From a virus: a DNA stretch of 50,493 bases. The DNA is taken from positions 1 through 50,493 of the IMG/VR virus record IMGVR_UViG_3300031251_000028; one strand, given 5' to 3'. Shown here in pieces: positions 1 through 50,493 of the stretch; the first letter of the stretch is position 1, and the number at the start of each line of letters is the position of its first letter. Under the pieces are notes generated by a model. The model ran no database searches. It saw only the letters and a list, made by a program, of their open reading frames with translations, and was not told the DNA's origin. The translations under genes were made by a program, and so were the position numbers.

Positions 1-1
1 C

Positions 2-124
2 GACATTATTGACACCCTGACCAACCACAAGATCGGCTGCCAGCAGGATCTTGAAGGGAAGTCTGATGCTTATCTGAACGACCTCAAAATGCAACTGGAA
101 AACGAGAAGGAGAAGGAAGCTTAA
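2..124 (+). CDS. C-terminal end of a truncated cassette gene, function unknown
   Basis: An open frame enters from the left edge and ends at TAA 122-124, giving about 40 residues of a charged, helix-rich C-terminus. The start lies outside the window and I recognise no family. The stop codon sits inside the R'' core (GCTTAAC) of the first attC-like site, the usual arrangement for the gene of an integron cassette. I therefore infer that it is the first visible cassette gene. Confidence 0.45.
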   Translation, partial: DIIDTLTNHKIGCQQDLEGKSDAYLNDLKMQLENEKEKEA

Positions 125-167
125 CGGCTTGAGTTGAGCCTGAATAGGCTCGAACGTTTGGTTATGC
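119..167 (+). other. attC-like recombination site 1
   Basis: R'' core GCTTAAC (119-125) and R' core GTTATGC (161-167) are inverted and pair except at one position. Between them, 133-140 (GTTGAGCC) pairs with GGCTC-AAC at 147-155. G152 is unpaired, like the extrahelical bases that mark the L' arm of integron attC sites. The loop is only 6 nt and the site 49 bp, so it is short for an attC. It lies exactly between the stop of one gene and the start of the next. Confidence 0.6.
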
Positions 168-191
168 GTTCGGGTGGATCGGAGCGAATCA

Positions 192-461
192 GTGACATGC
201 ATACCAATTAAAAACGGAATACTCTGCATTACTCCAACATTCAAGCCAGGTGATCTTCCGCCAGATGGATATTTAGCTTGGCACGAATGGGCGGAAGTTC
301 AGCGCAAGGCGGGTATAAAACAGGTTGATTGCGGGGTATGTGGCAAGGCGCAAACTCCACAAGAACTAAGTGGGCATGTGAAGACGTATGAAGCGAAGAA
401 CAAACAAGGCAATTCAGTGATGGTGACAGAGCCGATATGCAGCAAATGTTTTTACGCATAA
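192..461 (+). CDS. Small zinc-ribbon-like hypothetical protein (cassette gene)
   Basis: An 89-residue protein with a CxxC pair (CGVC) near the middle and a second (CSKC) near the C-terminus, so it probably binds one zinc. The segment GYLAWHEWAEVQ looks like small hypothetical proteins I recall from proteobacterial phages, but no function is known to me. GTG at 192 is preferred because GGAGCG lies 5 nt upstream; a GTG at 174 in the same frame lacks a ribosome site. The TAA stop lies inside the R'' core of the next attC-like site, and the start is 24 nt after the R' core of the previous one. The gene thus has the architecture of an integron cassette. Confidence 0.65.
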   Translation: MTCIPIKNGILCITPTFKPGDLPPDGYLAWHEWAEVQRKAGIKQVDCGVCGKAQTPQELSGHVKTYEAKNKQGNSVMVTEPICSKCFYA

Positions 462-519
462 CGGCTTGGGCGGTGAACCGCCAGGCCTCACCGGGCGGCT
501 TCCACCGTCCTGGTTAAAC
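456..519 (+). other. attC-like recombination site 2
   Basis: R'' GCATAAC (456-462) and R' GTTAAAC (513-519, matching GTTRRRY) bound a 64-bp site. The L'' arm GGTGAACCGCC (472-482) pairs fully with GGCGG-TTC-ACC in 494-506. This leaves C499 and C503 unpaired: two extrahelical bases on the L' side, as in bona fide attC hairpins. The spacer after R'' (GGCTTG) matches that of site 1. Confidence 0.7.
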
Positions 520-535
520 CAGCGAAAGGAAAGCC

Positions 536-604
536 ATGCAAGAATGTATTTTCACACTGGAAAGCATACGAGAATATCTAAAAATTACAGGGGGCTGGAT
601 ATGA
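536..604 (+). CDS. Possible 22-residue leader peptide
   Basis: A short frame with ATG at 536 has AAAGGA 5-10 nt upstream and ends at TGA 602-604, overlapping the ATG (601) of the next gene. This fits translational coupling. It begins 17 nt after the R' core of attC-like site 2, where a cassette gene is expected to start. It could equally be a decayed N-terminus, and there is no recognisable function. Confidence 0.35.
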   Translation: MQECIFTLESIREYLKITGGWI

Positions 605-1029
605 CCGGCGACATCGTTAAAAAAGAGGACATGACATACGGCAAACTTTCTGACCTAGAAATGGCATCCAAAGTGCGGATGCTGTTTAGAGACACTCTGG
701 AGCATGAAGCGGTCTGTTGTGGTGCGAGAGACAGGATTATGTATCTCAGCCAGCAGGTAGATCGGCTGGAGAATGAAGTTTCCGAACTGGCGCAGAATGT
801 GTGCGATTCATGCTCACCTGATAGCTACGGCTGGATATTCAACCGTGTGGAGGGTAAGGCTGCTTGTGTCTGCATGACGGAAGCTGAACCCTTCCAGATA
901 TTGAAAGCGGCGTTGGAAAAACTAGCGTGTCTTGGCAACGGTGATCGGGTCGGAAACAGTGACGGTAATATTATCGCTATTGAAGCATTAAGGGCAGTTC
1001 TCCCACTGGACTATGCAGAGTCGGTTTAA
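601..1029 (+). CDS. Hypothetical cassette protein
   Basis: A 142-residue protein. ATG 601 is chosen because AGGGGGC lies just upstream and the preceding mini-ORF stops on top of it; longer in-frame starts lack a ribosome site. The middle (residues 35-70) is predicted helical/coiled-coil with several cysteines, including CCGARD and a CDSC motif. I recognise no family. The TAA stop overlaps the R'' core of attC-like site 3, so it is interpreted as the gene of the second complete cassette. Confidence 0.55.
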   Translation: MTGDIVKKEDMTYGKLSDLEMASKVRMLFRDTLEHEAVCCGARDRIMYLSQQVDRLENEVSELAQNVCDSCSPDSYGWIFNRVEGKAACVCMTEAEPFQILKAALEKLACLGNGDRVGNSDGNIIAIEALRAVLPLDYAESV

Positions 1030-1084
1030 TGGCTTTAGCTGTGCGGCGAGCGCAGCGAAGACCGTCACCAGCGTTTTGTTATGA
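1024..1084 (+). other. attC-like recombination site 3
   Basis: R'' GTTTAAT (1024-1030) is degenerate at its last base; R' is GTTATGA (1078-1084). L'' GCTGTGCGG (1038-1046) pairs with CCG-CAC-AGC in 1062-1072, leaving T1065 and C1069 unpaired. This two-bulge pattern is the same as in the distant site at 48673-48732. The two also share 19 of 22 positions across the loop and arm region (1044-1065 versus 48692-48713). Confidence 0.6.
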
Positions 1085-1096
1085 CACGTAAGGAGG

Positions 1097-1646
1097 ATGA
1101 ACAAATTGAGATTATTAGATTTATTCTGTTGTAGCGGCGGTGCAGGGGTTGGCTACCACCGTGCGGGTTTTGATGTTGTCGGTGTGGACATCGACCATCA
1201 AGAGGAATACCCATTCGAGTTCGTGCAAGGAAACGCTTTGGAGTACGTGAAGGAACACGGCCACAAATTTGATGTGATTCACGCAAGCCCACCCTGCCAG
1301 CACTTTACGAAGTACAAAAACTGCCGCAAAGATATTGCCGAGCGGTACGAAGACCTCATTCAGCCGACAAGGGATGTGCTGCAAGCCAGCGGCAAACCGT
1401 ATGTAATGGAAAACGTGGTAGGGTCGCCACTGTTGGCACCGATAACCCTTTGCGGGTCAATGTTTGGGCTGGACGTGCGGCGGCACAGACTATTTGAGAG
1501 CAACATGGAGTTGACTCCGCCGAAGTGCGACCACACAGTATGGGAGCCGAATATGGATAACTGACCTCCGCAAATTGTCCGAAGCAATACCACCGGCATA
1601 CACGCGGTTTATTGGCGAACAGATGAAGCAACATTTAGTGACATAA
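1097..1646 (+). pseudogene. C5-cytosine DNA methyltransferase, frameshifted near its 3' end
   Basis: The main frame (1097-1564) shows C5-methyltransferase motifs: the SAM-binding LDLFCCSGGAGVGYHRAGF, the catalytic PPCQ of motif IV (SPPCQHFT), ENV of motif VI and RRHRLFES of motif VIII. The frame ends after WEPNMDN. The characteristic C-terminus (LRKLSEAIPPAYTRFIGEQ) continues in another frame from about 1560 and stops at TAA 1644-1646. Loss of an AC dinucleotide at about 1560 would explain this. The region before the junction is also shorter than in phage relatives I recall, so an internal deletion is possible. AAGGAGG touches ATG 1097; TTG 1106 is better spaced. The restored stop lies inside an R''-like ATAAC, supporting a cassette origin. 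No cognate restriction enzyme is visible. Confidence 0.75.
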
Positions 1647-1657
1647 CAATGATTATC
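1641..1657 (+). repeat. Half attC-like site / shared cassette boundary
   Basis: The methyltransferase frame stops in ACATAAC, an R''-like core, but no complete partner core follows. The 15 bp at 1643-1657 (ATAACAATGATTATC) recur exactly at 49636-49650, just after the other cassette gene. The sequence is nearly an inverted repeat. It may be an attC deletion remnant in which both L arms were lost. Confidence 0.45.
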
Positions 1658-1764
1658 CCGCTGATTTGGCCAAGTCAGTGAATACCACCATGATCTATAC
1701 CCACGTCATGCAAAAGAAATCGGCGGTGAAGAGTCCGCTGGACAGAATGTTGAGGGCAGCATGA
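1651..1764 (+). pseudogene. Relic of an integron integrase (IntI) C-terminus
   Basis: In the frame ending at TGA 1762-1764, the last ~30 codons read SVNTTMIYTHVM...VKSPLDRM. This is the end of integron integrases (IntI1 has DVSTTMIYTHVL...VRSPLDAL), including the nucleophilic tyrosine in TTMIYTHV. No other part of a recombinase lies upstream, so only the 3' end remains. It has the same orientation as the cassettes, whereas classical intI is divergent from them. Its stop overlaps the ATG of the next gene. A XerC/phage-type recombinase is an alternative, but the SPLD tail favours IntI. Confidence 0.7.
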
Positions 1765-1946
1765 TCGACGACAACCCACGAATCAAACTGATGATTGACA
1801 AGCTGGTTGACCAAGTTGCCCGTGGCCACATTGAAAACGATTGGGCAGAGCATTTCATCTTCGACATGAAAGAGAAGATCGACGGGCCTTATCCACTGAC
1901 CGAGAAGCAGATCGCCAAGCTGGAAGAGATATTCGAGAGGTACTGA
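1761..1946 (+). CDS. Small hypothetical phage protein
   Basis: A 61-residue, mostly helical and charged protein. Its ATG overlaps the TGA of the integrase relic, which suggests it was once coupled to it or that the junction formed immediately upstream. AGGGCAG before the start is a weak ribosome site. I recognise no family. It opens a close-packed rightward run of small early genes. Confidence 0.5.
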   Translation: MIDDNPRIKLMIDKLVDQVARGHIENDWAEHFIFDMKEKIDGPYPLTEKQIAKLEEIFERY

Positions 1947-1948
1947 CT

Positions 1949-2113
1949 ATGACAAACCCAATAACCCTACAGCGCAACCATTGCGGCAACTGCGACCACA
2001 AGCTGAAAAAGCAGACAGACCCCGAGTGCCGGGGATGTAACAGGCCGGGAATTTCGCCTTTCCCCAAATGGACGCCAGTACAAAATCAAAAATCCGAGAG
2101 GGCTTTTGTATGA
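1949..2113 (+). CDS. Small double-CxxC zinc-ribbon protein
   Basis: 54 residues with CGNC at 15-18 and CRGC about 17 residues later, a typical single zinc ribbon. ATG 1949 follows GAGAGG by 7 nt. The TGA stop overlaps the ATG of the next gene. Probably a nucleic-acid or protein-binding accessory factor, but nothing more specific can be said. Confidence 0.55.
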   Translation: MTNPITLQRNHCGNCDHKLKKQTDPECRGCNRPGISPFPKWTPVQNQKSERAFV

Positions 2114-2394
2114 GCAACATGACCAACATCGAACTTCAAGTAATCCAGAATCGCACGAAACTTGACGGCCCGAGCATGGCTCTCTGCATGGGCGTGGATT
2201 ACGAGCATTACCGCCGTTTGTACTATGGGACAGCCGCTATTTCCGAAAGGGAAGCCCGTTCCGCTATGGAGATCGACAAGATCAACACGGAGTTTATGGA
2301 CCGCCGATACCACCGGGACGACGAGTGCGGCAAGGAGATTTGCGCGAAATATCCCGGTGGCATCGTTTCGGCTCCGGTGGAGGCGTTGACATGA
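2110..2394 (+). CDS. Small HTH-like regulatory protein
   Basis: 94 residues beginning at ATG 2110, which overlaps the upstream TGA (GTATGA). The centre has the spacing of an XRE/Cro-type helix-turn-helix: LDGPSMALCMGVDYEHYRR with YYGTAAISEREA after it. DNA binding is therefore inferred, not certain. The protein lies in an operon with a zinc ribbon protein upstream and a cysteine-cluster protein downstream (ATGA overlap), consistent with an early accessory regulator. Confidence 0.5.
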   Translation: MSNMTNIELQVIQNRTKLDGPSMALCMGVDYEHYRRLYYGTAAISEREARSAMEIDKINTEFMDRRYHRDDECGKEICAKYPGGIVSAPVEALT

Positions 2395-2696
2395 TCGTCC
2401 CATGCAACGGCTGTACTCTCTGCTGCGTCAACGACGCTATTAGGCTACTCCCCGCTGACAGATTCAGAGTTTACAAAACCGAACCCCACGAACATTTTAG
2501 GGGTGAGTTAATGCTTGCCCATAAGCCAAACGGGGAATGCGTCTACCTGGGAGAATACGGTTGCATCATCCAAGACCGCAAGCCCCAGATGTGCCGGGAG
2601 ATGGACTGCCGAAGAGTAGCGAAGGGTATTACCAAGAAACAAGCCAAACAAAACGGGATTCTGCGCATCTGGAATAAAGGCAGGTCGATGATATGA
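2391..2696 (+). CDS. YkgJ-type cysteine-cluster protein
   Basis: 101 residues with the CxxCxxCC cluster (CNGCTLCC at 5-12) followed by YGCIIQDRKPQMCREMDCR. This matches the YkgJ-like family of putative zinc/iron-binding proteins. Phages often carry single-domain copies; the function is unknown. Start and stop both overlap neighbouring genes (ATGA), so it is translated as part of the operon. Confidence 0.7.
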   Translation: MIVPCNGCTLCCVNDAIRLLPADRFRVYKTEPHEHFRGELMLAHKPNGECVYLGEYGCIIQDRKPQMCREMDCRRVAKGITKKQAKQNGILRIWNKGRSMI

Positions 2697-3193
2697 GAAT
2701 GTCCGAGAGGGATCTTTCTGATTATACACGCCGGTATGCTGGCACTCCTGACTCTCTTCATCAGGCGATAACAGCGGCCAACGCAAAGGCGACGCCAAAG
2801 AAACGCGCCTCTGCCTTTAAACATGCTGTCCAGTACGGACGGCACACGATCAATCTGACAGATGAAGGTCTAGAACAGTACACCGTAGCTCAATGGCTCC
2901 GCTGGAAGGGATACAAGTTCCTGCATATCCCAAACGAGCGCAAGTGCAGCTTTTTGGAAGGAATCATGCTGAAGATGCTCGGGCTCGAACCGGGGGCCGC
3001 TGATTTCCTGATATTCTCCACACCTCCAAATTTCGCGTTTAAGGGTGTCGCGCTGGAAATGAAGAGTCTCACCGGGACGGCAACAGCGAATCAGCAGGAG
3101 TGGCACGCTGGCATGTCTGCCATAGGGTGGCTGACGTGTATCGCGCAGGGAAGTAAAACCGCAATCTCGTTTTTGGAAAACCATGGCTACTGA
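2693..3193 (+). CDS. VRR-NUC domain nuclease
   Basis: 166 residues. The C-terminal half has the PD-(D/E)XK-type VRR-NUC signature: HIPNERKC, then GLEPGAADFLIF (catalytic Asp), then VALEMKSLTGTATANQQEWH (the ExK-like pair E-x-K with a following Gln). The C-terminus WLTCIAQG also fits. In phages such proteins act as structure-specific nucleases or Holliday junction resolvase-like enzymes during replication and recombination. The N-terminal ~55 residues are basic and unassigned. Confidence 0.8.
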   Translation: MRMSERDLSDYTRRYAGTPDSLHQAITAANAKATPKKRASAFKHAVQYGRHTINLTDEGLEQYTVAQWLRWKGYKFLHIPNERKCSFLEGIMLKMLGLEPGAADFLIFSTPPNFAFKGVALEMKSLTGTATANQQEWHAGMSAIGWLTCIAQGSKTAISFLENHGY

Positions 3194-3353
3194 AATCAGA
3201 ACCACCACCCTGAGAGACGCCGAGCGCTACCAATACGAAATGGTGCGCCGGATGGAAAAGAACCCGGCAGCGATAGAGCAGGACCACTACATGACCCGCT
3301 ACATCCTGGAGATCATCCAGGACCGTATTGCGGAAAAGGATAAAGGGAAATAA
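3183..3353 (+). CDS. Small hypothetical protein
   Basis: A 56-residue frame with ATG 3183 overlapping the end of the nuclease gene. Its TAA (3351-3353) overlaps the ATG of the helicase-methyltransferase gene. It is charged and helical, with no recognisable domain. The tight overlaps on both sides argue that it is a real coupled gene. Confidence 0.55.
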   Translation: MATEIRTTTLRDAERYQYEMVRRMEKNPAAIEQDHYMTRYILEIIQDRIAEKDKGK

Positions 3354-5854
3354 TGGATTACATCGAATTTCTGAAATCCAAGATCGAGATAGCCAAGGAC
3401 ACCGGGTTCATCATCAAGCCGGAAGAGGTCAACCCGGTTATGAAGCCCCATGCGAGGGATGCGGTTGTATGGGCGGTCAAAGGAGGGCGCCGGGCGCTGT
3501 TCGAGTCATTCGGCCTCGCTAAGACCAGCCAGCAGCTTGAATTTGCCCGTATCGTTTCAGCGCGGGAAAAAGGCCGGGCGCTGATCGTGCTCCCCCTTGG
3601 CGTCAAGCAGGAGTTTGTGCAGGATGCTGTTCACCTACTCGGAATGAAGGGTCCGCCCTATGTGCGGAACATGGCCGAGGTATCGGCTGCGGAACATTCC
3701 ATTGTTCTGACCAATTACGAGCGCGTCCGCGACGGCGACATTGACCCGAAGAAGTTCACGGCAGCATCCAGCCTTGACGAAGCATCGGTGCTCAGGTCAT
3801 TCGGCAGCAAAACATACCAGACGTTCCTGGATCTGTTCAAGGGTGTGCCGTACAAGCTCGTTGCTACGGCCACGCCATCACCCAACAAGTACAAGGAACT
3901 GATCCATTATGCCGGATATCTGGAGGCGATGGACACCGGGCAGGCCTTGACGCGGTTCTTTCAACGTGACAGCACGCAGGCGAACAACCTCACGCTTTAC
4001 AAACACAAGGAAGAGGAGTTCTGGTTGTGGGTTTCCACCTGGGCACTGTTCGTTACCAAGCCGTCCGACCTTGGCCATTCTGATGAAGGCTACGACCTGC
4101 CCCCCATGGAAGTCATTTACCATGAGGTACCGGTAGACCACCTGGCAGGACCTGCCGAGAAGGACGGGCAAACCAAGCTATTCAGGGACGCAGCCGAAGG
4201 ACTTAAAGAAGCGGCTCGGGAGAAGCGGGACAGTATTGACACGCGCATTGACAAGATGATGGAGATCATCACCGCTGCGCCGGACGACCATTTCATAATC
4301 TGGCACGACCTGGAAGCGGAGCGTCACGCTATCAAGAAGGCCTTGCCCGAGGCGATGGAGGTGTACGGGACGCAAGACTTGGATATCAGGGAACAACGGA
4401 CTATCGACTTTTCCCATGGCCGGATCAAGTACCTCGCGACGAAACCTGAGATATCAGGATCAGGCTGCAACTTCCAGCGGCATTGCCATAAGGCCATATT
4501 CCTGGGCATCGGGTACAAGTTTAACGATTTCGTGCAGGCCATCCACCGCGTATATCGGTTTCTCCAGACGGAGAAAGTAGAGATCCACATCATCTATACT
4601 GAGAGCGAACGCGCCATCCTCGAAGCTCTGCTCAAAAAATGGAAGCAGCATGATTACCTCGTCGGCAAGATGACCGACATCATTAAGCAGTATGGACTAT
4701 CCACTACATCCGTGATCGACAAACTGGCGCGGAAGATAGGAGTCAACCGAGTGAAGATAGAAGGCCAGCACTTTACGGCAGTCAACAACGACTGCGTTCT
4801 GGAAACCTCACAGATGCCAGATAACAGCATCGACCTAATTCATACCTCCATCCCGTTCAGCAACCATTACGAATATACCCCGTCATACAACGATTTCGGC
4901 CATAACGAGAATAATCAGCGGTTTTTCGACCAGATGGATTTCCTCACCGATAACCTGCTTCGCATTCTCAAACCCGGTCGGGTGTTTGCCTGCCACGTCA
5001 AAGATCGCGTCATGTTCGGCAATGCCACCGGTACCGGTATGCCAACCATCGACCCGTTCCATGTGGACTGCATCAATCACTACCGCGATCACGGCTTTCA
5101 GTATTTCGGCATGATTACCGTCATTACCGACGTGGTGAAGGAGAATAACCAGACCTACCGCCTGGGCTGGACAGAGCAGTGCAAGGACGGCTCTAAAATG
5201 GGCGTCGGTTGTCCTGAATACGTACTGTTATTCCGCAAGTTACCTACCGATACCTCAACCGCTTATGCAGATGTGACCGTGACGAAAACGAAAGAAGAAT
5301 ATACCCGAGCTCAGTGGCAGCTTGACGCCCATGCTTTTTGGCGATCATCCGGCAACCGGCTAGTGAATAAAGACGAGCTGGCCAGCATAGACACCAGCAA
5401 CCTGCAGCGCGTGTACCGCGAGTTCAGCCGGGAGACGGTCTACAGTTACGAGGATCATGTTGCCCTGGCAAAGAAGCTGGATTCTGATGGCCGGCTGCCG
5501 GCGACCTTCATGGTGGTAGCCCCCGGGTCCTGGACCGACGAAGTATGGGACGACATCAACCGGATGAGAACCCTGAACAGCGAACAGGTCCGGCGCAACT
5601 TACAGATGCACGTCTGCCCCCTGCAATTCGACATCGTGGAGCGAATTATCAACCGGTTCAGCAATAAGGGCGAAATGGTCTTTGACCCGTTCGGAGGTAT
5701 CGGTACCGTCCCATACATGGCGATTAAGGCCGGGCGCAAGGGCTACATGACCGAGCTCAATAGCGACTATTTCCGGGATGCTATCGGGTACCTGCAGGCG
5801 GCAGAGAAAGAGGTGGATATGCCGAGTCTGTTTGACTTAATGGAGGCCGCTTAA
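3353..5854 (+). CDS. Helicase-DNA methyltransferase fusion
   Basis: 833 residues. The N-terminal ~450 resemble an SF2 helicase: a degenerate Walker A (FGLAKTSQ at ~52-59, normally GLGKT), DEAS Walker B (~141), TATPSP motif III (~172) and QAIHRVYRF motif VI (~396). The C-terminal part is an amino-methyltransferase of the permuted type. Motif IV reads TSIPF (~498) instead of DPPY/SPPY, and motif I is FDPFGGIGT (~777). Phages carry similar fused proteins, so self-methylation of phage DNA is likely; whether the helicase half is an active translocase is unclear given the Ala in Walker A. It resembles a restriction-modification Res-Mod arrangement, but no nuclease domain is evident. Confidence 0.8.
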   Translation: MDYIEFLKSKIEIAKDTGFIIKPEEVNPVMKPHARDAVVWAVKGGRRALFESFGLAKTSQQLEFARIVSAREKGRALIVLPLGVKQEFVQDAVHLLGMKGPPYVRNMAEVSAAEHSIVLTNYERVRDGDIDPKKFTAASSLDEASVLRSFGSKTYQTFLDLFKGVPYKLVATATPSPNKYKELIHYAGYLEAMDTGQALTRFFQRDSTQANNLTLYKHKEEEFWLWVSTWALFVTKPSDLGHSDEGYDLPPMEVIYHEVPVDHLAGPAEKDGQTKLFRDAAEGLKEAAREKRDSIDTRIDKMMEIITAAPDDHFIIWHDLEAERHAIKKALPEAMEVYGTQDLDIREQRTIDFSHGRIKYLATKPEISGSGCNFQRHCHKAIFLGIGYKFNDFVQAIHRVYRFLQTEKVEIHIIYTESERAILEALLKKWKQHDYLVGKMTDIIKQYGLSTTSVIDKLARKIGVNRVKIEGQHFTAVNNDCVLETSQMPDNSIDLIHTSIPFSNHYEYTPSYNDFGHNENNQRFFDQMDFLTDNLLRILKPGRVFACHVKDRVMFGNATGTGMPTIDPFHVDCINHYRDHGFQYFGMITVITDVVKENNQTYRLGWTEQCKDGSKMGVGCPEYVLLFRKLPTDTSTAYADVTVTKTKEEYTRAQWQLDAHAFWRSSGNRLVNKDELASIDTSNLQRVYREFSRETVYSYEDHVALAKKLDSDGRLPATFMVVAPGSWTDEVWDDINRMRTLNSEQVRRNLQMHVCPLQFDIVERIINRFSNKGEMVFDPFGGIGTVPYMAIKAGRKGYMTELNSDYFRDAIGYLQAAEKEVDMPSLFDLMEAA

Positions 5855-5886
5855 ACCACTGAACCCACTCGAAGGGATGAAATGAT

Positions 5887-6705
5887 ATGGCGAGGCCAAG
5901 AAAAGCAGTTGTTGATTATTTCCCGCATGACACGACACACCGCAAAACCATCTACATCCTTGAAAGTCGCTGGGGCAACGACGGCTACGCAGCATGGTTC
6001 AAACTGCTTGAGCAATTAGGGAAGTCCAACGGCCATTATCTGGACTGTCGGAATAAAACTGATCTGATGTATCTCGCCTCCAAATTATTCGTTTCTGAAC
6101 AGGTATTTACCGACATTATGGACACGCTCGCAAACCTTGATGCAATCGACAGGGGTTTATGGCGTCATAAACTGGTTTATTGCCAACATTTTGTCGATAG
6201 AGTTGCCGATGCCTACCGGAGGAGGAAGGAAGTACTACCCACTCGAGACATGGTGATCAATGCTTCCGGGATAGTTATTGACGACATAAACAAGGTTATT
6301 GACGACATATTGCCCCTTAACTCAGACAATAATCCGCAAAGGGAAAGGGAAAAGGAAAAGGAAAGGGAAAGGGAAAAGGAAATAAAATCTACAGCAGCAG
6401 CCGAACCCAAACTTTCCGTTTCCGAAATCCAGTCCCTCATGTCGAAACACCTGGGGAGGTTAACGGTCTCAGGCGGTCAGATCGAGACCATCCGGAAGAT
6501 GAGCAACACACATCCGCCTGACTTGATAACCAAAGCCTTTGAAGCTGCGGGGGGAGCCGGGGCAGATCGTTTGAATTGGGTGGTAAAGTGGCTGGAAGAC
6601 CCGAAGAACAGAGGCAGCGGTGTGTCTGCCAGAGAATCCGAGCGTGACCGTATCCTCAGGGAAAACGAAGAATCAGCCAGAGAATCGGTGATGAGGGCTA
6701 TATGA
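5887..6705 (+). CDS. O-like replication initiator (DUF4373-type N-terminus)
   Basis: 272 residues. Residues 1-~115 (ARPRKAVVDYFPHDT...KTIYILESRWGNDGYAAWFKLLEQL) match the DUF4373/Lin1244-like N-terminal DNA-binding domain of phage replication proteins. A low-complexity RE/KE linker (~152-165) separates it from a helical C-terminal domain of the kind that contacts helicase or loader. The next gene starts inside its stop (ATGA). Direct 15-bp repeats and a polypurine tract lie within the gene, as in lambda O, where the origin is inside the initiator gene. The role as initiator is inferred from domain and position. Confidence 0.7.
   Translation: MARPRKAVVDYFPHDTTHRKTIYILESRWGNDGYAAWFKLLEQLGKSNGHYLDCRNKTDLMYLASKLFVSEQVFTDIMDTLANLDAIDRGLWRHKLVYCQHFVDRVADAYRRRKEVLPTRDMVINASGIVIDDINKVIDDILPLNSDNNPQREREKEKEREREKEIKSTAAAEPKLSVSEIQSLMSKHLGRLTVSGGQIETIRKMSNTHPPDLITKAFEAAGGAGADRLNWVVKWLEDPKNRGSGVSARESERDRILRENEESARESVMRAI
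6274..6390 (+). other. Putative phage replication origin inside the initiator gene
   Basis: Two exact copies of GTTATTGACGACATA begin at 6274 and 6295, 21 bp apart (two helical turns). They are followed by a polypurine tract of GGGAAA/GGAAAA units at about 6338-6390. The repeats encode VIDDI twice and the tract encodes the RE/KE linker. Iterons plus an asymmetric tract in the middle of an initiator gene resemble lambdoid origins. Confidence 0.4.
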
Positions 6706-7139
6706 ACGGATTGGAAGACAAGGCACGGTTCAACACGGTGCTGGTGTGGCTGGCAAAGCGCATGATGGCGCCCGGTGGTCTGCCTAAGAAGATCGACGCT
6801 GATCTGCAGGACGATTACTTCGAGGCCTTGCGAGCCTTCCCCATCCAGAAAATCGAGTGGGGCGCAAAACATCTGTTCGCAACCGAGAAGTGGTTTCCCA
6901 TGCCCTGCGAGATAAAGGCAGCCGCTATACTGGCACCGTCAAGCGTCATGCCGGCAATAGCCGAACAGCCGCGGCCGATGATCGAGGAGTTCACCGAAGA
7001 GCAGGTCAGAGACGCCCGGCAGAAGCTGGATAATCTCATCGCCGGTTTCGATGATTGGGGGGAGGTTCCAAAATCACCGGCAACGCTTCGATGCGTTAAT
7101 TCGTCGAGGACAGGCGATAAAGTCTCCGAAATGTCTTGA
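6702..7139 (+). CDS. Hypothetical, possible helicase-loader-like protein
   Basis: 145 residues, starting inside the stop of the initiator gene. The first ~75 residues are helical with a pattern (LPKKIDADLQDDYFEALRAFP...WGAKHLFATEKWFPMPCEI) reminiscent of the small N-terminal domain of phage helicase loaders such as SPP1 G39P. I infer the role mainly from its place directly after the initiator. No Walker motif is present, so it is not a DnaC-type loader. Confidence 0.5.
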   Translation: MNGLEDKARFNTVLVWLAKRMMAPGGLPKKIDADLQDDYFEALRAFPIQKIEWGAKHLFATEKWFPMPCEIKAAAILAPSSVMPAIAEQPRPMIEEFTEEQVRDARQKLDNLIAGFDDWGEVPKSPATLRCVNSSRTGDKVSEMS

Positions 7140-7164
7140 CTTGTTAAAAATTGCTGAATAAAAT
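7136..7164 (+). promoter_or_regulatory. Sigma-70-type promoter upstream of terminase small subunit
   Basis: TTGACT (7136-7141) and TAAAAT (7159-7164) are separated by 17 bp. The -35 overlaps the stop codon of the preceding gene. The predicted start of transcription (~7171) is only a few bases before ATG 7175, so the first message would be nearly leaderless. It is a candidate entry point for packaging and late genes. Confidence 0.5.
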
Positions 7165-7174
7165 CTATGGCGTT

Positions 7175-7927
7175 ATGACAACCAAAAAGCCAGTTATCAC
7201 GAAAAAGTCAGCAGCCGCTAAGACCTCCGGAAAGGTCAAGGCGGCTGTTTCTGTAAAAGCGCCCAAGAAGGTGGATAAAAAACCCGCACCAGCCAAAGCC
7301 GTGCTACCCAAGAAGGCCGAACCCAGGAAGGCGAGGGCGAAGGTAGCCACAAAGAATCCGAAAGCGTCCACAGGGCTAAATGAGAAGCCGGGAATGAAAA
7401 TCAACTGTACGTTGCCTGGTGCTGATCTTCTTGAACAGGGGAAGAGCGTTGAGGAGGTTATGGCGGCGCTGGAGAAGGAGAAGCAAAAGCATCCCGGTGG
7501 CAGACCTGCAAAGTTTGACAAGCCCGAAGAGATGCAAGCGGTAATTGATGATTATTTTGAATCGTGCTTTCAGATCGTCGAGATCAAAAAAGGTGAAGGC
7601 GAAAATCAGATTATCGAGACTAAACGAATTCAAATTGAGCCTTACACGGTCGCAGGGCTTGCACTGGCGTTGGGAATGACCACCCAAGCTCTACGGGATT
7701 ACGAAAAAAAGGATGAGTTTCTTTGCCTTATAAAAGAGGCCAAGCAGAAAGTAGAGGTATTTGCAGAATCACGTCTATTTGGTTGCAATTCGACCGGTGC
7801 TATTTTCTGGCTTAAAAACCATGCCGGCTATGTTGACAAACAGGACGTGAACCACGGCGGCAACATCACTGTGACCGAGATCCGCCGCACCATCGTGAAG
7901 CCTGGAGCCGGTAATGGCAATCCTTGA
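7175..7927 (+). CDS. Terminase small subunit with a histone-H1-like N-terminal tail
   Basis: 250 residues from ATG 7175; a TTG at 7151 lies within the promoter. From the KHPGGRPAKF motif onward it matches the gp3-type small terminase of P22-like phages: TVAGLALALGMTTQALRDYE forms the HTH, and the C-terminal FGCNSTGAIFWLKNHAGYVDK motif is typical. The first ~75 residues are almost entirely Lys, Ala, Pro, Val and Thr (repeats such as KKPAPAK), like a bacterial histone-H1-like tail. This would add sequence-independent DNA binding. The gene overlaps the large subunit by 14 nt. Confidence 0.85.
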   Translation: MTTKKPVITKKSAAAKTSGKVKAAVSVKAPKKVDKKPAPAKAVLPKKAEPRKARAKVATKNPKASTGLNEKPGMKINCTLPGADLLEQGKSVEEVMAALEKEKQKHPGGRPAKFDKPEEMQAVIDDYFESCFQIVEIKKGEGENQIIETKRIQIEPYTVAGLALALGMTTQALRDYEKKDEFLCLIKEAKQKVEVFAESRLFGCNSTGAIFWLKNHAGYVDKQDVNHGGNITVTEIRRTIVKPGAGNGNP

Positions 7928-9275
7928 CATTCCAACAGCAGAAGTATTTCTTCCCCTGCTGGAGCCGTCACGTTACAAGGGCGCATGTGGCGGTCGAGGT
8001 AGTGGTAAGAGTCATTTCTTTGCTGGCAAACTGATCGAGGATTGCATAGCTGAACCAGGAGACAATAAGGGCGAGGGTATGCGCTCCGTCTGCATCCGTG
8101 AAGTCCAGAAAGACCTTGCCCAATCGTCAAAACTGCTGATTGAAACAAAATTGAAAGACTTCAGGATCGGTGAGCCTGACGGGTTTAGGGTCTTCCGTGA
8201 TGTGATTGAGACCCCTGGCGACGGCCTGATGATCTTCAAGGGGATGAACGACTACAACAGCGATTCCATCAAGTCCCTCGAAGGTTTTAAACGGGCCTGG
8301 TGGGAAGAAGCCCAAGCCTCAACGCTGCACTCCCTCAATCTGCTCCGCCCGACTTTCCGCGCTTCTGGTTCCGAACTCTGGTTTTCGTGGAACCCCCGCC
8401 GTAAAACTGATCCCGTTGACATAATGCTTCGCGGCAAGGAATTGCCTACAGATTCCATCGTGGTCACAGCCAACTGGCGCGACAACCCTTGGCTAACAAA
8501 AGAATTGCAGCAAGAGCGCCTTGATTGCCTCCGCACTCAGCCGGACCAGTATGACCATATCTGGGAAGGCGGGTATGTTTCGGTTATCGACGGCGCCTAC
8601 TTTGCAAAACCTCTGGCCGTCGCCCGGCAGGAAAGGCGTATCGGGCACGTCGCACCCGACCCTCTGCTGACTCTACGGATCATCTGCGACATCGGCGGAA
8701 CGGGGGCGAGGGCCGACGCCTTTACCATGTGGATTGCTCAGTTTGTCGGACGGGAGATCCGTTTCATCGACTACTACGAGGCGGTAGGCCAGCCGTTCGC
8801 AACGCATCTGGAGTGGCTTAGAGGGCGAAAGTATGCTCCGTGCCGGGCACAGGTATGGCTTCCCCATGACGGCGACTCCCAGGACAAGGTTTTCGACGTT
8901 TCCTATGCCTCTGCGTTCCGAGATGCTAGCTACGAGGTCACTGTAGTCCCGAACCAGGGCAAGGGAGCGGCAACGGCCCGGATCGAGGCAGCGCGGCGAT
9001 TGTTTCCGTCCATGTGGTTCAATGCTCCGGAAGATGCCGACCATGAGACGACGCCGACCTGCCAAGCTGGGCTCGACGCTTTGGGTTGGTATCACGAAAA
9101 GAAGGATGAGTACCGCAACATCGGACTTGGACCGGAGCATGATTGGTCAAGTCATGGCGCCGACTCCTTCGGTCTGACCTGCGTGATCTACGAGAAGCCA
9201 GCAGCGGGAGAGGATAAATCCGCCAACTGGCGTAGCAAGAGTAACGTTTCCCGCGGCTCCTGGAGGTCAAAATGA
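7914..9275 (+). CDS. Terminase large subunit (packaging ATPase and nuclease)
   Basis: 453 residues. Walker A is GGRGSGKS at 26-33; the Walker B/catalytic Glu region is RAWWEEAQ at ~127-134. The nuclease domain shows the expected acidic residues in CDIGGTG (~259), PHDGD (~317) and HGADSFG (~415). Length and motifs fit the PBSX/P22-like terminase family. It partners with the preceding small subunit and docks on the portal encoded 2 kb downstream. Confidence 0.93.
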   Translation: MAILDIPTAEVFLPLLEPSRYKGACGGRGSGKSHFFAGKLIEDCIAEPGDNKGEGMRSVCIREVQKDLAQSSKLLIETKLKDFRIGEPDGFRVFRDVIETPGDGLMIFKGMNDYNSDSIKSLEGFKRAWWEEAQASTLHSLNLLRPTFRASGSELWFSWNPRRKTDPVDIMLRGKELPTDSIVVTANWRDNPWLTKELQQERLDCLRTQPDQYDHIWEGGYVSVIDGAYFAKPLAVARQERRIGHVAPDPLLTLRIICDIGGTGARADAFTMWIAQFVGREIRFIDYYEAVGQPFATHLEWLRGRKYAPCRAQVWLPHDGDSQDKVFDVSYASAFRDASYEVTVVPNQGKGAATARIEAARRLFPSMWFNAPEDADHETTPTCQAGLDALGWYHEKKDEYRNIGLGPEHDWSSHGADSFGLTCVIYEKPAAGEDKSANWRSKSNVSRGSWRSK

Positions 9276-9481
9276 TCTGGCTCATGGCGATCATCACCGG
9301 TCTCAGTCTGGGAGCAGCGGCCAGGATGCTGGTAGACCGTCGCCGGCAGCTGGCCGGGCTGGCGGTGATCAGGAGCGAAATGGAGGCGAAATGTTTAACG
9401 CCAGTAAAAAGGTCTCCAGATTCACGGCAAAACACTTTCAGTAATTCACCGAGAGTAAAAAAAGGAGGGCAAAGGAAATGA
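9272..9481 (+). CDS. Small membrane protein
   Basis: 69 residues. The N-terminal hydrophobic segment (residues 2-20) is a likely transmembrane or signal-anchor helix followed by a basic stretch. Start and stop overlap neighbouring genes (ATGA). The function is unknown; a membrane protein between terminase and portal genes could also belong to lysis or exclusion. Confidence 0.5.
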   Translation: MIWLMAIITGLSLGAAARMLVDRRRQLAGLAVIRSEMEAKCLTPVKRSPDSRQNTFSNSPRVKKGGQRK

Positions 9482-9762
9482 CCGGAGATCAGTTCGAGAA
9501 GGACACGGCCAAAGAGGTTGACGATCTGCATATCAAGCTCGGTGACGGCTGGGTAGTAGAGAAGGTCAAGCGGTGTTTTGTCTATCGCAAAGGTACGCTA
9601 ATGGACGGCCGGCCCGCGGTCAAGGATATCAGGGATAAGGTCTACACCGTGGCGGATGACGGCAGTTTCCATAATCTGCATCCGAAGCTGGGCAAGGCTG
9701 CCAAGAAGGCCATGAAGCGGCAGCGTGTCGCGGGAAGGAAGGCGGCGAATGGCGCACATTAA
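9478..9762 (+). CDS. Hypothetical protein
   Basis: 94 residues, AAAGGAGGG ribosome site, ATG overlapping the previous stop. It is highly charged with a Lys/Arg/Ala-rich C-terminal third (KAAKKAMKRQRVAGRKAANG), suggesting nucleic-acid binding. No recognised family. Confidence 0.5.
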   Translation: MTGDQFEKDTAKEVDDLHIKLGDGWVVEKVKRCFVYRKGTLMDGRPAVKDIRDKVYTVADDGSFHNLHPKLGKAAKKAMKRQRVAGRKAANGAH

Positions 9763-10330
9763 TTTCCTCGGTGGTCTCAAGCGTGAACTCCATCACGTCA
9801 AGAAGATCGACGGCAACGGGCATGAAGAGTACGAGCCTGCCATGTTCCTGTTCCGGGACGAACTCAAGGGCCGGTCGTTCTGCGTGCCGCTCTCCTGCCT
9901 GTGGAAGTACCTGGACCCGAAGGACAACAAGGATATGCGGACCATGGACTCCATGGAGTTTGATAAACTGGCCGGGAAGATCTATAACCAGCGCCAATTT
10001 ATGCGGGGCGTCCGGTCGGCAACGGCGCTGCAATTGGCCGACGATGCCGCTGCGGTGATCCTGGCCGAGCAGATGAACGAGAACAGCGGCGTCATGCTCT
10101 GCACCGCGTACAGCCTGGTCAAGTGCTGCCAGATTCTCGATATGACCGTAGGGGCCCAGGCTCTTGCCCAACTGCTCATGTTCATCCAGGACGGGCTGGA
10201 AGACCTGAAGAACATGCCGGAGCATGAGCGCGAGAACTCGGTTGAGCATGGCGAGGCGACCATCTCGGTCAACGGGCAGAAGTTCCACAAGGCGATCACG
10301 ATGAGTGAGAGCGATTTGGTGGTAGATTGA
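9749..10330 (+). CDS. Hypothetical phage protein
   Basis: 193 residues from ATG 9749, preceded by GGAAGGAAGG and overlapping the previous gene by 14 nt. The N-terminal half is mixed alpha/beta, and the C-terminal half is helical with two cysteines. Similar unnamed proteins occur beside terminase and portal genes in phages with N4-gp56 capsids, as far as I recall. The function is unknown. Confidence 0.6.
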   Translation: MAHINFLGGLKRELHHVKKIDGNGHEEYEPAMFLFRDELKGRSFCVPLSCLWKYLDPKDNKDMRTMDSMEFDKLAGKIYNQRQFMRGVRSATALQLADDAAAVILAEQMNENSGVMLCTAYSLVKCCQILDMTVGAQALAQLLMFIQDGLEDLKNMPEHERENSVEHGEATISVNGQKFHKAITMSESDLVVD

Positions 10331-10629
10331 ACTTTCTCCGCCTCAAATTCGCCGATGAGAACGGTCTGCTCAAACAGATCGAGAAGGTCAAGAGCGAACT
10401 AGAAGAGGTAGAGCGAGCCTATCTGGAAGAGCCGGACATCTACCGGGTAGCGGAAGAACTCGGCGACCTGGCGCAGGCTGCCGTTACCGGTCTCTGGATC
10501 ATAGAGCGGACCCACGGCATCAACCCGCACATGGTCGTCAACCGCAACAACAGGAAGAACGAAGAGCGCGGATATCTGGTGCAGAAACCGTTAGACTTTA
10601 GTCACACAAAACAGATGGAGTCTAGTTAA
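10327..10629 (+). CDS. MazG-like nucleotide pyrophosphohydrolase
   Basis: 100 residues with a TTG start that overlaps the previous TGA. Residues 14-60 carry the MazG/HisE-like pattern: a Glu-rich helix (IEKVKSELEEVERAYLE), then AEELGDLAQAA. This provides the acidic metal-binding residues for cleaving NTPs or (p)ppGpp-like nucleotides. A single-domain MazG is common in phages and may adjust nucleotide pools. The assignment rests on this motif alone. Confidence 0.65.
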   Translation: MNFLRLKFADENGLLKQIEKVKSELEEVERAYLEEPDIYRVAEELGDLAQAAVTGLWIIERTHGINPHMVVNRNNRKNEERGYLVQKPLDFSHTKQMESS

Positions 10630-10811
10630 TGACCGGTTCAACATCCACATTGCGAGTTATTGAGCGCCAGACAAAACCGATAGACTTCAAAAAAATCATT
10701 GACATTCTCTGCGGGGAGAATATCATTGACCGTAATTTCACCGGAGCACTGCACATTGATTTCAATCGTGGGGGCATAGCGGCGTGTAAGAAGATTGAGA
10801 CGTTGAAGTAG
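10629..10811 (+). CDS. Small hypothetical protein
   Basis: 60 residues; ATG overlaps the preceding TAA (TAATG). Mixed composition with no motif I recognise. It lies immediately upstream of the tRNA gene, with its stop 5 nt before it. Confidence 0.45.
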   Translation: MTGSTSTLRVIERQTKPIDFKKIIDILCGENIIDRNFTGALHIDFNRGGIAACKKIETLK

Positions 10812-10815
10812 TTTT

Positions 10816-10891
10816 GGCAGGGTGGAGCAGTTGGTAGCTCGCAAGGTTCATACCCTTGAGGTCGTCGGTTCAAGTCCGACCCCTGTTCCCA
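10816..10891 (+). tRNA. tRNA-Met (CAT), initiator-like
   Basis: A complete cloverleaf: acceptor GGCAGGG/CCCTGTT, D-stem GAGC/GCTC, anticodon stem CAAGG/CCTTG with loop TTCATAC, T-stem GTCGG/CCGAC, discriminator C and encoded CCA. The D-arm closely follows bacterial initiator tRNA and has A11:U24, an initiator mark. The acceptor end, however, is G1.U72 rather than a C1xA72 mismatch, and only two of the three anticodon-stem G:C pairs are present. It is therefore a hybrid between initiator and elongator features. tRNA-Ile(CAU) is less likely from the D-arm. Confidence 0.85.
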
Positions 10892-10945
10892 CAATCTAGC
10901 ATCACCGGTTGCCAAACCCGTTCCCGGTAGCACCGGCATAACGAG

Positions 10946-10986
10946 AGGCCCATCAGACGCATACAAGCGTTCGGTGGGCCTTTTTC
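10946..10986 (+). terminator. Rho-independent terminator downstream of the tRNA
   Basis: AGGCCCATC pairs with GGTGGGCCT, with an inner ACGC/GCGT extension, and is followed by TTTTTCTGTTT. It sits 18 nt before the next ATG (11004) inside the late operon. No room remains for a new promoter before the portal genes. Confidence 0.75.
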
Positions 10987-11003
10987 TGTTTCAGGGGTCA
11001 GAC

Positions 11004-11222
11004 ATGCTCAGAAACACCGACATCCAGCCAGGCTATTACGTCGTCCATCAAGGCGGCGGGTCCGTTGAAGAGGTAATCGAGGGCGTCATCGCCCAGGTCC
11101 GCACACTCTCCCAGACCTACGACATGGACTTCATCTCGAACATCACCTGGAAGGGCGACGACGGCACCCAGAAGAACATGTACCACGCCACTCAAACCGT
11201 AGTGCTGCACAAAAAGGACTGA
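11004..11222 (+). CDS. Small hypothetical protein upstream of portal
   Basis: 72 residues from ATG 11004; a GTG at 10974 lies inside the terminator stem and is unlikely. Sequence is beta-rich with an even charge mix. The ribosome site (GGGGTC) is weak. Unknown function; probably co-expressed with the portal gene that starts 2 nt after its stop. Confidence 0.5.
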   Translation: MLRNTDIQPGYYVVHQGGGSVEEVIEGVIAQVRTLSQTYDMDFISNITWKGDDGTQKNMYHATQTVVLHKKD

Positions 11223-11223
11223 A

Positions 11224-13518
11224 ATGGCCCTGGTCATCGAAGGACAAGGCAAGACGACGCAGGTCGGCATTCCGTACGAGGCGCGGAAGGGTAAGGATGA
11301 CGTGCCCGCACTCAAGGACGCCACGCCTGAACAGGTCGATAAGCTGGACTCCGATAAATACCAGGAACGGTTCAAGGACCTGCTGCGCTACCGCCGGCAA
11401 GCCCGCATTGCCCATGCTTCAAACCGGGAGCAGATGGCAATCGACGAAGACTACTACGACGGCATCCAACTGGACGCCGAAGACCTGGCCGTTCTGGACG
11501 AGCGCGGCCAGCCCGCCAACTACTTCAACGTCACCAAAAACACGCTCAACTACCTCCTGGGGGTCGAGAAGGCTTCCCGGATCGACTACTCCATCAAACC
11601 GCGCAAGAAGATGGACGCCTCGGGCGCCAAGGCCAAGAACAAGGTCATCAAGTACGTCGAGGACGTAAACCACGGGGAGTATGCCCGGTCTGCCGCGTTT
11701 GCCGATGCCGTCAAGGCCGGGGTAGGGTGGCTGGAAGAGGGTGTAAGGTCCGACGAGGACGAAGAGCCCCTGTACTGCCGGCATGAAGACTGGCGCAACA
11801 TGTGGTTCGACAACCTTGGCCGTGAGCCGGATATGTCGGACTGGCGCTATGTCCTGCGCGAGAAGTGGGTTGACCTGGATGTGGCGACCAACATGTTCCC
11901 GGAACGTAAAGAAGTTCTGGAGGTTCTTGCCAGCGGTGTCAACAGTCTCTATCCCTACCTGCCGGATGATGTGGTTATCCAGGACAACGCCAGCGAGTTC
12001 GACGTTGAGGCGGATTTCGATGCTCTCCTGGGTGGCGCCTATGATGGCCTTCGCGAGCGGATCAAGCTCTGTGAAATGTGGTACCGCGTTCCCCAGCAGG
12101 TCAGGATTATCCAGATGCGCGGCGACGATACCCCCTACGGAGCCCTGCACGGTTCAATCTTCCGACCTGAGGATGAGGCGCACCGGTATCTGGTCCAGGG
12201 GCGCTATGCCACGCTGTACGACGCCAAGAAGATGGTCGTCAGGTGCGCCATGTGGGCTGGGGCGACCTATCTGCAGGACGTGCTCACCCCCTACAACCAC
12301 AACCGTTTCCCGTTCATCCCGATCTTCTGCTACCGGTTCAAGCGCGACGGCATGCCCTACGGGGTTATCCGCGATATCCGGTCTCCTCAGGACGATCTCA
12401 ACAAGCGCCGCAACAAGTCCCTGTTCATGCTGACCGCCTCCAAGGTGATCATGGAAGACGGCGCCGTGAACAACCCGGCAGCCTTCCTTGATGAGTTCAA
12501 CCGTCCCGACTGTCTGGCCATCGTCAACAAGGGCGCCATGTCCAGCGGGGCAATCAAGATCATCGACAACATGGTGCTCTCCAAAGAGCACTTGGAAATG
12601 GCCCGCGACTCCGAGCGGTTCATCCACAACATTACCGGCGTTCAGGCAGAGATGCAGGGGCAGAGCCAGCGCGACCTTTCCGGCAAGGCCATCAATGCCC
12701 TGCACAACCAGGGCAGCATGACGGCCGGGCCCATCTTCGACAATTACTACTACGCCTTCCAACTTGCCGGTGAGATCCGGCTGTCGAACATCGAGCAGTA
12801 CTACGACCAGCAGAAGGAATTCCGCATTACCGGCGACCAGCGAGTTGACGAGTTCATGGAGATCAACAAGCGGAATCCGGAGACCGGGGAGATCGAGAAC
12901 TCCATCCTTCGGTCGAAGGCTGATTTCATCGTAGGCAAGCAGGATTACCGCGAGACCATGCGGATTGCCGCCCGTGACATGATGAGCGAGATGATCACCA
13001 AGATGCCTCCGGAAGTCGGTTTGAAACTCCTGGATATGGTTGTGGACCTCTACGACGACCTGAACGGCAAGGATGAGATCGTCGCTCGTATCCGCCAGAT
13101 CAATGGTCAGTCCGCCCCTGACGACGAAATGAGCCCGGAAGAGAAAGCGGCCAAGCAGCAAGCCATGCAGGCCAAACAGGCGGAAATGGCAAAGGTCAAG
13201 GGCATCCAGGACGAAATGTTGCAACTGACCATGCGCGAGAAGGAAGCTACCATCGCCGTTAAGGAAGCGGACGCCCAGGCGAAGCAGACCAAGGCTCTGC
13301 TCAACTCCATGGAAGCCTCGTTGAAGCGCGTCACGCAGTTCATCAAGGCGCTGGAGTCCGCCGGCATGGTCAGTTTAGCACCTGAATTGGTAGGAGCGGC
13401 TGACACCATCATCGAAGAGGCCGACGTGATCGGTGACGACCATCTGCCGAAGGTCGGTCAGAAACAACCACAAGTCATGCCACAACAAATTTCAGGACAG
13501 GGAGGATTACCGCAATGA
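11224..13518 (+). CDS. Portal protein (P22 type)
   Basis: 764 residues. Features of the P22-like portal family are seen: the N-terminal region with REQMAIDEDYYDGIQLD and NYFNVTKNTLNYLLGVEK, a central MPYGVIRDIRSPQDDLNKRRNK, then QGQSQRDLSGKAINALHNQG. The C-terminal tail is a long Lys/Glu/Ala/Met-rich coiled coil (~640-720). It forms the dodecameric ring at the packaging vertex and docks the terminase. The stop overlaps the next ATG. Confidence 0.9.
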   Translation: MALVIEGQGKTTQVGIPYEARKGKDDVPALKDATPEQVDKLDSDKYQERFKDLLRYRRQARIAHASNREQMAIDEDYYDGIQLDAEDLAVLDERGQPANYFNVTKNTLNYLLGVEKASRIDYSIKPRKKMDASGAKAKNKVIKYVEDVNHGEYARSAAFADAVKAGVGWLEEGVRSDEDEEPLYCRHEDWRNMWFDNLGREPDMSDWRYVLREKWVDLDVATNMFPERKEVLEVLASGVNSLYPYLPDDVVIQDNASEFDVEADFDALLGGAYDGLRERIKLCEMWYRVPQQVRIIQMRGDDTPYGALHGSIFRPEDEAHRYLVQGRYATLYDAKKMVVRCAMWAGATYLQDVLTPYNHNRFPFIPIFCYRFKRDGMPYGVIRDIRSPQDDLNKRRNKSLFMLTASKVIMEDGAVNNPAAFLDEFNRPDCLAIVNKGAMSSGAIKIIDNMVLSKEHLEMARDSERFIHNITGVQAEMQGQSQRDLSGKAINALHNQGSMTAGPIFDNYYYAFQLAGEIRLSNIEQYYDQQKEFRITGDQRVDEFMEINKRNPETGEIENSILRSKADFIVGKQDYRETMRIAARDMMSEMITKMPPEVGLKLLDMVVDLYDDLNGKDEIVARIRQINGQSAPDDEMSPEEKAAKQQAMQAKQAEMAKVKGIQDEMLQLTMREKEATIAVKEADAQAKQTKALLNSMEASLKRVTQFIKALESAGMVSLAPELVGAADTIIEEADVIGDDHLPKVGQKQPQVMPQQISGQGGLPQ

Positions 13519-14018
13519 GTGAAGAGCAAAACAACCAGGCAGGGGTAGGGGCATCGGAAGAGGAGATCATCAAGGCCATTGAAGTCTGCGACGACGTTGA
13601 GGCACTTAAAGTCTATCTGCACCCGAGCGCTGCCGTAATGGATGCCGTTGCCAAGCGTTTGGCTGATCTGGAAGAGCCAATCACCGAGACGGCTGTTGGT
13701 GTCCCTCTTCAAAATGGGAATGTTTCCGCGACCGAAGCTGCTGCTGGCTATCCTGCTGCACCGGAAGCCCCGGCAGAAGCTACGCCTGTTGCAGAAACAG
13801 CAGCCACGACGGCGGATACATCGGTTGTCGATATCAACCACGAAGAAGAACCCGAGGAGTTTGCCGACGAAGACCTCAATCCTCCTGTAACAGAAGCTCG
13901 TTCCATGACACAGGCCGAGCGCGACCTTGCTATTCTGGCCGAGGCCCAGGAGATCAGGCAGAACCCGGAACGGTTCAAAGCTGCCCGTGCGATTGCGGGC
14001 GTCCACATCATAGGGTAA
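13515..14018 (+). CDS. Acidic hypothetical protein (possible assembly factor)
   Basis: 167 residues, acidic and rich in Ala, Glu and Thr, with a low-complexity centre (residues ~75-115). It starts inside the portal stop codon with GGGAGG upstream. The position between portal and scaffold-like genes and the composition suggest an assembly or scaffold-associated protein. No family recognised. Confidence 0.5.
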   Translation: MSEEQNNQAGVGASEEEIIKAIEVCDDVEALKVYLHPSAAVMDAVAKRLADLEEPITETAVGVPLQNGNVSATEAAAGYPAAPEAPAEATPVAETAATTADTSVVDINHEEEPEEFADEDLNPPVTEARSMTQAERDLAILAEAQEIRQNPERFKAARAIAGVHIIG

Positions 14019-14028
14019 GGGGGCCGTC

Positions 14029-14280
14029 ATGGCGCGAGTCGTAGGGGAGAAGAGACGGAAACGGAAAGGCACGGCGGCCAATGGTCCAGTTGAATGCTGC
14101 GACCACGATTGGGAATGCGAAGAAGACCTTCGCGCCGTTGCCAGGGCGAAAGCGGTTCATGCCGACCCCGAACGGCTTGCAAAGGTCCAGAAGCTGGCCA
14201 AGAGCAAGCTCGAAGAGAGCGAAAAGCGCCGTGAAGAGGCCCAGGCCATGATCGACCTCGGCGAAGGAAAAAACATCTAA
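14029..14280 (+). CDS. Small charged hypothetical protein
   Basis: 83 residues. Basic N-terminus (VGEKRRKRKG), a short Cys/Trp stretch CCDHDWEC, then a Lys/Glu-rich helix predicted as coiled coil. GGGGGCC lies before the ATG. Probably structural or assembly related by position. Confidence 0.5.
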   Translation: MARVVGEKRRKRKGTAANGPVECCDHDWECEEDLRAVARAKAVHADPERLAKVQKLAKSKLEESEKRREEAQAMIDLGEGKNI

Positions 14281-14294
14281 GGAGGGTGTAAAGG

Positions 14295-15422
14295 ATGAAG
14301 AGAGGAATTCTCAAATTTCTGGCAGTTGCAATGCTCTTTGACAACGCAGAAGGCGGCGGGGGAGGCGGTGTAATTGTCCGTCCCGACAACATTTCCGAAG
14401 ACGAGTGGGAAGGACTTTCTCAGGAGGAGCGCGAAGGCGTGCTCATGACCGGAGAAGGGGAACAGGGACACCTTGCCGACGATGGGGAAGATTCTGGTGA
14501 GGAATTCTCGGAAGAGGAACTTGCCGCCATCGCTGCGGTGGATACCGAAGATGCCGAGAAGAACAAAGCTATCAAGGATGCCACCGAGCAGGCAGCGGGG
14601 GCAACCGAAACGCCGGCAGAGGGAGACGCAGGGGCGGCATCCGGCACGGAAGAACAGCCGGGCACTGCATCAACCCCTGAAGAACTTCCGACCGACGAAG
14701 ACCTGCTGGCCTGGCGCCCTGTCGTATCAGATTCCGAAGTACCTCTCTCCAACGAGGTGCCGGAAGAACTGCAGGAAAAGCTCGATGCTCTGGATACACA
14801 ACTGGACGAGGCCGAGAAGTGGTTCGACGCCGGGGAGAAAGCCGACGGTACGCCGTTCACACGGTCAGACCTGAACAAGCTCAACCGGGAGATCGCCAAA
14901 GAGCGCGATTCCGTAAACCGCGAGGTGATTCAGTTCCAGTTTCAGCAGCGCGACGTAGCCAAAGAAGACCTGTCCTGGAAAAAGAGCCAGTCGGCATTTA
15001 TCGCGGCCCGTCCCGAGTACAAGGAGATGGAGGCGGACGGCAAGACCTTCACCGTCCGGTCGGAAGCTCTCTTCGGGGCGCTGTCGCAGCAGGTAAAGCG
15101 GTTGAACTCCGACCCGAAGAACGCCTCCAAGTCCGACATGCAAATCCTTGTTGAGGCGGATAGGGCAGTCAGACAGGCATTCAACCTGCCGCTGCCGGGT
15201 AAGAAGGCGGCAGCGGCTACGCCGGAAAAGCCCAAGGCTCCCGAGCCGAAACCGCCTGCCGGCCGTCCCGACATCAAAACCCTGGCCACTGTGCCGAAGT
15301 CTGCGGCCGAAGTGGCAGGCGACCCGTTTGCCGCTCTGGACCGCCTGACCGGGGAAGCCTACGAAAGAGCTCTTGAACGGCTTAGTCCGGAACAGCGGGC
15401 CGAGTACGAGAAGAGGGCGTAA
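14295..15422 (+). CDS. Scaffold-like acidic protein
   Basis: 375 residues, strongly acidic from ~50 to 150 (many Glu, Asp, Ala, Thr). A coiled-coil region follows (~155-225), and a Pro/Lys-rich linker with a helical C-terminus (LERLSPEQRAEYEKRA). Location directly before the capsid gene and this composition are typical of phage scaffolding proteins that fill the procapsid. The assignment is by position and composition; no sequence motif proves it. GGAGG precedes the ATG. Confidence 0.65.
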   Translation: MKRGILKFLAVAMLFDNAEGGGGGGVIVRPDNISEDEWEGLSQEEREGVLMTGEGEQGHLADDGEDSGEEFSEEELAAIAAVDTEDAEKNKAIKDATEQAAGATETPAEGDAGAASGTEEQPGTASTPEELPTDEDLLAWRPVVSDSEVPLSNEVPEELQEKLDALDTQLDEAEKWFDAGEKADGTPFTRSDLNKLNREIAKERDSVNREVIQFQFQQRDVAKEDLSWKKSQSAFIAARPEYKEMEADGKTFTVRSEALFGALSQQVKRLNSDPKNASKSDMQILVEADRAVRQAFNLPLPGKKAAAATPEKPKAPEPKPPAGRPDIKTLATVPKSAAEVAGDPFAALDRLTGEAYERALERLSPEQRAEYEKRA

Positions 15423-15622
15423 TGGGAGACCCACGCAAGGGAAATCTGATCAAGGTGATCAACGTCGGAGACCGGCTGATCTTCGACATGACCGAAGCCG
15501 CGACCGATTGCAAGCACATCGAGATAACGCTGGTCGAAAAGGCCGGCCGGGCGGCGGTCCTCAGGATACAGGCTGACCTGGTTATCCCGATAGCGCACGA
15601 AAAGCAGTACCGATTACCGTAG
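15422..15622 (+). CDS. Small beta-rich protein, faintly CsrA-like
   Basis: 66 residues; its ATG overlaps the TAA of the scaffold-like gene. The pattern VGDRLIFD...HIEITLVEKAGRAAVLRIQ...VIPI resembles the strand spacing of CsrA-type RNA-binding proteins, but the diagnostic N-terminal LTR motif is absent. A small head protein is an equally good guess. The CsrA resemblance is weak and unverified. Confidence 0.45.
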   Translation: MGDPRKGNLIKVINVGDRLIFDMTEAATDCKHIEITLVEKAGRAAVLRIQADLVIPIAHEKQYRLP

Positions 15623-15685
15623 TTTTCAGGGGCTTTGCCCCATATTCCACCATCGACCAAGGACGGTCAAAGAAGGAGACACACC

Positions 15686-16789
15686 ATGGCACAGACCATA
15701 ATCGGTCTCAACGACGCCAAGGCCGTCAAGAGGTACTCCGGGAACCTCGCGGTCGATGTCGGGCGTAAAGGGTACTGGACGAACAAGTTCATGGCGTCGG
15801 GCGAAGTTCCGACCCGTCCACTGTGGAGGCTGACCGACCTGGAGGCGGACAGCGGCGAACAGATCACCTACGATCTGTCCATGCAGTTGAAGATGAAGCC
15901 GGTGCAGGGCGATGACCCGATCAAGGGCAAAGCCGAGAAGCTGAATTTCTACACCGACAACATCTACATTGACCAGCTGCGCGGCGGTGCCGACTGCGGT
16001 GGCCGCATGACCCGCAAGCGGACCCTGCACGACCTGCGGAAGATCGCCAAGGCGCGGTCCATCGATTGGTGGGCTCGGGTGTTCGACGAGACCATCTTCA
16101 TGTACCTGTCCGGAGCCCGCGGTGTGAACTCGGACTTCATCGAGGACACCACCTTCACCGGGTACGCCAACAACAGCTTTACCGCTCCCGATACCACCCA
16201 CCTCATCTATGGCGGTACGGCAACCAGCAAGGCGACGATAGCCAACACGGACAAGTTCTCCCTGGACGCTATCGACCGTTGCGTTGCCCGTGCCGAACTG
16301 ATGGGCGGCGGCGTGCAGGGCGTACCCCAGATCCAGCCAGCCGAGATCGAAGGCGAGAAGCGTTTCCTCTGCCTGATCAACCCGACCCAGGCCTACAACC
16401 TGCGGACCGGGACCGATGCCAACGGCTGGGCAGACATCCAGAAGGCCCTTGCGACCGCTCTGGGCAACAAGTCCAACTTCATCACCGGGGCCATGGGCAT
16501 CCATAACGATGTCGTAATCCACAAGCACCAGAACCTCATCCAGTTCAGCGACTACGGCGCAACCGGCGACCTGCCGGCAGCCCGTGCGCTCTTCTGCGGC
16601 ATTCAGGCTGGTGTGATCGCTTTCGGATCCCCCGGTAAAGACCTCCGCTTCGGCTGGCGTGAAGAGGAAGAAGATGCCGGCAACCGGATCGAGATCTACA
16701 CCAACACGATGGTCGGTGTGAAGAAGGTCTCGTTCAACGGTCTGGACTTCGGGGTCATGGCAATCGATACCTACGCCAAGGCTGTGTAA
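15686..16789 (+). CDS. Major capsid protein (N4-gp56 family)
   Basis: 367 residues from ATG 15686 (AAGGAG 10 nt upstream). The sequence fits the N4-gp56 capsid family: LWRLTDLEADSGEQITYDL near residue 55, then KLNFYTDNIYIDQLRGG and the later GAMGIHNDVVIHKH segment. It assembles the HK97-fold shell. A 751-residue frame on the opposite strand is a shadow. Confidence 0.9.
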   Translation: MAQTIIGLNDAKAVKRYSGNLAVDVGRKGYWTNKFMASGEVPTRPLWRLTDLEADSGEQITYDLSMQLKMKPVQGDDPIKGKAEKLNFYTDNIYIDQLRGGADCGGRMTRKRTLHDLRKIAKARSIDWWARVFDETIFMYLSGARGVNSDFIEDTTFTGYANNSFTAPDTTHLIYGGTATSKATIANTDKFSLDAIDRCVARAELMGGGVQGVPQIQPAEIEGEKRFLCLINPTQAYNLRTGTDANGWADIQKALATALGNKSNFITGAMGIHNDVVIHKHQNLIQFSDYGATGDLPAARALFCGIQAGVIAFGSPGKDLRFGWREEEEDAGNRIEIYTNTMVGVKKVSFNGLDFGVMAIDTYAKAV

Positions 16790-16796
16790 CCAACCA

Positions 16797-16814
16797 GGGG
16801 GGAGCGATCCCCCC
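16797..16814 (+). other. Intercistronic hairpin after the capsid gene
   Basis: GGGGGG AGCGAT CCCCCC directly after the capsid stop, without a T-tract. More likely an mRNA-stabilising or processing hairpin than a terminator. Confidence 0.4.
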
Positions 16815-16846
16815 GCAACCCATTCCAAATATGGAGGAAATATACC

Positions 16847-17353
16847 ATGTCCAAGATTCGTCTTTCCGATAAGTGCCAGGGCGTAACCGCCGGAGCAGGT
16901 GCGTCTTACACCACGTACCCTCCGGGTGCAGGCAACGCGCCGGCCCCTACCGCTACCAGCGAGGCAGAAACCGTTACCGTGGAGGCCAAGTTCGTACTTG
17001 CCGCCGATGTGGCGATCAATGACACCCTCGTCGGTTTTGTCCTGCCCGCCGGTCATGTGCCGGTTGACCTGTTCGTCGCTGCTGACGACCTGGACACAGG
17101 TGCGGCAATGAACCTGACCGTCGGTGTGCTGGATGCCACTCTGGCCGCTATGGTTGCATCCACCAACTTCATCACCGCATCCACCATCTGCCAGGCCGGC
17201 GGCGTTGCACGCGCCAGTGTGGTTGACGGTCTGCGCTTGGCCCCCGTTGCTTACGACCGGTACATCGGCGCCCTGGTCGTGGCTGCTCCGAACGCCTCCC
17301 AAGCCGGAACGCTCACCATAGTCGGCTCGTACCGCGCCAGCAACGCGGACTAG
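16847..17353 (+). CDS. Probable head decoration or capsid-associated protein
   Basis: 168 residues with a strong ribosome site (GGAGGAAAT). Beta-rich, low in charge, with Ala/Val/Thr runs, and lying right after the major capsid gene. These traits fit a decoration or head-fibre protein. I recognise no specific family. Confidence 0.55.
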   Translation: MSKIRLSDKCQGVTAGAGASYTTYPPGAGNAPAPTATSEAETVTVEAKFVLAADVAINDTLVGFVLPAGHVPVDLFVAADDLDTGAAMNLTVGVLDATLAAMVASTNFITASTICQAGGVARASVVDGLRLAPVAYDRYIGALVVAAPNASQAGTLTIVGSYRASNAD

Positions 17354-17386
17354 AACGCAACCATCTCTCTCGAAAGGAGAACCATT

Positions 17387-17830
17387 ATGAAGTCTTTCCT
17401 CGTTTCTCTCCTGGTCATTATGACCCTTGTGGTAGTCGGATCTCCGGCTTTCGCCGCCCCGCGGTCCCCGACCGAGATTTACGCTGCCCAGGTGTTCAAT
17501 CAGTACACCGGGTACGCTTCGACCGCCCGTTACTCTGCCGCGATCAAGGTTGACGCCTACTCCAGACGGTCGATTTCCTTTGTCGGGTATTCGACCAATG
17601 CGACCGATCAGTTGGCGAACCTGCCCGGCACGGCGATTGTCCAGTGGGGCTACTCCGCAACCGGCCCGTGGGTAACCGCCAAGGACCAGAACGGTACTGC
17701 CATTTCGGCCACCACGTCCACGGGATTTACCATGATCGATCAGTTCCAGTGGATTCGGTTCGGCTGGACGAAGACCGGGACCGGAAAACGGTCGCTCAGC
17801 GGATATCTGCTGTTCGGCCCGTCGAATTAA
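17387..17830 (+). CDS. Exported beta-rich protein with signal peptide
   Basis: 147 residues. Residues 1-23 form a clear Sec signal peptide (MKS, hydrophobic core, cleavage site AFA before AP). The mature part is ~120 residues of Ser/Thr/Tyr-rich beta sequence. AAAGGAGAA precedes the ATG. An exported protein inside the head-gene operon is unusual; it could alter the cell envelope during late infection, or be a fibre protein that acquired a leader. No family recognised. Confidence 0.6.
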   Translation: MKSFLVSLLVIMTLVVVGSPAFAAPRSPTEIYAAQVFNQYTGYASTARYSAAIKVDAYSRRSISFVGYSTNATDQLANLPGTAIVQWGYSATGPWVTAKDQNGTAISATTSTGFTMIDQFQWIRFGWTKTGTGKRSLSGYLLFGPSN

Positions 17831-17835
17831 GCAAA

Positions 17836-17857
17836 GGGGAGGGCTTCGGCTCTCCCC
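17836..17857 (+). other. Intercistronic hairpin with UUCG loop
   Basis: GGGGAGGGC-TTCG-GCTCTCCCC forms a 9-bp stem (one G.U) closed by a stable C(UUCG)G tetraloop, 6 nt after a stop codon. No T-tract follows, so an mRNA-stabilising role is more likely than termination. Confidence 0.5.
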
Positions 17858-17883
17858 TACCTCATCGAAAAGGAGAAACAAGG

Positions 17884-18309
17884 ATGTTAATCGAATGCCT
17901 GATCAAGCGTGAAGGGCCGACCATAGTATCGGTCGAAAAGATGGATTACGTGTTTACTTCCCGGCCGCACCTGAGTGGCGGCGACGAAGAGGCCCAGATA
18001 TGCGAGGTGATTTCCGCCTCCCATTCGGCCTACTTCCTCCGTATCCCCGGCGGACTGTATCGCCAGTACGAGAAGAAAAGCAAAACGGCACAGCTCAAGC
18101 CCGATGCCAATGACAATCCCGATGCCGATGCCCTGACCAAAGAGAAATTTCTGACCATGAAGAACGCCCCCCAGGTCAAGTCGGCCATCAAGAAGTGCAA
18201 CGACATCAAGCTACTGAATGAACTCGGCCAGATTGAAAGCAATTCCGAGACCCGGCGCCAGTGGGTGATCGATTCACTGTCCAAGCGCCTGGAAGAACTG
18301 GAGGCGTAA
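17884..18309 (+). CDS. Hypothetical phage structural-region protein
   Basis: 141 residues from ATG 17884 (AAGGAG upstream). The first ~65 residues are beta-rich (CLIKREGPTIVSVEKMDYVF, then CEVISASHSAYFLRIPGG), and the C-terminus is helical. The stop is adjacent to the endolysin ATG. Similar small proteins sit in phage head operons, but no function is known to me. Confidence 0.5.
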   Translation: MLIECLIKREGPTIVSVEKMDYVFTSRPHLSGGDEEAQICEVISASHSAYFLRIPGGLYRQYEKKSKTAQLKPDANDNPDADALTKEKFLTMKNAPQVKSAIKKCNDIKLLNELGQIESNSETRRQWVIDSLSKRLEELEA

Positions 18310-18927
18310 ATGAAACTGGTACTGTTGGCCGTTATTCTGTTTGCTCTCTGCTCCTGCGAGGCGGTCTATGCCGCTACCATCACCGACGCACTTAAAGAGA
18401 CCTTCGGCAACGAGGGGGGCTACACGGTGGACAGCGGCGGCCCAACGAACTTCGGCATCAGCCAGAAGGCCTACCCGCACATGAGCACCCAGGAGATCAA
18501 AGACCTGACCATCGAGAAGGCTGCGGCGATCTACGAGCGGGATTACTGGAACCCTCTAGGGCTCAACAAGGAACCCTCCCAGATCACGGCCAACGAGATA
18601 TTCGACAGCGCGGTCAACGAGGGGGTAGGTACCGCCGCCCGACGCATTCAGAAGGCCATCAACCTCGCCAACTATCCGCAAGCCGATATCCCCATTGACG
18701 GAGTACTCGGCCCGGCCACTTGGGCGGCCAAGGCCAAGGTCAACCCGGTTGAGTTTTATGTCTGCTGGATTGGCCTGCGTTTCGGTCGGTATCAGTTGCT
18801 TGTAGAGAAGAGCCCCGAGAAGTTCGACCAATATTTCAAGTCATGGACCTTCCGCATCAAGAACAACGTGGTGCGCGCTGTCCACGAACTGGATTCGCTG
18901 AAAAAGGTTGCAGGATCTTCGCATTAA
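18310..18927 (+). CDS. Exported endolysin, glycoside hydrolase family 108
   Basis: 205 residues. Residues 1-21 form a signal sequence (MKLVLLAVILFALCSCEAVYA). The GH108 signature NEGGY at 34-38 carries the catalytic Glu35 and is followed by DSGGPTNFGIS. The C-terminus (residues 118-205) has the peptidoglycan-binding-like DGVLGPATW segment. The enzyme cuts the glycan backbone of peptidoglycan. The leader implies Sec export, so holin action may only be needed to time lysis. First gene of the lysis module. Confidence 0.88.
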   Translation: MKLVLLAVILFALCSCEAVYAATITDALKETFGNEGGYTVDSGGPTNFGISQKAYPHMSTQEIKDLTIEKAAAIYERDYWNPLGLNKEPSQITANEIFDSAVNEGVGTAARRIQKAINLANYPQADIPIDGVLGPATWAAKAKVNPVEFYVCWIGLRFGRYQLLVEKSPEKFDQYFKSWTFRIKNNVVRAVHELDSLKKVAGSSH

Positions 18928-18938
18928 CGGGGTGATTG

Positions 18939-19532
18939 ATGGGAACTCTCGTAGACATCTGCGCCAAAGCGTGCCGCCAGTCCTATCAGGACGACGTACC
19001 CGGTTTCGAGGTAGGGGACCTGCGCTACACCGTGCAGGAGACCGACGAGATGGTGCTGATCGCCATTCGGGGAACCGCTAACATCGAGAACGCCATCCGA
19101 GATCTGGAAACTATCCCCGAGAAGACTGTTGAAGGCCATTGGGCGCATGGCGGATTCACCAACTCCACCAAAAAGCTGCTTGCTGCCGGCATTCTGAACC
19201 ACATTGCAAAAGACCGGCGCGTGGTGCTGACCGGTCATTCCCTCGGCGGTGCCATAGCCGTCCTGCTGGCTGAAATCATCGGTTGCGAACTGATCACTTT
19301 CGGTTGTCCTCGAGTCTACACCAAATGGGGCACGACCCCGACCCTAAACCATATCCGGATCATCCGCGACGACGACCCGGTACCGATGATGCCCCGCATC
19401 CTCTACAAGCACGACTGCGAACCGGTAATTCTCTGCGACGGAGACCGCCGGCTCATCGAAGTGCAGGACCACTACATCGACGGGTACATTGCCTGTCTGA
19501 ATCAACGGGAAGGAGCCCAACATGCAAATTGA
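18939..19532 (+). CDS. Class 3 lipase-like alpha/beta hydrolase
   Basis: 197 residues with CGGGG upstream of ATG 18939. GHSLGG (99-104) supplies the nucleophile Ser101. The DDD at 144-146 (RDDDPVP) and His178 (QDHY) complete a lipase-3-type triad, and FGCPRVY is also typical. No leader peptide is visible. It lies between endolysin and holin-like genes, so an involvement in membrane disruption at lysis is an inference. Cytoplasmic location would give access to inner-membrane lipids. Confidence 0.8.
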   Translation: MGTLVDICAKACRQSYQDDVPGFEVGDLRYTVQETDEMVLIAIRGTANIENAIRDLETIPEKTVEGHWAHGGFTNSTKKLLAAGILNHIAKDRRVVLTGHSLGGAIAVLLAEIIGCELITFGCPRVYTKWGTTPTLNHIRIIRDDDPVPMMPRILYKHDCEPVILCDGDRRLIEVQDHYIDGYIACLNQREGAQHAN

Positions 19533-19920
19533 CGTAACCGCATTAGTCACATCCATCGTGCCGCCTCAGTATCAGGCATACATCACCCTCGGCCTGTTCC
19601 TGGTCTACGTGATCGGCAACGCTGTAATGCCGTTTCTGCCCAACGAGTCGAACGGCTGGGAGCATGCCCTTGTCTTGTTTTTCAAAAACCTGTGGAAGTG
19701 CCTGAGGGTGGACAAGAGCACCAAAGACGTGACGCTTGGCATTACCGCCAACTCGGACAATATCACCGATTCTGCTCTGGCAAAATACATGCTTGAAAAG
19801 TCTACATCTTCAACATATCAAGCGGCCCCGGCCGCCATTCAGGAACCCCAAAAGGAGGTATCACCCAATGAAAAAACTGCTCCTGCTGTCCCTGGTCTCA
19901 CTGGCGCTCCTCTGCCTTAA
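19522..19920 (+). CDS. Holin-like membrane protein
   Basis: 132 residues. One strong transmembrane segment (about residues 18-38: AYITLGLFLVYVIGNAVMPF) is followed by a soluble, charged and then Pro/Ala-rich tail. It overlaps the lipase by 11 nt and the next lipoprotein gene by 53 nt in another frame. Position and topology suggest a holin or a spanin inner-membrane subunit; neither is proved by sequence. Confidence 0.55.
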   Translation: MQIDVTALVTSIVPPQYQAYITLGLFLVYVIGNAVMPFLPNESNGWEHALVLFFKNLWKCLRVDKSTKDVTLGITANSDNITDSALAKYMLEKSTSSTYQAAPAAIQEPQKEVSPNEKTAPAVPGLTGAPLP

Positions 19921-20320
19921 CGGTTGCGCCACAACTACAAGCCTGACACCTGGCGCCAAGGCTGACGTATCCAATGGTCTGACCGCCGCCCAGAACGCCA
20001 TTTCCGTCGCTACCGTACTGGTGAACACCACTGGCCCGCTGGCCGTGGCCGGAGTCTGCGTCTCGTCTCCCAAGGATTGCGCTGCTGCCCAGAAAGGCAT
20101 TGCCGCCGCCCGGGTAACCTTGGCGACCGCTTCCGACCTTGTTGCCTTGGCCCAGACTGCCAACACGGCCCCCAATGGTGCGCAGCTATCCACCCTGCTC
20201 TCGGGGATTGTGCAAGAGATCCAGCCGATCAATAGCCTGATTATTGTCTATGGCGGGAAACCCCTGGACTTGACCCCGTTCACTGACGCTTTGGCAAAAA
20301 TCCAGGTGACCACGCAATGA
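19868..20320 (+). CDS. Lipoprotein of the lysis module
   Basis: 150 residues with a lipoprotein signal (MKKLLLLSLVSLALLCLNGC; lipobox LNGC). The mature part is Ala/Thr/Val-rich and helical. AAAGGAGGT ends 8 nt before the ATG. Embedding of the start inside the upstream membrane-protein gene recalls Rz/Rz1 spanin pairs, although the mature part is longer than a classical Rz1. Its stop overlaps the next gene. Confidence 0.65.
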   Translation: MKKLLLLSLVSLALLCLNGCATTTSLTPGAKADVSNGLTAAQNAISVATVLVNTTGPLAVAGVCVSSPKDCAAAQKGIAAARVTLATASDLVALAQTANTAPNGAQLSTLLSGIVQEIQPINSLIIVYGGKPLDLTPFTDALAKIQVTTQ

Positions 20321-20508
20321 GGGCGCTGGTCATAATGCTGATTTCGGTAGTTATGGCCGGATGTACGTCAAGCTATACGTACATCTGCGGGGATAGAGAT
20401 ACGGCCACAGCGACCATGCCCAAAACAGTGGACGTTTCCCCTGAAATCCAAGGCAACGTGCCTATCCAAGGAGGCACGGTCACAAGCCCGACTCAGACAG
20501 CAAAATAG
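20317..20508 (+). CDS. Small lipoprotein, Rz1-like
   Basis: 63 residues with a lipobox (VMAGC at 12-16) and a short, Pro/Thr-rich mature tail. It begins inside the stop of the previous lipoprotein. Small size, outer-membrane lipid anchor and lysis context fit an o-spanin. Confidence 0.55.
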   Translation: MRALVIMLISVVMAGCTSSYTYICGDRDTATATMPKTVDVSPEIQGNVPIQGGTVTSPTQTAK

Positions 20509-20529
20509 CTATTATTCAATGTGAAGTGG

Positions 20530-20550
20530 AGGGGGTCCGAGCGGCCCCCT
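20530..20550 (+). other. Intercistronic hairpin
   Basis: AGGGGG pairs with CCCCCT around a 9-nt loop, 22 nt after the lipoprotein stop. No T-tract. Third G-run/C-run hairpin in this part of the late operon. Confidence 0.35.
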
Positions 20551-20583
20551 GTGCTGGATACTGAATATGCCGGGAGGAATGAA

Positions 20584-20817
20584 ATGGCAATAGAGCCCGA
20601 ACATCTGGGTGCAGGAGGAGCAGGAGGCGGGCTTATCGCAGCAATATTCTACTGGCTCGGCTTCAACGGAAGAATCAAGAAAATCGAAGAGGACATGCAG
20701 CGCATGAAGGACGGTGTTGTCTGGGACGATTCCTGTACCCGGAGCCACGACGCCATCAAGGAACGGTTCAATTCCATTGAAAACAAGCTCGACCTGATCA
20801 TTAACAAGCTGAAATAG
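20584..20817 (+). CDS. Membrane-anchored coiled-coil protein (spanin or haemolysin-XhlA-like)
   Basis: 77 residues from ATG 20584 (GGGAGG 8 nt upstream). A short hydrophobic helix (AGGGLIAAIFYWLGF) precedes a heptad-like Lys/Glu/Leu-rich helix to the end. This topology is seen in i-spanins and in XhlA-like lysis proteins. The length is short for Rz. Confidence 0.5.
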   Translation: MAIEPEHLGAGGAGGGLIAAIFYWLGFNGRIKKIEEDMQRMKDGVVWDDSCTRSHDAIKERFNSIENKLDLIINKLK

Positions 20818-20829
20818 AGGACAATACAC

Positions 20830-21483
20830 ATGGCGACCGTCTCGCAGTTAATCCTCGATACCCTTCCCCGGCTGGTAGATACCAAGCCGACCGGAACCAC
20901 CATATACCAGGCCATCAACTACGTCTCGTCCATGATCACCCGGCACATGATAAGCCGTCGCAGCGATCTGGTGAGAACCGATGAGATGTCTCTGACGGTA
21001 ACGCCTTCAATTCAGACATACAACCTGCCCGATGGTTTCGTGTCTCTGGCAGAAAAGCCTTTTGACGCAGCCCGGCGCCACGACATCGAACCGCTGCAAC
21101 ATCACCGGTCTCATTACCATGGGAAAACCGCTCACTCTCCTCATGCGTACGAACTTCTTGGCCAGCAGATCATTTTCTACCCAGCGCTTGACACGGGCAT
21201 TACCAGCGTCAACATCGTTGGCCGCTACTATGCCCTGCCCGACCTGATCACCGGCCCGACGCAGGTTGTCAATGCCCAGACTGTAGATGTCAATGTTCCT
21301 TTCAATGGCATGTTCGACCAGGCGTTTTTCCAGGGTGTCCCGAGGGTAATAGCCAAAGGCCTCGGCGTCGTTCAGGCCGATGGTGATTTTGCCGCCTTCA
21401 TCAGTGCCGAAGTGGACACCATCCTAAATCTCAGGTCTGAACCTCTCCCACAACGCAGGACCAGCAGGAGAAACTTCATATGA
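20830..21483 (+). CDS. Head-tail region structural protein
   Basis: 217 residues. Starts with a helical segment (VSQLILDTLPRLVD), then beta-rich sequence including DEMSLTVTPSIQTYNLPDGFVSLAEKPFDA. Two overlapping genes follow (ATGA). By position (after lysis genes, before the adaptor) it is a neck or tail protein of a short-tailed phage. No named family recognised. Confidence 0.55.
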   Translation: MATVSQLILDTLPRLVDTKPTGTTIYQAINYVSSMITRHMISRRSDLVRTDEMSLTVTPSIQTYNLPDGFVSLAEKPFDAARRHDIEPLQHHRSHYHGKTAHSPHAYELLGQQIIFYPALDTGITSVNIVGRYYALPDLITGPTQVVNAQTVDVNVPFNGMFDQAFFQGVPRVIAKGLGVVQADGDFAAFISAEVDTILNLRSEPLPQRRTSRRNFI

Positions 21484-22124
21484 AATGCTCCGTTCCTATC
21501 GCTACGGCATCCCGGCAGTTGCAGGACATTACCGCCGTTACCTGGCCGGCGGCAACCCTGCTCATCTACCTCAATTATGCGGTGCGGGAAATCGTCGACA
21601 TCAAACCCGAGGCCAACACTACAGCTGCCAACATAACGATGGTCGCAGGGACACGGCAGTCTTTACCTGCCGGCTGGAACCTGCTGATCAATGCCAAGCG
21701 GAATATGGGCACCGGAACCATACCAGGGCGCGCCATCACCCCGATAGCAAGAGAGATACTGGACGAAGTGTTACCGGACTGGCAGACATGGCCGACTGCC
21801 GATGAAGTGCGGCACGTCATTACCGACGACCGGGACCCGCTTTATTTCGACGTGTTTCCGCCCCAGCCGGCTACTCCTACACAAAAGATCGAGGCTATCG
21901 GTTCGCTGTATCCGGCCAAGGCTACTGACGCCGCGAACAGTGATTTCCCCTTGCCCGATCAATACGAGGTGGCAGCTGTCGATTACATGATCTACCGGGC
22001 GCTCAACGAAACTACCACCATCCCGGGAGCGCAGGCGAAAGCGGATAAGCATCTCAACAAGTTCTATCAGAACCTTGGAGTGAAGATACAGGCCGCCGCC
22101 AAGGTCTACAGCGAGGGGCAATAA
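21480..22124 (+). CDS. Phage adaptor protein (DUF6682-like)
   Basis: 214 residues. The pattern of an N-terminal helical start (ASRQLQDITAVTWPAATLLIYLNYAVREIVDIKPEAN), a central beta domain, and a C-terminal helix (DYMIYRALNET...ADKHLNKFYQNLG) fits the phage adaptor family that sits below the portal in N4-gp56-type phages. Overlaps both neighbours by a few bases. Confidence 0.7.
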   Translation: MKCSVPIATASRQLQDITAVTWPAATLLIYLNYAVREIVDIKPEANTTAANITMVAGTRQSLPAGWNLLINAKRNMGTGTIPGRAITPIAREILDEVLPDWQTWPTADEVRHVITDDRDPLYFDVFPPQPATPTQKIEAIGSLYPAKATDAANSDFPLPDQYEVAAVDYMIYRALNETTTIPGAQAKADKHLNKFYQNLGVKIQAAAKVYSEGQ

Positions 22125-23770
22125 TGCTGCTCACGTATGACAAATTCGGGGGGATCGTTCCCAGGATCTTCGACCCGAGGCTGATTCCGGCCGGCAAAGG
22201 TCAGGTGGCTAAAAACTGCCGTTTCGACCATGGTGGGGTAATGCCTATCGGAATAGACGAAACCAAAGCCACGCCCACGAAGACCGGTACGTTGAAATCC
22301 ATCTTCCTGTACCAGGATCAATATTGGTTCGCCTGGATTACGGACGTTGACGCGGTTCTTACCCCTGTCTCCAATGATGCCTGGAAACGGGTGTACTTCA
22401 CCGAGAACGGCGTGCTCAAGGTGACGGATTTGTCTATCGCCCTGTCCGGAGGCACAAATTACCCAGAAAACTACTATCTCCCATCCCCTCCGGCACCAAT
22501 CCTGCCGTTGGTATGCGCCGTAGCGGGGACCATAACCAACAACGACCCAACACTGGAAGAGACCCGGTTCTATACCTTTACCTACGTCAATTCCTATGGT
22601 GACGAAGGCCCGCCATGCGCCAATATCTCCAACAAGGTCGTGTGGGCCCCCGGCCAGCATGTGACCATCAGCACGTCGGAAACGATTCCGTCAGGTGCTT
22701 ATAACCTGGCCGCTGTCAGAGTTTACCGGGTAAACCAGGATGCCAGTAACAACGAGCAGTACCAGCTTGTTTACGAAACAGCCGTAGCCAACCTCTCAGG
22801 TATGCCGGATGATACCGTTGATTCCGCTGCTCTCGGGGAAATCCTTCAGTCTGCCGAATGGGACGGCGCCCCGTCTGGAGTTACCGGGCTGATCGAACTT
22901 CCGAATGCTGGAATGGCTTGTTATGTCGGAAACGCCCTTTGTCTGTCCGTTCCGGGCTTCCCCCACGCTTGGCCAGTGCGTTACCAGAAAACCACCGAGC
23001 GTGACATTGTTGCTCTGGTCGGCTGGGGCACAACTGTAGTCGCCCTGACCACTGGCGTACCCGAGGCGGTCACGTTTACCGATCCCGGCAACTCAGTCCC
23101 GGAAAAAATCACCGTTGGGCTGGCCTGCACATCCAAGCTCAGTGTAGTTGATATGGGCAATTACTTTGCCTACTCTTCTCCTGAAGGTCTTGTCGCCATA
23201 GGCCCGGGCAAGAACGAAGTAATGACGGAGAAACTTTTCTCCAGGACCGAATGGACCGCGTACAAGCCGGACAGCATCTCTGGTTACATGTGGGAAGGGA
23301 TGTACGTCGGTTTCTACGATACTGGCAGCAAACAAGCCGGGTTCATCTTCGACCCTTCAACACTCAATTTTGTGGATCTGGATTTCTATGCTACAGCTGG
23401 TTACCGAGATCCTAAGACCGGTATCCTGTATCTCCAAGTAGGCGTCAACATCGTATCCTTTGCAACCTCATCGACAGCAAGGACGATGGACAACAAATCG
23501 CGCCGGGAGATTTTCAAGCTCACCATGTTCACGGCCATCAAGGTACTAGCAACTGCTTACCCCGTAACCATAGATGTCATCTATCCCGACCTGGTTGATT
23601 CCACCGGAGCCGCTGCCCCCCAGACCATAACGGTCACGGTCACATCTAGCGCTCCGCAACGGCTCCCTGTGGCTAACTCAATGATCGACGCCGCCGAAGT
23701 CAGGGTTTACGGGACCAAGGGGGCGTCTGTCGTGTATCTGGCTTCCGATATCATGGAATTCTATCAATGA
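22124..23770 (+). CDS. Tail/nozzle structural protein
   Basis: 548 residues, beta-rich throughout. The N-terminus (YDKFGGIVPRIFDPRLIPAG) resembles the opening of large tail proteins that follow the adaptor in phages with N4-gp56 capsids. A beta-propeller-like nozzle is a reasonable guess, but it rests on position and composition. The next gene starts inside its stop. Confidence 0.6.
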   Translation: MLLTYDKFGGIVPRIFDPRLIPAGKGQVAKNCRFDHGGVMPIGIDETKATPTKTGTLKSIFLYQDQYWFAWITDVDAVLTPVSNDAWKRVYFTENGVLKVTDLSIALSGGTNYPENYYLPSPPAPILPLVCAVAGTITNNDPTLEETRFYTFTYVNSYGDEGPPCANISNKVVWAPGQHVTISTSETIPSGAYNLAAVRVYRVNQDASNNEQYQLVYETAVANLSGMPDDTVDSAALGEILQSAEWDGAPSGVTGLIELPNAGMACYVGNALCLSVPGFPHAWPVRYQKTTERDIVALVGWGTTVVALTTGVPEAVTFTDPGNSVPEKITVGLACTSKLSVVDMGNYFAYSSPEGLVAIGPGKNEVMTEKLFSRTEWTAYKPDSISGYMWEGMYVGFYDTGSKQAGFIFDPSTLNFVDLDFYATAGYRDPKTGILYLQVGVNIVSFATSSTARTMDNKSRREIFKLTMFTAIKVLATAYPVTIDVIYPDLVDSTGAAAPQTITVTVTSSAPQRLPVANSMIDAAEVRVYGTKGASVVYLASDIMEFYQ

Positions 23771-26028
23771 GCATCGTCAAGACTCCATCACCGGTAATTC
23801 CGTCCGGGCAGTCAGATAGGGACGTGATCACCGCTTTGAACAACTTGAGAAACTTCTTCTCGACGTTGGACAAGAACGGCGGGGTGGTTTCCGCGGCTGA
23901 CATGATCGGCACAGGGCTGATCAATAACAACTTCAAGCCGAATGGTCCACTGTACGACGGATCTATTCCGCCCGCAGTCCAGAACTTCACGGCAGTAGGG
24001 GCGTTCAGGACGATAGTGCTTTCATGGGACACATTAGCCTACAACCCCATGAAACTCGCATATTACGAGATATTCAGATCACAGACCAATAACTTCGGCA
24101 CGGCGGTTAAAATAGGCGCTACAACCGCAATCGTATATACTGACGCGCCTTCCGATGCCTCCCTGGCAACGACGTATTACTATTGGATACGTGCCGTTTC
24201 CGTATCAAATATTGCAGGACCGTTCAATGCCGTGGCCGGGACATCTGCCACAACAGCAAACGACCCAACATATTTATTGCAAGTCCTGACCGGACAACTC
24301 ATAGCCGATCAATTGCACGCCTCTCTGTTGGACCCTATCCAGTACATAACCGCCCCAAACGGACTTGATGCTCAACTGGAAGCATTATCTATCGCCATTT
24401 TGGGTTCCATCTCAGACCTAAATGGTTTTCTGACCGATCTTGTCAGACTGAAAGCCATATCCGACGCCACGGTGGACATCGACCCGACTACCGGACAGAT
24501 CACCCTCAAGGCTACAGCCGCCATTACCACGGATATTGAAGCCCGGATATCCAGTGCAGAATACAACCTTAATGCACAGGAAGGCCAGATTCAGAGCAAC
24601 GTTAGCGAGTTGAATATCCACGATTCCCGGATCACTGACGCTGAATCAAATATCACCCAGCTGGGCAATTCCATCAGTCTGAAGGCATCAACCGCTTATG
24701 TGGACGCCAAGGCCCAGGAAGTAGCCGCTATTCTGGGTCCTGAAGCCGACAATACCCTGGCCTTTACCACGAACGTCCCGGAAGGGCTTATGTGGATGGC
24801 CTTATTGAGCAATACCACCCGAGACCTGTCAAGGGTCAACGACGCCAACCTTGCAACCGCTCAATTCAATATTTCAAGTAATGCCGACGATATCCAGGCC
24901 GAGGCAACTGCGCGCCTGTTGTTGGCCGCCAAGGTCAATGATAACGCTGCAGCCATAATTGACGAACAGATGGCAAGGGTCACAGCAGAAGGCGCCATAG
25001 CTCAGTCAGTAACCACATTAGAGACTACAGTTGACGGTCATACCGCCACTATCCAGACGCAGCAGACTAGCCTCAACGGCATCCAAGCACAGTACACCAT
25101 CAAGCTCGATGTCAACGGGCGAGTCATTGGAATCGGACTAATGAACGATGGAGCCACATCAGAGTTCGAGGTGGTAGCGGACAAGATCACCTTTGCCCCG
25201 GTAGCCACCGACCCAACAGCAGCAGACGGAGCCCCGTTCTTTTACCTGACTTCGCCCCAGACGGTCAACGGGGTCACTCTCCAGGCAGGTCTGTACCTCA
25301 AGAGGGCCGTGATCGGCGCCGCCACTATTACCAGCGCCCAGGTAGAAAGCCTTGCAGCCGACAAACTCTATGCCGCTACGGGGACTATCGCCCAGGCGAT
25401 CATAGGTAATGGCCACATCAGTAACGCCATGATAGGACAGGTGATTGAAAGCGATAATTGGTCAAGCGGGGTTGCTGGCTGGTACATCGGGAAGAGTGGA
25501 TATGCAGAGTTTCTGAATATCTTGGCCAGGGGCAATATTGAGGCGACGAGTATCAAGGTGGGGACCGCAAATATCATCGATACTTTGATGTTGCAAGGGG
25601 AAGTGGTCACAGTGCCGAGGAGCGCGGTAACAGCAAGCCCCCAAGGCCTGAACGGATCATGGGCTGATGTACTTCTTTCCCCAGCATATTACGTCACTTC
25701 CGGTTTGGAACACTCTGTGTCGGTGAGTGCGTTTGCGTCTGGGAATATATCTGCATCATTTGTAAATGATGCACCACTTGCAAGGCTGGTTAGATATACC
25801 AACGGATCAATCGCCGCTACCAGCGCAATATGTTATTGCGGTTCAGGTACCACTCTGTCGTCATCGAGTCTCTCATTTTATATTAATACTACAGGGACAG
25901 GTTCATGTCTATTACTTGATACTCCCCCGGCAGGAACTCATTACTATGCCATTCAGATGGGTACGCGCAATGGTAACGCGGGAGTAGCGTACGAACGCGG
26001 AATGACTATTTTGGGGGTGAAACGGTGA
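23767..26028 (+). CDS. J-like central tail fibre protein (FN3 and DUF1983-type)
   Basis: 753 residues. Residues ~75-160 form a fibronectin type III-like domain (VQNFTAVGAFRTIVLSWDT... AYYEIFRS...YYYWIRAVS). The centre has coiled-coil/triple-helix repeats (~225-430) typical of the C-terminal central fibre of lambda gpJ-like tip proteins. YTIKLDVNGRVIGIGLMND and the following segment match the DUF1983-like region. The C-terminal ~120 residues are beta-rich, a candidate receptor-binding tip. The lambda-J N-terminal parts are absent. Confidence 0.75.
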   Translation: MSIVKTPSPVIPSGQSDRDVITALNNLRNFFSTLDKNGGVVSAADMIGTGLINNNFKPNGPLYDGSIPPAVQNFTAVGAFRTIVLSWDTLAYNPMKLAYYEIFRSQTNNFGTAVKIGATTAIVYTDAPSDASLATTYYYWIRAVSVSNIAGPFNAVAGTSATTANDPTYLLQVLTGQLIADQLHASLLDPIQYITAPNGLDAQLEALSIAILGSISDLNGFLTDLVRLKAISDATVDIDPTTGQITLKATAAITTDIEARISSAEYNLNAQEGQIQSNVSELNIHDSRITDAESNITQLGNSISLKASTAYVDAKAQEVAAILGPEADNTLAFTTNVPEGLMWMALLSNTTRDLSRVNDANLATAQFNISSNADDIQAEATARLLLAAKVNDNAAAIIDEQMARVTAEGAIAQSVTTLETTVDGHTATIQTQQTSLNGIQAQYTIKLDVNGRVIGIGLMNDGATSEFEVVADKITFAPVATDPTAADGAPFFYLTSPQTVNGVTLQAGLYLKRAVIGAATITSAQVESLAADKLYAATGTIAQAIIGNGHISNAMIGQVIESDNWSSGVAGWYIGKSGYAEFLNILARGNIEATSIKVGTANIIDTLMLQGEVVTVPRSAVTASPQGLNGSWADVLLSPAYYVTSGLEHSVSVSAFASGNISASFVNDAPLARLVRYTNGSIAATSAICYCGSGTTLSSSSLSFYINTTGTGSCLLLDTPPAGTHYYAIQMGTRNGNAGVAYERGMTILGVKR

Positions 26029-26240
26029 AGTATTTTGCTATTGGAGATCGGGACACCGGAATAGTCGTGACAATCGGGATACCTGATGAACAGGCGAAAA
26101 CGATTGCCAATGACTATTCCGGAAAGCAGATCCAGGAAGTAAACGATAATATCCCATACCTCTATAACGGGAGAGGTGAGATGGTCCCGGCCCAAGGAGT
26201 CGATAGAAACACTTCCGGCATCCGGATGCCTACTGCCTAA
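26025..26240 (+). CDS. Small hypothetical protein after the tail fibre
   Basis: 71 residues from GTG 26025, overlapping the fibre stop. Mixed alpha/beta with no motif recognised. Its stop overlaps the stop of the convergent lipoprotein gene. Could be a fibre assembly or accessory protein. Confidence 0.45.
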   Translation: MKYFAIGDRDTGIVVTIGIPDEQAKTIANDYSGKQIQEVNDNIPYLYNGRGEMVPAQGVDRNTSGIRMPTA

Positions 26241-26926
26241 TGAATTGTGGACGAATAACTGATAACCCCAGTTTTGGGGTCAATAACCATTGGCACACCA
26301 GCATTACGGTCAGCAGTCACTTGAGGAGTGGAAAGCCGTAAACCATCGTCCAGGAGCGTTACTTGATTGTGGAGAGTGCCATCACCTACGGCACCGCCGT
26401 ACAGATCGGAAACCGAAAGAGTTTGCACCGCAAATGTACTGTTGTTCATGCTGAATCTTATTCTTTCAACAGTTCCAGAGGCGTCATGAGTGCGAGTCAG
26501 GGCAGAGAGATACGGCCCGCGATTCTCAGCGGGTATAGGGTTTGAAATGGTGTAAGTGAATCCTGAATTTCCACCCGGAGTAATGTTGGTATATGTCCCG
26601 GCAGCCGTAGCAGCAACATTAACCATGTAACCATTAGGAGTACTGGAAACGGTAGCTGTTCCGAGGAAAGGAATAGGATCTGTGACAACCGCATCATACT
26701 TATTAACGGGAAATGGAACAGCAAGAACGTCGGGAGTGACAAAGGCAGTGCCCTGTATCTGCCCGGTAGAAGTATTGAAAAAAACAATGTGCTTGAGATC
26801 AGTGGTGACATTTTGCTGAAGAACATAGGAATAGACGCTTTGAGTCGATGGAGAAGCGGGCTGTGAACCGGACCCGCCGCATCCGGCCACGATTAAAGCA
26901 CTGATAGCGACAATTATTAGTTTCAT
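26237..26926 (-). CDS. Leftward lipoprotein moron
   Basis: 229 residues with a lipoprotein signal (MKLIIVAISALIVAGC; Gly-Ser-rich stretch after the Cys). The mature part is beta-rich with Thr/Ser/Asn, possibly two immunoglobulin-like repeats. The gene is on the opposite strand between two tail-fibre genes and has its own promoter and a strong GGGAGG ribosome site, so it can be expressed without late transcription. This is the classic layout of a moron. A surface lipoprotein that blocks receptors (superinfection exclusion) or alters host behaviour is a plausible inference; no family is recognised. Confidence 0.75.
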   Translation of the reverse strand: MKLIIVAISALIVAGCGGSGSQPASPSTQSVYSYVLQQNVTTDLKHIVFFNTSTGQIQGTAFVTPDVLAVPFPVNKYDAVVTDPIPFLGTATVSSTPNGYMVNVAATAAGTYTNITPGGNSGFTYTISNPIPAENRGPYLSALTRTHDASGTVERIRFSMNNSTFAVQTLSVSDLYGGAVGDGTLHNQVTLLDDGLRLSTPQVTADRNAGVPMVIDPKTGVISYSSTIH

Positions 26927-26953
26927 ATTAACCTCCCATTAAAAGTTAAATGT

Positions 26954-26982
26954 ATTCTAACAATAAATACACGGAAAATCAA
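26954..26982 (-). promoter_or_regulatory. Sigma-70-type promoter of the lipoprotein moron
   Basis: On the minus strand TTGATT (26982-26977) and TAGAAT (26959-26954) are 17 bp apart. It lies 28 bp from the lipoprotein start, and its -35 is immediately before the AAGGGGG ribosome site of the rightward fibre gene. Confidence 0.65.
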
Positions 26983-26992
26983 GGGGGATATC

Positions 26993-28852
26993 ATGGCCAC
27001 ATGGTACAGAACAGGAACGGTAGCAGTCACCAATGGTAATGCCACTATAGTCGGAACGGGCACTCTTTGGACACTTAATTCCAATGCAGGCGATATTTTC
27101 ATCGGTCCGGATCTGGCTCAGTACGAAATTTCCGCCGTTACTGATGATACACATATCAACGTCAAAACCTTGGCCGGGGTTGCTGGTTATGCCGGTTCGA
27201 CACTCAGCAACCAGAATTACGCCATCATCCGCAATTTCACGTCCACCCTGTCTTCACAGCTTGCCGCTCAACTTACGACGCTGGTAGACAACTGGCAGAC
27301 CCGTGAGGATCAGTTTCGAGCATGGCAGGCCGGAACGGCGAATGGTGGCCCAAACAACGACGGAGCCTACCCACTAACCGATGCAGTCGGTGTCACCAAC
27401 AATGTCTACTGCCCGGCAAAACTCGAAGCAGTAGCCGGAGGGGTTACCAAGATTCCCGTCAAGTGTGCCACAACTGCCACCATTACCCTTTCCGGCACGC
27501 AGACTATCGACACGATAGCGGCCAATGCTGGTGATCGGGTGCTGGTGAAGGACCAAAGCACTGGCAGCCAAAACGGTATCTACGTGGTAGCCTCTGGAGC
27601 ATGGGCCAGAGCGGCAGATTTTGACGTTTCCGCCGATGCCGTGTCTGGGTGCATTATTCCTGTCCAGCAGGGTGGGGCCAATGGCCTGTCAATATGGCAC
27701 CTTACGAACACCGGGACAATTAACCTCGGGACAACTGCACTGACCTTTGCACAGATCTACCCGTCAAGCGGTTCCACGACCACGATGGGCTCATTGATTG
27801 CCAGCGCAACCGACAAGGCTACACCGATCGATGCCGATTACGTTGGACTGATGGACTCGGCGGCAAGTAACGTGCTGAAAAAGCTGTCTTGGGCTAATAT
27901 CAAGGCCACACTCAAGACATACTTTGACACCTTGTATGTATACACGCTGGCAACCTTCATGGGGTATACCACGACAGCGACTGTCGCAGGTACTACCACC
28001 CTTACGGTGTCAAGCACATATCATCAGTATTTTACGGGCACTACCACGCAGACCATAGTGATGCCCGTTGTAACAGCCCTGACTGCTGGATGGTCGGTAC
28101 GGATAGTGAATAACAGCACCGGATCGTTGACGGTCAACTCTTCGGGCGGTAATGCGATTGTAACTATTCCCCCAGGAACTTCTGCAATTCTGACCTGTAT
28201 TTTGGTTACAGGCACAACCGCAGCATCTTGGGGAGCAACCACTATTTGCACTACTTCGGGCAATGGGCTTGTAGCTTTTGCAGTCGGAACTTTAGTAGCA
28301 GGAGGATCAATAACAGGAAGCTACAAAATAGTTTCTGATGGCTGGATTGGAGGAACCAGGCTTACAAGCACGGGGCCAATAGTGGCCGAGACATCCATAA
28401 TCTTGGGAAATAGCTCTGGTGGTCTTTTGTATCTAGACGGAGGTTTTAACGCTTCTATATCAAGCACTATCAACGGATCTGGCGGAGGAGCGATACGATG
28501 TATAGCCGGTAGTCTGGGAGTCCAGCTTGCAAGCGGAGGTACTTCATGGTCGTCCTTGTCTGACGAACGAGCGAAAGACATTATCGTAAACATAGAAAAT
28601 GCAGCGTCAAAGGTTCAGTCGTTGCGGGCCGTGATAGGTAAATACAAAGAAGATGAAACCGAAAAGCATAGATCGTTTCTCATAGCCCAGGACGTGCAGG
28701 CCGTGTTGCCGGAAGCAATAAGCGAACTTCCTGATGGCATGTTGGGCCTTTCGTACACCGACGTTATCCCTTTGCTGGTAGCGGCTATCAATGAACATAG
28801 CGCAACGATAACAGCATTGGAACAGCGGCTTACTGCATTGGAATCCAAATAA
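26993..28852 (+). CDS. Tail fibre with S74-type intramolecular chaperone
   Basis: 619 residues. N-terminal ~100 residues contain GTAVTNGNATIVG-like adhesin sequence (TVAVTNGNATIVGTGTLWT), an adapter that anchors fibres to the tail. Long Ser/Thr/Gly-rich beta region follows. The C-terminal ~95 residues form an S74 peptidase/chaperone: SDERAKDIIVNIENA with the Ser-Asp dyad, then YKEDE, FLIAQDVQAVLPEAI and SYTDVIPLLVAAINEH, then a coiled coil. The chaperone trimerises the fibre and is then cut off. Likely host-recognition fibre. Confidence 0.85.
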   Translation: MATWYRTGTVAVTNGNATIVGTGTLWTLNSNAGDIFIGPDLAQYEISAVTDDTHINVKTLAGVAGYAGSTLSNQNYAIIRNFTSTLSSQLAAQLTTLVDNWQTREDQFRAWQAGTANGGPNNDGAYPLTDAVGVTNNVYCPAKLEAVAGGVTKIPVKCATTATITLSGTQTIDTIAANAGDRVLVKDQSTGSQNGIYVVASGAWARAADFDVSADAVSGCIIPVQQGGANGLSIWHLTNTGTINLGTTALTFAQIYPSSGSTTTMGSLIASATDKATPIDADYVGLMDSAASNVLKKLSWANIKATLKTYFDTLYVYTLATFMGYTTTATVAGTTTLTVSSTYHQYFTGTTTQTIVMPVVTALTAGWSVRIVNNSTGSLTVNSSGGNAIVTIPPGTSAILTCILVTGTTAASWGATTICTTSGNGLVAFAVGTLVAGGSITGSYKIVSDGWIGGTRLTSTGPIVAETSIILGNSSGGLLYLDGGFNASISSTINGSGGGAIRCIAGSLGVQLASGGTSWSSLSDERAKDIIVNIENAASKVQSLRAVIGKYKEDETEKHRSFLIAQDVQAVLPEAISELPDGMLGLSYTDVIPLLVAAINEHSATITALEQRLTALESK

Positions 28853-29236
28853 ATGATCGTCACCTATCCGCTCGAACAGATATGGCCGATGGTCGCGCCG
28901 AAGATCACCGCTCTACGACAGCGTTACCCGGGTGTCTGCGAATGGACCGAAGACGACGTTTACCGGGCGTGCCAGGATCATCGGGCCTTCCTGTTCAACT
29001 GTGAGGAAGACAGCAGTTTCGCCATCGTGAAAATCAAGGAGCGCAACGGAGAGAAAATCCTTTTTATCTGGATTGCTTGCGGAGAAAATGGTAAAAGAGA
29101 ACAGAACTTGGGATTTCTCAAAGAAATCGCCCAGAGTGTAGGAGCCTCCAGGATGGAGATGGAATCACCCCGTCGTGGTTTCGACCGGATGCCCGGTTGG
29201 AAGCGCGGGATGACTACGTATTCAACGGAGGTGTAA
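28853..29236 (+). CDS. GNAT-like phage protein
   Basis: 127 residues. The segment FAIVKIKERNGEKILFIWIACGENG...FLKEIAQSVGASRMEMESPRRGF has the beta-alpha-beta order of GNAT N-acetyltransferase folds, without a clear acetyl-CoA loop. Phages with internal virion proteins, such as T7 with gp13, often encode a small protein of this kind immediately upstream of them. It may be an assembly factor rather than an enzyme. No strong ribosome site; coupled to the fibre gene. Confidence 0.5.
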   Translation: MIVTYPLEQIWPMVAPKITALRQRYPGVCEWTEDDVYRACQDHRAFLFNCEEDSSFAIVKIKERNGEKILFIWIACGENGKREQNLGFLKEIAQSVGASRMEMESPRRGFDRMPGWKRGMTTYSTEV

Positions 29237-29237
29237 C

Positions 29238-29885
29238 ATGGGCGGTGGCGGAGATAGCCAAGTCTCGGAAACAGCCGAACAGGTCCAGGAGCAGAAGAAC
29301 AACGCTGCACTCTGGAATTACTACGAAACCGCGTATAAACCCTTCATCGACAAGTACGTCTCCCAGCAGACCAGCAACGCATCATCCCCAGCGCAAGCCA
29401 ACAAAGCAGCCGGTCAGGTCAATGCCGAGGTTATGAAGGCCGCAGCCGTACCTGGTTCAAGGCAGCCGAACGCCGTGGGTATCTCTCGCCAGATGGATAA
29501 CGTGGCCAGCGTTGAGGCTACCGGTCAAAACAACGCTGCAGCGAAGATCCGCCAGCGCGAAATGGGCTCCATCCAGAATATCGTTGATATAGGCCGCGGG
29601 CAGCAAACCAGCGCCCAGCAGACCGAACAGCAACTTGCCAGCGATTCGGTGAGAAGCGCCATTGCCAGCAAAGAAGCTGATCTTCGCAGCCAAGCGGTTA
29701 CAGAGAACGCCATCGGCTCCGGTATCGGCACTGCTGCTGCTATCGGGGCAAGGGGGATAAAAGGTAGTCTCCCTGAAGGTAGTCTCCCTGATATTCCGGC
29801 GGCTGATTACAGCCAGTTCGATTTCAGTAAGAACATACCAATGAGCGGAATGGTTGACAACTACGGGGACCCGATAGGGAAATAA
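29238..29885 (+). CDS. Internal virion protein (Gln/Ala-rich)
   Basis: 215 residues. After MGGGG the sequence is helical, rich in Gln, Ala, Ser and Asn, with a hydrophobic glycine-rich stretch (IGSGIGTAAAIGARGIKG) that could insert in membranes. This composition is typical of the ejected core proteins (gp14-like) of podoviruses. A perfect 15-bp tandem duplication encodes GSLPE/GSLPD. Confidence 0.6.
   Translation: MGGGGDSQVSETAEQVQEQKNNAALWNYYETAYKPFIDKYVSQQTSNASSPAQANKAAGQVNAEVMKAAAVPGSRQPNAVGISRQMDNVASVEATGQNNAAAKIRQREMGSIQNIVDIGRGQQTSAQQTEQQLASDSVRSAIASKEADLRSQAVTENAIGSGIGTAAAIGARGIKGSLPEGSLPDIPAADYSQFDFSKNIPMSGMVDNYGDPIGK
29761..29790 (+). repeat. 15-bp tandem duplication
   Basis: AAGGTAGTCTCCCTG occurs twice in a row inside the internal virion protein gene, adding five residues in frame. 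The perfect identity suggests a recent slippage event. Confidence 0.8.
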
Positions 29886-29895
29886 GGAGACCTCC

Positions 29896-30405
29896 ATGAA
29901 ACTCTTCGACCCTACAACGAATCAGTGGTACGAGACCGACGCCTCAGGGTCTGTAAAACCGACTGCCCAGACCACCACTCCAACCCAAGTTGATATGAGT
30001 GGCAAGGCTACGGATATTGCTGCTCAACTCCTGGCAGCACAATACCAGAATTGGCAGGATCAATTCAAACCGGTGGAACTGAGCCTAATCAGTCAATCGT
30101 CACTCAATAACCCCGACGTGCTGACCAATGCCGTAAAGCAGGCCGGTACCACAGCAAACCAGGCTTACGATACCATGGCCGGAGTTGAACAGCGCCAACT
30201 CGCTGCAAGAGGTATAACGCCCAATTCCCAACAGTCCGATGTGTCCAACCGGTTGAGGAACTTGTCCCGAGGGGCGGCGGTGGCCGGAGCAGAAAACACC
30301 GCACGGCAGAACGTAGCGACTCAGGACGAGCTTATTGCTTTGGGCACGGCTCCGAATCCGAACATTGTCCAAGGAACTTCAAACTCCAATTTTGCAGGAG
30401 CATAA
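29896..30405 (+). CDS. Internal virion protein, second small core subunit
   Basis: 169 residues. The N-terminus (KLFDPTTNQWYE) is followed by a helical, Gln/Asn/Thr/Ala-rich domain (VDMSGKATDIAAQLLAAQYQNWQDQFKP, then NDVLT...). AAGGAGAC precedes the ATG. By composition and neighbours it is a core/ejection protein; the exact equivalent is unknown. Confidence 0.55.
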   Translation: MKLFDPTTNQWYETDASGSVKPTAQTTTPTQVDMSGKATDIAAQLLAAQYQNWQDQFKPVELSLISQSSLNNPDVLTNAVKQAGTTANQAYDTMAGVEQRQLAARGITPNSQQSDVSNRLRNLSRGAAVAGAENTARQNVATQDELIALGTAPNPNIVQGTSNSNFAGA

Positions 30406-30416
30406 AGGAGGATGTC

Positions 30417-30611
30417 ATGTCAGGTATGATTTCTACCGGCGGGGGATACCAGCGAAATGCGCTTTCCGGTTTTGCCCGGCTATCCGAACAGGAGCAACAA
30501 CGAGAGACCGCCAACAAGCAGATGTCCGAGCAGCAGGACCAGGCAAACACTCAACTAGCTGCTTCTGGAGCATCTGCGGCAGCGATGATTGCTGTACTCG
30601 CATTTTTATAA
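30417..30611 (+). CDS. Small core-region membrane-active protein
   Basis: 64 residues with AAAGGAGGA upstream. The first 45 residues are Glu/Gln-rich and helical, and the last ~18 form a hydrophobic segment (AASGASAAAMIAVLAFL). It may help membrane entry during ejection or be an assembly peptide. Confidence 0.5.
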   Translation: MSGMISTGGGYQRNALSGFARLSEQEQQRETANKQMSEQQDQANTQLAASGASAAAMIAVLAFL

Positions 30612-30623
30612 CAGGAGGATTTT

Positions 30624-32321
30624 ATGGCACGCTTCGGGCTTTCCCCATATTCAAATCCGATAGAGGCGGGAATTGATTCTTTCGCCAAACTCAGCAACGT
30701 CTTCAATCAACGGGACCGGCTGGAACTGGACAGGCAGGACGCCGGCCAGCGGCAGCATTTGAGAGATCAGGAAATCCAGCGAGGCCAGCAGCAACAGCAG
30801 GAATACGAAGCCGCTGCCCCGGAGCGCGACCTTGCCCACCAGGAAAAGCGCATGAAGGCCGCTCAATCCATATTGGCCGGGCCTATTGATCAGGGTACTG
30901 TAGAGATGAACCAGGCCATGGCCGAGGGGCGCGAGTGGAAACCTTCTGACGATGCCCTTGCCGCCGGAGTGGTCCTTCACGACATAACCCATTACAGTAA
31001 CGACATGGGCGAGGCTATGCAGCAGGCCAAGGCCTCCATCGGACTGGCACGGAAACTGTCGGAAGCAACCCCGGCGCTGGCCAAGCACATGCAGGAAAAC
31101 CCCAAGGGCATGATCAATAACCAGACGATCCCCGGCATTGAAGAGGACATAAACGCCGCCCTTGGCAACAGCAAGCTGCTGGGCGGTAAAAAGGCCGTGG
31201 GGGTTATCTACGATACTGAAAAGAACATCGTTGTCCCGGTCCTGGTCGGAGAGGATGGTCAGCCGGCTCCAGCCATGGACAAGCAGATGTCAATCAGTGA
31301 ACTGAAGTCGTTGGTTCAGCACAACGCCACGGCGGCTAATTACATCATCGCTACCAGGGGGGTTCTTCATGGCGCCGATGACGCCACCGTTAAAAAGGTT
31401 ACGGCAAAGGCGGAGGAGTTGCACAAGAACCTGGCGGCCGCGGAGGTCATGGACGAGATCGACGAGGTGGACGAAGACAACAAGCAGATTCCTGCATCCG
31501 AGCAGGCCAAACAGTTCATCAAGCTCATGAACGCCAAGGGGATCTCCGTTTCAAAGGCCGATGCGGAAGAGCGGTTCAGGAAGCCCACTAAACCCCGCAA
31601 CCTTCAGAAGCTCACCGTTGGCGCCGGCACTGACAAGGAACAGGAAATTTTGGTCAATCCTGATGCTGAAGATGAAACCGGCAACGCGAAGGTGGTTTTC
31701 AAGGGAGAACCGCGGGAGGTTTCCAAAACCCGCCGGGAAGGTGGCGGCAGCGATCTGGCCCTTGAAATGCGCAGGGAGCGGATGGATGCCAAGAAGGAAA
31801 AGGACTCCCAGGCCCGCTATGACAAACTCTACAAGGAGTCCATGGTCAACCTAAGGAAAGACCCGGCATGGAAGGATTCGTCAAACGAGGAAATCGAGGT
31901 TGAAGCCGACCGGGTAGCGCGCTCCAGGATCGATGGCAAGCCCGCCGGACCTTCGCCGGAAAGGGCGGCCAAGGCCACCAAGATCCAACCGCTCAAGGAC
32001 GATTTTTCAGCCATCAATGATGGTATGTTCGGCACCGACAAGACCTACAAGATCGAAAGCGCCTTGAAAAAGGGATGGTCGAAAGAGGAAGTCACCCAGG
32101 CGGCGAAAGGCACACCTATGGCCGATGCCGTGAAGTCGTACGATTTCAACAAAACCCCGAAAACTTCAGTAGCAGAAAAACGAGAAATACCATCAAAAAG
32201 CAAGGCTAAAGAGTCAAATGATATGCCAAACCCCGTACAGTACACCGGTAAGATTCTGCGTGACAATCAGACCGGAAAGCGGTATAAATCGGACGGTAAA
32301 CGTTGGAACGAGATAGCCTGA
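30624..32321 (+). CDS. Internal virion protein (large helical subunit)
   Basis: 565 residues, ribosome site ACAGGAGG. Starts ARFGLSPYSNPIEAGIDSFAKLSNVF, followed by Gln/Arg/Glu-rich coiled coil (~30-85), then long alpha-helical regions and a Lys/Glu-rich C-terminal half with a final small beta domain (YTGKILRDNQTGKRYKSDG). This is the usual make-up of gp15-like core proteins. Location between smaller core genes and the giant protein supports this. Confidence 0.6.
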   Translation: MARFGLSPYSNPIEAGIDSFAKLSNVFNQRDRLELDRQDAGQRQHLRDQEIQRGQQQQQEYEAAAPERDLAHQEKRMKAAQSILAGPIDQGTVEMNQAMAEGREWKPSDDALAAGVVLHDITHYSNDMGEAMQQAKASIGLARKLSEATPALAKHMQENPKGMINNQTIPGIEEDINAALGNSKLLGGKKAVGVIYDTEKNIVVPVLVGEDGQPAPAMDKQMSISELKSLVQHNATAANYIIATRGVLHGADDATVKKVTAKAEELHKNLAAAEVMDEIDEVDEDNKQIPASEQAKQFIKLMNAKGISVSKADAEERFRKPTKPRNLQKLTVGAGTDKEQEILVNPDAEDETGNAKVVFKGEPREVSKTRREGGGSDLALEMRRERMDAKKEKDSQARYDKLYKESMVNLRKDPAWKDSSNEEIEVEADRVARSRIDGKPAGPSPERAAKATKIQPLKDDFSAINDGMFGTDKTYKIESALKKGWSKEEVTQAAKGTPMADAVKSYDFNKTPKTSVAEKREIPSKSKAKESNDMPNPVQYTGKILRDNQTGKRYKSDGKRWNEIA

Positions 32322-32337
32322 GTCCGAGGTAACGCCA

Positions 32338-35300
32338 ATGGCCGGACGATTCGCAATTGAGGACGACACCCCTACCACGGACCGCACGGTTTCCCAGAGC
32401 CGTTTTACCATTGAAGAAGAACCCACCGTTCAGCCTCAGGTCAGCGCAATGCCTGATTTGGGGAATCCTCAGATGATGCCTTCACATACGAGAGGGCCGC
32501 TATCCTCCGCCAGAGAGCGGATATTCACCCGTCCAGATTCGACTGACACGCGCACATTCCAACAGTACGACCCGAATGCACCTATCGCCCGTCGGCAGTT
32601 GCAACCGTTGGCGTCTGCTATTCAGAACCCTGTTGGCACGGCGGTAAGCGGTGCCATGGGTGTAGCCAAGGGTGCTACGCTTGGCCTGATGAACAAGCAG
32701 GTCGAAGAGGCCACGGCCGCCATGCCGTCCCTTGGACTGGAGCCGAGCAAGCTTGCCGAGGGTGTAGGGGAGTTCGCCGGGATTATCGCGCCATGGGAAG
32801 GTATCGCCGGGGCGGTGAGCGCCACCTTCGGCCTTGCCAATGCCGGGAGAGTAGGCAGGGTTGCCACCCAGGCGGCGACTGGCGGCATTGTAGGGGCTAC
32901 AGAGGCCAGCAACACCGGCAAAGATATTGCCGACGAGGCGGCGAAGACTGCGGCATTTGCCGGAGCGATCACGGGCGGTCTGGAATTGCCGGGGGCAGTC
33001 AGGGAGTCGAACTGGTGGCGGATGCTCACCAACAAGGAGCGGGGCCTTGTCGTGCAGACCATTGACGACATCAAAGCCGGGCTCAAGTCTCAGGGATGGC
33101 ATGAGGGGAGGATAGAGGCGAAGATCGCCCGTCTCGACCCCGAAAGCTTCCAGGATGCGCTCAAGAAGAGGATGGCGGGTGAAGGAACTCCGGCACCAGA
33201 ATCAGGCGGGGACCAACCATCCCCAAAACCGGCAGAAAAAGCCGCAGAAGTCCTGAAAGAAGCGGCACCGCCCGTGGGGACCAATCAGAGCCAGTTACCC
33301 GCCCCAGCCGAGTATCCGCCCGTCAACACCGACCTGATGGATCAGATCAAGGCCCGCCGAGGCCGTTACACCATCGAAGAGGAGCAACAGATCAGTGATA
33401 CAAAACCGGGAGAAACCGCGCAAGAAACCCAAGTGACGAAAGCACAGGAGGTGCAGGATGAACAGAAGACCGAAGTATCTGAGGAAGGAAATACGGGGGA
33501 GACGGGAACTAGCCAGGATGCGGTTCGCGATTCTTACCAAAACAATATCGCTGGAGGAAGCGGAGGAAATGTATCCGCCCAAACCGGAACCTATTCGTTG
33601 CCGAGTGGGGAGCGTGAGCCGAGACGACCAGAAGATGTACTTTCCGGTGCATCAGGAGGTCTCCGCCCCGCAATCAGAGAACCCAATTCAGACGTTACAA
33701 TTGGCCAGCCAGGCAGCACCCATCCCGAGATAATCGACGCCAACGACATCGGCCCGGACCATGAGCGCGGTTTTGTCGGTCCTGATGGCGAATTCATGAC
33801 CCGCGCCGAGGCCAAGGACTGGCTCAAGAAAAATGACCCGGAGATGTTCAAGGCATGGGAGCTGGAGTCGGATACACCGGAGCTTCACAGCCAGGATCTC
33901 AATGCCGCGGTTGAGAAGGTGGCGGAAGAAGGCGCGGAAAAGGCAGTAACACCACGGGAAGTAACGCCCGATGAAGTCGCAAATATCAACGATCAGATAA
34001 CTCAAATGCGCCAGGAAGCCCACGCCATTACTGAAAAGATCAAGGGTGTGGTACTCCCTAACGGTGTGGTAAAAGGGCGCATAGGTGGGGCAAAGGGCGA
34101 AGTTCTTTCCAAGAAAGCGGAAGGTTTGTTCAAGAAGGCCAATGCGCTTGAAGATGAATGGTATGCGGCATTGGCGCCGGATAAATTCACGCCGGACGAA
34201 TTGAACCAGGCAGCAGCCAAGGGAATGCCGATCCTCAAACCTTCCGATGTGCCAAGCGTACAAGCGGAAACGGTGCCGGATAAAAAACCGGCACCAACTA
34301 ATAAAACCACCGGCCCCCGCAACCTTCTGAGCGAAATTCGCAAAGCTGGCGGCATCAACATGCAGTCTTTGATCGACAACCTGGACAGCAAAGAGATCAA
34401 GGGCGCCAAGGGTGGTAACCGCTACCTGCGAGTAACCGGCAAGAACGGTGTTGGCCTTGACCAGATGGCTACCCAGATGCGCGACCTTGGCTGGCAGGTG
34501 CCGCTTGATGTAGACGGCCGGGTGGATGCCAAGGCGTTTGCCGAGATGGTGCGTGACCAGATCAACGGTCAGGCCGCTATCCATCCCGACGACGTGGACC
34601 GTTTCACCGACAAGCGTGTAGCGGACGCCGCGCAAGATATTCATCACCTATCGGATGCAGAGCTTGACGAACTCGACTATGCCAACTGGACGAACGAAGA
34701 ACGGGACGCCTACCATGCTGGGCTTGATGCGATCAGCGCTGATTTGTTAGACGAGCTTGTAGAACCCGACTATAATTATTTATCGGACAGGATCAAGGAG
34801 GTCCAGGATGCGATCACAGCCGTTACAAGAGACATTGAAGGGCGCGGTGAAGAACTTGCCGAAGGCCAGCCAGGTGAAGGTACTCAACGCCTTACAGAAA
34901 AAAATGAAGGCAACGGCCGACCTGCCGGCGAAGTAGTCTCTACCTCAGGCGAGGTCCAGAACAAACTTTTCGCAACACCCCCCACCTTCGGCAAGAAGCC
35001 GCAGACCGGCGGCAAGGCCACCTCTACCAGTGACCTGCTGGATAACTTCACGGCAGACAAAACGCCCGACCTCTTTGCGTCTCAGGAAGTTCCTGGTGAG
35101 ACACAACCAGAACGCATTGAAGATTTCGGCGAGAAGATCGGTGGAGCCCGCAAGGACACCGCTGAACGAGGCTATGCCAAGGCTGGCAAGACCAAGGGGG
35201 AGCCTGCGCCTGAACCGTGGCGCAAGAAGTACGTGGCCATGGAAAAGGTGGACGGTTCCGGGTGGTCTGTCGGCAAAACCGGTGACCGCTTCGGTATCAG

Positions 35301-38300
35301 CGCAAAGAGAGCACAGACCTTTGCCACAAAAGAGGATGCAGAGGCTGCAATACCGGTCTATGCCGTTGCCGAAAAGCATCATGTTTACCAGAACAAAGAC
35401 GGTACCTGGAACATCTGGAAAAAAACCGGGGAACGCAAGCGCATCAAGGTAGTAGCAGAAGATTTCCCGTCCCGCGAAGAGGCCATGACATACATGGCGA
35501 CACATGCGGTGGATCTGCTGAATCTCAAGACCTCATTTGGCGAAGAGATCCTGCCGGTGCCGGAAATCGCCATCAGAAAGGGAACGGAACGACGTACCGG
35601 CCCGGCAACTCCCGAGATGTTCATGGAGACGTTCGCGCCACGGGGAATTGAATTCGGCAACTGGAACAACCAGGCGGAACGGCAGCAGGTAATGGATCAT
35701 GCCTATGATGGTCTGCTTGATCTGGCCGAAGTGTTGAACGTGCCGCCCAAGGCATTGATGCTGAATGGCGACCTTGCCATTGCTTTCGGCGCCAGGGGGC
35801 AGGGACTCTCCGGGGCCAAGGCCCATTACGAGCGAGATTACGCCGCCATTAACCTCACCAAAATGAGCGGCGCCGGCTCACTGGCGCATGAATGGTTCCA
35901 CGCCTTTGACCACTACATGGCCCGGCTCGATGGCAAAGCTGCTGCTGAAAGGGCGGCTAACGACAAGGGAAACAAGGTTTTCGAAGAACGCGGATTGAAG
36001 CGTGACCTTCAGAGCCATGGCAACAGTTTCAATTCCAAACTCCGGCCGGAACTGCAACAGGCTTACAAAGACCTGATCAAGGCAATGTACCGAAAGGCCG
36101 AGAAGTATGTGGAGGATACTGAGAAGGCGGACAAGTTCGTCGCCACTACCCGCGAAAATCTGAGCGAATCGCTCCAGTCTATCCGCAATGACCTTACCCG
36201 CAACCTTGCTGAAGATTATACCTGGCGCAAAAACAAGCGGGGATTGGCACCCGCCTCAGAAGAACAGCTTTCCGAATTTGACCGACTGGCAAATGTTCTT
36301 GTTGAAGGCGGCGACCTTGAAACCCAATATCGGCCCGACAATCCTACGGCCCCAGCCAACAGCCGGGCAGCGTTCAGCGGCCGGAATACCAACGACACCC
36401 TGGAGGGGATCGGCGCCATTCTCAAGGCGGTACGAAACCGCAGCGGATTCAATGCGGATCGCACCGGTATACTAGACCGTCTCCGCACGGATATGTCGCT
36501 GTATTCCGCCCGGCTCAAGATGTTGAAGGATGCCGAAAGTCAGACGGAACAAACCCGACAGATGCCCACCTCCTTCGCCATGGAAGCGAAGAAGATGGAC
36601 CAGGCACGGGCCGGGGATTACTGGAGCGAACCTCATGAAATGGTGGCCAGGGCGTTTGCATCTTATGTGGAGGATAAGGTAGCCCAAGCTGGTGGCCAGA
36701 GCGATTTCCTAGTGTACCACGCCCACGGCGGTATTCTGCTCCCGATGATTGACGGTTTCATTGCCCGGCCCTACCCGGAAGGCGCGGAACGATCAGCCAT
36801 TAACGACGAGTTCGACAAACTGATAGGAACACTGAAGACAAAGGAGACCGAGCGAGGCACCGCGCTATTTTCCCTTGCAAAACGCGAAGACGATGTTAAA
36901 TTAAATTCAGACGATGCCGAACGAATCGGCAAGATCAAGCGAGGCGAATATGTCCCGGAACGACTACAGCAAAAATATGGAGAAGCGTTGTCAGAAGGCG
37001 ATCTCGGCGCAGCAGCCAGCATCGCTCGAAGAGTTCAGGAAGCAGTGCGCGGAGGGGAAATCTCCGGCAGTGATTCATGGGAAAGACGCCAAAGATACCG
37101 CCAACTCGCCGAAAGCGAAATAAGACCCGCCGAAGAAAAGGCCCTGCGCGAATGGGCCGAGGTCAACAATAAGTTAATCCCCGCATCAGATTTTGAACAA
37201 GCACTGCAAGAGCGCGGCGCCAAGGGAGGTCAGGAGCATAAAGTCTACCTGTCACCCGACGGAGCTCGCGTTTTTAAGGCCAACAACCTTTCTTTCCACG
37301 ATACATACCTGGATTTCTTTCACCGTCTCGCTGTTCACAATGTCGAGTTTTCCGGAACGCCTTATCAGTTTGAAGGGTTCACTGAGCTTGACGGCAAACT
37401 ACAACCAGTTATTTCTCAACCATGGGTGCAAGGCCGCAAGGCCACCTTTGAGGAATCCCACAGCAACATGGTCAATCGCGGCTTTGATCCAGTTGGCACC
37501 AGTGACAAGCCAGTCGCCTACCGTATCCCCGATACCGACCTGATCATCCGAGATGTCCATGGTGATAATACCCGCATAAACAAAGCTGGCGACATCTTCA
37601 CCATTGACCCGGTGATCGAGCATGACCTTGACACCAAGGTGGACCGGTTGAAGGCGGAAGCGACTGCCGCCGAAAAGGCCCCGAACCTTTCCCTCTCCAA
37701 GGCCAAAAAGTCCGGCATCCTCCAGGCCGACGCCCTGGCCGCCGTAGATCCCCTCCTGAAGAACTGGAAGAACGCTCCGCCTGTGGACGTGATACAGGAC
37801 GAATCGCAATTACCGGCTGACCTGTTCGACCAGATCCGCTCCATCGGTGCCGAGGGGCGGGTGCGCGGGCTCTTCAACGAGGGCCGGGTACACCTGATCG
37901 CCGATAACCTCCGCACAACCGATGAAGCCCTTGAAACCCTGCTGCATGAAGTAGTGGGGCACTACGGCATAAGAGGCTTGATGGGTAAGGATTTTGACCC
38001 GATCTTGCGGGACATCTATGAACTGTACGGCAAGAAGGGGTTGGAAGAGATCGCCTACCGCTACGGTTTGGACCTGAACGACCCCGAGGACCGCAAGATT
38101 GCCGCCGAAGAGAAGCTGGCCGAGATAGCGCAGACCGGAGAGCGCCCCGGCTTTGTCCGCCGCGTGATTGGCATGATCAAAGACTGGTTGAGAAAAATGG
38201 GCCTTGACCTCAAGTGGACGGATGAGGATATCAAGGCGCTGCTTGACCGGGCCAGGGGATGGGTGGAGAGAGGGAAGGGCAAGAGCGCGGCCGAGAATGT

Positions 38301-41300
38301 CCGGTTTTCCATGGGCAAGGAAGAACCCTCCACGTCCAAACCAACCCCCGAACTGGTGAAGCGCTACAACGAGTTCCTGAACCGGGCGGAAGAGGCGGTT
38401 AAGAACCGCAACGAGGAAGCCGCCTTGAAGTGGCTGGCTAGGGCCGACGAGATGGAAAGATCCTGGACGCCGGAACCGGCAATAAAGATTCCAGGAGGGA
38501 CGCAAGATGCCAACAATATTCAAAGGGGCCGACAAAGTGAGCAGGCTGGTGAATATCATCCAGACCAGGGCGTTGCTGAAGGATCTGGAGAAAAACCCGT
38601 ATTACCTGGGAAGGACGGGGAAACTGCTGATGACACCCAGCGTACCACCGGCATCAAGAACGCCGTAACCGAAGAGGAACGCGAGACCAAGGGCAAGAAC
38701 CCCGTGGAGGTCGAAACCCGCCGCTCATTCGGTGAAGCCTTCGACCGCGGGAAGGAGGCGGTTGACTCCGGGCAGATCGACCCCCGTGTCTTGGCCGAGA
38801 ACCTTGCCAACGCCCCCCGCGCTCTGTCCGCCGAGGAATCCGTTGCCCTGATCTACGACCGTATGAGACTTCAGAACGATCATGCCACGGTCATGGAGCA
38901 GATCGAGAAGGCCACGGCTGCGGAAGATACCGCCGCTGTCCTGGAGGGGCGGCAAAGGCTTGCCAAGATCGAGGACGACATCAACACCAACGACGAAGCC
39001 GCCCGTCGCACCGGTTACGAGCAGGGCCTTGGCCTGGCCGCACGCAAGATGATGATCGCCGAGGACTATTCCCTTGCCCGTTCCGTGCAGCGCCTTCGGG
39101 TTGCCACCGGCCTGCCAGATATCCCCGAAGAGCTCCGCGCCAAGATCGAAGACCTGACCAAGCAGTTGCAGGAAGCCTTGAAGAAATCAGAGGTATATGA
39201 GGAAAAAATAAGGGAACTGGAAGCCGCCCGCAAGGTCCGCCGGATGACCGAGGAACTGGCACCGGTCCGCCGTGCAGAGAAGCGCGGCAGCAGCAGCCGT
39301 AAGGCCATGGACACCGAATTCCGCGCCCTGTCCAACAAGCTCAAGGCCAAGTTTGGCGTGCTCAATATCGGTTTCGACCCCGAGGACGTGGTGGTACTGG
39401 CGGAAATGGCCCGCAACCGGGTTATCGCCGGGATTACCGACGCCAAGGCGATTGTTGACGACATCTTCGAGGAACTGAAGGACCTGCCCGACCTGGAGAA
39501 GCGGGACATCCGGGACGCCATTTCCGGTTATGGCAAAGCCTACAAGATGACTCAGGACGAGATATCGGCGGAGCTGCGGGAAGCCCGCCGGCAGATGCGC
39601 CTTATCTCCGCCCTGGAGGATGCACAGGCCGGGGAACCGCCGTTGCACTCAGGACTCCAGCGCGACCCGATTTCCGATGAAGTCCGAGACCTACAGCGCC
39701 AGGTCAAGGAGGCCATGCGAGAGAGCGGCCTTGATGCTCAGTCCATGCGGTCACCGGAAGAACAATGGAAAACCGCCATTGATTCGGTCAAGACCCGGCT
39801 CAAGAACGAGATCCACGACCTGGACCAGCAGATCACCGCGGGTAAGCGGACCCACAAGGAAAAGTCCTCCATCGAGTACGACGAGGAAGCCAAGAAGCTC
39901 AAATCCATCCGCGACGACAAGAAACGGCTCCTCGACGAGATCGACGCCCGGCCGCCGAAGTCCGAGGATGAATTGCAGAAGATCCACCTCAAGGCATACA
40001 AGACCCGGACCGCCAGCCGCATTGCCGACCTGGAACGGAAGCTTAAAACCGGCGACTTCGAGAAGAAGGCCCGGCGCGTCCTGCAAATGGACCCGGAAGA
40101 CCTGAGACTGAAGGCCGAGGCCGAGCGGATCAAGGAGGCCATCAATACCGAGATCCGCAAGCAGGAGTTGGCAAACCGGACGGCGGCCGAGCGCGGCCTT
40201 GACTGGATGGTGAAGTGGAGAAGGGCTGTCATCCTCTCCGGATCTGCAACTATCGGCAAGCTGACCACCGCGGCGTCCCTCCGGCAGATCACCACTCCCC
40301 TCGAGGAGCTTGTGGGCGGGGTGCTGTCCAGGATGCCGGTATTCTCCCGTATCGCCGAGAAGGCCCCTCGAGAAGGTGGCGGTCTGAACGTCCGGGCCGA
40401 GGCCGAGGCAATGCGGCAGTGGTTCGCCAAGGCCACCTACATGGACGCCTGGGACGTGATCAAGACCGGCCGGGGAGAACTGGACCGGATGTATGGCAAA
40501 AAGCACGACCTTCCCCCCGAGGCGATTGAGTTCTTCGGCCATGTCCATGGGGCGCTCAAGATCATGCCGAAGCGGGCCGAGTTCTACCGCTCCCTCCAGA
40601 AAAGGACCGAGTGGGCCATCAAGAACGGCCTGGACGTATCCAACCCGACGACACAGGCCACGCTTTTTGCCGAGTCATACGTGGATGCCAACCGCGCCAT
40701 CTTCATGCAGGACAACGCCATGGTCACCGCTTACCGGATGCTGATCAACTTCCTGCGCCACAAAGGGACCGCGGGCAGGGCAGGGGCGACCGCCCTGCAG
40801 ATGCTCATGCCGATTGTGAAAATCCCGACTAACTTTGTGGCCGAGACGACTTCCTACGCTGCCGGCGGCGCCAAGGCCATCGGCAAGCTGATCGGCTCCA
40901 AGGGTATCGGCAACCTCACCCCTGAGGAAGCCGATTATGTCATGCGGGCCTTGAAAAAGCAGGGCATAGGCTTGGCCATGCTGGTCATGGGGTATCTCCT
41001 GGCCAGCGAGATTGGCGGGTATTACGAACGGGGCGAGAAACGCAAGGCCAGCGACGTAAAGGCGGGCGGGCTCCGTATCCTGGGTGTGGATATTCCGCGC
41101 TGGGCGCTCCATACGCCGGTCCTGGAAGTCTTACAGATCGGCGCCACCCTGCGACGTGTCGAGGACCACTATAAAGAGTACAACGAGAAACACCCGGACA
41201 AGCCCCAGAAACAGCATGCCATTGCCTCCGGGTTGTTCGCCGGGGCCAAGGGGCTGATTGAGGAAGTGCCGTTTTTCGAGCAGCCGGTGAGAACAGGCGA

Positions 41301-41667
41301 ATCGCTCCGCACGGCCGAGAGCGCCACGAAGTTCGGCAGCCAGTTTGCCGAAAGCCTCCTGGTCCCGCCCGACCTGCGGAAGATATCGAAGTCGATGGAC
41401 AAGGCCGGTGACGAGCAGATCCCGAGGGAGCAGAATACGCTCCTTCAGATGCTTCAAGGGGATATCCCCGGCCAGCGCAAGAAGTTGCCCCTGGATATGA
41501 AGCGGATCGAGCGGATGCAGATCGACCAGATGGCCAACATCATGGAGCAGGCACCGTCCTACGTGGTGGACGAAATCAAGCCGGTATTCCGCAAGAAGTT
41601 CCGCAACTCGAAGGGGCTAGAACCGGAAGAGCGGCGGCGGTATCTGGATATTTTGAGATCGGAGTAA
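32338..41667 (+). CDS. Giant polyvalent internal virion protein
   Basis: 3109 residues with several identifiable domains. Residues 1-350 hold three short RF/YxIE-acidic motifs (RFAIEDD, RFTIEEE, RYTIEEE) and two Gly/Ala-rich membrane-like stretches (~97-190). At ~960-1195 an LPD1-like polyvalent domain carries the zincin motif HEWFH (1184-1188). At ~1625-1770 there is a polyvalent kinase-like domain (HGDN at 1741, Asp1757 in IDPV). At 1870-1875 there is a second putative metalloprotease motif, HEVVGH. Coiled coils occupy ~2200-2650, and a hydrophobic segment lies at ~2877-2898. Location last in the core-protein run matches proteins ejected into the cell (T7 gp16, N4 vRNAP). Ejection is inferred; no polymerase motif was seen. 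Confidence 0.85.
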   Translation: MAGRFAIEDDTPTTDRTVSQSRFTIEEEPTVQPQVSAMPDLGNPQMMPSHTRGPLSSARERIFTRPDSTDTRTFQQYDPNAPIARRQLQPLASAIQNPVGTAVSGAMGVAKGATLGLMNKQVEEATAAMPSLGLEPSKLAEGVGEFAGIIAPWEGIAGAVSATFGLANAGRVGRVATQAATGGIVGATEASNTGKDIADEAAKTAAFAGAITGGLELPGAVRESNWWRMLTNKERGLVVQTIDDIKAGLKSQGWHEGRIEAKIARLDPESFQDALKKRMAGEGTPAPESGGDQPSPKPAEKAAEVLKEAAPPVGTNQSQLPAPAEYPPVNTDLMDQIKARRGRYTIEEEQQISDTKPGETAQETQVTKAQEVQDEQKTEVSEEGNTGETGTSQDAVRDSYQNNIAGGSGGNVSAQTGTYSLPSGEREPRRPEDVLSGASGGLRPAIREPNSDVTIGQPGSTHPEIIDANDIGPDHERGFVGPDGEFMTRAEAKDWLKKNDPEMFKAWELESDTPELHSQDLNAAVEKVAEEGAEKAVTPREVTPDEVANINDQITQMRQEAHAITEKIKGVVLPNGVVKGRIGGAKGEVLSKKAEGLFKKANALEDEWYAALAPDKFTPDELNQAAAKGMPILKPSDVPSVQAETVPDKKPAPTNKTTGPRNLLSEIRKAGGINMQSLIDNLDSKEIKGAKGGNRYLRVTGKNGVGLDQMATQMRDLGWQVPLDVDGRVDAKAFAEMVRDQINGQAAIHPDDVDRFTDKRVADAAQDIHHLSDAELDELDYANWTNEERDAYHAGLDAISADLLDELVEPDYNYLSDRIKEVQDAITAVTRDIEGRGEELAEGQPGEGTQRLTEKNEGNGRPAGEVVSTSGEVQNKLFATPPTFGKKPQTGGKATSTSDLLDNFTADKTPDLFASQEVPGETQPERIEDFGEKIGGARKDTAERGYAKAGKTKGEPAPEPWRKKYVAMEKVDGSGWSVGKTGDRFGISAKRAQTFATKEDAEAAIPVYAVAEKHHVYQNKDGTWNIWKKTGERKRIKVVAEDFPSREEAMTYMATHAVDLLNLKTSFGEEILPVPEIAIRKGTERRTGPATPEMFMETFAPRGIEFGNWNNQAERQQVMDHAYDGLLDLAEVLNVPPKALMLNGDLAIAFGARGQGLSGAKAHYERDYAAINLTKMSGAGSLAHEWFHAFDHYMARLDGKAAAERAANDKGNKVFEERGLKRDLQSHGNSFNSKLRPELQQAYKDLIKAMYRKAEKYVEDTEKADKFVATTRENLSESLQSIRNDLTRNLAEDYTWRKNKRGLAPASEEQLSEFDRLANVLVEGGDLETQYRPDNPTAPANSRAAFSGRNTNDTLEGIGAILKAVRNRSGFNADRTGILDRLRTDMSLYSARLKMLKDAESQTEQTRQMPTSFAMEAKKMDQARAGDYWSEPHEMVARAFASYVEDKVAQAGGQSDFLVYHAHGGILLPMIDGFIARPYPEGAERSAINDEFDKLIGTLKTKETERGTALFSLAKREDDVKLNSDDAERIGKIKRGEYVPERLQQKYGEALSEGDLGAAASIARRVQEAVRGGEISGSDSWERRQRYRQLAESEIRPAEEKALREWAEVNNKLIPASDFEQALQERGAKGGQEHKVYLSPDGARVFKANNLSFHDTYLDFFHRLAVHNVEFSGTPYQFEGFTELDGKLQPVISQPWVQGRKATFEESHSNMVNRGFDPVGTSDKPVAYRIPDTDLIIRDVHGDNTRINKAGDIFTIDPVIEHDLDTKVDRLKAEATAAEKAPNLSLSKAKKSGILQADALAAVDPLLKNWKNAPPVDVIQDESQLPADLFDQIRSIGAEGRVRGLFNEGRVHLIADNLRTTDEALETLLHEVVGHYGIRGLMGKDFDPILRDIYELYGKKGLEEIAYRYGLDLNDPEDRKIAAEEKLAEIAQTGERPGFVRRVIGMIKDWLRKMGLDLKWTDEDIKALLDRARGWVERGKGKSAAENVRFSMGKEEPSTSKPTPELVKRYNEFLNRAEEAVKNRNEEAALKWLARADEMERSWTPEPAIKIPGGTQDANNIQRGRQSEQAGEYHPDQGVAEGSGEKPVLPGKDGETADDTQRTTGIKNAVTEEERETKGKNPVEVETRRSFGEAFDRGKEAVDSGQIDPRVLAENLANAPRALSAEESVALIYDRMRLQNDHATVMEQIEKATAAEDTAAVLEGRQRLAKIEDDINTNDEAARRTGYEQGLGLAARKMMIAEDYSLARSVQRLRVATGLPDIPEELRAKIEDLTKQLQEALKKSEVYEEKIRELEAARKVRRMTEELAPVRRAEKRGSSSRKAMDTEFRALSNKLKAKFGVLNIGFDPEDVVVLAEMARNRVIAGITDAKAIVDDIFEELKDLPDLEKRDIRDAISGYGKAYKMTQDEISAELREARRQMRLISALEDAQAGEPPLHSGLQRDPISDEVRDLQRQVKEAMRESGLDAQSMRSPEEQWKTAIDSVKTRLKNEIHDLDQQITAGKRTHKEKSSIEYDEEAKKLKSIRDDKKRLLDEIDARPPKSEDELQKIHLKAYKTRTASRIADLERKLKTGDFEKKARRVLQMDPEDLRLKAEAERIKEAINTEIRKQELANRTAAERGLDWMVKWRRAVILSGSATIGKLTTAASLRQITTPLEELVGGVLSRMPVFSRIAEKAPREGGGLNVRAEAEAMRQWFAKATYMDAWDVIKTGRGELDRMYGKKHDLPPEAIEFFGHVHGALKIMPKRAEFYRSLQKRTEWAIKNGLDVSNPTTQATLFAESYVDANRAIFMQDNAMVTAYRMLINFLRHKGTAGRAGATALQMLMPIVKIPTNFVAETTSYAAGGAKAIGKLIGSKGIGNLTPEEADYVMRALKKQGIGLAMLVMGYLLASEIGGYYERGEKRKASDVKAGGLRILGVDIPRWALHTPVLEVLQIGATLRRVEDHYKEYNEKHPDKPQKQHAIASGLFAGAKGLIEEVPFFEQPVRTGESLRTAESATKFGSQFAESLLVPPDLRKISKSMDKAGDEQIPREQNTLLQMLQGDIPGQRKKLPLDMKRIERMQIDQMANIMEQAPSYVVDEIKPVFRKKFRNSKGLEPEERRRYLDILRSE
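33458..33733 (+). CDS. Nested out-of-phase ORF 1 inside the giant gene
   Basis: 91 residues in the +1 frame. AGGAGGT at 33446-33452 is 5 nt before ATG 33458, near-ideal for translation. The product looks natural (KEIRGRRELARMRFAILTK, then ISLEEAEEMYPPKPEP). The giant frame over the same DNA is a low-complexity Gly/Ser/Thr/Glu/Asn linker. This suggests an older small gene overprinted by the long frame. Function unknown. Confidence 0.5.
   Translation: MNRRPKYLRKEIRGRRELARMRFAILTKTISLEEAEEMYPPKPEPIRCRVGSVSRDDQKMYFPVHQEVSAPQSENPIQTLQLASQAAPIPR
34808..34936 (+). CDS. Nested out-of-phase ORF 2 inside the giant gene
   Basis: 42 residues in the same +1 frame, basic and helical (LKGAVKNLPKASQVKVLNAL). 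AAGGAGGT at 34795-34802 is 5 nt upstream of the ATG. The 15-base motif AGGAGGTSCAGGATG is shared with nested ORF 1. The giant frame here again is linker-like. Confidence 0.4.
   Translation: MRSQPLQETLKGAVKNLPKASQVKVLNALQKKMKATADLPAK
36950..37123 (+). CDS. Possible nested out-of-phase ORF (weaker)
   Basis: 57 residues in the +1 frame with only GAGG 6 nt before the ATG. The product has a plausible composition (SLEEFRKQCAEGKSPAVIHG), but the giant frame over this stretch also looks like ordinary protein. Support is therefore weaker than for the other nested ORFs. Confidence 0.2.
   Translation: MSRNDYSKNMEKRCQKAISAQQPASLEEFRKQCAEGKSPAVIHGKDAKDTANSPKAK
38507..38668 (+). CDS. Nested out-of-phase ORF 3 inside the giant gene
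   Basis: 53 residues in the +1 frame. AGGAGG at 38493-38498 is 8 nt from the ATG. The product is natural-looking (FKGADKVSRLVNIIQTRALL, then EKNPYYLGRTGKLLM), while the long frame reads as a Gly/Asp/Glu/Gln-rich linker. Third case in the same reading frame. Confidence 0.45.
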   Translation: MPTIFKGADKVSRLVNIIQTRALLKDLEKNPYYLGRTGKLLMTPSVPPASRTP

Positions 41668-41670
41668 CCT

Positions 41671-42966
41671 ATGATCACCAAACCCTACAGCAAACAGCGC
41701 TGGCGCTTCTACGACCTTGGCCTATTCATCCACATTGCCCAGCGGGTGGCCGAGGATGTCGGTATAGTGGAATACTTCTCCCCATACGAAGAGGCGTTCA
41801 CCAAGCCGCACAAAGCCAGGCTGGGCGAAGGAGTACCCGGGATAACCCGGATAAACCATTTTTTCGAGAACAAGGATGAAGTGGACAGGTTTATTTTCCC
41901 GGATGTTGGTTTCGGGGATATCGTTGATGATCTCCGAGCGCAGGGGAAGGCCGTGTATGGCGTTGGGCTCAAAGGTCAAATGATCGAGCGCGACCGTTTC
42001 GAGCTCAAAAAGGTGCTCAAGGAGCGCGGCCTTTTTTGTGCTCCTTACGAGAAAATCAAAGGCATCACCAATTTGGTGGCACATCTCAAGGAAAACCCCG
42101 ATGTATGGGTAAAACTGAATAACGATTCCCGAGGCGTCAAGGAGACATTCTACGTCAAGGATTACAAGAGCGCAGCCAATGCTCTCTATAAGCTGGCTTT
42201 CGACCTGGATTGTTTTGCGGAAACACAGCTATTCCTTGTCGAAAAACCGATCTACCCCGGAGATAAAGGCGTGGAGATGGGCGATGACTGGAATTTCTCC
42301 AAGGATTTTCTTCCGGTAGGTCTCTACGGCGCCGAGATGAAGGGTGATAGCTATGGCGGCCGGTTTATGCCTTATGGAGAACTGCCGGCCCCGGTTAGAG
42401 TGGTGACCGATGCTATGAGGCCGGTATTCAAACGTGGGGGGGTTCAATCGGCAAGATCGTCCGAGATCCGTTTCGGCCGTCAAAATGGGAAGGTGGTAGG
42501 GAGTTTTGGGGATGCTTGCCAGCGGTTCGGTTGCCCGCCGTCTGGGGTTCTTACTAGGGGTTACACGAACATCACTGAGATTATGGGCAAAATGGCCGTG
42601 ATGGAGCCGGTAACTCCCAACCCGGTCAAGGAATATTGCGCGGAAATCATCGTAGGTGGGTCGTCAGTGAATAACGAGGCGGTGGAGGTGTTTCTTGATG
42701 AGAAGCACATGAACCGGGTGCTTGTCCGGCAATATTGCAAGATCGGTGACCAGATTTTCCGAGTGCCGCAAAAGGACGGTTCTTTGGTCTGCGAGTGCAT
42801 TGGGTTCGGGGATACCTTGGAAGAGGCCCAGCAGGAAGCGCGTGAATCCGTCGAATTGGTGAACTTCGAGGGGAAGACCTGGCAAAGCGATACCTTTGAT
42901 GAGATGGATGAAAAGCTGGAACGAGCCGACAAGCTGGGAGTTGGACTGGACTCAGGAAAGAAGTAA
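41671..42966 (+). CDS. ATP-grasp-like protein
   Basis: 431 residues. FIFPDVGFGDIVDDLRAQGK followed by GLKGQMIERDRFELKKVLKERGL resembles the start of the ATP-grasp fold in GARS/PurD-like and related phage proteins. The central VWVKLNNDSRGVKETF fits the ATP-binding beta-strand lysine region. The C-terminal region includes a Glu/Asn-rich strand (YCAEIIVGG). ATP-grasp ligases join carboxylates to amines or thiols; the substrate here is unknown. It follows the giant gene by 3 nt and converges with the integrase gene with no visible terminator between. Confidence 0.65.
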   Translation: MITKPYSKQRWRFYDLGLFIHIAQRVAEDVGIVEYFSPYEEAFTKPHKARLGEGVPGITRINHFFENKDEVDRFIFPDVGFGDIVDDLRAQGKAVYGVGLKGQMIERDRFELKKVLKERGLFCAPYEKIKGITNLVAHLKENPDVWVKLNNDSRGVKETFYVKDYKSAANALYKLAFDLDCFAETQLFLVEKPIYPGDKGVEMGDDWNFSKDFLPVGLYGAEMKGDSYGGRFMPYGELPAPVRVVTDAMRPVFKRGGVQSARSSEIRFGRQNGKVVGSFGDACQRFGCPPSGVLTRGYTNITEIMGKMAVMEPVTPNPVKEYCAEIIVGGSSVNNEAVEVFLDEKHMNRVLVRQYCKIGDQIFRVPQKDGSLVCECIGFGDTLEEAQQEARESVELVNFEGKTWQSDTFDEMDEKLERADKLGVGLDSGKK

Positions 42967-44391
42967 TCACTTTGCCATCCTTCTTCGCACCTTCACAGCC
43001 TCCAGACTGACCACGTTTGGGGGCTGTTCCTTTCCTGGCGCCATCATTCCCCTGAATTTCTCTTTCTGATCGGGGGTGAGGCTTTCCCAGAACTCCGAAC
43101 CGGCGATCATAGCCGCTTGGGATTCCGTCAGGGGTTTTGCCTCCTCTTCCCCGTACGGTATGCCGGCGCTCCGCAGGATGAACGCCGCGATCTTTTCTAC
43201 CACTTCCCGCAGACGGTCCATGTTGAATTGAGTATACCCTTCCGTTATGTCCAGAGGAATGGCGTGGTTCGCCAGCCGCTTCCTACTGAACAGGGTGATT
43301 TCCATCTCCTCACAGTATGATATGAACGAACGGCGCAAGTCGTGATGCGATGCCTTGACTCCGGATGTCTCTCTTACCTTCTTCAGGGCCGTTCGGGCCT
43401 CGGTTATGTGGCCTGTTTTGCCGTATGAAGGGAATACGTAGGAATCCGGACCATCATAGTAATACTTCATCCTGGCCTTCAGTCTGTCGATGATGAAGCG
43501 CGACAAGGGAACTTCCAGCACAACGCCGGTCTTCGTTTCCCGGAATACCGCCGTGCCGGCTGTAAGATTGACTTCCTTCCATTTCAACGTTGCTGTCTCC
43601 GTACACCGAGATCCTTGAAACAGCATCAACAGGATAAAGTCCTGGCTGGTGTCGAAATTCAGATTCAAGACAGCCGGTAACCACTTGGGAAGGTCTGCAG
43701 GCTTGATGTATGTCTCTCTCCGTGGAACGTTGTACCAGCCGTTGACAGCGGACAGTTTGGCCACAGGGTTCTTGATGATCACGTCTTCGTACATGTGCAT
43801 TACATGGTTGAATACCGCCCGGAGTATTCGCATGACACCATCCGCTCGGGATTTACTCCTTTTGCCAATTTCGGTATGTTTGGCAACAATCATGTTGCCG
43901 TCGATTGATCTGAGGGGTTTGTCCTTCCAATCTGGTATATACCGGTCGATGTCCCGCTGGTAGGTGTCAACAGAGGATGTTTTCAGTTTCTTCTTTGTGC
44001 GAGTGTATCCCTCTAACGCTTGTTGCAGCGTGATGTCCTTGCGGGTTTCCTGCTCGGCGGTAGCAATCTTATCGGCAGCCAGCTTTTCCTTCTCTTCTCT
44101 CCTGTCGTCAGGGGTAACCCCGTTGGCGGCATCTTCAAGTATCGCTTTGGCCTTGGTCAGGGCTTTTTCAAAATCAAGTACATCAGTCCGCCCCAGGCTC
44201 TCGTATATCTCTAGGCGGTTGCCTTTAGCATCCCGGCGGTCCTTTACCCGGCACTGGACAAAGTACGTCCGGGAATTCTGATTGACCTTTACCCCAAAAC
44301 CGGTGATTCTGGTATCGAAGTAGGCTATCTGCTTTCCGGGGATTGCTTCGAGCTTGTCTACGGATGTTCTGGTGATTCGGGCTTTTGGCAT
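42967..44391 (-). CDS. Tyrosine recombinase integrase
   Basis: 474 residues. The N-terminal arm-binding domain (GKQIAYFDTRITGFGVKVNQNSRTYFVQ) is of the DUF4102-like type, followed by a core-binding domain (~120-215). The catalytic domain has Arg262 (QGSRCTETATLKW), the HxxR pair His350-Arg353, His376 and nucleophile Tyr386 (TEGYTQF). A ~75-residue C-terminal extension is present. Its start lies next to attP with arm sites on both sides, so it acts on the tRNA-Leu 3' end. Confidence 0.93.
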   Translation of the reverse strand: MPKARITRTSVDKLEAIPGKQIAYFDTRITGFGVKVNQNSRTYFVQCRVKDRRDAKGNRLEIYESLGRTDVLDFEKALTKAKAILEDAANGVTPDDRREEKEKLAADKIATAEQETRKDITLQQALEGYTRTKKKLKTSSVDTYQRDIDRYIPDWKDKPLRSIDGNMIVAKHTEIGKRSKSRADGVMRILRAVFNHVMHMYEDVIIKNPVAKLSAVNGWYNVPRRETYIKPADLPKWLPAVLNLNFDTSQDFILLMLFQGSRCTETATLKWKEVNLTAGTAVFRETKTGVVLEVPLSRFIIDRLKARMKYYYDGPDSYVFPSYGKTGHITEARTALKKVRETSGVKASHHDLRRSFISYCEEMEITLFSRKRLANHAIPLDITEGYTQFNMDRLREVVEKIAAFILRSAGIPYGEEEAKPLTESQAAMIAGSEFWESLTPDQKEKFRGMMAPGKEQPPNVVSLEAVKVRRRMAK

Positions 44392-44413
44392 GGTCTCACT
44401 TCCTGCGAGATCG

Positions 44414-44433
44414 TAGTCAGCATATAGTCAGCA
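44414..44433 (+). repeat. attP arm sites, integrase side
   Basis: Two TAGTCAGCA copies (44414-44422 and 44425-44433), 11 bp apart. The same pair in the same orientation lies on the other side of the att core. They are probable arm-type integrase sites. Confidence 0.65.
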
Positions 44434-44586
44434 ATTTTTTAAAGTTGTATCATATACCCACAAATAGGAACCAAAACTGCAAATTGATAAAAATGTAATA
44501 ATATCGAATAGTTGATAATAAAATCAAAAACCGGTTGTATTCGGCCTCAAAGCCATATATATATACCACAAAGTCCTACGCAACAA

Positions 44587-44642
44587 ACTTAAAATCCCTC
44601 GGGGGTAACTCCGTGCCGGTTCGATTCCGGCTCCGGGCACCA
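44587..44642 (+). other. attP core: 3' part of tRNA-Leu(UAA)
   Basis: From the anticodon loop (CTTAAAA) through the long variable arm (GGGGGTAACTCC), T-arm GCCGG TTCGATT CCGGC, acceptor TCCGGGC, A and CCA, this is the 3' half of a tRNA-Leu. No D-arm or 5' acceptor precedes it, so it is not a functional tRNA. Phages that integrate in tRNA genes carry exactly such a fragment as attP core. The surrounding ~390 bp between genes hold only this core, AT-rich sequence and the arm repeats. Confidence 0.8.
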
Positions 44643-44722
44643 CGCTTAAAACCAACATTCAAGGGGCTTTGCGGGAATTTACCGTGAAGCCCTTTCTTAT
44701 GGCAAAATCTGTCGAAGTAAAA

Positions 44723-44742
44723 TAGTCAGCAGATAGTCAGCA
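44723..44742 (+). repeat. attP arm sites, repressor side
   Basis: TAGTCAGCA at 44723-44731 and 44734-44742, again 11 bp apart, matching the integrase-side pair. Presence on both sides of the core marks a complete attP. Confidence 0.65.
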
Positions 44743-44782
44743 AAGTTGAAAAACGGGACCTCAAAAATCGGCGGTAGCCCAT

Positions 44783-45076
44783 TCATTCGCCATACAATAT
44801 TTTGTCGCGTCTTTCTTTTTCAAGCCGTTCTTGACGCCGTTCCATCTCTTGCATCCTCTGCTCTTGCTCTCTCTCTTTATACCATCTATCGAGTTCATCG
44901 CGCTTCCTGTCCTGTTCTCGCTGACGTTCTTGAAACTCTCGTTGATCGCGCTCTAACTGCTCACTAAAATTCCGGTCCGATACTCGACGGCCGTTGTAAT
45001 CGTAACGGTCTTCAGCGAAACAGTTCGTCACAAGCAGGCCAATAATTACGGTAATCACTGCAATAACTATTTTCAT
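44783..45076 (-). CDS. Exported, highly charged coiled-coil protein
   Basis: 97 residues. Residues 1-21 form a signal peptide (MKIVIAVITVIIGLLVTNCFA). The mature part is a continuous Arg/Glu/Gln/Asp-rich helix (DRKRDELDRWYKEREQEQRM). GAGGG precedes the ATG, which overlaps the stop of the upstream membrane-protein gene (ATGA). It is transcribed with the repressor strand between attP and cI, so expression in the lysogen and a role in conversion or exclusion are inferred. No family recognised. Confidence 0.6.
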   Translation of the reverse strand: MKIVIAVITVIIGLLVTNCFAEDRYDYNGRRVSDRNFSEQLERDQREFQERQREQDRKRDELDRWYKEREQEQRMQEMERRQERLEKERRDKILYGE

Positions 45077-45327
45077 TGCCCTCTATCTCCCCTTTGAACA
45101 ATGATCGCTGTAATACAATTTTTACTGGCCCAACCAAACGCCATCACGGCAAAACCCACTATCTGAATGAATCCAAACGCTCTGAAGCATCCAAACAACT
45201 CCTGGAGTGTCTTCTGCAAACTGTAGCCTTTGCAAAAACCTATTATCAGACCCAATACAGCAGCAGGAATGCACAGTGCAAACATTATATAAAAATACAT
45301 ACCTATGTAATAAAAGCACTTTTTCAA
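45073..45327 (-). CDS. Small two-helix membrane protein
   Basis: 84 residues, probably starting at TTG 45327, though ATG 45300 is possible. Two hydrophobic segments (YFYIMFALCIPAAVLGLIIG, and the later FIQIVGFAVMAFGWA) predict an inner-membrane hairpin. Translationally coupled to the exported coiled-coil gene. Together they look like a lysogenic two-gene operon. Confidence 0.5.
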   Translation of the reverse strand: MKKCFYYIGMYFYIMFALCIPAAVLGLIIGFCKGYSLQKTLQELFGCFRAFGFIQIVGFAVMAFGWASKNCITAIIVQRGDRGQ

Positions 45328-45387
45328 GATGAATACCTATTTAATCAAGGTTTCCCGACAGACCTTAAAAGCGCCTATGACGTATGC

Positions 45388-45416
45388 TGTCCCGCTCATG
45401 TGCTACACATGGGACA
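45388..45416 (+). promoter_or_regulatory. Imperfect inverted repeat, possible operator
   Basis: TGTCC...CATGTG-CTA-CACATG-GGACA with a 4-nt bulge in the left arm. It lies between the leftward membrane-protein pair and the rightward small gene at 45441, where a shared operator could act. No clear T-tract for a terminator. Confidence 0.35.
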
Positions 45417-45440
45417 TCTTATTTTATGGAGGGTATCACC

Positions 45441-45596
45441 ATGCAAGACTACGCCAAGATGTACCGCCGCGAGTATGAAAAACGCGACCCGCAAGAAGTT
45501 CTGTACCAGATCCGGAAAGCGATTCGCAGTGGGCTGAAACCGACCACCATGCTATTGGCCATCATTATTCTTGTGGAGACCGCATCAAAGCGCTGA
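45441..45596 (+). CDS. Small hypothetical protein
   Basis: 51 residues from ATG 45441 with GGAGGG 9 nt upstream. N-terminus helical and charged (YAKMYRREYEKRDPQEVLYQI), C-terminus weakly hydrophobic (TMLLAIIILVETA). Convergent with the repressor gene, with a terminator between. Function unknown. Confidence 0.45.
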   Translation: MQDYAKMYRREYEKRDPQEVLYQIRKAIRSGLKPTTMLLAIIILVETASKR

Positions 45597-45602
45597 AACA
45601 GA

Positions 45603-45645
45603 TGAGGGGGTGACACCGCACGCCACCCCCTCATTGTTATTTTTC
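45603..45645 (+). terminator. Terminator between convergent small gene and repressor
   Basis: TGAGGGGGTG pairs with CACCCCCTCA (45603-45612 / 45624-45633) and is followed by TTGTTATTTTT. It ends rightward transcription from 45441; the stem itself could also serve the leftward repressor message. Confidence 0.7.
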
Positions 45646-46092
45646 TTCCAGTTTTCCCAAACTCCCTATGATCACCTTCAATAATTCATTTTGCTCTTCC
45701 GGCGAACTTTGATCCATCCCTGGTAATAACAGACTTACCGCGGTGAACGCCTTGGGGTTTCTCTTCATGATCTCCAGCAGGTCTTTGATCTCTGGCGAAT
45801 AGTCGGTTTGTGGTTCAGCAATAAGCCCCGCCCGTAATTCCGGATTAAGCAGCCTATTTCTATCCCCATTGATGAACATGGGGCCTTCTCCGGTTTTTAA
45901 CCAGGCGATGTTGATCCCATTGCATTTAGCAATGATCACATCTTCATCCATCCCCCCCCTTGATCTCCAGCTCCCAAGCGTGCCTTCGGGAACCCCCAGA
46001 AAAACAGCAAGCTCGCCCCAAGTGCGCTTCTCATAATAGTCTTTGATCGACTGCAAAACTTTTTTTGCAATAAGCAATTTTTTCTCTTGCAT
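45637..46092 (-). CDS. cI: CI-like phage repressor
   Basis: 151 residues. Residues ~24-45 form the helix-turn-helix (WGELAVFLGVPEGTLGSWRSRG), and INIAWLKTGEGPMF is the end of the Phage_CI_repr N-terminal domain. There is no LexA-type peptidase domain, so induction would not be by RecA-stimulated self-cleavage; the antirepressor two genes away is a likely inducer. GAGGA precedes the start. Two TTGCA-type palindromes overlap the beginning of this gene. Confidence 0.8.
   Translation of the reverse strand: MQEKKLLIAKKVLQSIKDYYEKRTWGELAVFLGVPEGTLGSWRSRGGMDEDVIIAKCNGINIAWLKTGEGPMFINGDRNRLLNPELRAGLIAEPQTDYSPEIKDLLEIMKRNPKAFTAVSLLLPGMDQSSPEEQNELLKVIIGSLGKLEEK
46065..46077 (+). promoter_or_regulatory. 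Candidate repressor operator 1
   Basis: TTGCAATAAGCAA, TTGC/GCAA palindrome within the 5' end of the repressor gene, 22 bp centre-to-centre from operator 2. Confidence 0.45.
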
Positions 46093-46099
46093 TTTGCAA
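46087..46099 (+). promoter_or_regulatory. Candidate repressor operator 2
   Basis: TTGCATTTTGCAA, a perfect palindrome (TTGCA-TTT-TGCAA) covering the repressor start codon and the -35 of the rightward promoter. Confidence 0.55.
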
Positions 46100-46115
46100 T
46101 GTCCTCATTTATATA
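46087..46115 (+). promoter_or_regulatory. Rightward early promoter
   Basis: TTGCAT (46087-46092), 17 bp, TATATA (46110-46115). It drives the HTH gene at 46174 and the antirepressor. Its -35 coincides with operator 2, so repressor binding would shut it off. No equally clear leftward promoter for the repressor is seen. Confidence 0.5.
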
Positions 46116-46173
46116 TTAATCATCATTGCCGCACATATTAGCACAAACCAGCGTCAAAACAAGGAGTAAAGCC

Positions 46174-46359
46174 ATGGATGTACCAATCGAATGCGTAACG
46201 CTTCCTATGGCCTGCCGCATGTATTCGGTCCACCGCAACACCCTTTACAAGATGATCAAGAGCGGAAGGCTAAAAGCTGTCAAGCCTACCGGCACCAAAA
46301 CAGGTACCTGGAGCGTAGAAAAGGCCGAAATGGACAGAGTTTTCAAGGGTCACGCCTGA
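46174..46359 (+). CDS. Small HTH DNA-binding protein (Cro/excisionase-like)
   Basis: 61 residues from ATG 46174 (AAGGAG 7 nt upstream). PMACRMYSVHRNTLYKMIKSGRL, followed by KPTGTKTGTW, is a MerR/excisionase-type winged helix-turn-helix. As first gene of the rightward early operon opposite the repressor it occupies the cro position. It could regulate transcription or direct excision; sequence favours the excisionase-type HTH_17 fold. Confidence 0.65.
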   Translation: MDVPIECVTLPMACRMYSVHRNTLYKMIKSGRLKAVKPTGTKTGTWSVEKAEMDRVFKGHA

Positions 46360-46364
46360 AACGC

Positions 46365-46398
46365 AAAAAGCCCCGCAGCCGGTCAGGGCGCACGGGGC
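46365..46398 (-). terminator. Leftward-facing terminator-like hairpin
   Basis: GCCCCG (46370-46375) pairs with CGGGGC (46393-46398). Read on the minus strand the stem is followed by TTTTT. It may block antisense transcription; rightward it lacks a T-tract. Confidence 0.45.
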
Positions 46399-46423
46399 AA
46401 AACTCAATGGAGGTCACACCATA

Positions 46424-47149
46424 ATGCAACAAATCATACCTGTCAAGCAGACAAGCATCGGAAGCGAGGAAGTCCAGACAGTCAACGCTCGGGATCTGCA
46501 CACCTTCCTGGAAAACAGGGCTCAATTCGCAGATTGGATCAAAGAGCGTATCGAACAGTTCGGTTTCGCGCAAGATATTGATTTTGTCCAATTTCATCAA
46601 AAAGTGAATAACGCCATCAAGCCCAGAATCGAGTATGCGCTTACTATCGACATGGCCAAGGAACTCTCCATGGTGGAGCGCAACGAAAAGGGCAAGCAGG
46701 CCCGGCAGTATTTTATCGCTTGCGAGAAGAAAGTAAAACAGCTTGCCACCATCCATTTCATGGTTCCCAAAACCCTCCCCGAAGCGCTCCGCCTCGCCGC
46801 TAATCTTGCCGAAGAGAACGAGCGGCAACAAGCGATTATCAAAGAATTGGAACCCAAAGCCGATTTTCACGATGCCGTGACCGAGGCGATCAACTGCCAC
46901 ACCATCCAAGAGGTTGCCAAGGTGATCGGCACCGGAGAAATCCGCCTGTTCAAATGGCTCCGCGAATTTGGCCTGCTCATGTCCAACAACCAACCCTACC
47001 AGCGCCACATCGAAGCCGGCTATTTCCGCATGGTCGAGAAGCAGTACAAGGACCGTAGGGGGGAGGCCCATACCTACAACCAGACCCTTGTTACCGGCAA
47101 GGGCTTGGTCTACATCCAACATCATTTTGGCGAGCGCAAGGCAGCCTGA
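46424..47149 (+). CDS. Antirepressor (AntA/AntB-like plus KilAC)
   Basis: 241 residues. Residues 15-105 match the AntA/AntB antirepressor domain (VNARDLHTFLENRAQFADWI...FAQDIDFVQF). A coiled coil (~125-145) leads to a C-terminal KilAC DNA-binding domain (~150-235: TIQEVAKVIGTGEIRLFKWLREFG and GKGLVYIQHHF). ATGGAGG precedes the ATG. Antirepressors bind and inactivate CI-type repressors; with a peptidase-less repressor this is the likely switch. Confidence 0.85.
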   Translation: MQQIIPVKQTSIGSEEVQTVNARDLHTFLENRAQFADWIKERIEQFGFAQDIDFVQFHQKVNNAIKPRIEYALTIDMAKELSMVERNEKGKQARQYFIACEKKVKQLATIHFMVPKTLPEALRLAANLAEENERQQAIIKELEPKADFHDAVTEAINCHTIQEVAKVIGTGEIRLFKWLREFGLLMSNNQPYQRHIEAGYFRMVEKQYKDRRGEAHTYNQTLVTGKGLVYIQHHFGERKAA

Positions 47150-47226
47150 ATAAAGTCTCATGCGTGCAACATCGCACAAGTAAAATCAACATCATAGGCG
47201 AAGAGTTCGCCGGGAAGGAGTCCCAC

Positions 47227-47751
47227 ATGTACCGCGACGAGATCACCGACCAAGATATATTGAACGAATGCCGCACCTTCCGAGACTCGCTCCGTATGTC
47301 ATGGCGCCGGTCGGGCAAAACCATCGAACAGATTGCTATTCACCTTCTCGGGCCAGCCTGCAGTATCCAGGACATAAACAACATGATCAAGAACCTCTCC
47401 CGGATCATCAACCCGAAGAGCCCCGAGGACAAGCGCAACATGGACGGCGACCTGCTTATCCCCTACATGGCTGCTACCGGCAACAGCATACCTTTGCGCT
47501 GGCTGAACATGAAATACAACCCAACCAAAACTCATATCGTCACCAATGAAGACCTGTTCCGCCAGATCGAATCGCTTGAAGGAATGTTCCGCGGCACCAT
47601 GAAAGACATCTATTCCGCCAGCCGTAGAGGCCGGATGCGTGGTCTGAACGTCCGTATGTCGGTGGCAGCCGGTCAAGTGCCTTTGTGGCTGATGCTTGAT
47701 ACTCAGTCAATGACGATGATGGAGGACATGATCAATGCAGACGCAGCATGA
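47227..47751 (+). CDS. Early hypothetical protein, possibly regulatory
   Basis: 174 residues from ATG 47227 (GGAAGGAG upstream). Helical throughout. A central part (IEQIAIHLLGPACSIQDINNM) looks HTH-like. Similar proteins follow antirepressors in early operons of proteobacterial phages, as I recall. The stop overlaps the next ATG. A CII-like role is possible but unproved. Confidence 0.5.
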   Translation: MYRDEITDQDILNECRTFRDSLRMSWRRSGKTIEQIAIHLLGPACSIQDINNMIKNLSRIINPKSPEDKRNMDGDLLIPYMAATGNSIPLRWLNMKYNPTKTHIVTNEDLFRQIESLEGMFRGTMKDIYSASRRGRMRGLNVRMSVAAGQVPLWLMLDTQSMTMMEDMINADAA

Positions 47752-47956
47752 GCGGTTTCTGACACTTGAACAGATATGCGAGCGGGCCGGGTATTGCCCT
47801 AACACGATTCACAATTACCGGGCAACAGGCAAGTCCCACATGTTGAAGTTGCCTCAATTGGTAAAGCGTGGGGATGGCCGTCTGGGATGTCTTGAAAGTA
47901 CCTTGGATGCTTACCTGTCCAAGGAGTACGGGGTAGAAGAAAGGGTAGCGGCATGA
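47735..47956 (+). CDS. Small HTH protein (AlpA/MerR-like)
   Basis: 73 residues. LTLEQICERAGYCPNTIHNYRATG is a MerR/AlpA-type helix-turn-helix, followed by KRGDGRLGC and LDAYLSKEYG as expected for excisionase-like DNA-binding proteins. Overlaps both neighbours (ATGA at the end). Likely an early transcription regulator. Confidence 0.6.
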   Translation: MQTQHERFLTLEQICERAGYCPNTIHNYRATGKSHMLKLPQLVKRGDGRLGCLESTLDAYLSKEYGVEERVAA

Positions 47957-48147
47957 CCCCGGCCAACTGCCCGAGCCTCATAATAAGCATCTGTTGTCAC
48001 TGCGGCAAAGAGTACGGCAGGAAAGACGGCAGGGGCGCATCAGGTCCATCTCACGGCTCATGCCCTGCTTGTCATGAAAAGGTGATGAATGAGTTGGGTG
48101 TTTCAATGGCCGAACGTCAAGCAATCTACATGGAGGTGGCAGCATGA
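47953..48147 (+). CDS. Small zinc-ribbon protein
   Basis: 64 residues with CCHCG (about 14-18) and a second pair CPAC about 21 residues later, plus His near the second pair. A single treble-clef or ribbon zinc site is likely. Coupled by ATGA overlaps on both sides. Confidence 0.55.
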   Translation: MTPANCPSLIISICCHCGKEYGRKDGRGASGPSHGSCPACHEKVMNELGVSMAERQAIYMEVAA

Positions 48148-48326
48148 ACAAACGTAAAGAGAATCCACGCTACAACGTCATATCGGTGCGCGTATCCAAC
48201 AAAGAGGCCGACCAGCTTGACCGCATTGTGAACCAGGGCGGAGCTGCCAGCCGGAGCGAGATATTACGGTACGCTATGGATAACTTTGTGACGATCTTCA
48301 AGGAGGCTGCGCCATGCGAACCATGA
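48144..48326 (+). CDS. Ribbon-helix-helix (CopG-like) DNA-binding protein
   Basis: 60 residues. Strand VISVRVSNKEADQLDRIVNQ then SRSEILRYAMDNFV matches the CopG/Arc beta-alpha-alpha fold. Such small RHH proteins act as repressors or antitoxins. No toxin gene is adjacent: the next gene is a small membrane protein overlapping by 13 nt. Confidence 0.65.
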   Translation: MNKRKENPRYNVISVRVSNKEADQLDRIVNQGGAASRSEILRYAMDNFVTIFKEAAPCEP

Positions 48327-48550
48327 CTACCAAAGAAAAGCGGGAACTCCGTAAAGGCATGCTTGCCTTGATATCTCTGATTATCCTGATGGGAGTAATC
48401 GGATGGATAGAGCAGGAGCCGCCAGCGCCCCAAGCTCACATTGACGAGGCGGTGAATGTTCGCGACTCGCTGGTAAAGGCGCAGGATTCCTATGTGATGG
48501 ACATGATAATGCAGTCCAAAGGAGACAAGCCATGTCAACCATCGAAATAG
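48314..48550 (+). CDS. Small membrane protein
   Basis: 78 residues; AGGAGG 7 nt before ATG 48314. One transmembrane segment (LALISLIILMGVIGWI), then a soluble tail with Pro/Glu and Ala/Asp stretches. Unknown function. Overlaps both neighbours. Confidence 0.5.
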   Translation: MRTMTTKEKRELRKGMLALISLIILMGVIGWIEQEPPAPQAHIDEAVNVRDSLVKAQDSYVMDMIMQSKGDKPCQPSK

Positions 48551-48678
48551 TTTTAATGGCCTATTCAGTGGGCGTGTGCAGCGGCATGTTGATCTTGTCT
48601 CTTTTTTGGGGTTCGGATGATAAGCGGGACGATATACCTCGCTTCATGCCGATGGAAGATTACAAGGATGGGAAGTAA
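48532..48678 (+). CDS. Very small membrane protein
   Basis: 48 residues with GGAG 7 nt before ATG 48532. N-terminal hydrophobic segment (IEIVLMAYSVGVCSGMLILS), then an acidic/charged tail. Its TAA is inside the R'' core of the attC-like site that follows. Confidence 0.5.
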   Translation: MSTIEIVLMAYSVGVCSGMLILSLFWGSDDKRDDIPRFMPMEDYKDGK

Positions 48679-48732
48679 CGACAAAGCGCACCGGCAAGCG
48701 GAGCGCAGACCGTGTGCCGCGACTGGTTAGAC
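48673..48732 (+). other. attC-like recombination site 4
   Basis: R'' AAGTAAC (48673-48679) and R' GTTAGAC (48726-48732, perfect GTTRRRY). L'' GCGCACCGG (48686-48694) pairs with CCG-GTGC-GC in 48710-48720, leaving T48713 and C48718 unpaired. The bulge pattern and loop sequence match attC-like site 3 (1024-1084). Confidence 0.7.
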
Positions 48733-48763
48733 AACCGGACGTGCCACGGAGCGAGGCGGGACA

Positions 48764-49630
48764 ATGAAAGACCTTTACGGAAACATAGACGAGGAAGGCA
48801 TGTATCAGATGGCGCTTGCAGTCCCGTTGCAGGAAAAGATTGAAAGCGCGATTGCCCTTATCCGGTCTTTTGAATCGCAAGCGTTGAAACTGTCGGATGA
48901 TGGGTTTTATGTCTGCTTTTCTGGCGGGAAAGACAGCATTGTCATGGCAAAACTATTTGAAATGGCGGGGGTAAAGTACCGGCTGCATTACAACAACGTG
49001 ACCATAGACCCGCCTGAGCTGGTGCAGTTTGTTAAGCGGGAATACCCGCAAACGGAATGGCACAGTGTAGGGACTCCGCTGCCGCTTTACATGGCAAAGA
49101 AAAGCAACGGGCCACCGACACGATTAGCGCGGTGGTGTTGTGAGATTTACAAGGAGCAGGGAGGTAGCGGGGTTTTTAAGGCAATCGGAGTGAGGGCGGA
49201 AGAGTCGCCACGGCGTAAAGGCTTGTGGAAACAGATCACGAACAACCGCAATACAGGGCTGATTCTCTGCCCCATTTTGTACTGGACTGAGCGGGACGTA
49301 TGGCAGTTTATCCGCGACAACGGCATGAAATATTGCAGTTTGTACGATGAAGGTTTCAAGCGTTTGGGATGCATCGGTTGTCCGATGGGTGGGAAAGAGC
49401 AACAGCGTCGGGATTTTTTACGGTGGCCGAAGCACGAAAAGCTATGGAAGCGAGGATTTGCTGCGTATTGGGCTGCATGGAAAGGAGTCCCGCGTCTCCG
49501 AGTGAACAAACAGGGAAATCTTGACCGCTGGATTGAACGAATGGACACCGTTGATGACCTCTGGAACTGGTGGATTAGCGGCAAGGCAGATGAAGGGGAT
49601 GCTCCTGATTGTCAGGGCTATCTCTGGTGA
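48764..49630 (+). CDS. PAPS reductase-family protein (cassette gene)
   Basis: 288 residues. SGGKDS at 53-58 is the PP-loop of the PAPS reductase/DndC-like superfamily. RWCCEIYKE (~125) and GCIGCPMG (~205) give paired cysteines typical of phage members that may bind a metal or Fe-S centre. It could activate sulfur for nucleic-acid modification or act on a nucleotide; the substrate is unknown. Start 32 nt after the R' core of an attC-like site, and a half site just past its stop, mark it as a cassette gene. Confidence 0.8.
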   Translation: MKDLYGNIDEEGMYQMALAVPLQEKIESAIALIRSFESQALKLSDDGFYVCFSGGKDSIVMAKLFEMAGVKYRLHYNNVTIDPPELVQFVKREYPQTEWHSVGTPLPLYMAKKSNGPPTRLARWCCEIYKEQGGSGVFKAIGVRAEESPRRKGLWKQITNNRNTGLILCPILYWTERDVWQFIRDNGMKYCSLYDEGFKRLGCIGCPMGGKEQQRRDFLRWPKHEKLWKRGFAAYWAAWKGVPRLRVNKQGNLDRWIERMDTVDDLWNWWISGKADEGDAPDCQGYLW

Positions 49631-49635
49631 GATTT

Positions 49636-49650
49636 ATAACAATGATTATC
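49636..49650 (+). repeat. Half attC-like site / shared cassette boundary, second copy
   Basis: ATAACAATGATTATC, identical to 1643-1657. It follows a cassette gene stop by 5 nt and is not followed by a full attC partner core. Confidence 0.45.
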
Positions 49651-49712
49651 ACCCCAATCCAGCTTGATATCCTGCGAACAGCAGGAAAAAGCGGAAATGC
49701 AAGGAGTTCATC

Positions 49713-50051
49713 ATGCAAAAACGTGAACACATATTTGAAGTTGAGCCATACATCAAAATACCTCTTGATCTGGAATGGTCATATTACCACATACCCGCCA
49801 AACTGTACGGGCCTCCTGAGTTTTGTTATCCCGAAGAAGAGGAAAGCGAAATCATACTCTGCGAAGGCTGGAAAGAAAAGATTAGGGCGAAGTTTGCGGA
49901 GGCAGCAGAAGAGTTTATCAAGGCTATGCCGGATAAAGTCTATGACTTGGAACTCTGGAACAAGCCCCTCGAGTGGGCAGCAGAGGCAAAAGCGGATTAC
50001 GAGGAAAGCAGGGCGGCGGAAATAATGGAAGAAAGGAGATTTGCGGCATAG
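49713..50051 (+). CDS. Hypothetical protein
   Basis: 112 residues from ATG 49713 (AAGGAG 7 nt upstream). N-terminal half beta-rich with Tyr/Pro (VEPYIKIPLDLEWSYYHIP), C-terminal half helical and acidic (FAEAAEEFIKAM, AAEAKADYEESRAAEIMEE). No family recognised. A frame starting at 49609 in another phase is not preferred. Confidence 0.5.
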   Translation: MQKREHIFEVEPYIKIPLDLEWSYYHIPAKLYGPPEFCYPEEEESEIILCEGWKEKIRAKFAEAAEEFIKAMPDKVYDLELWNKPLEWAAEAKADYEESRAAEIMEERRFAA

Positions 50052-50054
50052 AAA

Positions 50055-50075
50055 AAGCGCCTTTGGGGGGCGCTT
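50055..50075 (-). terminator. Leftward-facing terminator-like hairpin
   Basis: AAGCGCC pairs with GGCGCTT. On the minus strand the stem ends in GGCGCTTTTTC. Similar in polarity to the one at 46365-46398. Confidence 0.4.
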
Positions 50076-50129
50076 AATCCACAACCGTGTCCAGCGATAG
50101 ACACATAATAACAGGAGGATAACAGACAA

Positions 50130-50493
50130 ATGGCCGACGAATCAACAAAAATCACACTGGAATGGCTTCAAGGTAAAAACGCATGTGGTGAAGGTCAACA
50201 GTGGTTCAAGAAGCATTTCCCAAAAGGCGGGGAGATTGCAGATGTGCTTCGCATGGTTGCGCTGGATGAAGCAAACGCATCGTGGATAGCTTGGTTAATG
50301 CAAAGAGCAAAATACTCAGGTGTTGAGTGGTTGGATAACCTGACCGTGGGCGGCTCTCTCGACCTGAGTGGCACCCAGATCACATCCCTGCCGGATAACC
50401 TGACCGTGGGCGGCTATCTCGGCCTGAGTGGCACCCAGATCACATCCCTGCCGGATAACCTGACCGTGGGCGGCTCTCTCGACCTGAGTGGCA
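50130..50493 (+). CDS. Leucine-rich-repeat protein, 5' part
   Basis: At least 121 residues; the gene runs off the window. ATG 50130 has AGGAGG 10 nt upstream. The first ~68 residues (LEWLQGKNACGEGQQWFKKHF, then VALDEANASWIAWLMQ) form a helical domain that often precedes repeat regions in related hypothetical proteins. Then 20-residue repeats LTVGGSLDLSGTQITSLPDN follow, of the bacterial LPx type. Such proteins mediate protein binding; the target is unknown. Confidence 0.65.
   Translation, partial: MADESTKITLEWLQGKNACGEGQQWFKKHFPKGGEIADVLRMVALDEANASWIAWLMQRAKYSGVEWLDNLTVGGSLDLSGTQITSLPDNLTVGGYLGLSGTQITSLPDNLTVGGSLDLSG
50341..50493 (+). repeat. 60-bp tandem coding repeats
   Basis: Units at 50341-50400, 50401-50460 and a partial from 50461, nearly identical (a few substitutions at the Ser-Leu-Asp/Tyr-Leu-Gly position). 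The repeat continues past the window edge. Confidence 0.9.

Follow-up and report, generated by a model that had tools for sequence, protein, structure and literature searches.

The window, by which we mean the whole stretch of DNA analysed (50,493 bases, recorded as a linear virus sequence), most probably (about 85%) holds the remnant of an integron owned by a phage, with cassettes whose genes are reversed relative to their attC sites and with an integrase gene (intI) lost except for its 3' end. Integrons are gene-capturing devices that are thought of mainly as bacterial, phages being seen as occasional carriers. The window encodes terminase subunits, a portal, a major head protein, an internal virion protein, tail fibres, an endolysin, an antirepressor, a repressor and a tyrosine integrase, and from this combination of structural, lysis, repressor and tyrosine integrase genes we regard it as a temperate tailed phage. 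A tRNA-Met gene (CAT) lies within the phage at 10816-10891, and an Rfam scan of the window returned tRNA only. A tRNA-like 3' end at 44600-44642 (GGTTCGATTCCGGCTCCGGGCACCA) adjoins the integrase gene and is probably the attP core, and a single ORF of 3109 aa spans 32338-41667.

A preliminary description of this DNA had named three attC-like hairpins of equal rank, at 119-167, 456-519 and 1024-1084 (attC1, attC2 and attC3), each assigned to the 3' end of the preceding gene. Hairpins with inverted cores are present at all three positions, the TAA stops of a partial plus-strand gene (2-123, truncated by the contig start and read from sequence and translation), of gene A and of gene B all lie inside the left core, which at every site is followed by GGCTT. 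The polarity of the sites is the opposite of the one described. We scored the window with two covariance models, R1 trained on 26 attCs, all of them bacterial, and R2 trained on 144 bacterial and phage attCs with the window excluded. With R1, attC1 reached 28.1 bits (E=2e-4) on the minus strand and 6.4 bits on the plus strand, and with R2 34.4 bits (E=2.8e-6), again on minus. A fourth site, attC4 (full site 48673-48732, matched at 48676-48729), scored 16.7 bits with R2 (E=0.054), and attC3 scored 10.0 bits (E=2.2), a weak match that ranks third in the window; these three top R2 matches over 50 kb are all on the minus strand. attC2 is absent from the eight R2 matches with E up to 10 in the window and stands at noise level, the case for it being made by its cassette cores and its hairpin (z -2.17), while sites 3 and 4 show no folding advantage over shuffled sequences (z -0.41 and -0.44). 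Covariance scoring thus bore out 119-167, found 1024-1084 weak and left 456-519 undetected.

To put these scores in proportion, two attCs of phage TJE1 gave 34.6 and 36.1 bits with R1 and two of phage PH101 24.1 and 25.0 bits. IntI1 is reported to recombine two attCs of each of these phages (PMC9892861), not necessarily the same sites as those scored here. The R1 score of attC1 falls between the two pairs, and of the three sites first described only this one lies within the score range of attCs from phages with proven sites. On 537 kb from 30 other phage loci R1 gave no match at E≤1. A home-made consensus scan was discarded as sole evidence, two sites having passed it against about 1.5 expected in shuffled windows, and was replaced by the covariance models.

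Read on the minus strand, the sites are built of R'' (RYYYAAC), a spacer of about 5 bases, L'' with an extra base, a loop, L', a spacer of 6-7 bases and R' (GTTRRRY). In sites 1-3 the second spacer ends in AAGCC, so that the site is closed by CAAGCC-GTTRRRY, and in site 1 the extra base lies in the first arm (GTTCGAGCC versus GGCTCAAC). The unpaired bases on the L' side, earlier read as an attC signature, are the appearance of a reversed attC. Judged by this build, the window sites are canonical attCs on the minus strand, the single-strand structure with its extra-helical base being recognised in site 1 already by the bacterial model, in site 4 at the borderline E-value given above, weakly in site 3 and not in site 2. 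attC1 looks usable still. Since the attCs point the opposite way, each hairpin goes with its downstream gene, at whose 5' side it lies, and not with the 3' side of the preceding gene.

Real cassettes require the bases at their end to be complementary to the bases at their start. The predicted cassette A (125-461, minus) consists of attC1, with a predicted cut at 124/125, and gene A (195-461, plus), which encodes a CxxC protein; its end cores match (TTATGC..GCATAA). Cassette B (462-1029, minus) is made up of attC2, a degenerate or divergent site with a predicted cut at 461/462, and gene B (plus, ending at 1029, function unassigned), and again the core at its end is complementary to its own first bases (TTAAAC..GTTTAA). 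Cassette C (1030-1646, minus) joins attC3 (predicted cut 1029/1030) to a C5 DNA methyltransferase gene on the plus strand (1097-1646; PF00145, E=5.2e-6). This gene is frameshifted near 1556, and its C-terminal motif goes on in another frame.

Between cassette C and the intI remnant lies an attI-like sequence (GATAATCATTG/TTA, 1644-1657, minus). The plus strand at 1675-1764 holds the 3' end of an integron integrase gene; the residues encoded at 1675-1749 match the last 26 positions (290-315 of 315) of the integron integrase model TIGR02249 (E=1e-5 and 7.9e-6), reaching the exact end of the model. A full IntI was found nowhere across the 50.5 kb record, and by this match the intI of the window is deleted except for its 3' end. 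An attI-like sequence together with the C-terminal end of an IntI to the right of the array argues for an integron remnant with most of intI deleted, and the minus-strand order of intI remnant, attI-like sequence and cassettes is integron geometry. Having attC1 and attC4, with attC3 weak, beside no full integrase, the record falls under the definition of a CALIN.

The 14-mer at 1644-1657 is repeated identically at 49637-49650 (minus), each copy at a predicted cassette end and the first of them beside the intI remnant; we estimate that a 14-mer repeated exactly is no rarity in a sequence of 50 kb. The second copy, which has no intI after it, adjoins a PAPS-reductase cassette (48679-49639, minus) composed of attC4 (predicted cut 48678/48679) and a gene at 48764-49630 on the plus strand (PF01507, E=8.2e-23). 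Gene order suggests that the two arrays are neighbours across the contig ends, forming one early region in a circularly permuted record. An ORF with near-identical leucine-rich-like repeats (DLSGTQITSLPDNLTVGG) runs off the contig end at 50130-50492, and these repeats may be the cause of the assembly stop there. attC4, the two attI-like copies and the 3' end of the integron integrase gene go beyond what had been listed before. The integrase remnant, the attI-like repeats and relatives with a full IntI strengthen the original proposal of integron-type cassettes in a temperate phage, which was right as to the kind of element and mistaken in its strand and extent.

We found the gene A family in 26 viral loci and the PAPS-reductase family in 18, and neither in 80 bacterial intI loci. 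In one phage contig (L012/L057) a full IntI of 450 bits, above the TIGR02249 cut-off, directly follows an A-family cassette and adjoins excisionase-like and phage integrase genes. As a query this IntI yielded 29 viral loci, and a search with an IntI alignment (A1) matched relatives encoded in 169 stretches, from which we retained the best 80. Phage genes accompany these integrons: a phrog_15-type terminase was present in 23 of the 42 contigs tested, besides matches to phrog_2, intI and its array lie between the terminase and portal genes in L061, and terminase, virion, tail, endolysin and integrase genes mark L066 as a phage. The IntI query shows 61% identity to its best bacterial match in GTDB species genomes and the viral rows of the alignment 62-85%. 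In a first IntI tree 22 viral IntIs fell on one side of a branch (support 99/96), with one Nitrosomonas row inside; this locus (Nm51) was rejected as a phage integron, as it looks chromosomal and its cassette is normally oriented. A quick tree of 112 rows placed 56 IMG/VR IntIs in an all-viral clade (SH-aLRT 88), the neighbours of which are bacterial and IntI1-type rows. Ten further viral IntIs stand outside this clade in the same tree, and L310, L311, L312, L314, L315, L316 and L317 are viral IntIs beyond the main viral clade, so that phages may have acquired integrons on several occasions. The attI-like sequence of the window is unlike the attI of the viral clade; the attI that goes with the IntI of L066 or L073 reads AACTTAAATTCAACGACAC...

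Searches with the helicase/methylase and portal genes did not turn up any phage that is closely related to that of the window and has an intact integron. The helicase/methylase gene (3353-5851) was abandoned as a pointer to relatives; it led to 80 loci, none with an integron integrase nearby, and is a poor guide because it is widespread and mobile. The portal gene returned three relatives, all distant, so an empty site in a near relative could not be demonstrated.

The cassette genes of the window lie on the plus strand, against the polarity of their attCs, as established by Pfam for the methyltransferase and the PAPS reductase and by homologues for gene A. The same reversal characterises the viral arrays. 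With R1, all 111 attCs in 31 viral loci are opposite to intI and to the genes, as are 101 of 101 in a second set of 49 loci. In bacterial and known integrons a codon score put 70 of 77 cassette ORFs opposite to intI (70 minus versus 7 plus), and by annotation the cassette genes of known integrons (L166-L168) are mostly opposite to intI. For the viral loci the codon score was mixed, with 31 cassette ORFs on plus and 18 on minus. Strand assignment by longest ORF or codon score is unreliable in GC-rich arrays, and we used Pfam instead, searching the longest ORF on each strand of each cassette in the viral arrays. Eight family matches were obtained among 40 plus-strand ORFs and none among 30 minus-strand ORFs; because Pfam found no family among the latter, we attribute the mixed codon-score result to long antisense ORFs in GC-rich DNA. 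The families on the plus strand are PAPS_reduct, Mom, an exoribonuclease, and N6/N4 and C5 methylases, and PHROGs added further Mom-like and methyltransferase matches.

Cassettes come and go with precise ends in these relatives. Between contigs that are nearly identical (96-99.9%), entire cassettes are present in one and absent from the other, with cuts at the predicted core. In L074 and L075 the flanks are 99% identical and the difference consists of whole cassettes; the extra DNA of L075 lies between CCCTAA/C and TCGAA/C. Two cassettes distinguish L066 from L067, one of them inserted exactly at attI (CACAA/CTTAAATTCAACGACAC). Precise insertion at G/TTRRRY, proposed earlier as a test on related phages, is seen in these relatives, with the cut at the left core, that is, with minus-strand polarity. 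In the compared viral contig pairs the hairpin varies along with the gene 3' of it, and as hairpin and following gene change as a unit, the polarity is fixed independently of the covariance model. The PAPS-reductase cassette of the window recurs in another phage (L028), where the protein is 93% identical, DNA similarity begins at the core of attC4 (TAA/CGACAAAG) and a sequence similar to the second attI-like copy occupies the same place. Matching ends, such as circularisable cassettes have, are thus found in the cores of the window, and precise gain and loss in the L028 boundary and in the whole-cassette differences of the relatives. IntI presumably made the cassette changes in the relatives.

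In relatives that keep an intact integron, circular cassettes would enter at attI, immediately upstream of intI, by means of an IntI cut in the folded bottom strand at G/TTRRRY (RYYYAA/C on the coding strand). The mobile unit would run from attC through a ribosome-binding site to the gene, the stop of which can be the TAA of the closing core. On the minus strand of the window the order would be intI (3' end left), attI, cassette C, attC3, cassette B, attC2, cassette A and attC1, with the cassette genes on plus, in the same direction as intI and the phage genes. Since the cassette genes point toward attI, they could not be driven by a Pc promoter located next to it; presumably they are read through from an upstream phage promoter, with intI last. 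Genes for DNA modification (Mom, methyltransferases, PAPS reductase) abound among the cargo of the relatives, and the array is therefore probably an exchangeable anti-restriction stock. With the intI of the window lost, any remaining movement would need IntI in trans, and the window sites would be decaying unevenly.

The reading of the hairpins as canonical attCs on the plus strand, each closing a normal cassette 3' of the preceding gene, agrees with the stops in the left core, and the symmetric cores suit either strand. It is nevertheless very unlikely in view of the difference between 28.1 bits on minus and 6.4 on plus for attC1, the cutting of relatives at the left core, the joint change of hairpin and following gene, and the intI remnant, which would sit at the wrong end of the array. 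That the hairpins are ordinary intergenic terminators or arose by chance is the least probable explanation: the attC models find sites 2 and 3 at or near noise and sites 3 and 4 fold like shuffles, whereas attC1 is significant, an IntI remnant and matching cassette ends are present, a precise boundary is common with L028, and the 537 kb from other phage loci contain no attC matches.

A more serious alternative, though still an improbable one, is that illegitimate recombination captured a piece of a chromosomal integron array in inverted orientation, the viral IntI relatives being a separate matter. Phages that carry fragments of chromosomal integrons have been described (PMC9892861), the intI tail of the window (26 aa) is too short to be assigned to the viral clade, and the attI-like sequence of the window is unlike that of the clade. 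An ordinary array, however, keeps its genes along the attC polarity when inverted, whereas the window genes oppose it, like those of viral arrays and unlike most bacterial cassettes; the recurrence of the A and PAPS families in viral contigs and not in the bacterial intI loci likewise speaks against capture. Beyond the window, where a phage-owned remnant remains our preferred reading, we think it quite probable that tailed phages own an integron lineage, comprising a viral IntI clade, a cassette pool of its own, genes inverted relative to attC, cassettes that take their place in a phage operon ahead of intI, and an interchangeable reserve of genes for anti-restriction and DNA modification that turns over in nature, the window being a decayed member or a cousin.

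Integrons in phages are already known. Qi et al. 2023 (PMC9892861) reported integrons or CALINs in 21 phages, with methyltransferase cassettes and phage attCs recombined by IntI1. Their phages resemble the window and its relatives in carrying attC sites and cassettes, methyltransferases included. The IntI-bearing phages of that study which we placed in our tree group with host IntIs, unlike the viral clade, and neither reversed genes nor a viral IntI clade are described there. We found the genes of the PH101 CALIN to be opposite to its attCs, while the TJE1 CALIN has normal polarity and P12002L gave no attC match in the covariance search. With class 1 and chromosomal integrons the phage system has in common the IntI family, an attI beside intI, the structure and cut site of attC, and attC polarity away from intI; it differs in that the genes are co-directional with intI, not divergent, that attC lies 5' of its own gene, and that its cassettes hardly overlap with those of the bacterial loci tested. 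In Treponema integrons (PMC3607928) intI and cassette genes are likewise transcribed in the same direction, but there intI is turned and reads toward attI, whereas in the phage system intI is normal relative to attI and attC and the cassette genes are turned. The literature searched, a scope outside which lay most subscription papers and all bioRxiv preprints, mentioned neither a viral IntI clade nor phage cassettes with reversed genes. With at least 56 IMG/VR IntIs, inverted cassettes, precise recent gains and losses and restriction-evading cargo, phages appear to own this lineage. It gives the rapid exchange of anti-restriction genes between phages a concrete mechanism and raises the question of how reversed cassettes originated and are expressed without Pc.

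Two further observations concern the relatives. The contig IMGVR_UViG_3300011416_000031 (L030 and L031) carries two PAPS-reductase-family paralogues and shares three further small genes with the window. A reverse transcriptase family (phrog_1423, E=2.4e-110) was matched in a scan of ORFs pooled from L076 10993-20733 and L068 1395-8950, beside two viral integrons.

Follow-up and report, generated by a model that had tools for sequence, protein, structure and literature searches.

A probable phage-borne integron with a decayed integrase gene and cassette genes directed toward attI

Close to the right end of the viral DNA described here lies an attC site followed by a PAPS reductase-family gene, and this stretch is very probably a cassette of a phage-borne integron in which the integrase gene has decayed and the cassette genes point toward attI. 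With less assurance, we consider it likely that this integron belongs to a phage-specific lineage having its own integrase clade and attI, occurring in unrelated phage types and drawing on a private pool of inverted cassettes co-transcribed with the phage operon.

The DNA analysed, hereafter the window, is the 50,493-base IMG/VR virus record IMGVR_UViG_3300031251_000028, the class of which is given as linear. Its genes specify a large terminase, a portal, internal virion and tail fibre proteins, an anti-repressor, a replication-initiation protein and a P4-type integrase. These structural and replication genes, together with the P4-type integrase, indicate a temperate tailed phage. An LRR-like protein, coded by a 60-base repeat (50340-50493), runs off the right end, and the repeat may explain why the assembly stops there. 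The features of the integron are collected in Table 1. A preliminary description of this DNA had pointed to the site at 48673-48732 and the gene behind it; it mentioned neither the integrase remnant and attI nor the turned direction of the cassette genes and the clade of phage-encoded integrases.

Table 1. Integron features of the window and the phage integrase outside the integron
Feature	Position	Strand	Evidence or remark
attC site 1	119..167	+	covariance model E 3e-8
Cassette gene A, unknown protein	174..461	+	stop codon is the core TAA
attC site 2	456..519	+	bulge-aware scan; covariance model E 1e-9
Cassette gene B, unknown protein	544..1029	+	
attC site 3	1024..1084	+	covariance model E 5e-8; left core degenerate, AAT for AAC
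Cassette gene, C5-cytosine methyltransferase N-terminal part	1097..1564	+	Pfam PF00145 5e-6; phrog_363 3e-35
attI-like site, TAAC/AATGATTATCCCGC	1644..1661	+	identical site precedes intact intI in L028, L054, L057-L060, L063
Integron-integrase C-terminal remnant (TTMIYTHVMQKKSAVKSPLDRMLRAA)	1675..1764	+	TIGR02249 positions 290-315 of 315, E 8e-6
Phage integrase (P4-type tyrosine recombinase)	42967..44391	-	genomic context, outside the integron
attC site of the preliminary description, AAGTAACGACAAAGCGCACCGGCAAGCGGAGCGCAGACCGTGTGCCGCGACTGGTTAGAC	48673..48732	+ (model strand)	bulge-aware scan; covariance model
PAPS cassette, attC and following gene	48679..49639	+	core positions; L002 block; L012/L041 unit
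PAPS reductase-family protein, PP-loop SGGKDS, 288 aa	48764..49630	+	Pfam PF01507 (PAPS_reduct) 8e-23; phrog_424 1.7e-40
attI-like site, TAAC/AATGATTATCACCCC, and intI-leader-like stretch, intI absent	49637..~49677	+	by-eye comparison with L028, L031, L057-L060, L063

attC sites and the PAPS-family cassette

The features that define attC sites, namely paired cores, a hairpin and two extrahelical bases on one arm, were all found. At 48673-48732 the right core is the ideal GTTAGAC, and the left core, which had also been called ideal, agrees only across TAAC. The two-bulge pattern noted earlier is present as two single-base bulges on the 3' arm, three pairs apart, and so is the identity of 19 of 22 positions with site 3 (CGGCAAGCGGAGCGCAGACCGT versus CGGCGAGCGCAGCGAAGACCGT). 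The sites had been placed nearly 3 kb from the window ends; they in fact lie about 1.8 kb and 1.0 kb from these ends. The extrahelical bases of a canonical attC site show which strand undergoes recombination (PMC3053210). Those of 48673-48732 lie on the 3' arm, so that the recombination "top" strand is the minus strand. In three of the four window sites the AAC and GTT cores are both intact.

A first, looser attC scan gave matches at chance level and was dropped in favour of a bulge-aware scan, in which cores, arms and bulges are modelled, and of covariance models. The two best bulge-aware matches in the whole window were 456-519 (21.3) and 48673-48732 (14.0); in shuffled windows there were 0.1 matches at scores of at least 14 and none at scores of at least 18. 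The covariance model was trained on 28 attC sites taken from other phages (one of the 28 comes from L095, which is a locus of a bacterial MAG), with neither window sequence nor sites of the 48673-48732 type included. It shows compensatory changes at 8 of 12 pairs and two conserved bulges. Run against the 50 kb of the window, it ranked the four attC sites first, all on the plus strand (E 1e-9 to 1.5e-7), the site at 48673-48732 having an E value of 1.5e-7 and the fifth-ranked match one of only 0.12. An Rfam search of the window returned no attC match.

A hairpin scan placed the site type of 48673-48732 at 20 positions, spread over 17 viral contigs and followed by differing genes, in agreement with the common descent that had been proposed for the sites. 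The covariance model had no match at E<0.05 in the 1.03 Mb of 80 phages that share the helicase-methyltransferase gene (window 3353-5854). These results bear on another reading, in which the hairpins serve phage operons in transcription or regulation and are not sites of recombination. Their positions between co-directional genes, overlapping stop codons, would suit such a role. We nevertheless regard the idea as highly improbable, given the paired cores with fixed AAC/GTT, the covariation and the two conserved bulges, the presence of one site type before different genes, the absence of attC matches from the 80 related phages, and the intact integron integrases and attI that adjoin attC sites.

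The PAPS cassette extends from one AA/C crossover point to the next, nearly the interval previously marked as a second integron-type cassette locus, and the block that the window has in common with L002 begins at the attC edge. A PAPS_reduct domain upholds the family assignment already given to the protein. With the NCBIfam cysH model it scores 43.5 bits against a cut-off of 165, and other CysH models are likewise far below theirs, so that plain sulfate reduction is unlikely; the sulfur modification of nucleic acids proposed in the preliminary description would be a possible activity. The protein is a member of phrog_424, a phage PAPS reductase family; most of the relatives found are ordinary phage genes from which attC flanks are absent, unlike the window gene. 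Constant presence of the gene at this locus in relatives, with no attC-like flanks, had been named as a result that would speak against a cassette. This is not what is seen: L002, L012 and L013 have such flanks and further relatives have none. Two PAPS-family genes (L004 and L005), about 10 kb apart on one viral contig, are without attC flanks.

attI sites and integrases

Of the 17 viral contigs with the shared hairpin, two encode an intact integron integrase, L028 (398 bits) and L054 (338 bits). Further searches led to viral contigs L057-L061, L108 and L246, and also to L063, which is a contig from a Deltaproteobacteria MAG; the TIGR02249 cut-off is 265 bits and the intact IntI proteins of relatives score 338-408 bits. 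One strand of L028, L054, L057-L060 and L063 carries, after the last cassette gene, first the attI motif, then a ribosome-binding site and then intI; in the intact relatives the motif stays constant between differing last cassettes and intI. An IntI-type tyrosine recombinase with the integron-specific insert is found in the relatives, the window having the C-terminal remnant only, and an attI between the intI 5' end and the first cassette is found in the relatives and at both window loci.

One attI-like motif (TAAC/AATGATTATC; TAAC/AATNATTATC) ends both the PAPS unit and the left array of the window. Beyond it the left locus has the IntI C-terminus only, 26 aa of which match the profile, with 73% identity to the intact phage IntI of L028; the right locus has the leader-like stretch and then another gene. 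The attI and integrase remnant beside the arrays mark the window as a decayed integron in a phage, and it is plausible that both loci form one array. Since the window integrase is broken, the array would move only with an integrase from another phage or from the host. One might go further and regard the array as purely fossil, the PAPS gene being now a fixed phage gene. That reading concerns present activity and is compatible with the origin proposed here. The shortness of the integrase match (26 aa) and comparable internal deletions or truncations of intI in L031 and L092 are in its favour, but intact IntI in related phages of the same collections could act in trans, and both cores, AAC and GTT, have been preserved in three of the four attC sites of the window. 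We hold it to be possible, while leaning against it.

Differently broken intI genes stand beside arrays in L031 (reverse complement, 1892-2060), L092 (2151-2309) and the window (1675-1764), among them one in-frame internal deletion and one fusion to half an attC. In L108 (2950-3620) a unit of two genes in front of an intact intI has an attI-like site on either side, which looks like a duplication of attI; attI is present in two copies in the window as well. The C5 methyltransferase cassette (1097-1640) is interrupted, its frame breaking near 1562, with an apparent C-terminal motif in another frame. No attC was found in a search of relatives of this methyltransferase. A pattern search with the attI motif alone gave mostly chance matches; among the loci searched, attC was present only at L031, L058/L140 and L059/L134.

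In a tree of 34 integrases the eight from phages all group in a single clade (100/99), separate from the 26 bacterial ones, a limited sample drawn from a similarity search. The contigs themselves are diverse: L063 specifies a Mu-type transposition protein, a terminase and a portal, L057 and L059 a portal of another family, and L060 and L092 primases, with a terminase additionally in L092. One L054 gene is related to the L059 terminase; among the integron-bearing contigs that were compared, most terminases are unrelated. Intact integrons thus occur in unrelated phage types; they lie on several viral contigs and on a single MAG contig, which also has phage genes. The viral contig L246 (1332-5948) encodes a more distant IntI; its layout seems to be inverted in the same way, and its attC matches are weak. 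Extra IntI-like genes of the L063 and L092 assemblies were accompanied by no convincing attC arrays.

Gene polarity and the putative mobile unit

The model built from phage sites matches the intI strand, left of intI, at the phage loci and likewise in MAG integrons, which makes the attI-attC geometry normal. The genes are what differ. In the Shewanella integron L100 and in TJE1 the same model falls on the strand opposite that of the genes, whereas among callable phage cassette genes 55 of 58 point toward attI, in the same direction as intI, instead of showing the canonical layout (away from attI, attC 3' of the gene); in bacterial integrons 17 of 19 point away from attI. For ORFs between sites, mostly called from the longest ORF, the counts on the model strand and the opposite one are 55 and 3 in phages and 2 and 17 in bacterial arrays (Fisher p 4e-12, with non-independent cells, sites and genes being inherited, and with a Shewanella prophage integron and L095 in the "bacterial" group). 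L095, which had been a candidate phage locus, belongs to a bacterial MAG; its genes run in the canonical direction, its intI is broken, and it was counted among the controls. The convention by which extrahelical bases give polarity comes from canonical attC and was checked on few controls (L100, L101 and L045); a weak P12002L match disagrees with it. At 52 of 74 sites the preceding gene uses the core TAA as its stop codon.

Five stretches common to different loci start at the left edge of an attC. The one pair with a clear breakpoint is L012 and L041, which have about 1 kb in common (approximately 90%), from the TAAC of one attC to the next TAAC, and differ in their downstream attC sites. From the edges of this block the mobile unit would be an attC and the gene that follows it, with attC upstream, in agreement with the position of attI.

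The inversion would be only apparent if ordinary bacterial cassettes (gene, then attC) had been captured by a phage as a CALIN and the orientation of attC misread. Phage CALINs have been published (Qi et al. 2023), attC is near-palindromic, gene stops meet the core as they do in normal cassettes, and complementarity between the cores across the gene suits either reading. Three observations make this unlikely in our judgement: the final gene of each array is followed by attI and no attC, the L012/L041 block takes in the upstream attC and leaves out the downstream one, and a single model matches the coding strand in phages and the opposite strand in the Shewanella and TJE1 arrays and the MAG integrons. 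We accordingly retain the phage-borne integron with genes pointing toward attI.

Relatives without the integron exist. In L164, the closest relative by the helicase-methyltransferase gene (86%), a helicase gene precedes the homologue of window gene 1761, replacing attI and the integrase remnant. The homologue of window gene 2109 in L031 lies downstream, and L031 has attI and an internally deleted intI.

From the attC and attI sites, the integrase remnant, the intact relatives, the gene polarity and the extent of shared cassettes seen in the sequences we infer how recombination and transcription might proceed. The order on one strand in intact relatives is (attC-gene)n, attI, intI and phage genes. 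At attC the phage integrase would fold the coding-sequence strand, and the folded site would be recombined with attI or another attC at the G/TT point. With attI beside the intI start codon, new cassettes would enter there and accumulate before intI. Since the cassette genes point toward attI, they are probably transcribed together with intI from upstream phage promoters, and a Pc promoter would be unneeded.

Cargo and comparison with known systems

The cargo is rich in DNA-modification genes. Pfam matches among 82 cassette proteins comprise C5 methyltransferases (3), N6/N4 methyltransferases (3), MT-A70, Dam, N6_Mtase, Mom, PAPS_reduct (3, or 4 by PHROGs), ThyX, NADAR and HNH. The one NADAR match among the 82 is probably to a protein of L043 (7523-7984, minus strand), the ORF having been assigned from the sequence. 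As judged from the Pfam list, the cargo may serve in the evasion of host restriction.

The prevailing view is that integrons are bacterial (and archaeal) gene-capture systems which phages acquire in passing. A phage-encoded integron having inverted cassettes and a separate integrase clade would represent a built-in means of collecting and swapping DNA-modification and other accessory genes. If a phage-specific lineage exists, the inversion would largely separate its pool from bacterial integrons, exchanged cassettes being antisense to the promoter. The fixed orientation of cassettes in bacteria, the mixing of phage and bacterial pools and the building of cassettes by phages are thereby opened to testing.

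Phage attC arrays, CALINs and captured integrons have already been published (Qi et al. 2023, PMC9892861). That study, like ours, found phage genomes to contain attC and cassettes, in which DNA methyltransferase genes are frequent, and some temperate phages to carry a captured bacterial integron. Its complete integrons are host or class 1 pieces (V. anguillarum, E. coli P1 and Shewanella phages), and the TJE1 and PH101 cassettes are described as typical, whereas the integrons described here have an integrase of the phage clade and genes directed toward attI. A literature search, in which preprints and most subscription papers fell outside coverage, gave no account of inverted phage cassettes or of a phage integrase clade.

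The best solved relative of the phage integrases is V. cholerae IntI4/VchIntIA (PDB 2a3v), with which phage IntI aligns over nearly its full length. Both have the integron-specific insert and the conserved catalytic R, K, HxxR, H and Y; IntI4 falls in a separate clade, and the V. anguillarum IntI lies far away in the tree. The reverse integrons of Treponema (PMC3607928, PMC4909258) resemble those of the phages in that intI and the cassette genes are co-directional. In Treponema, however, intI is transcribed toward attI; in the phage integrons it is not, attI being at the intI 5' end, so that intI has its normal position and direction and it is the cassette genes that are turned.
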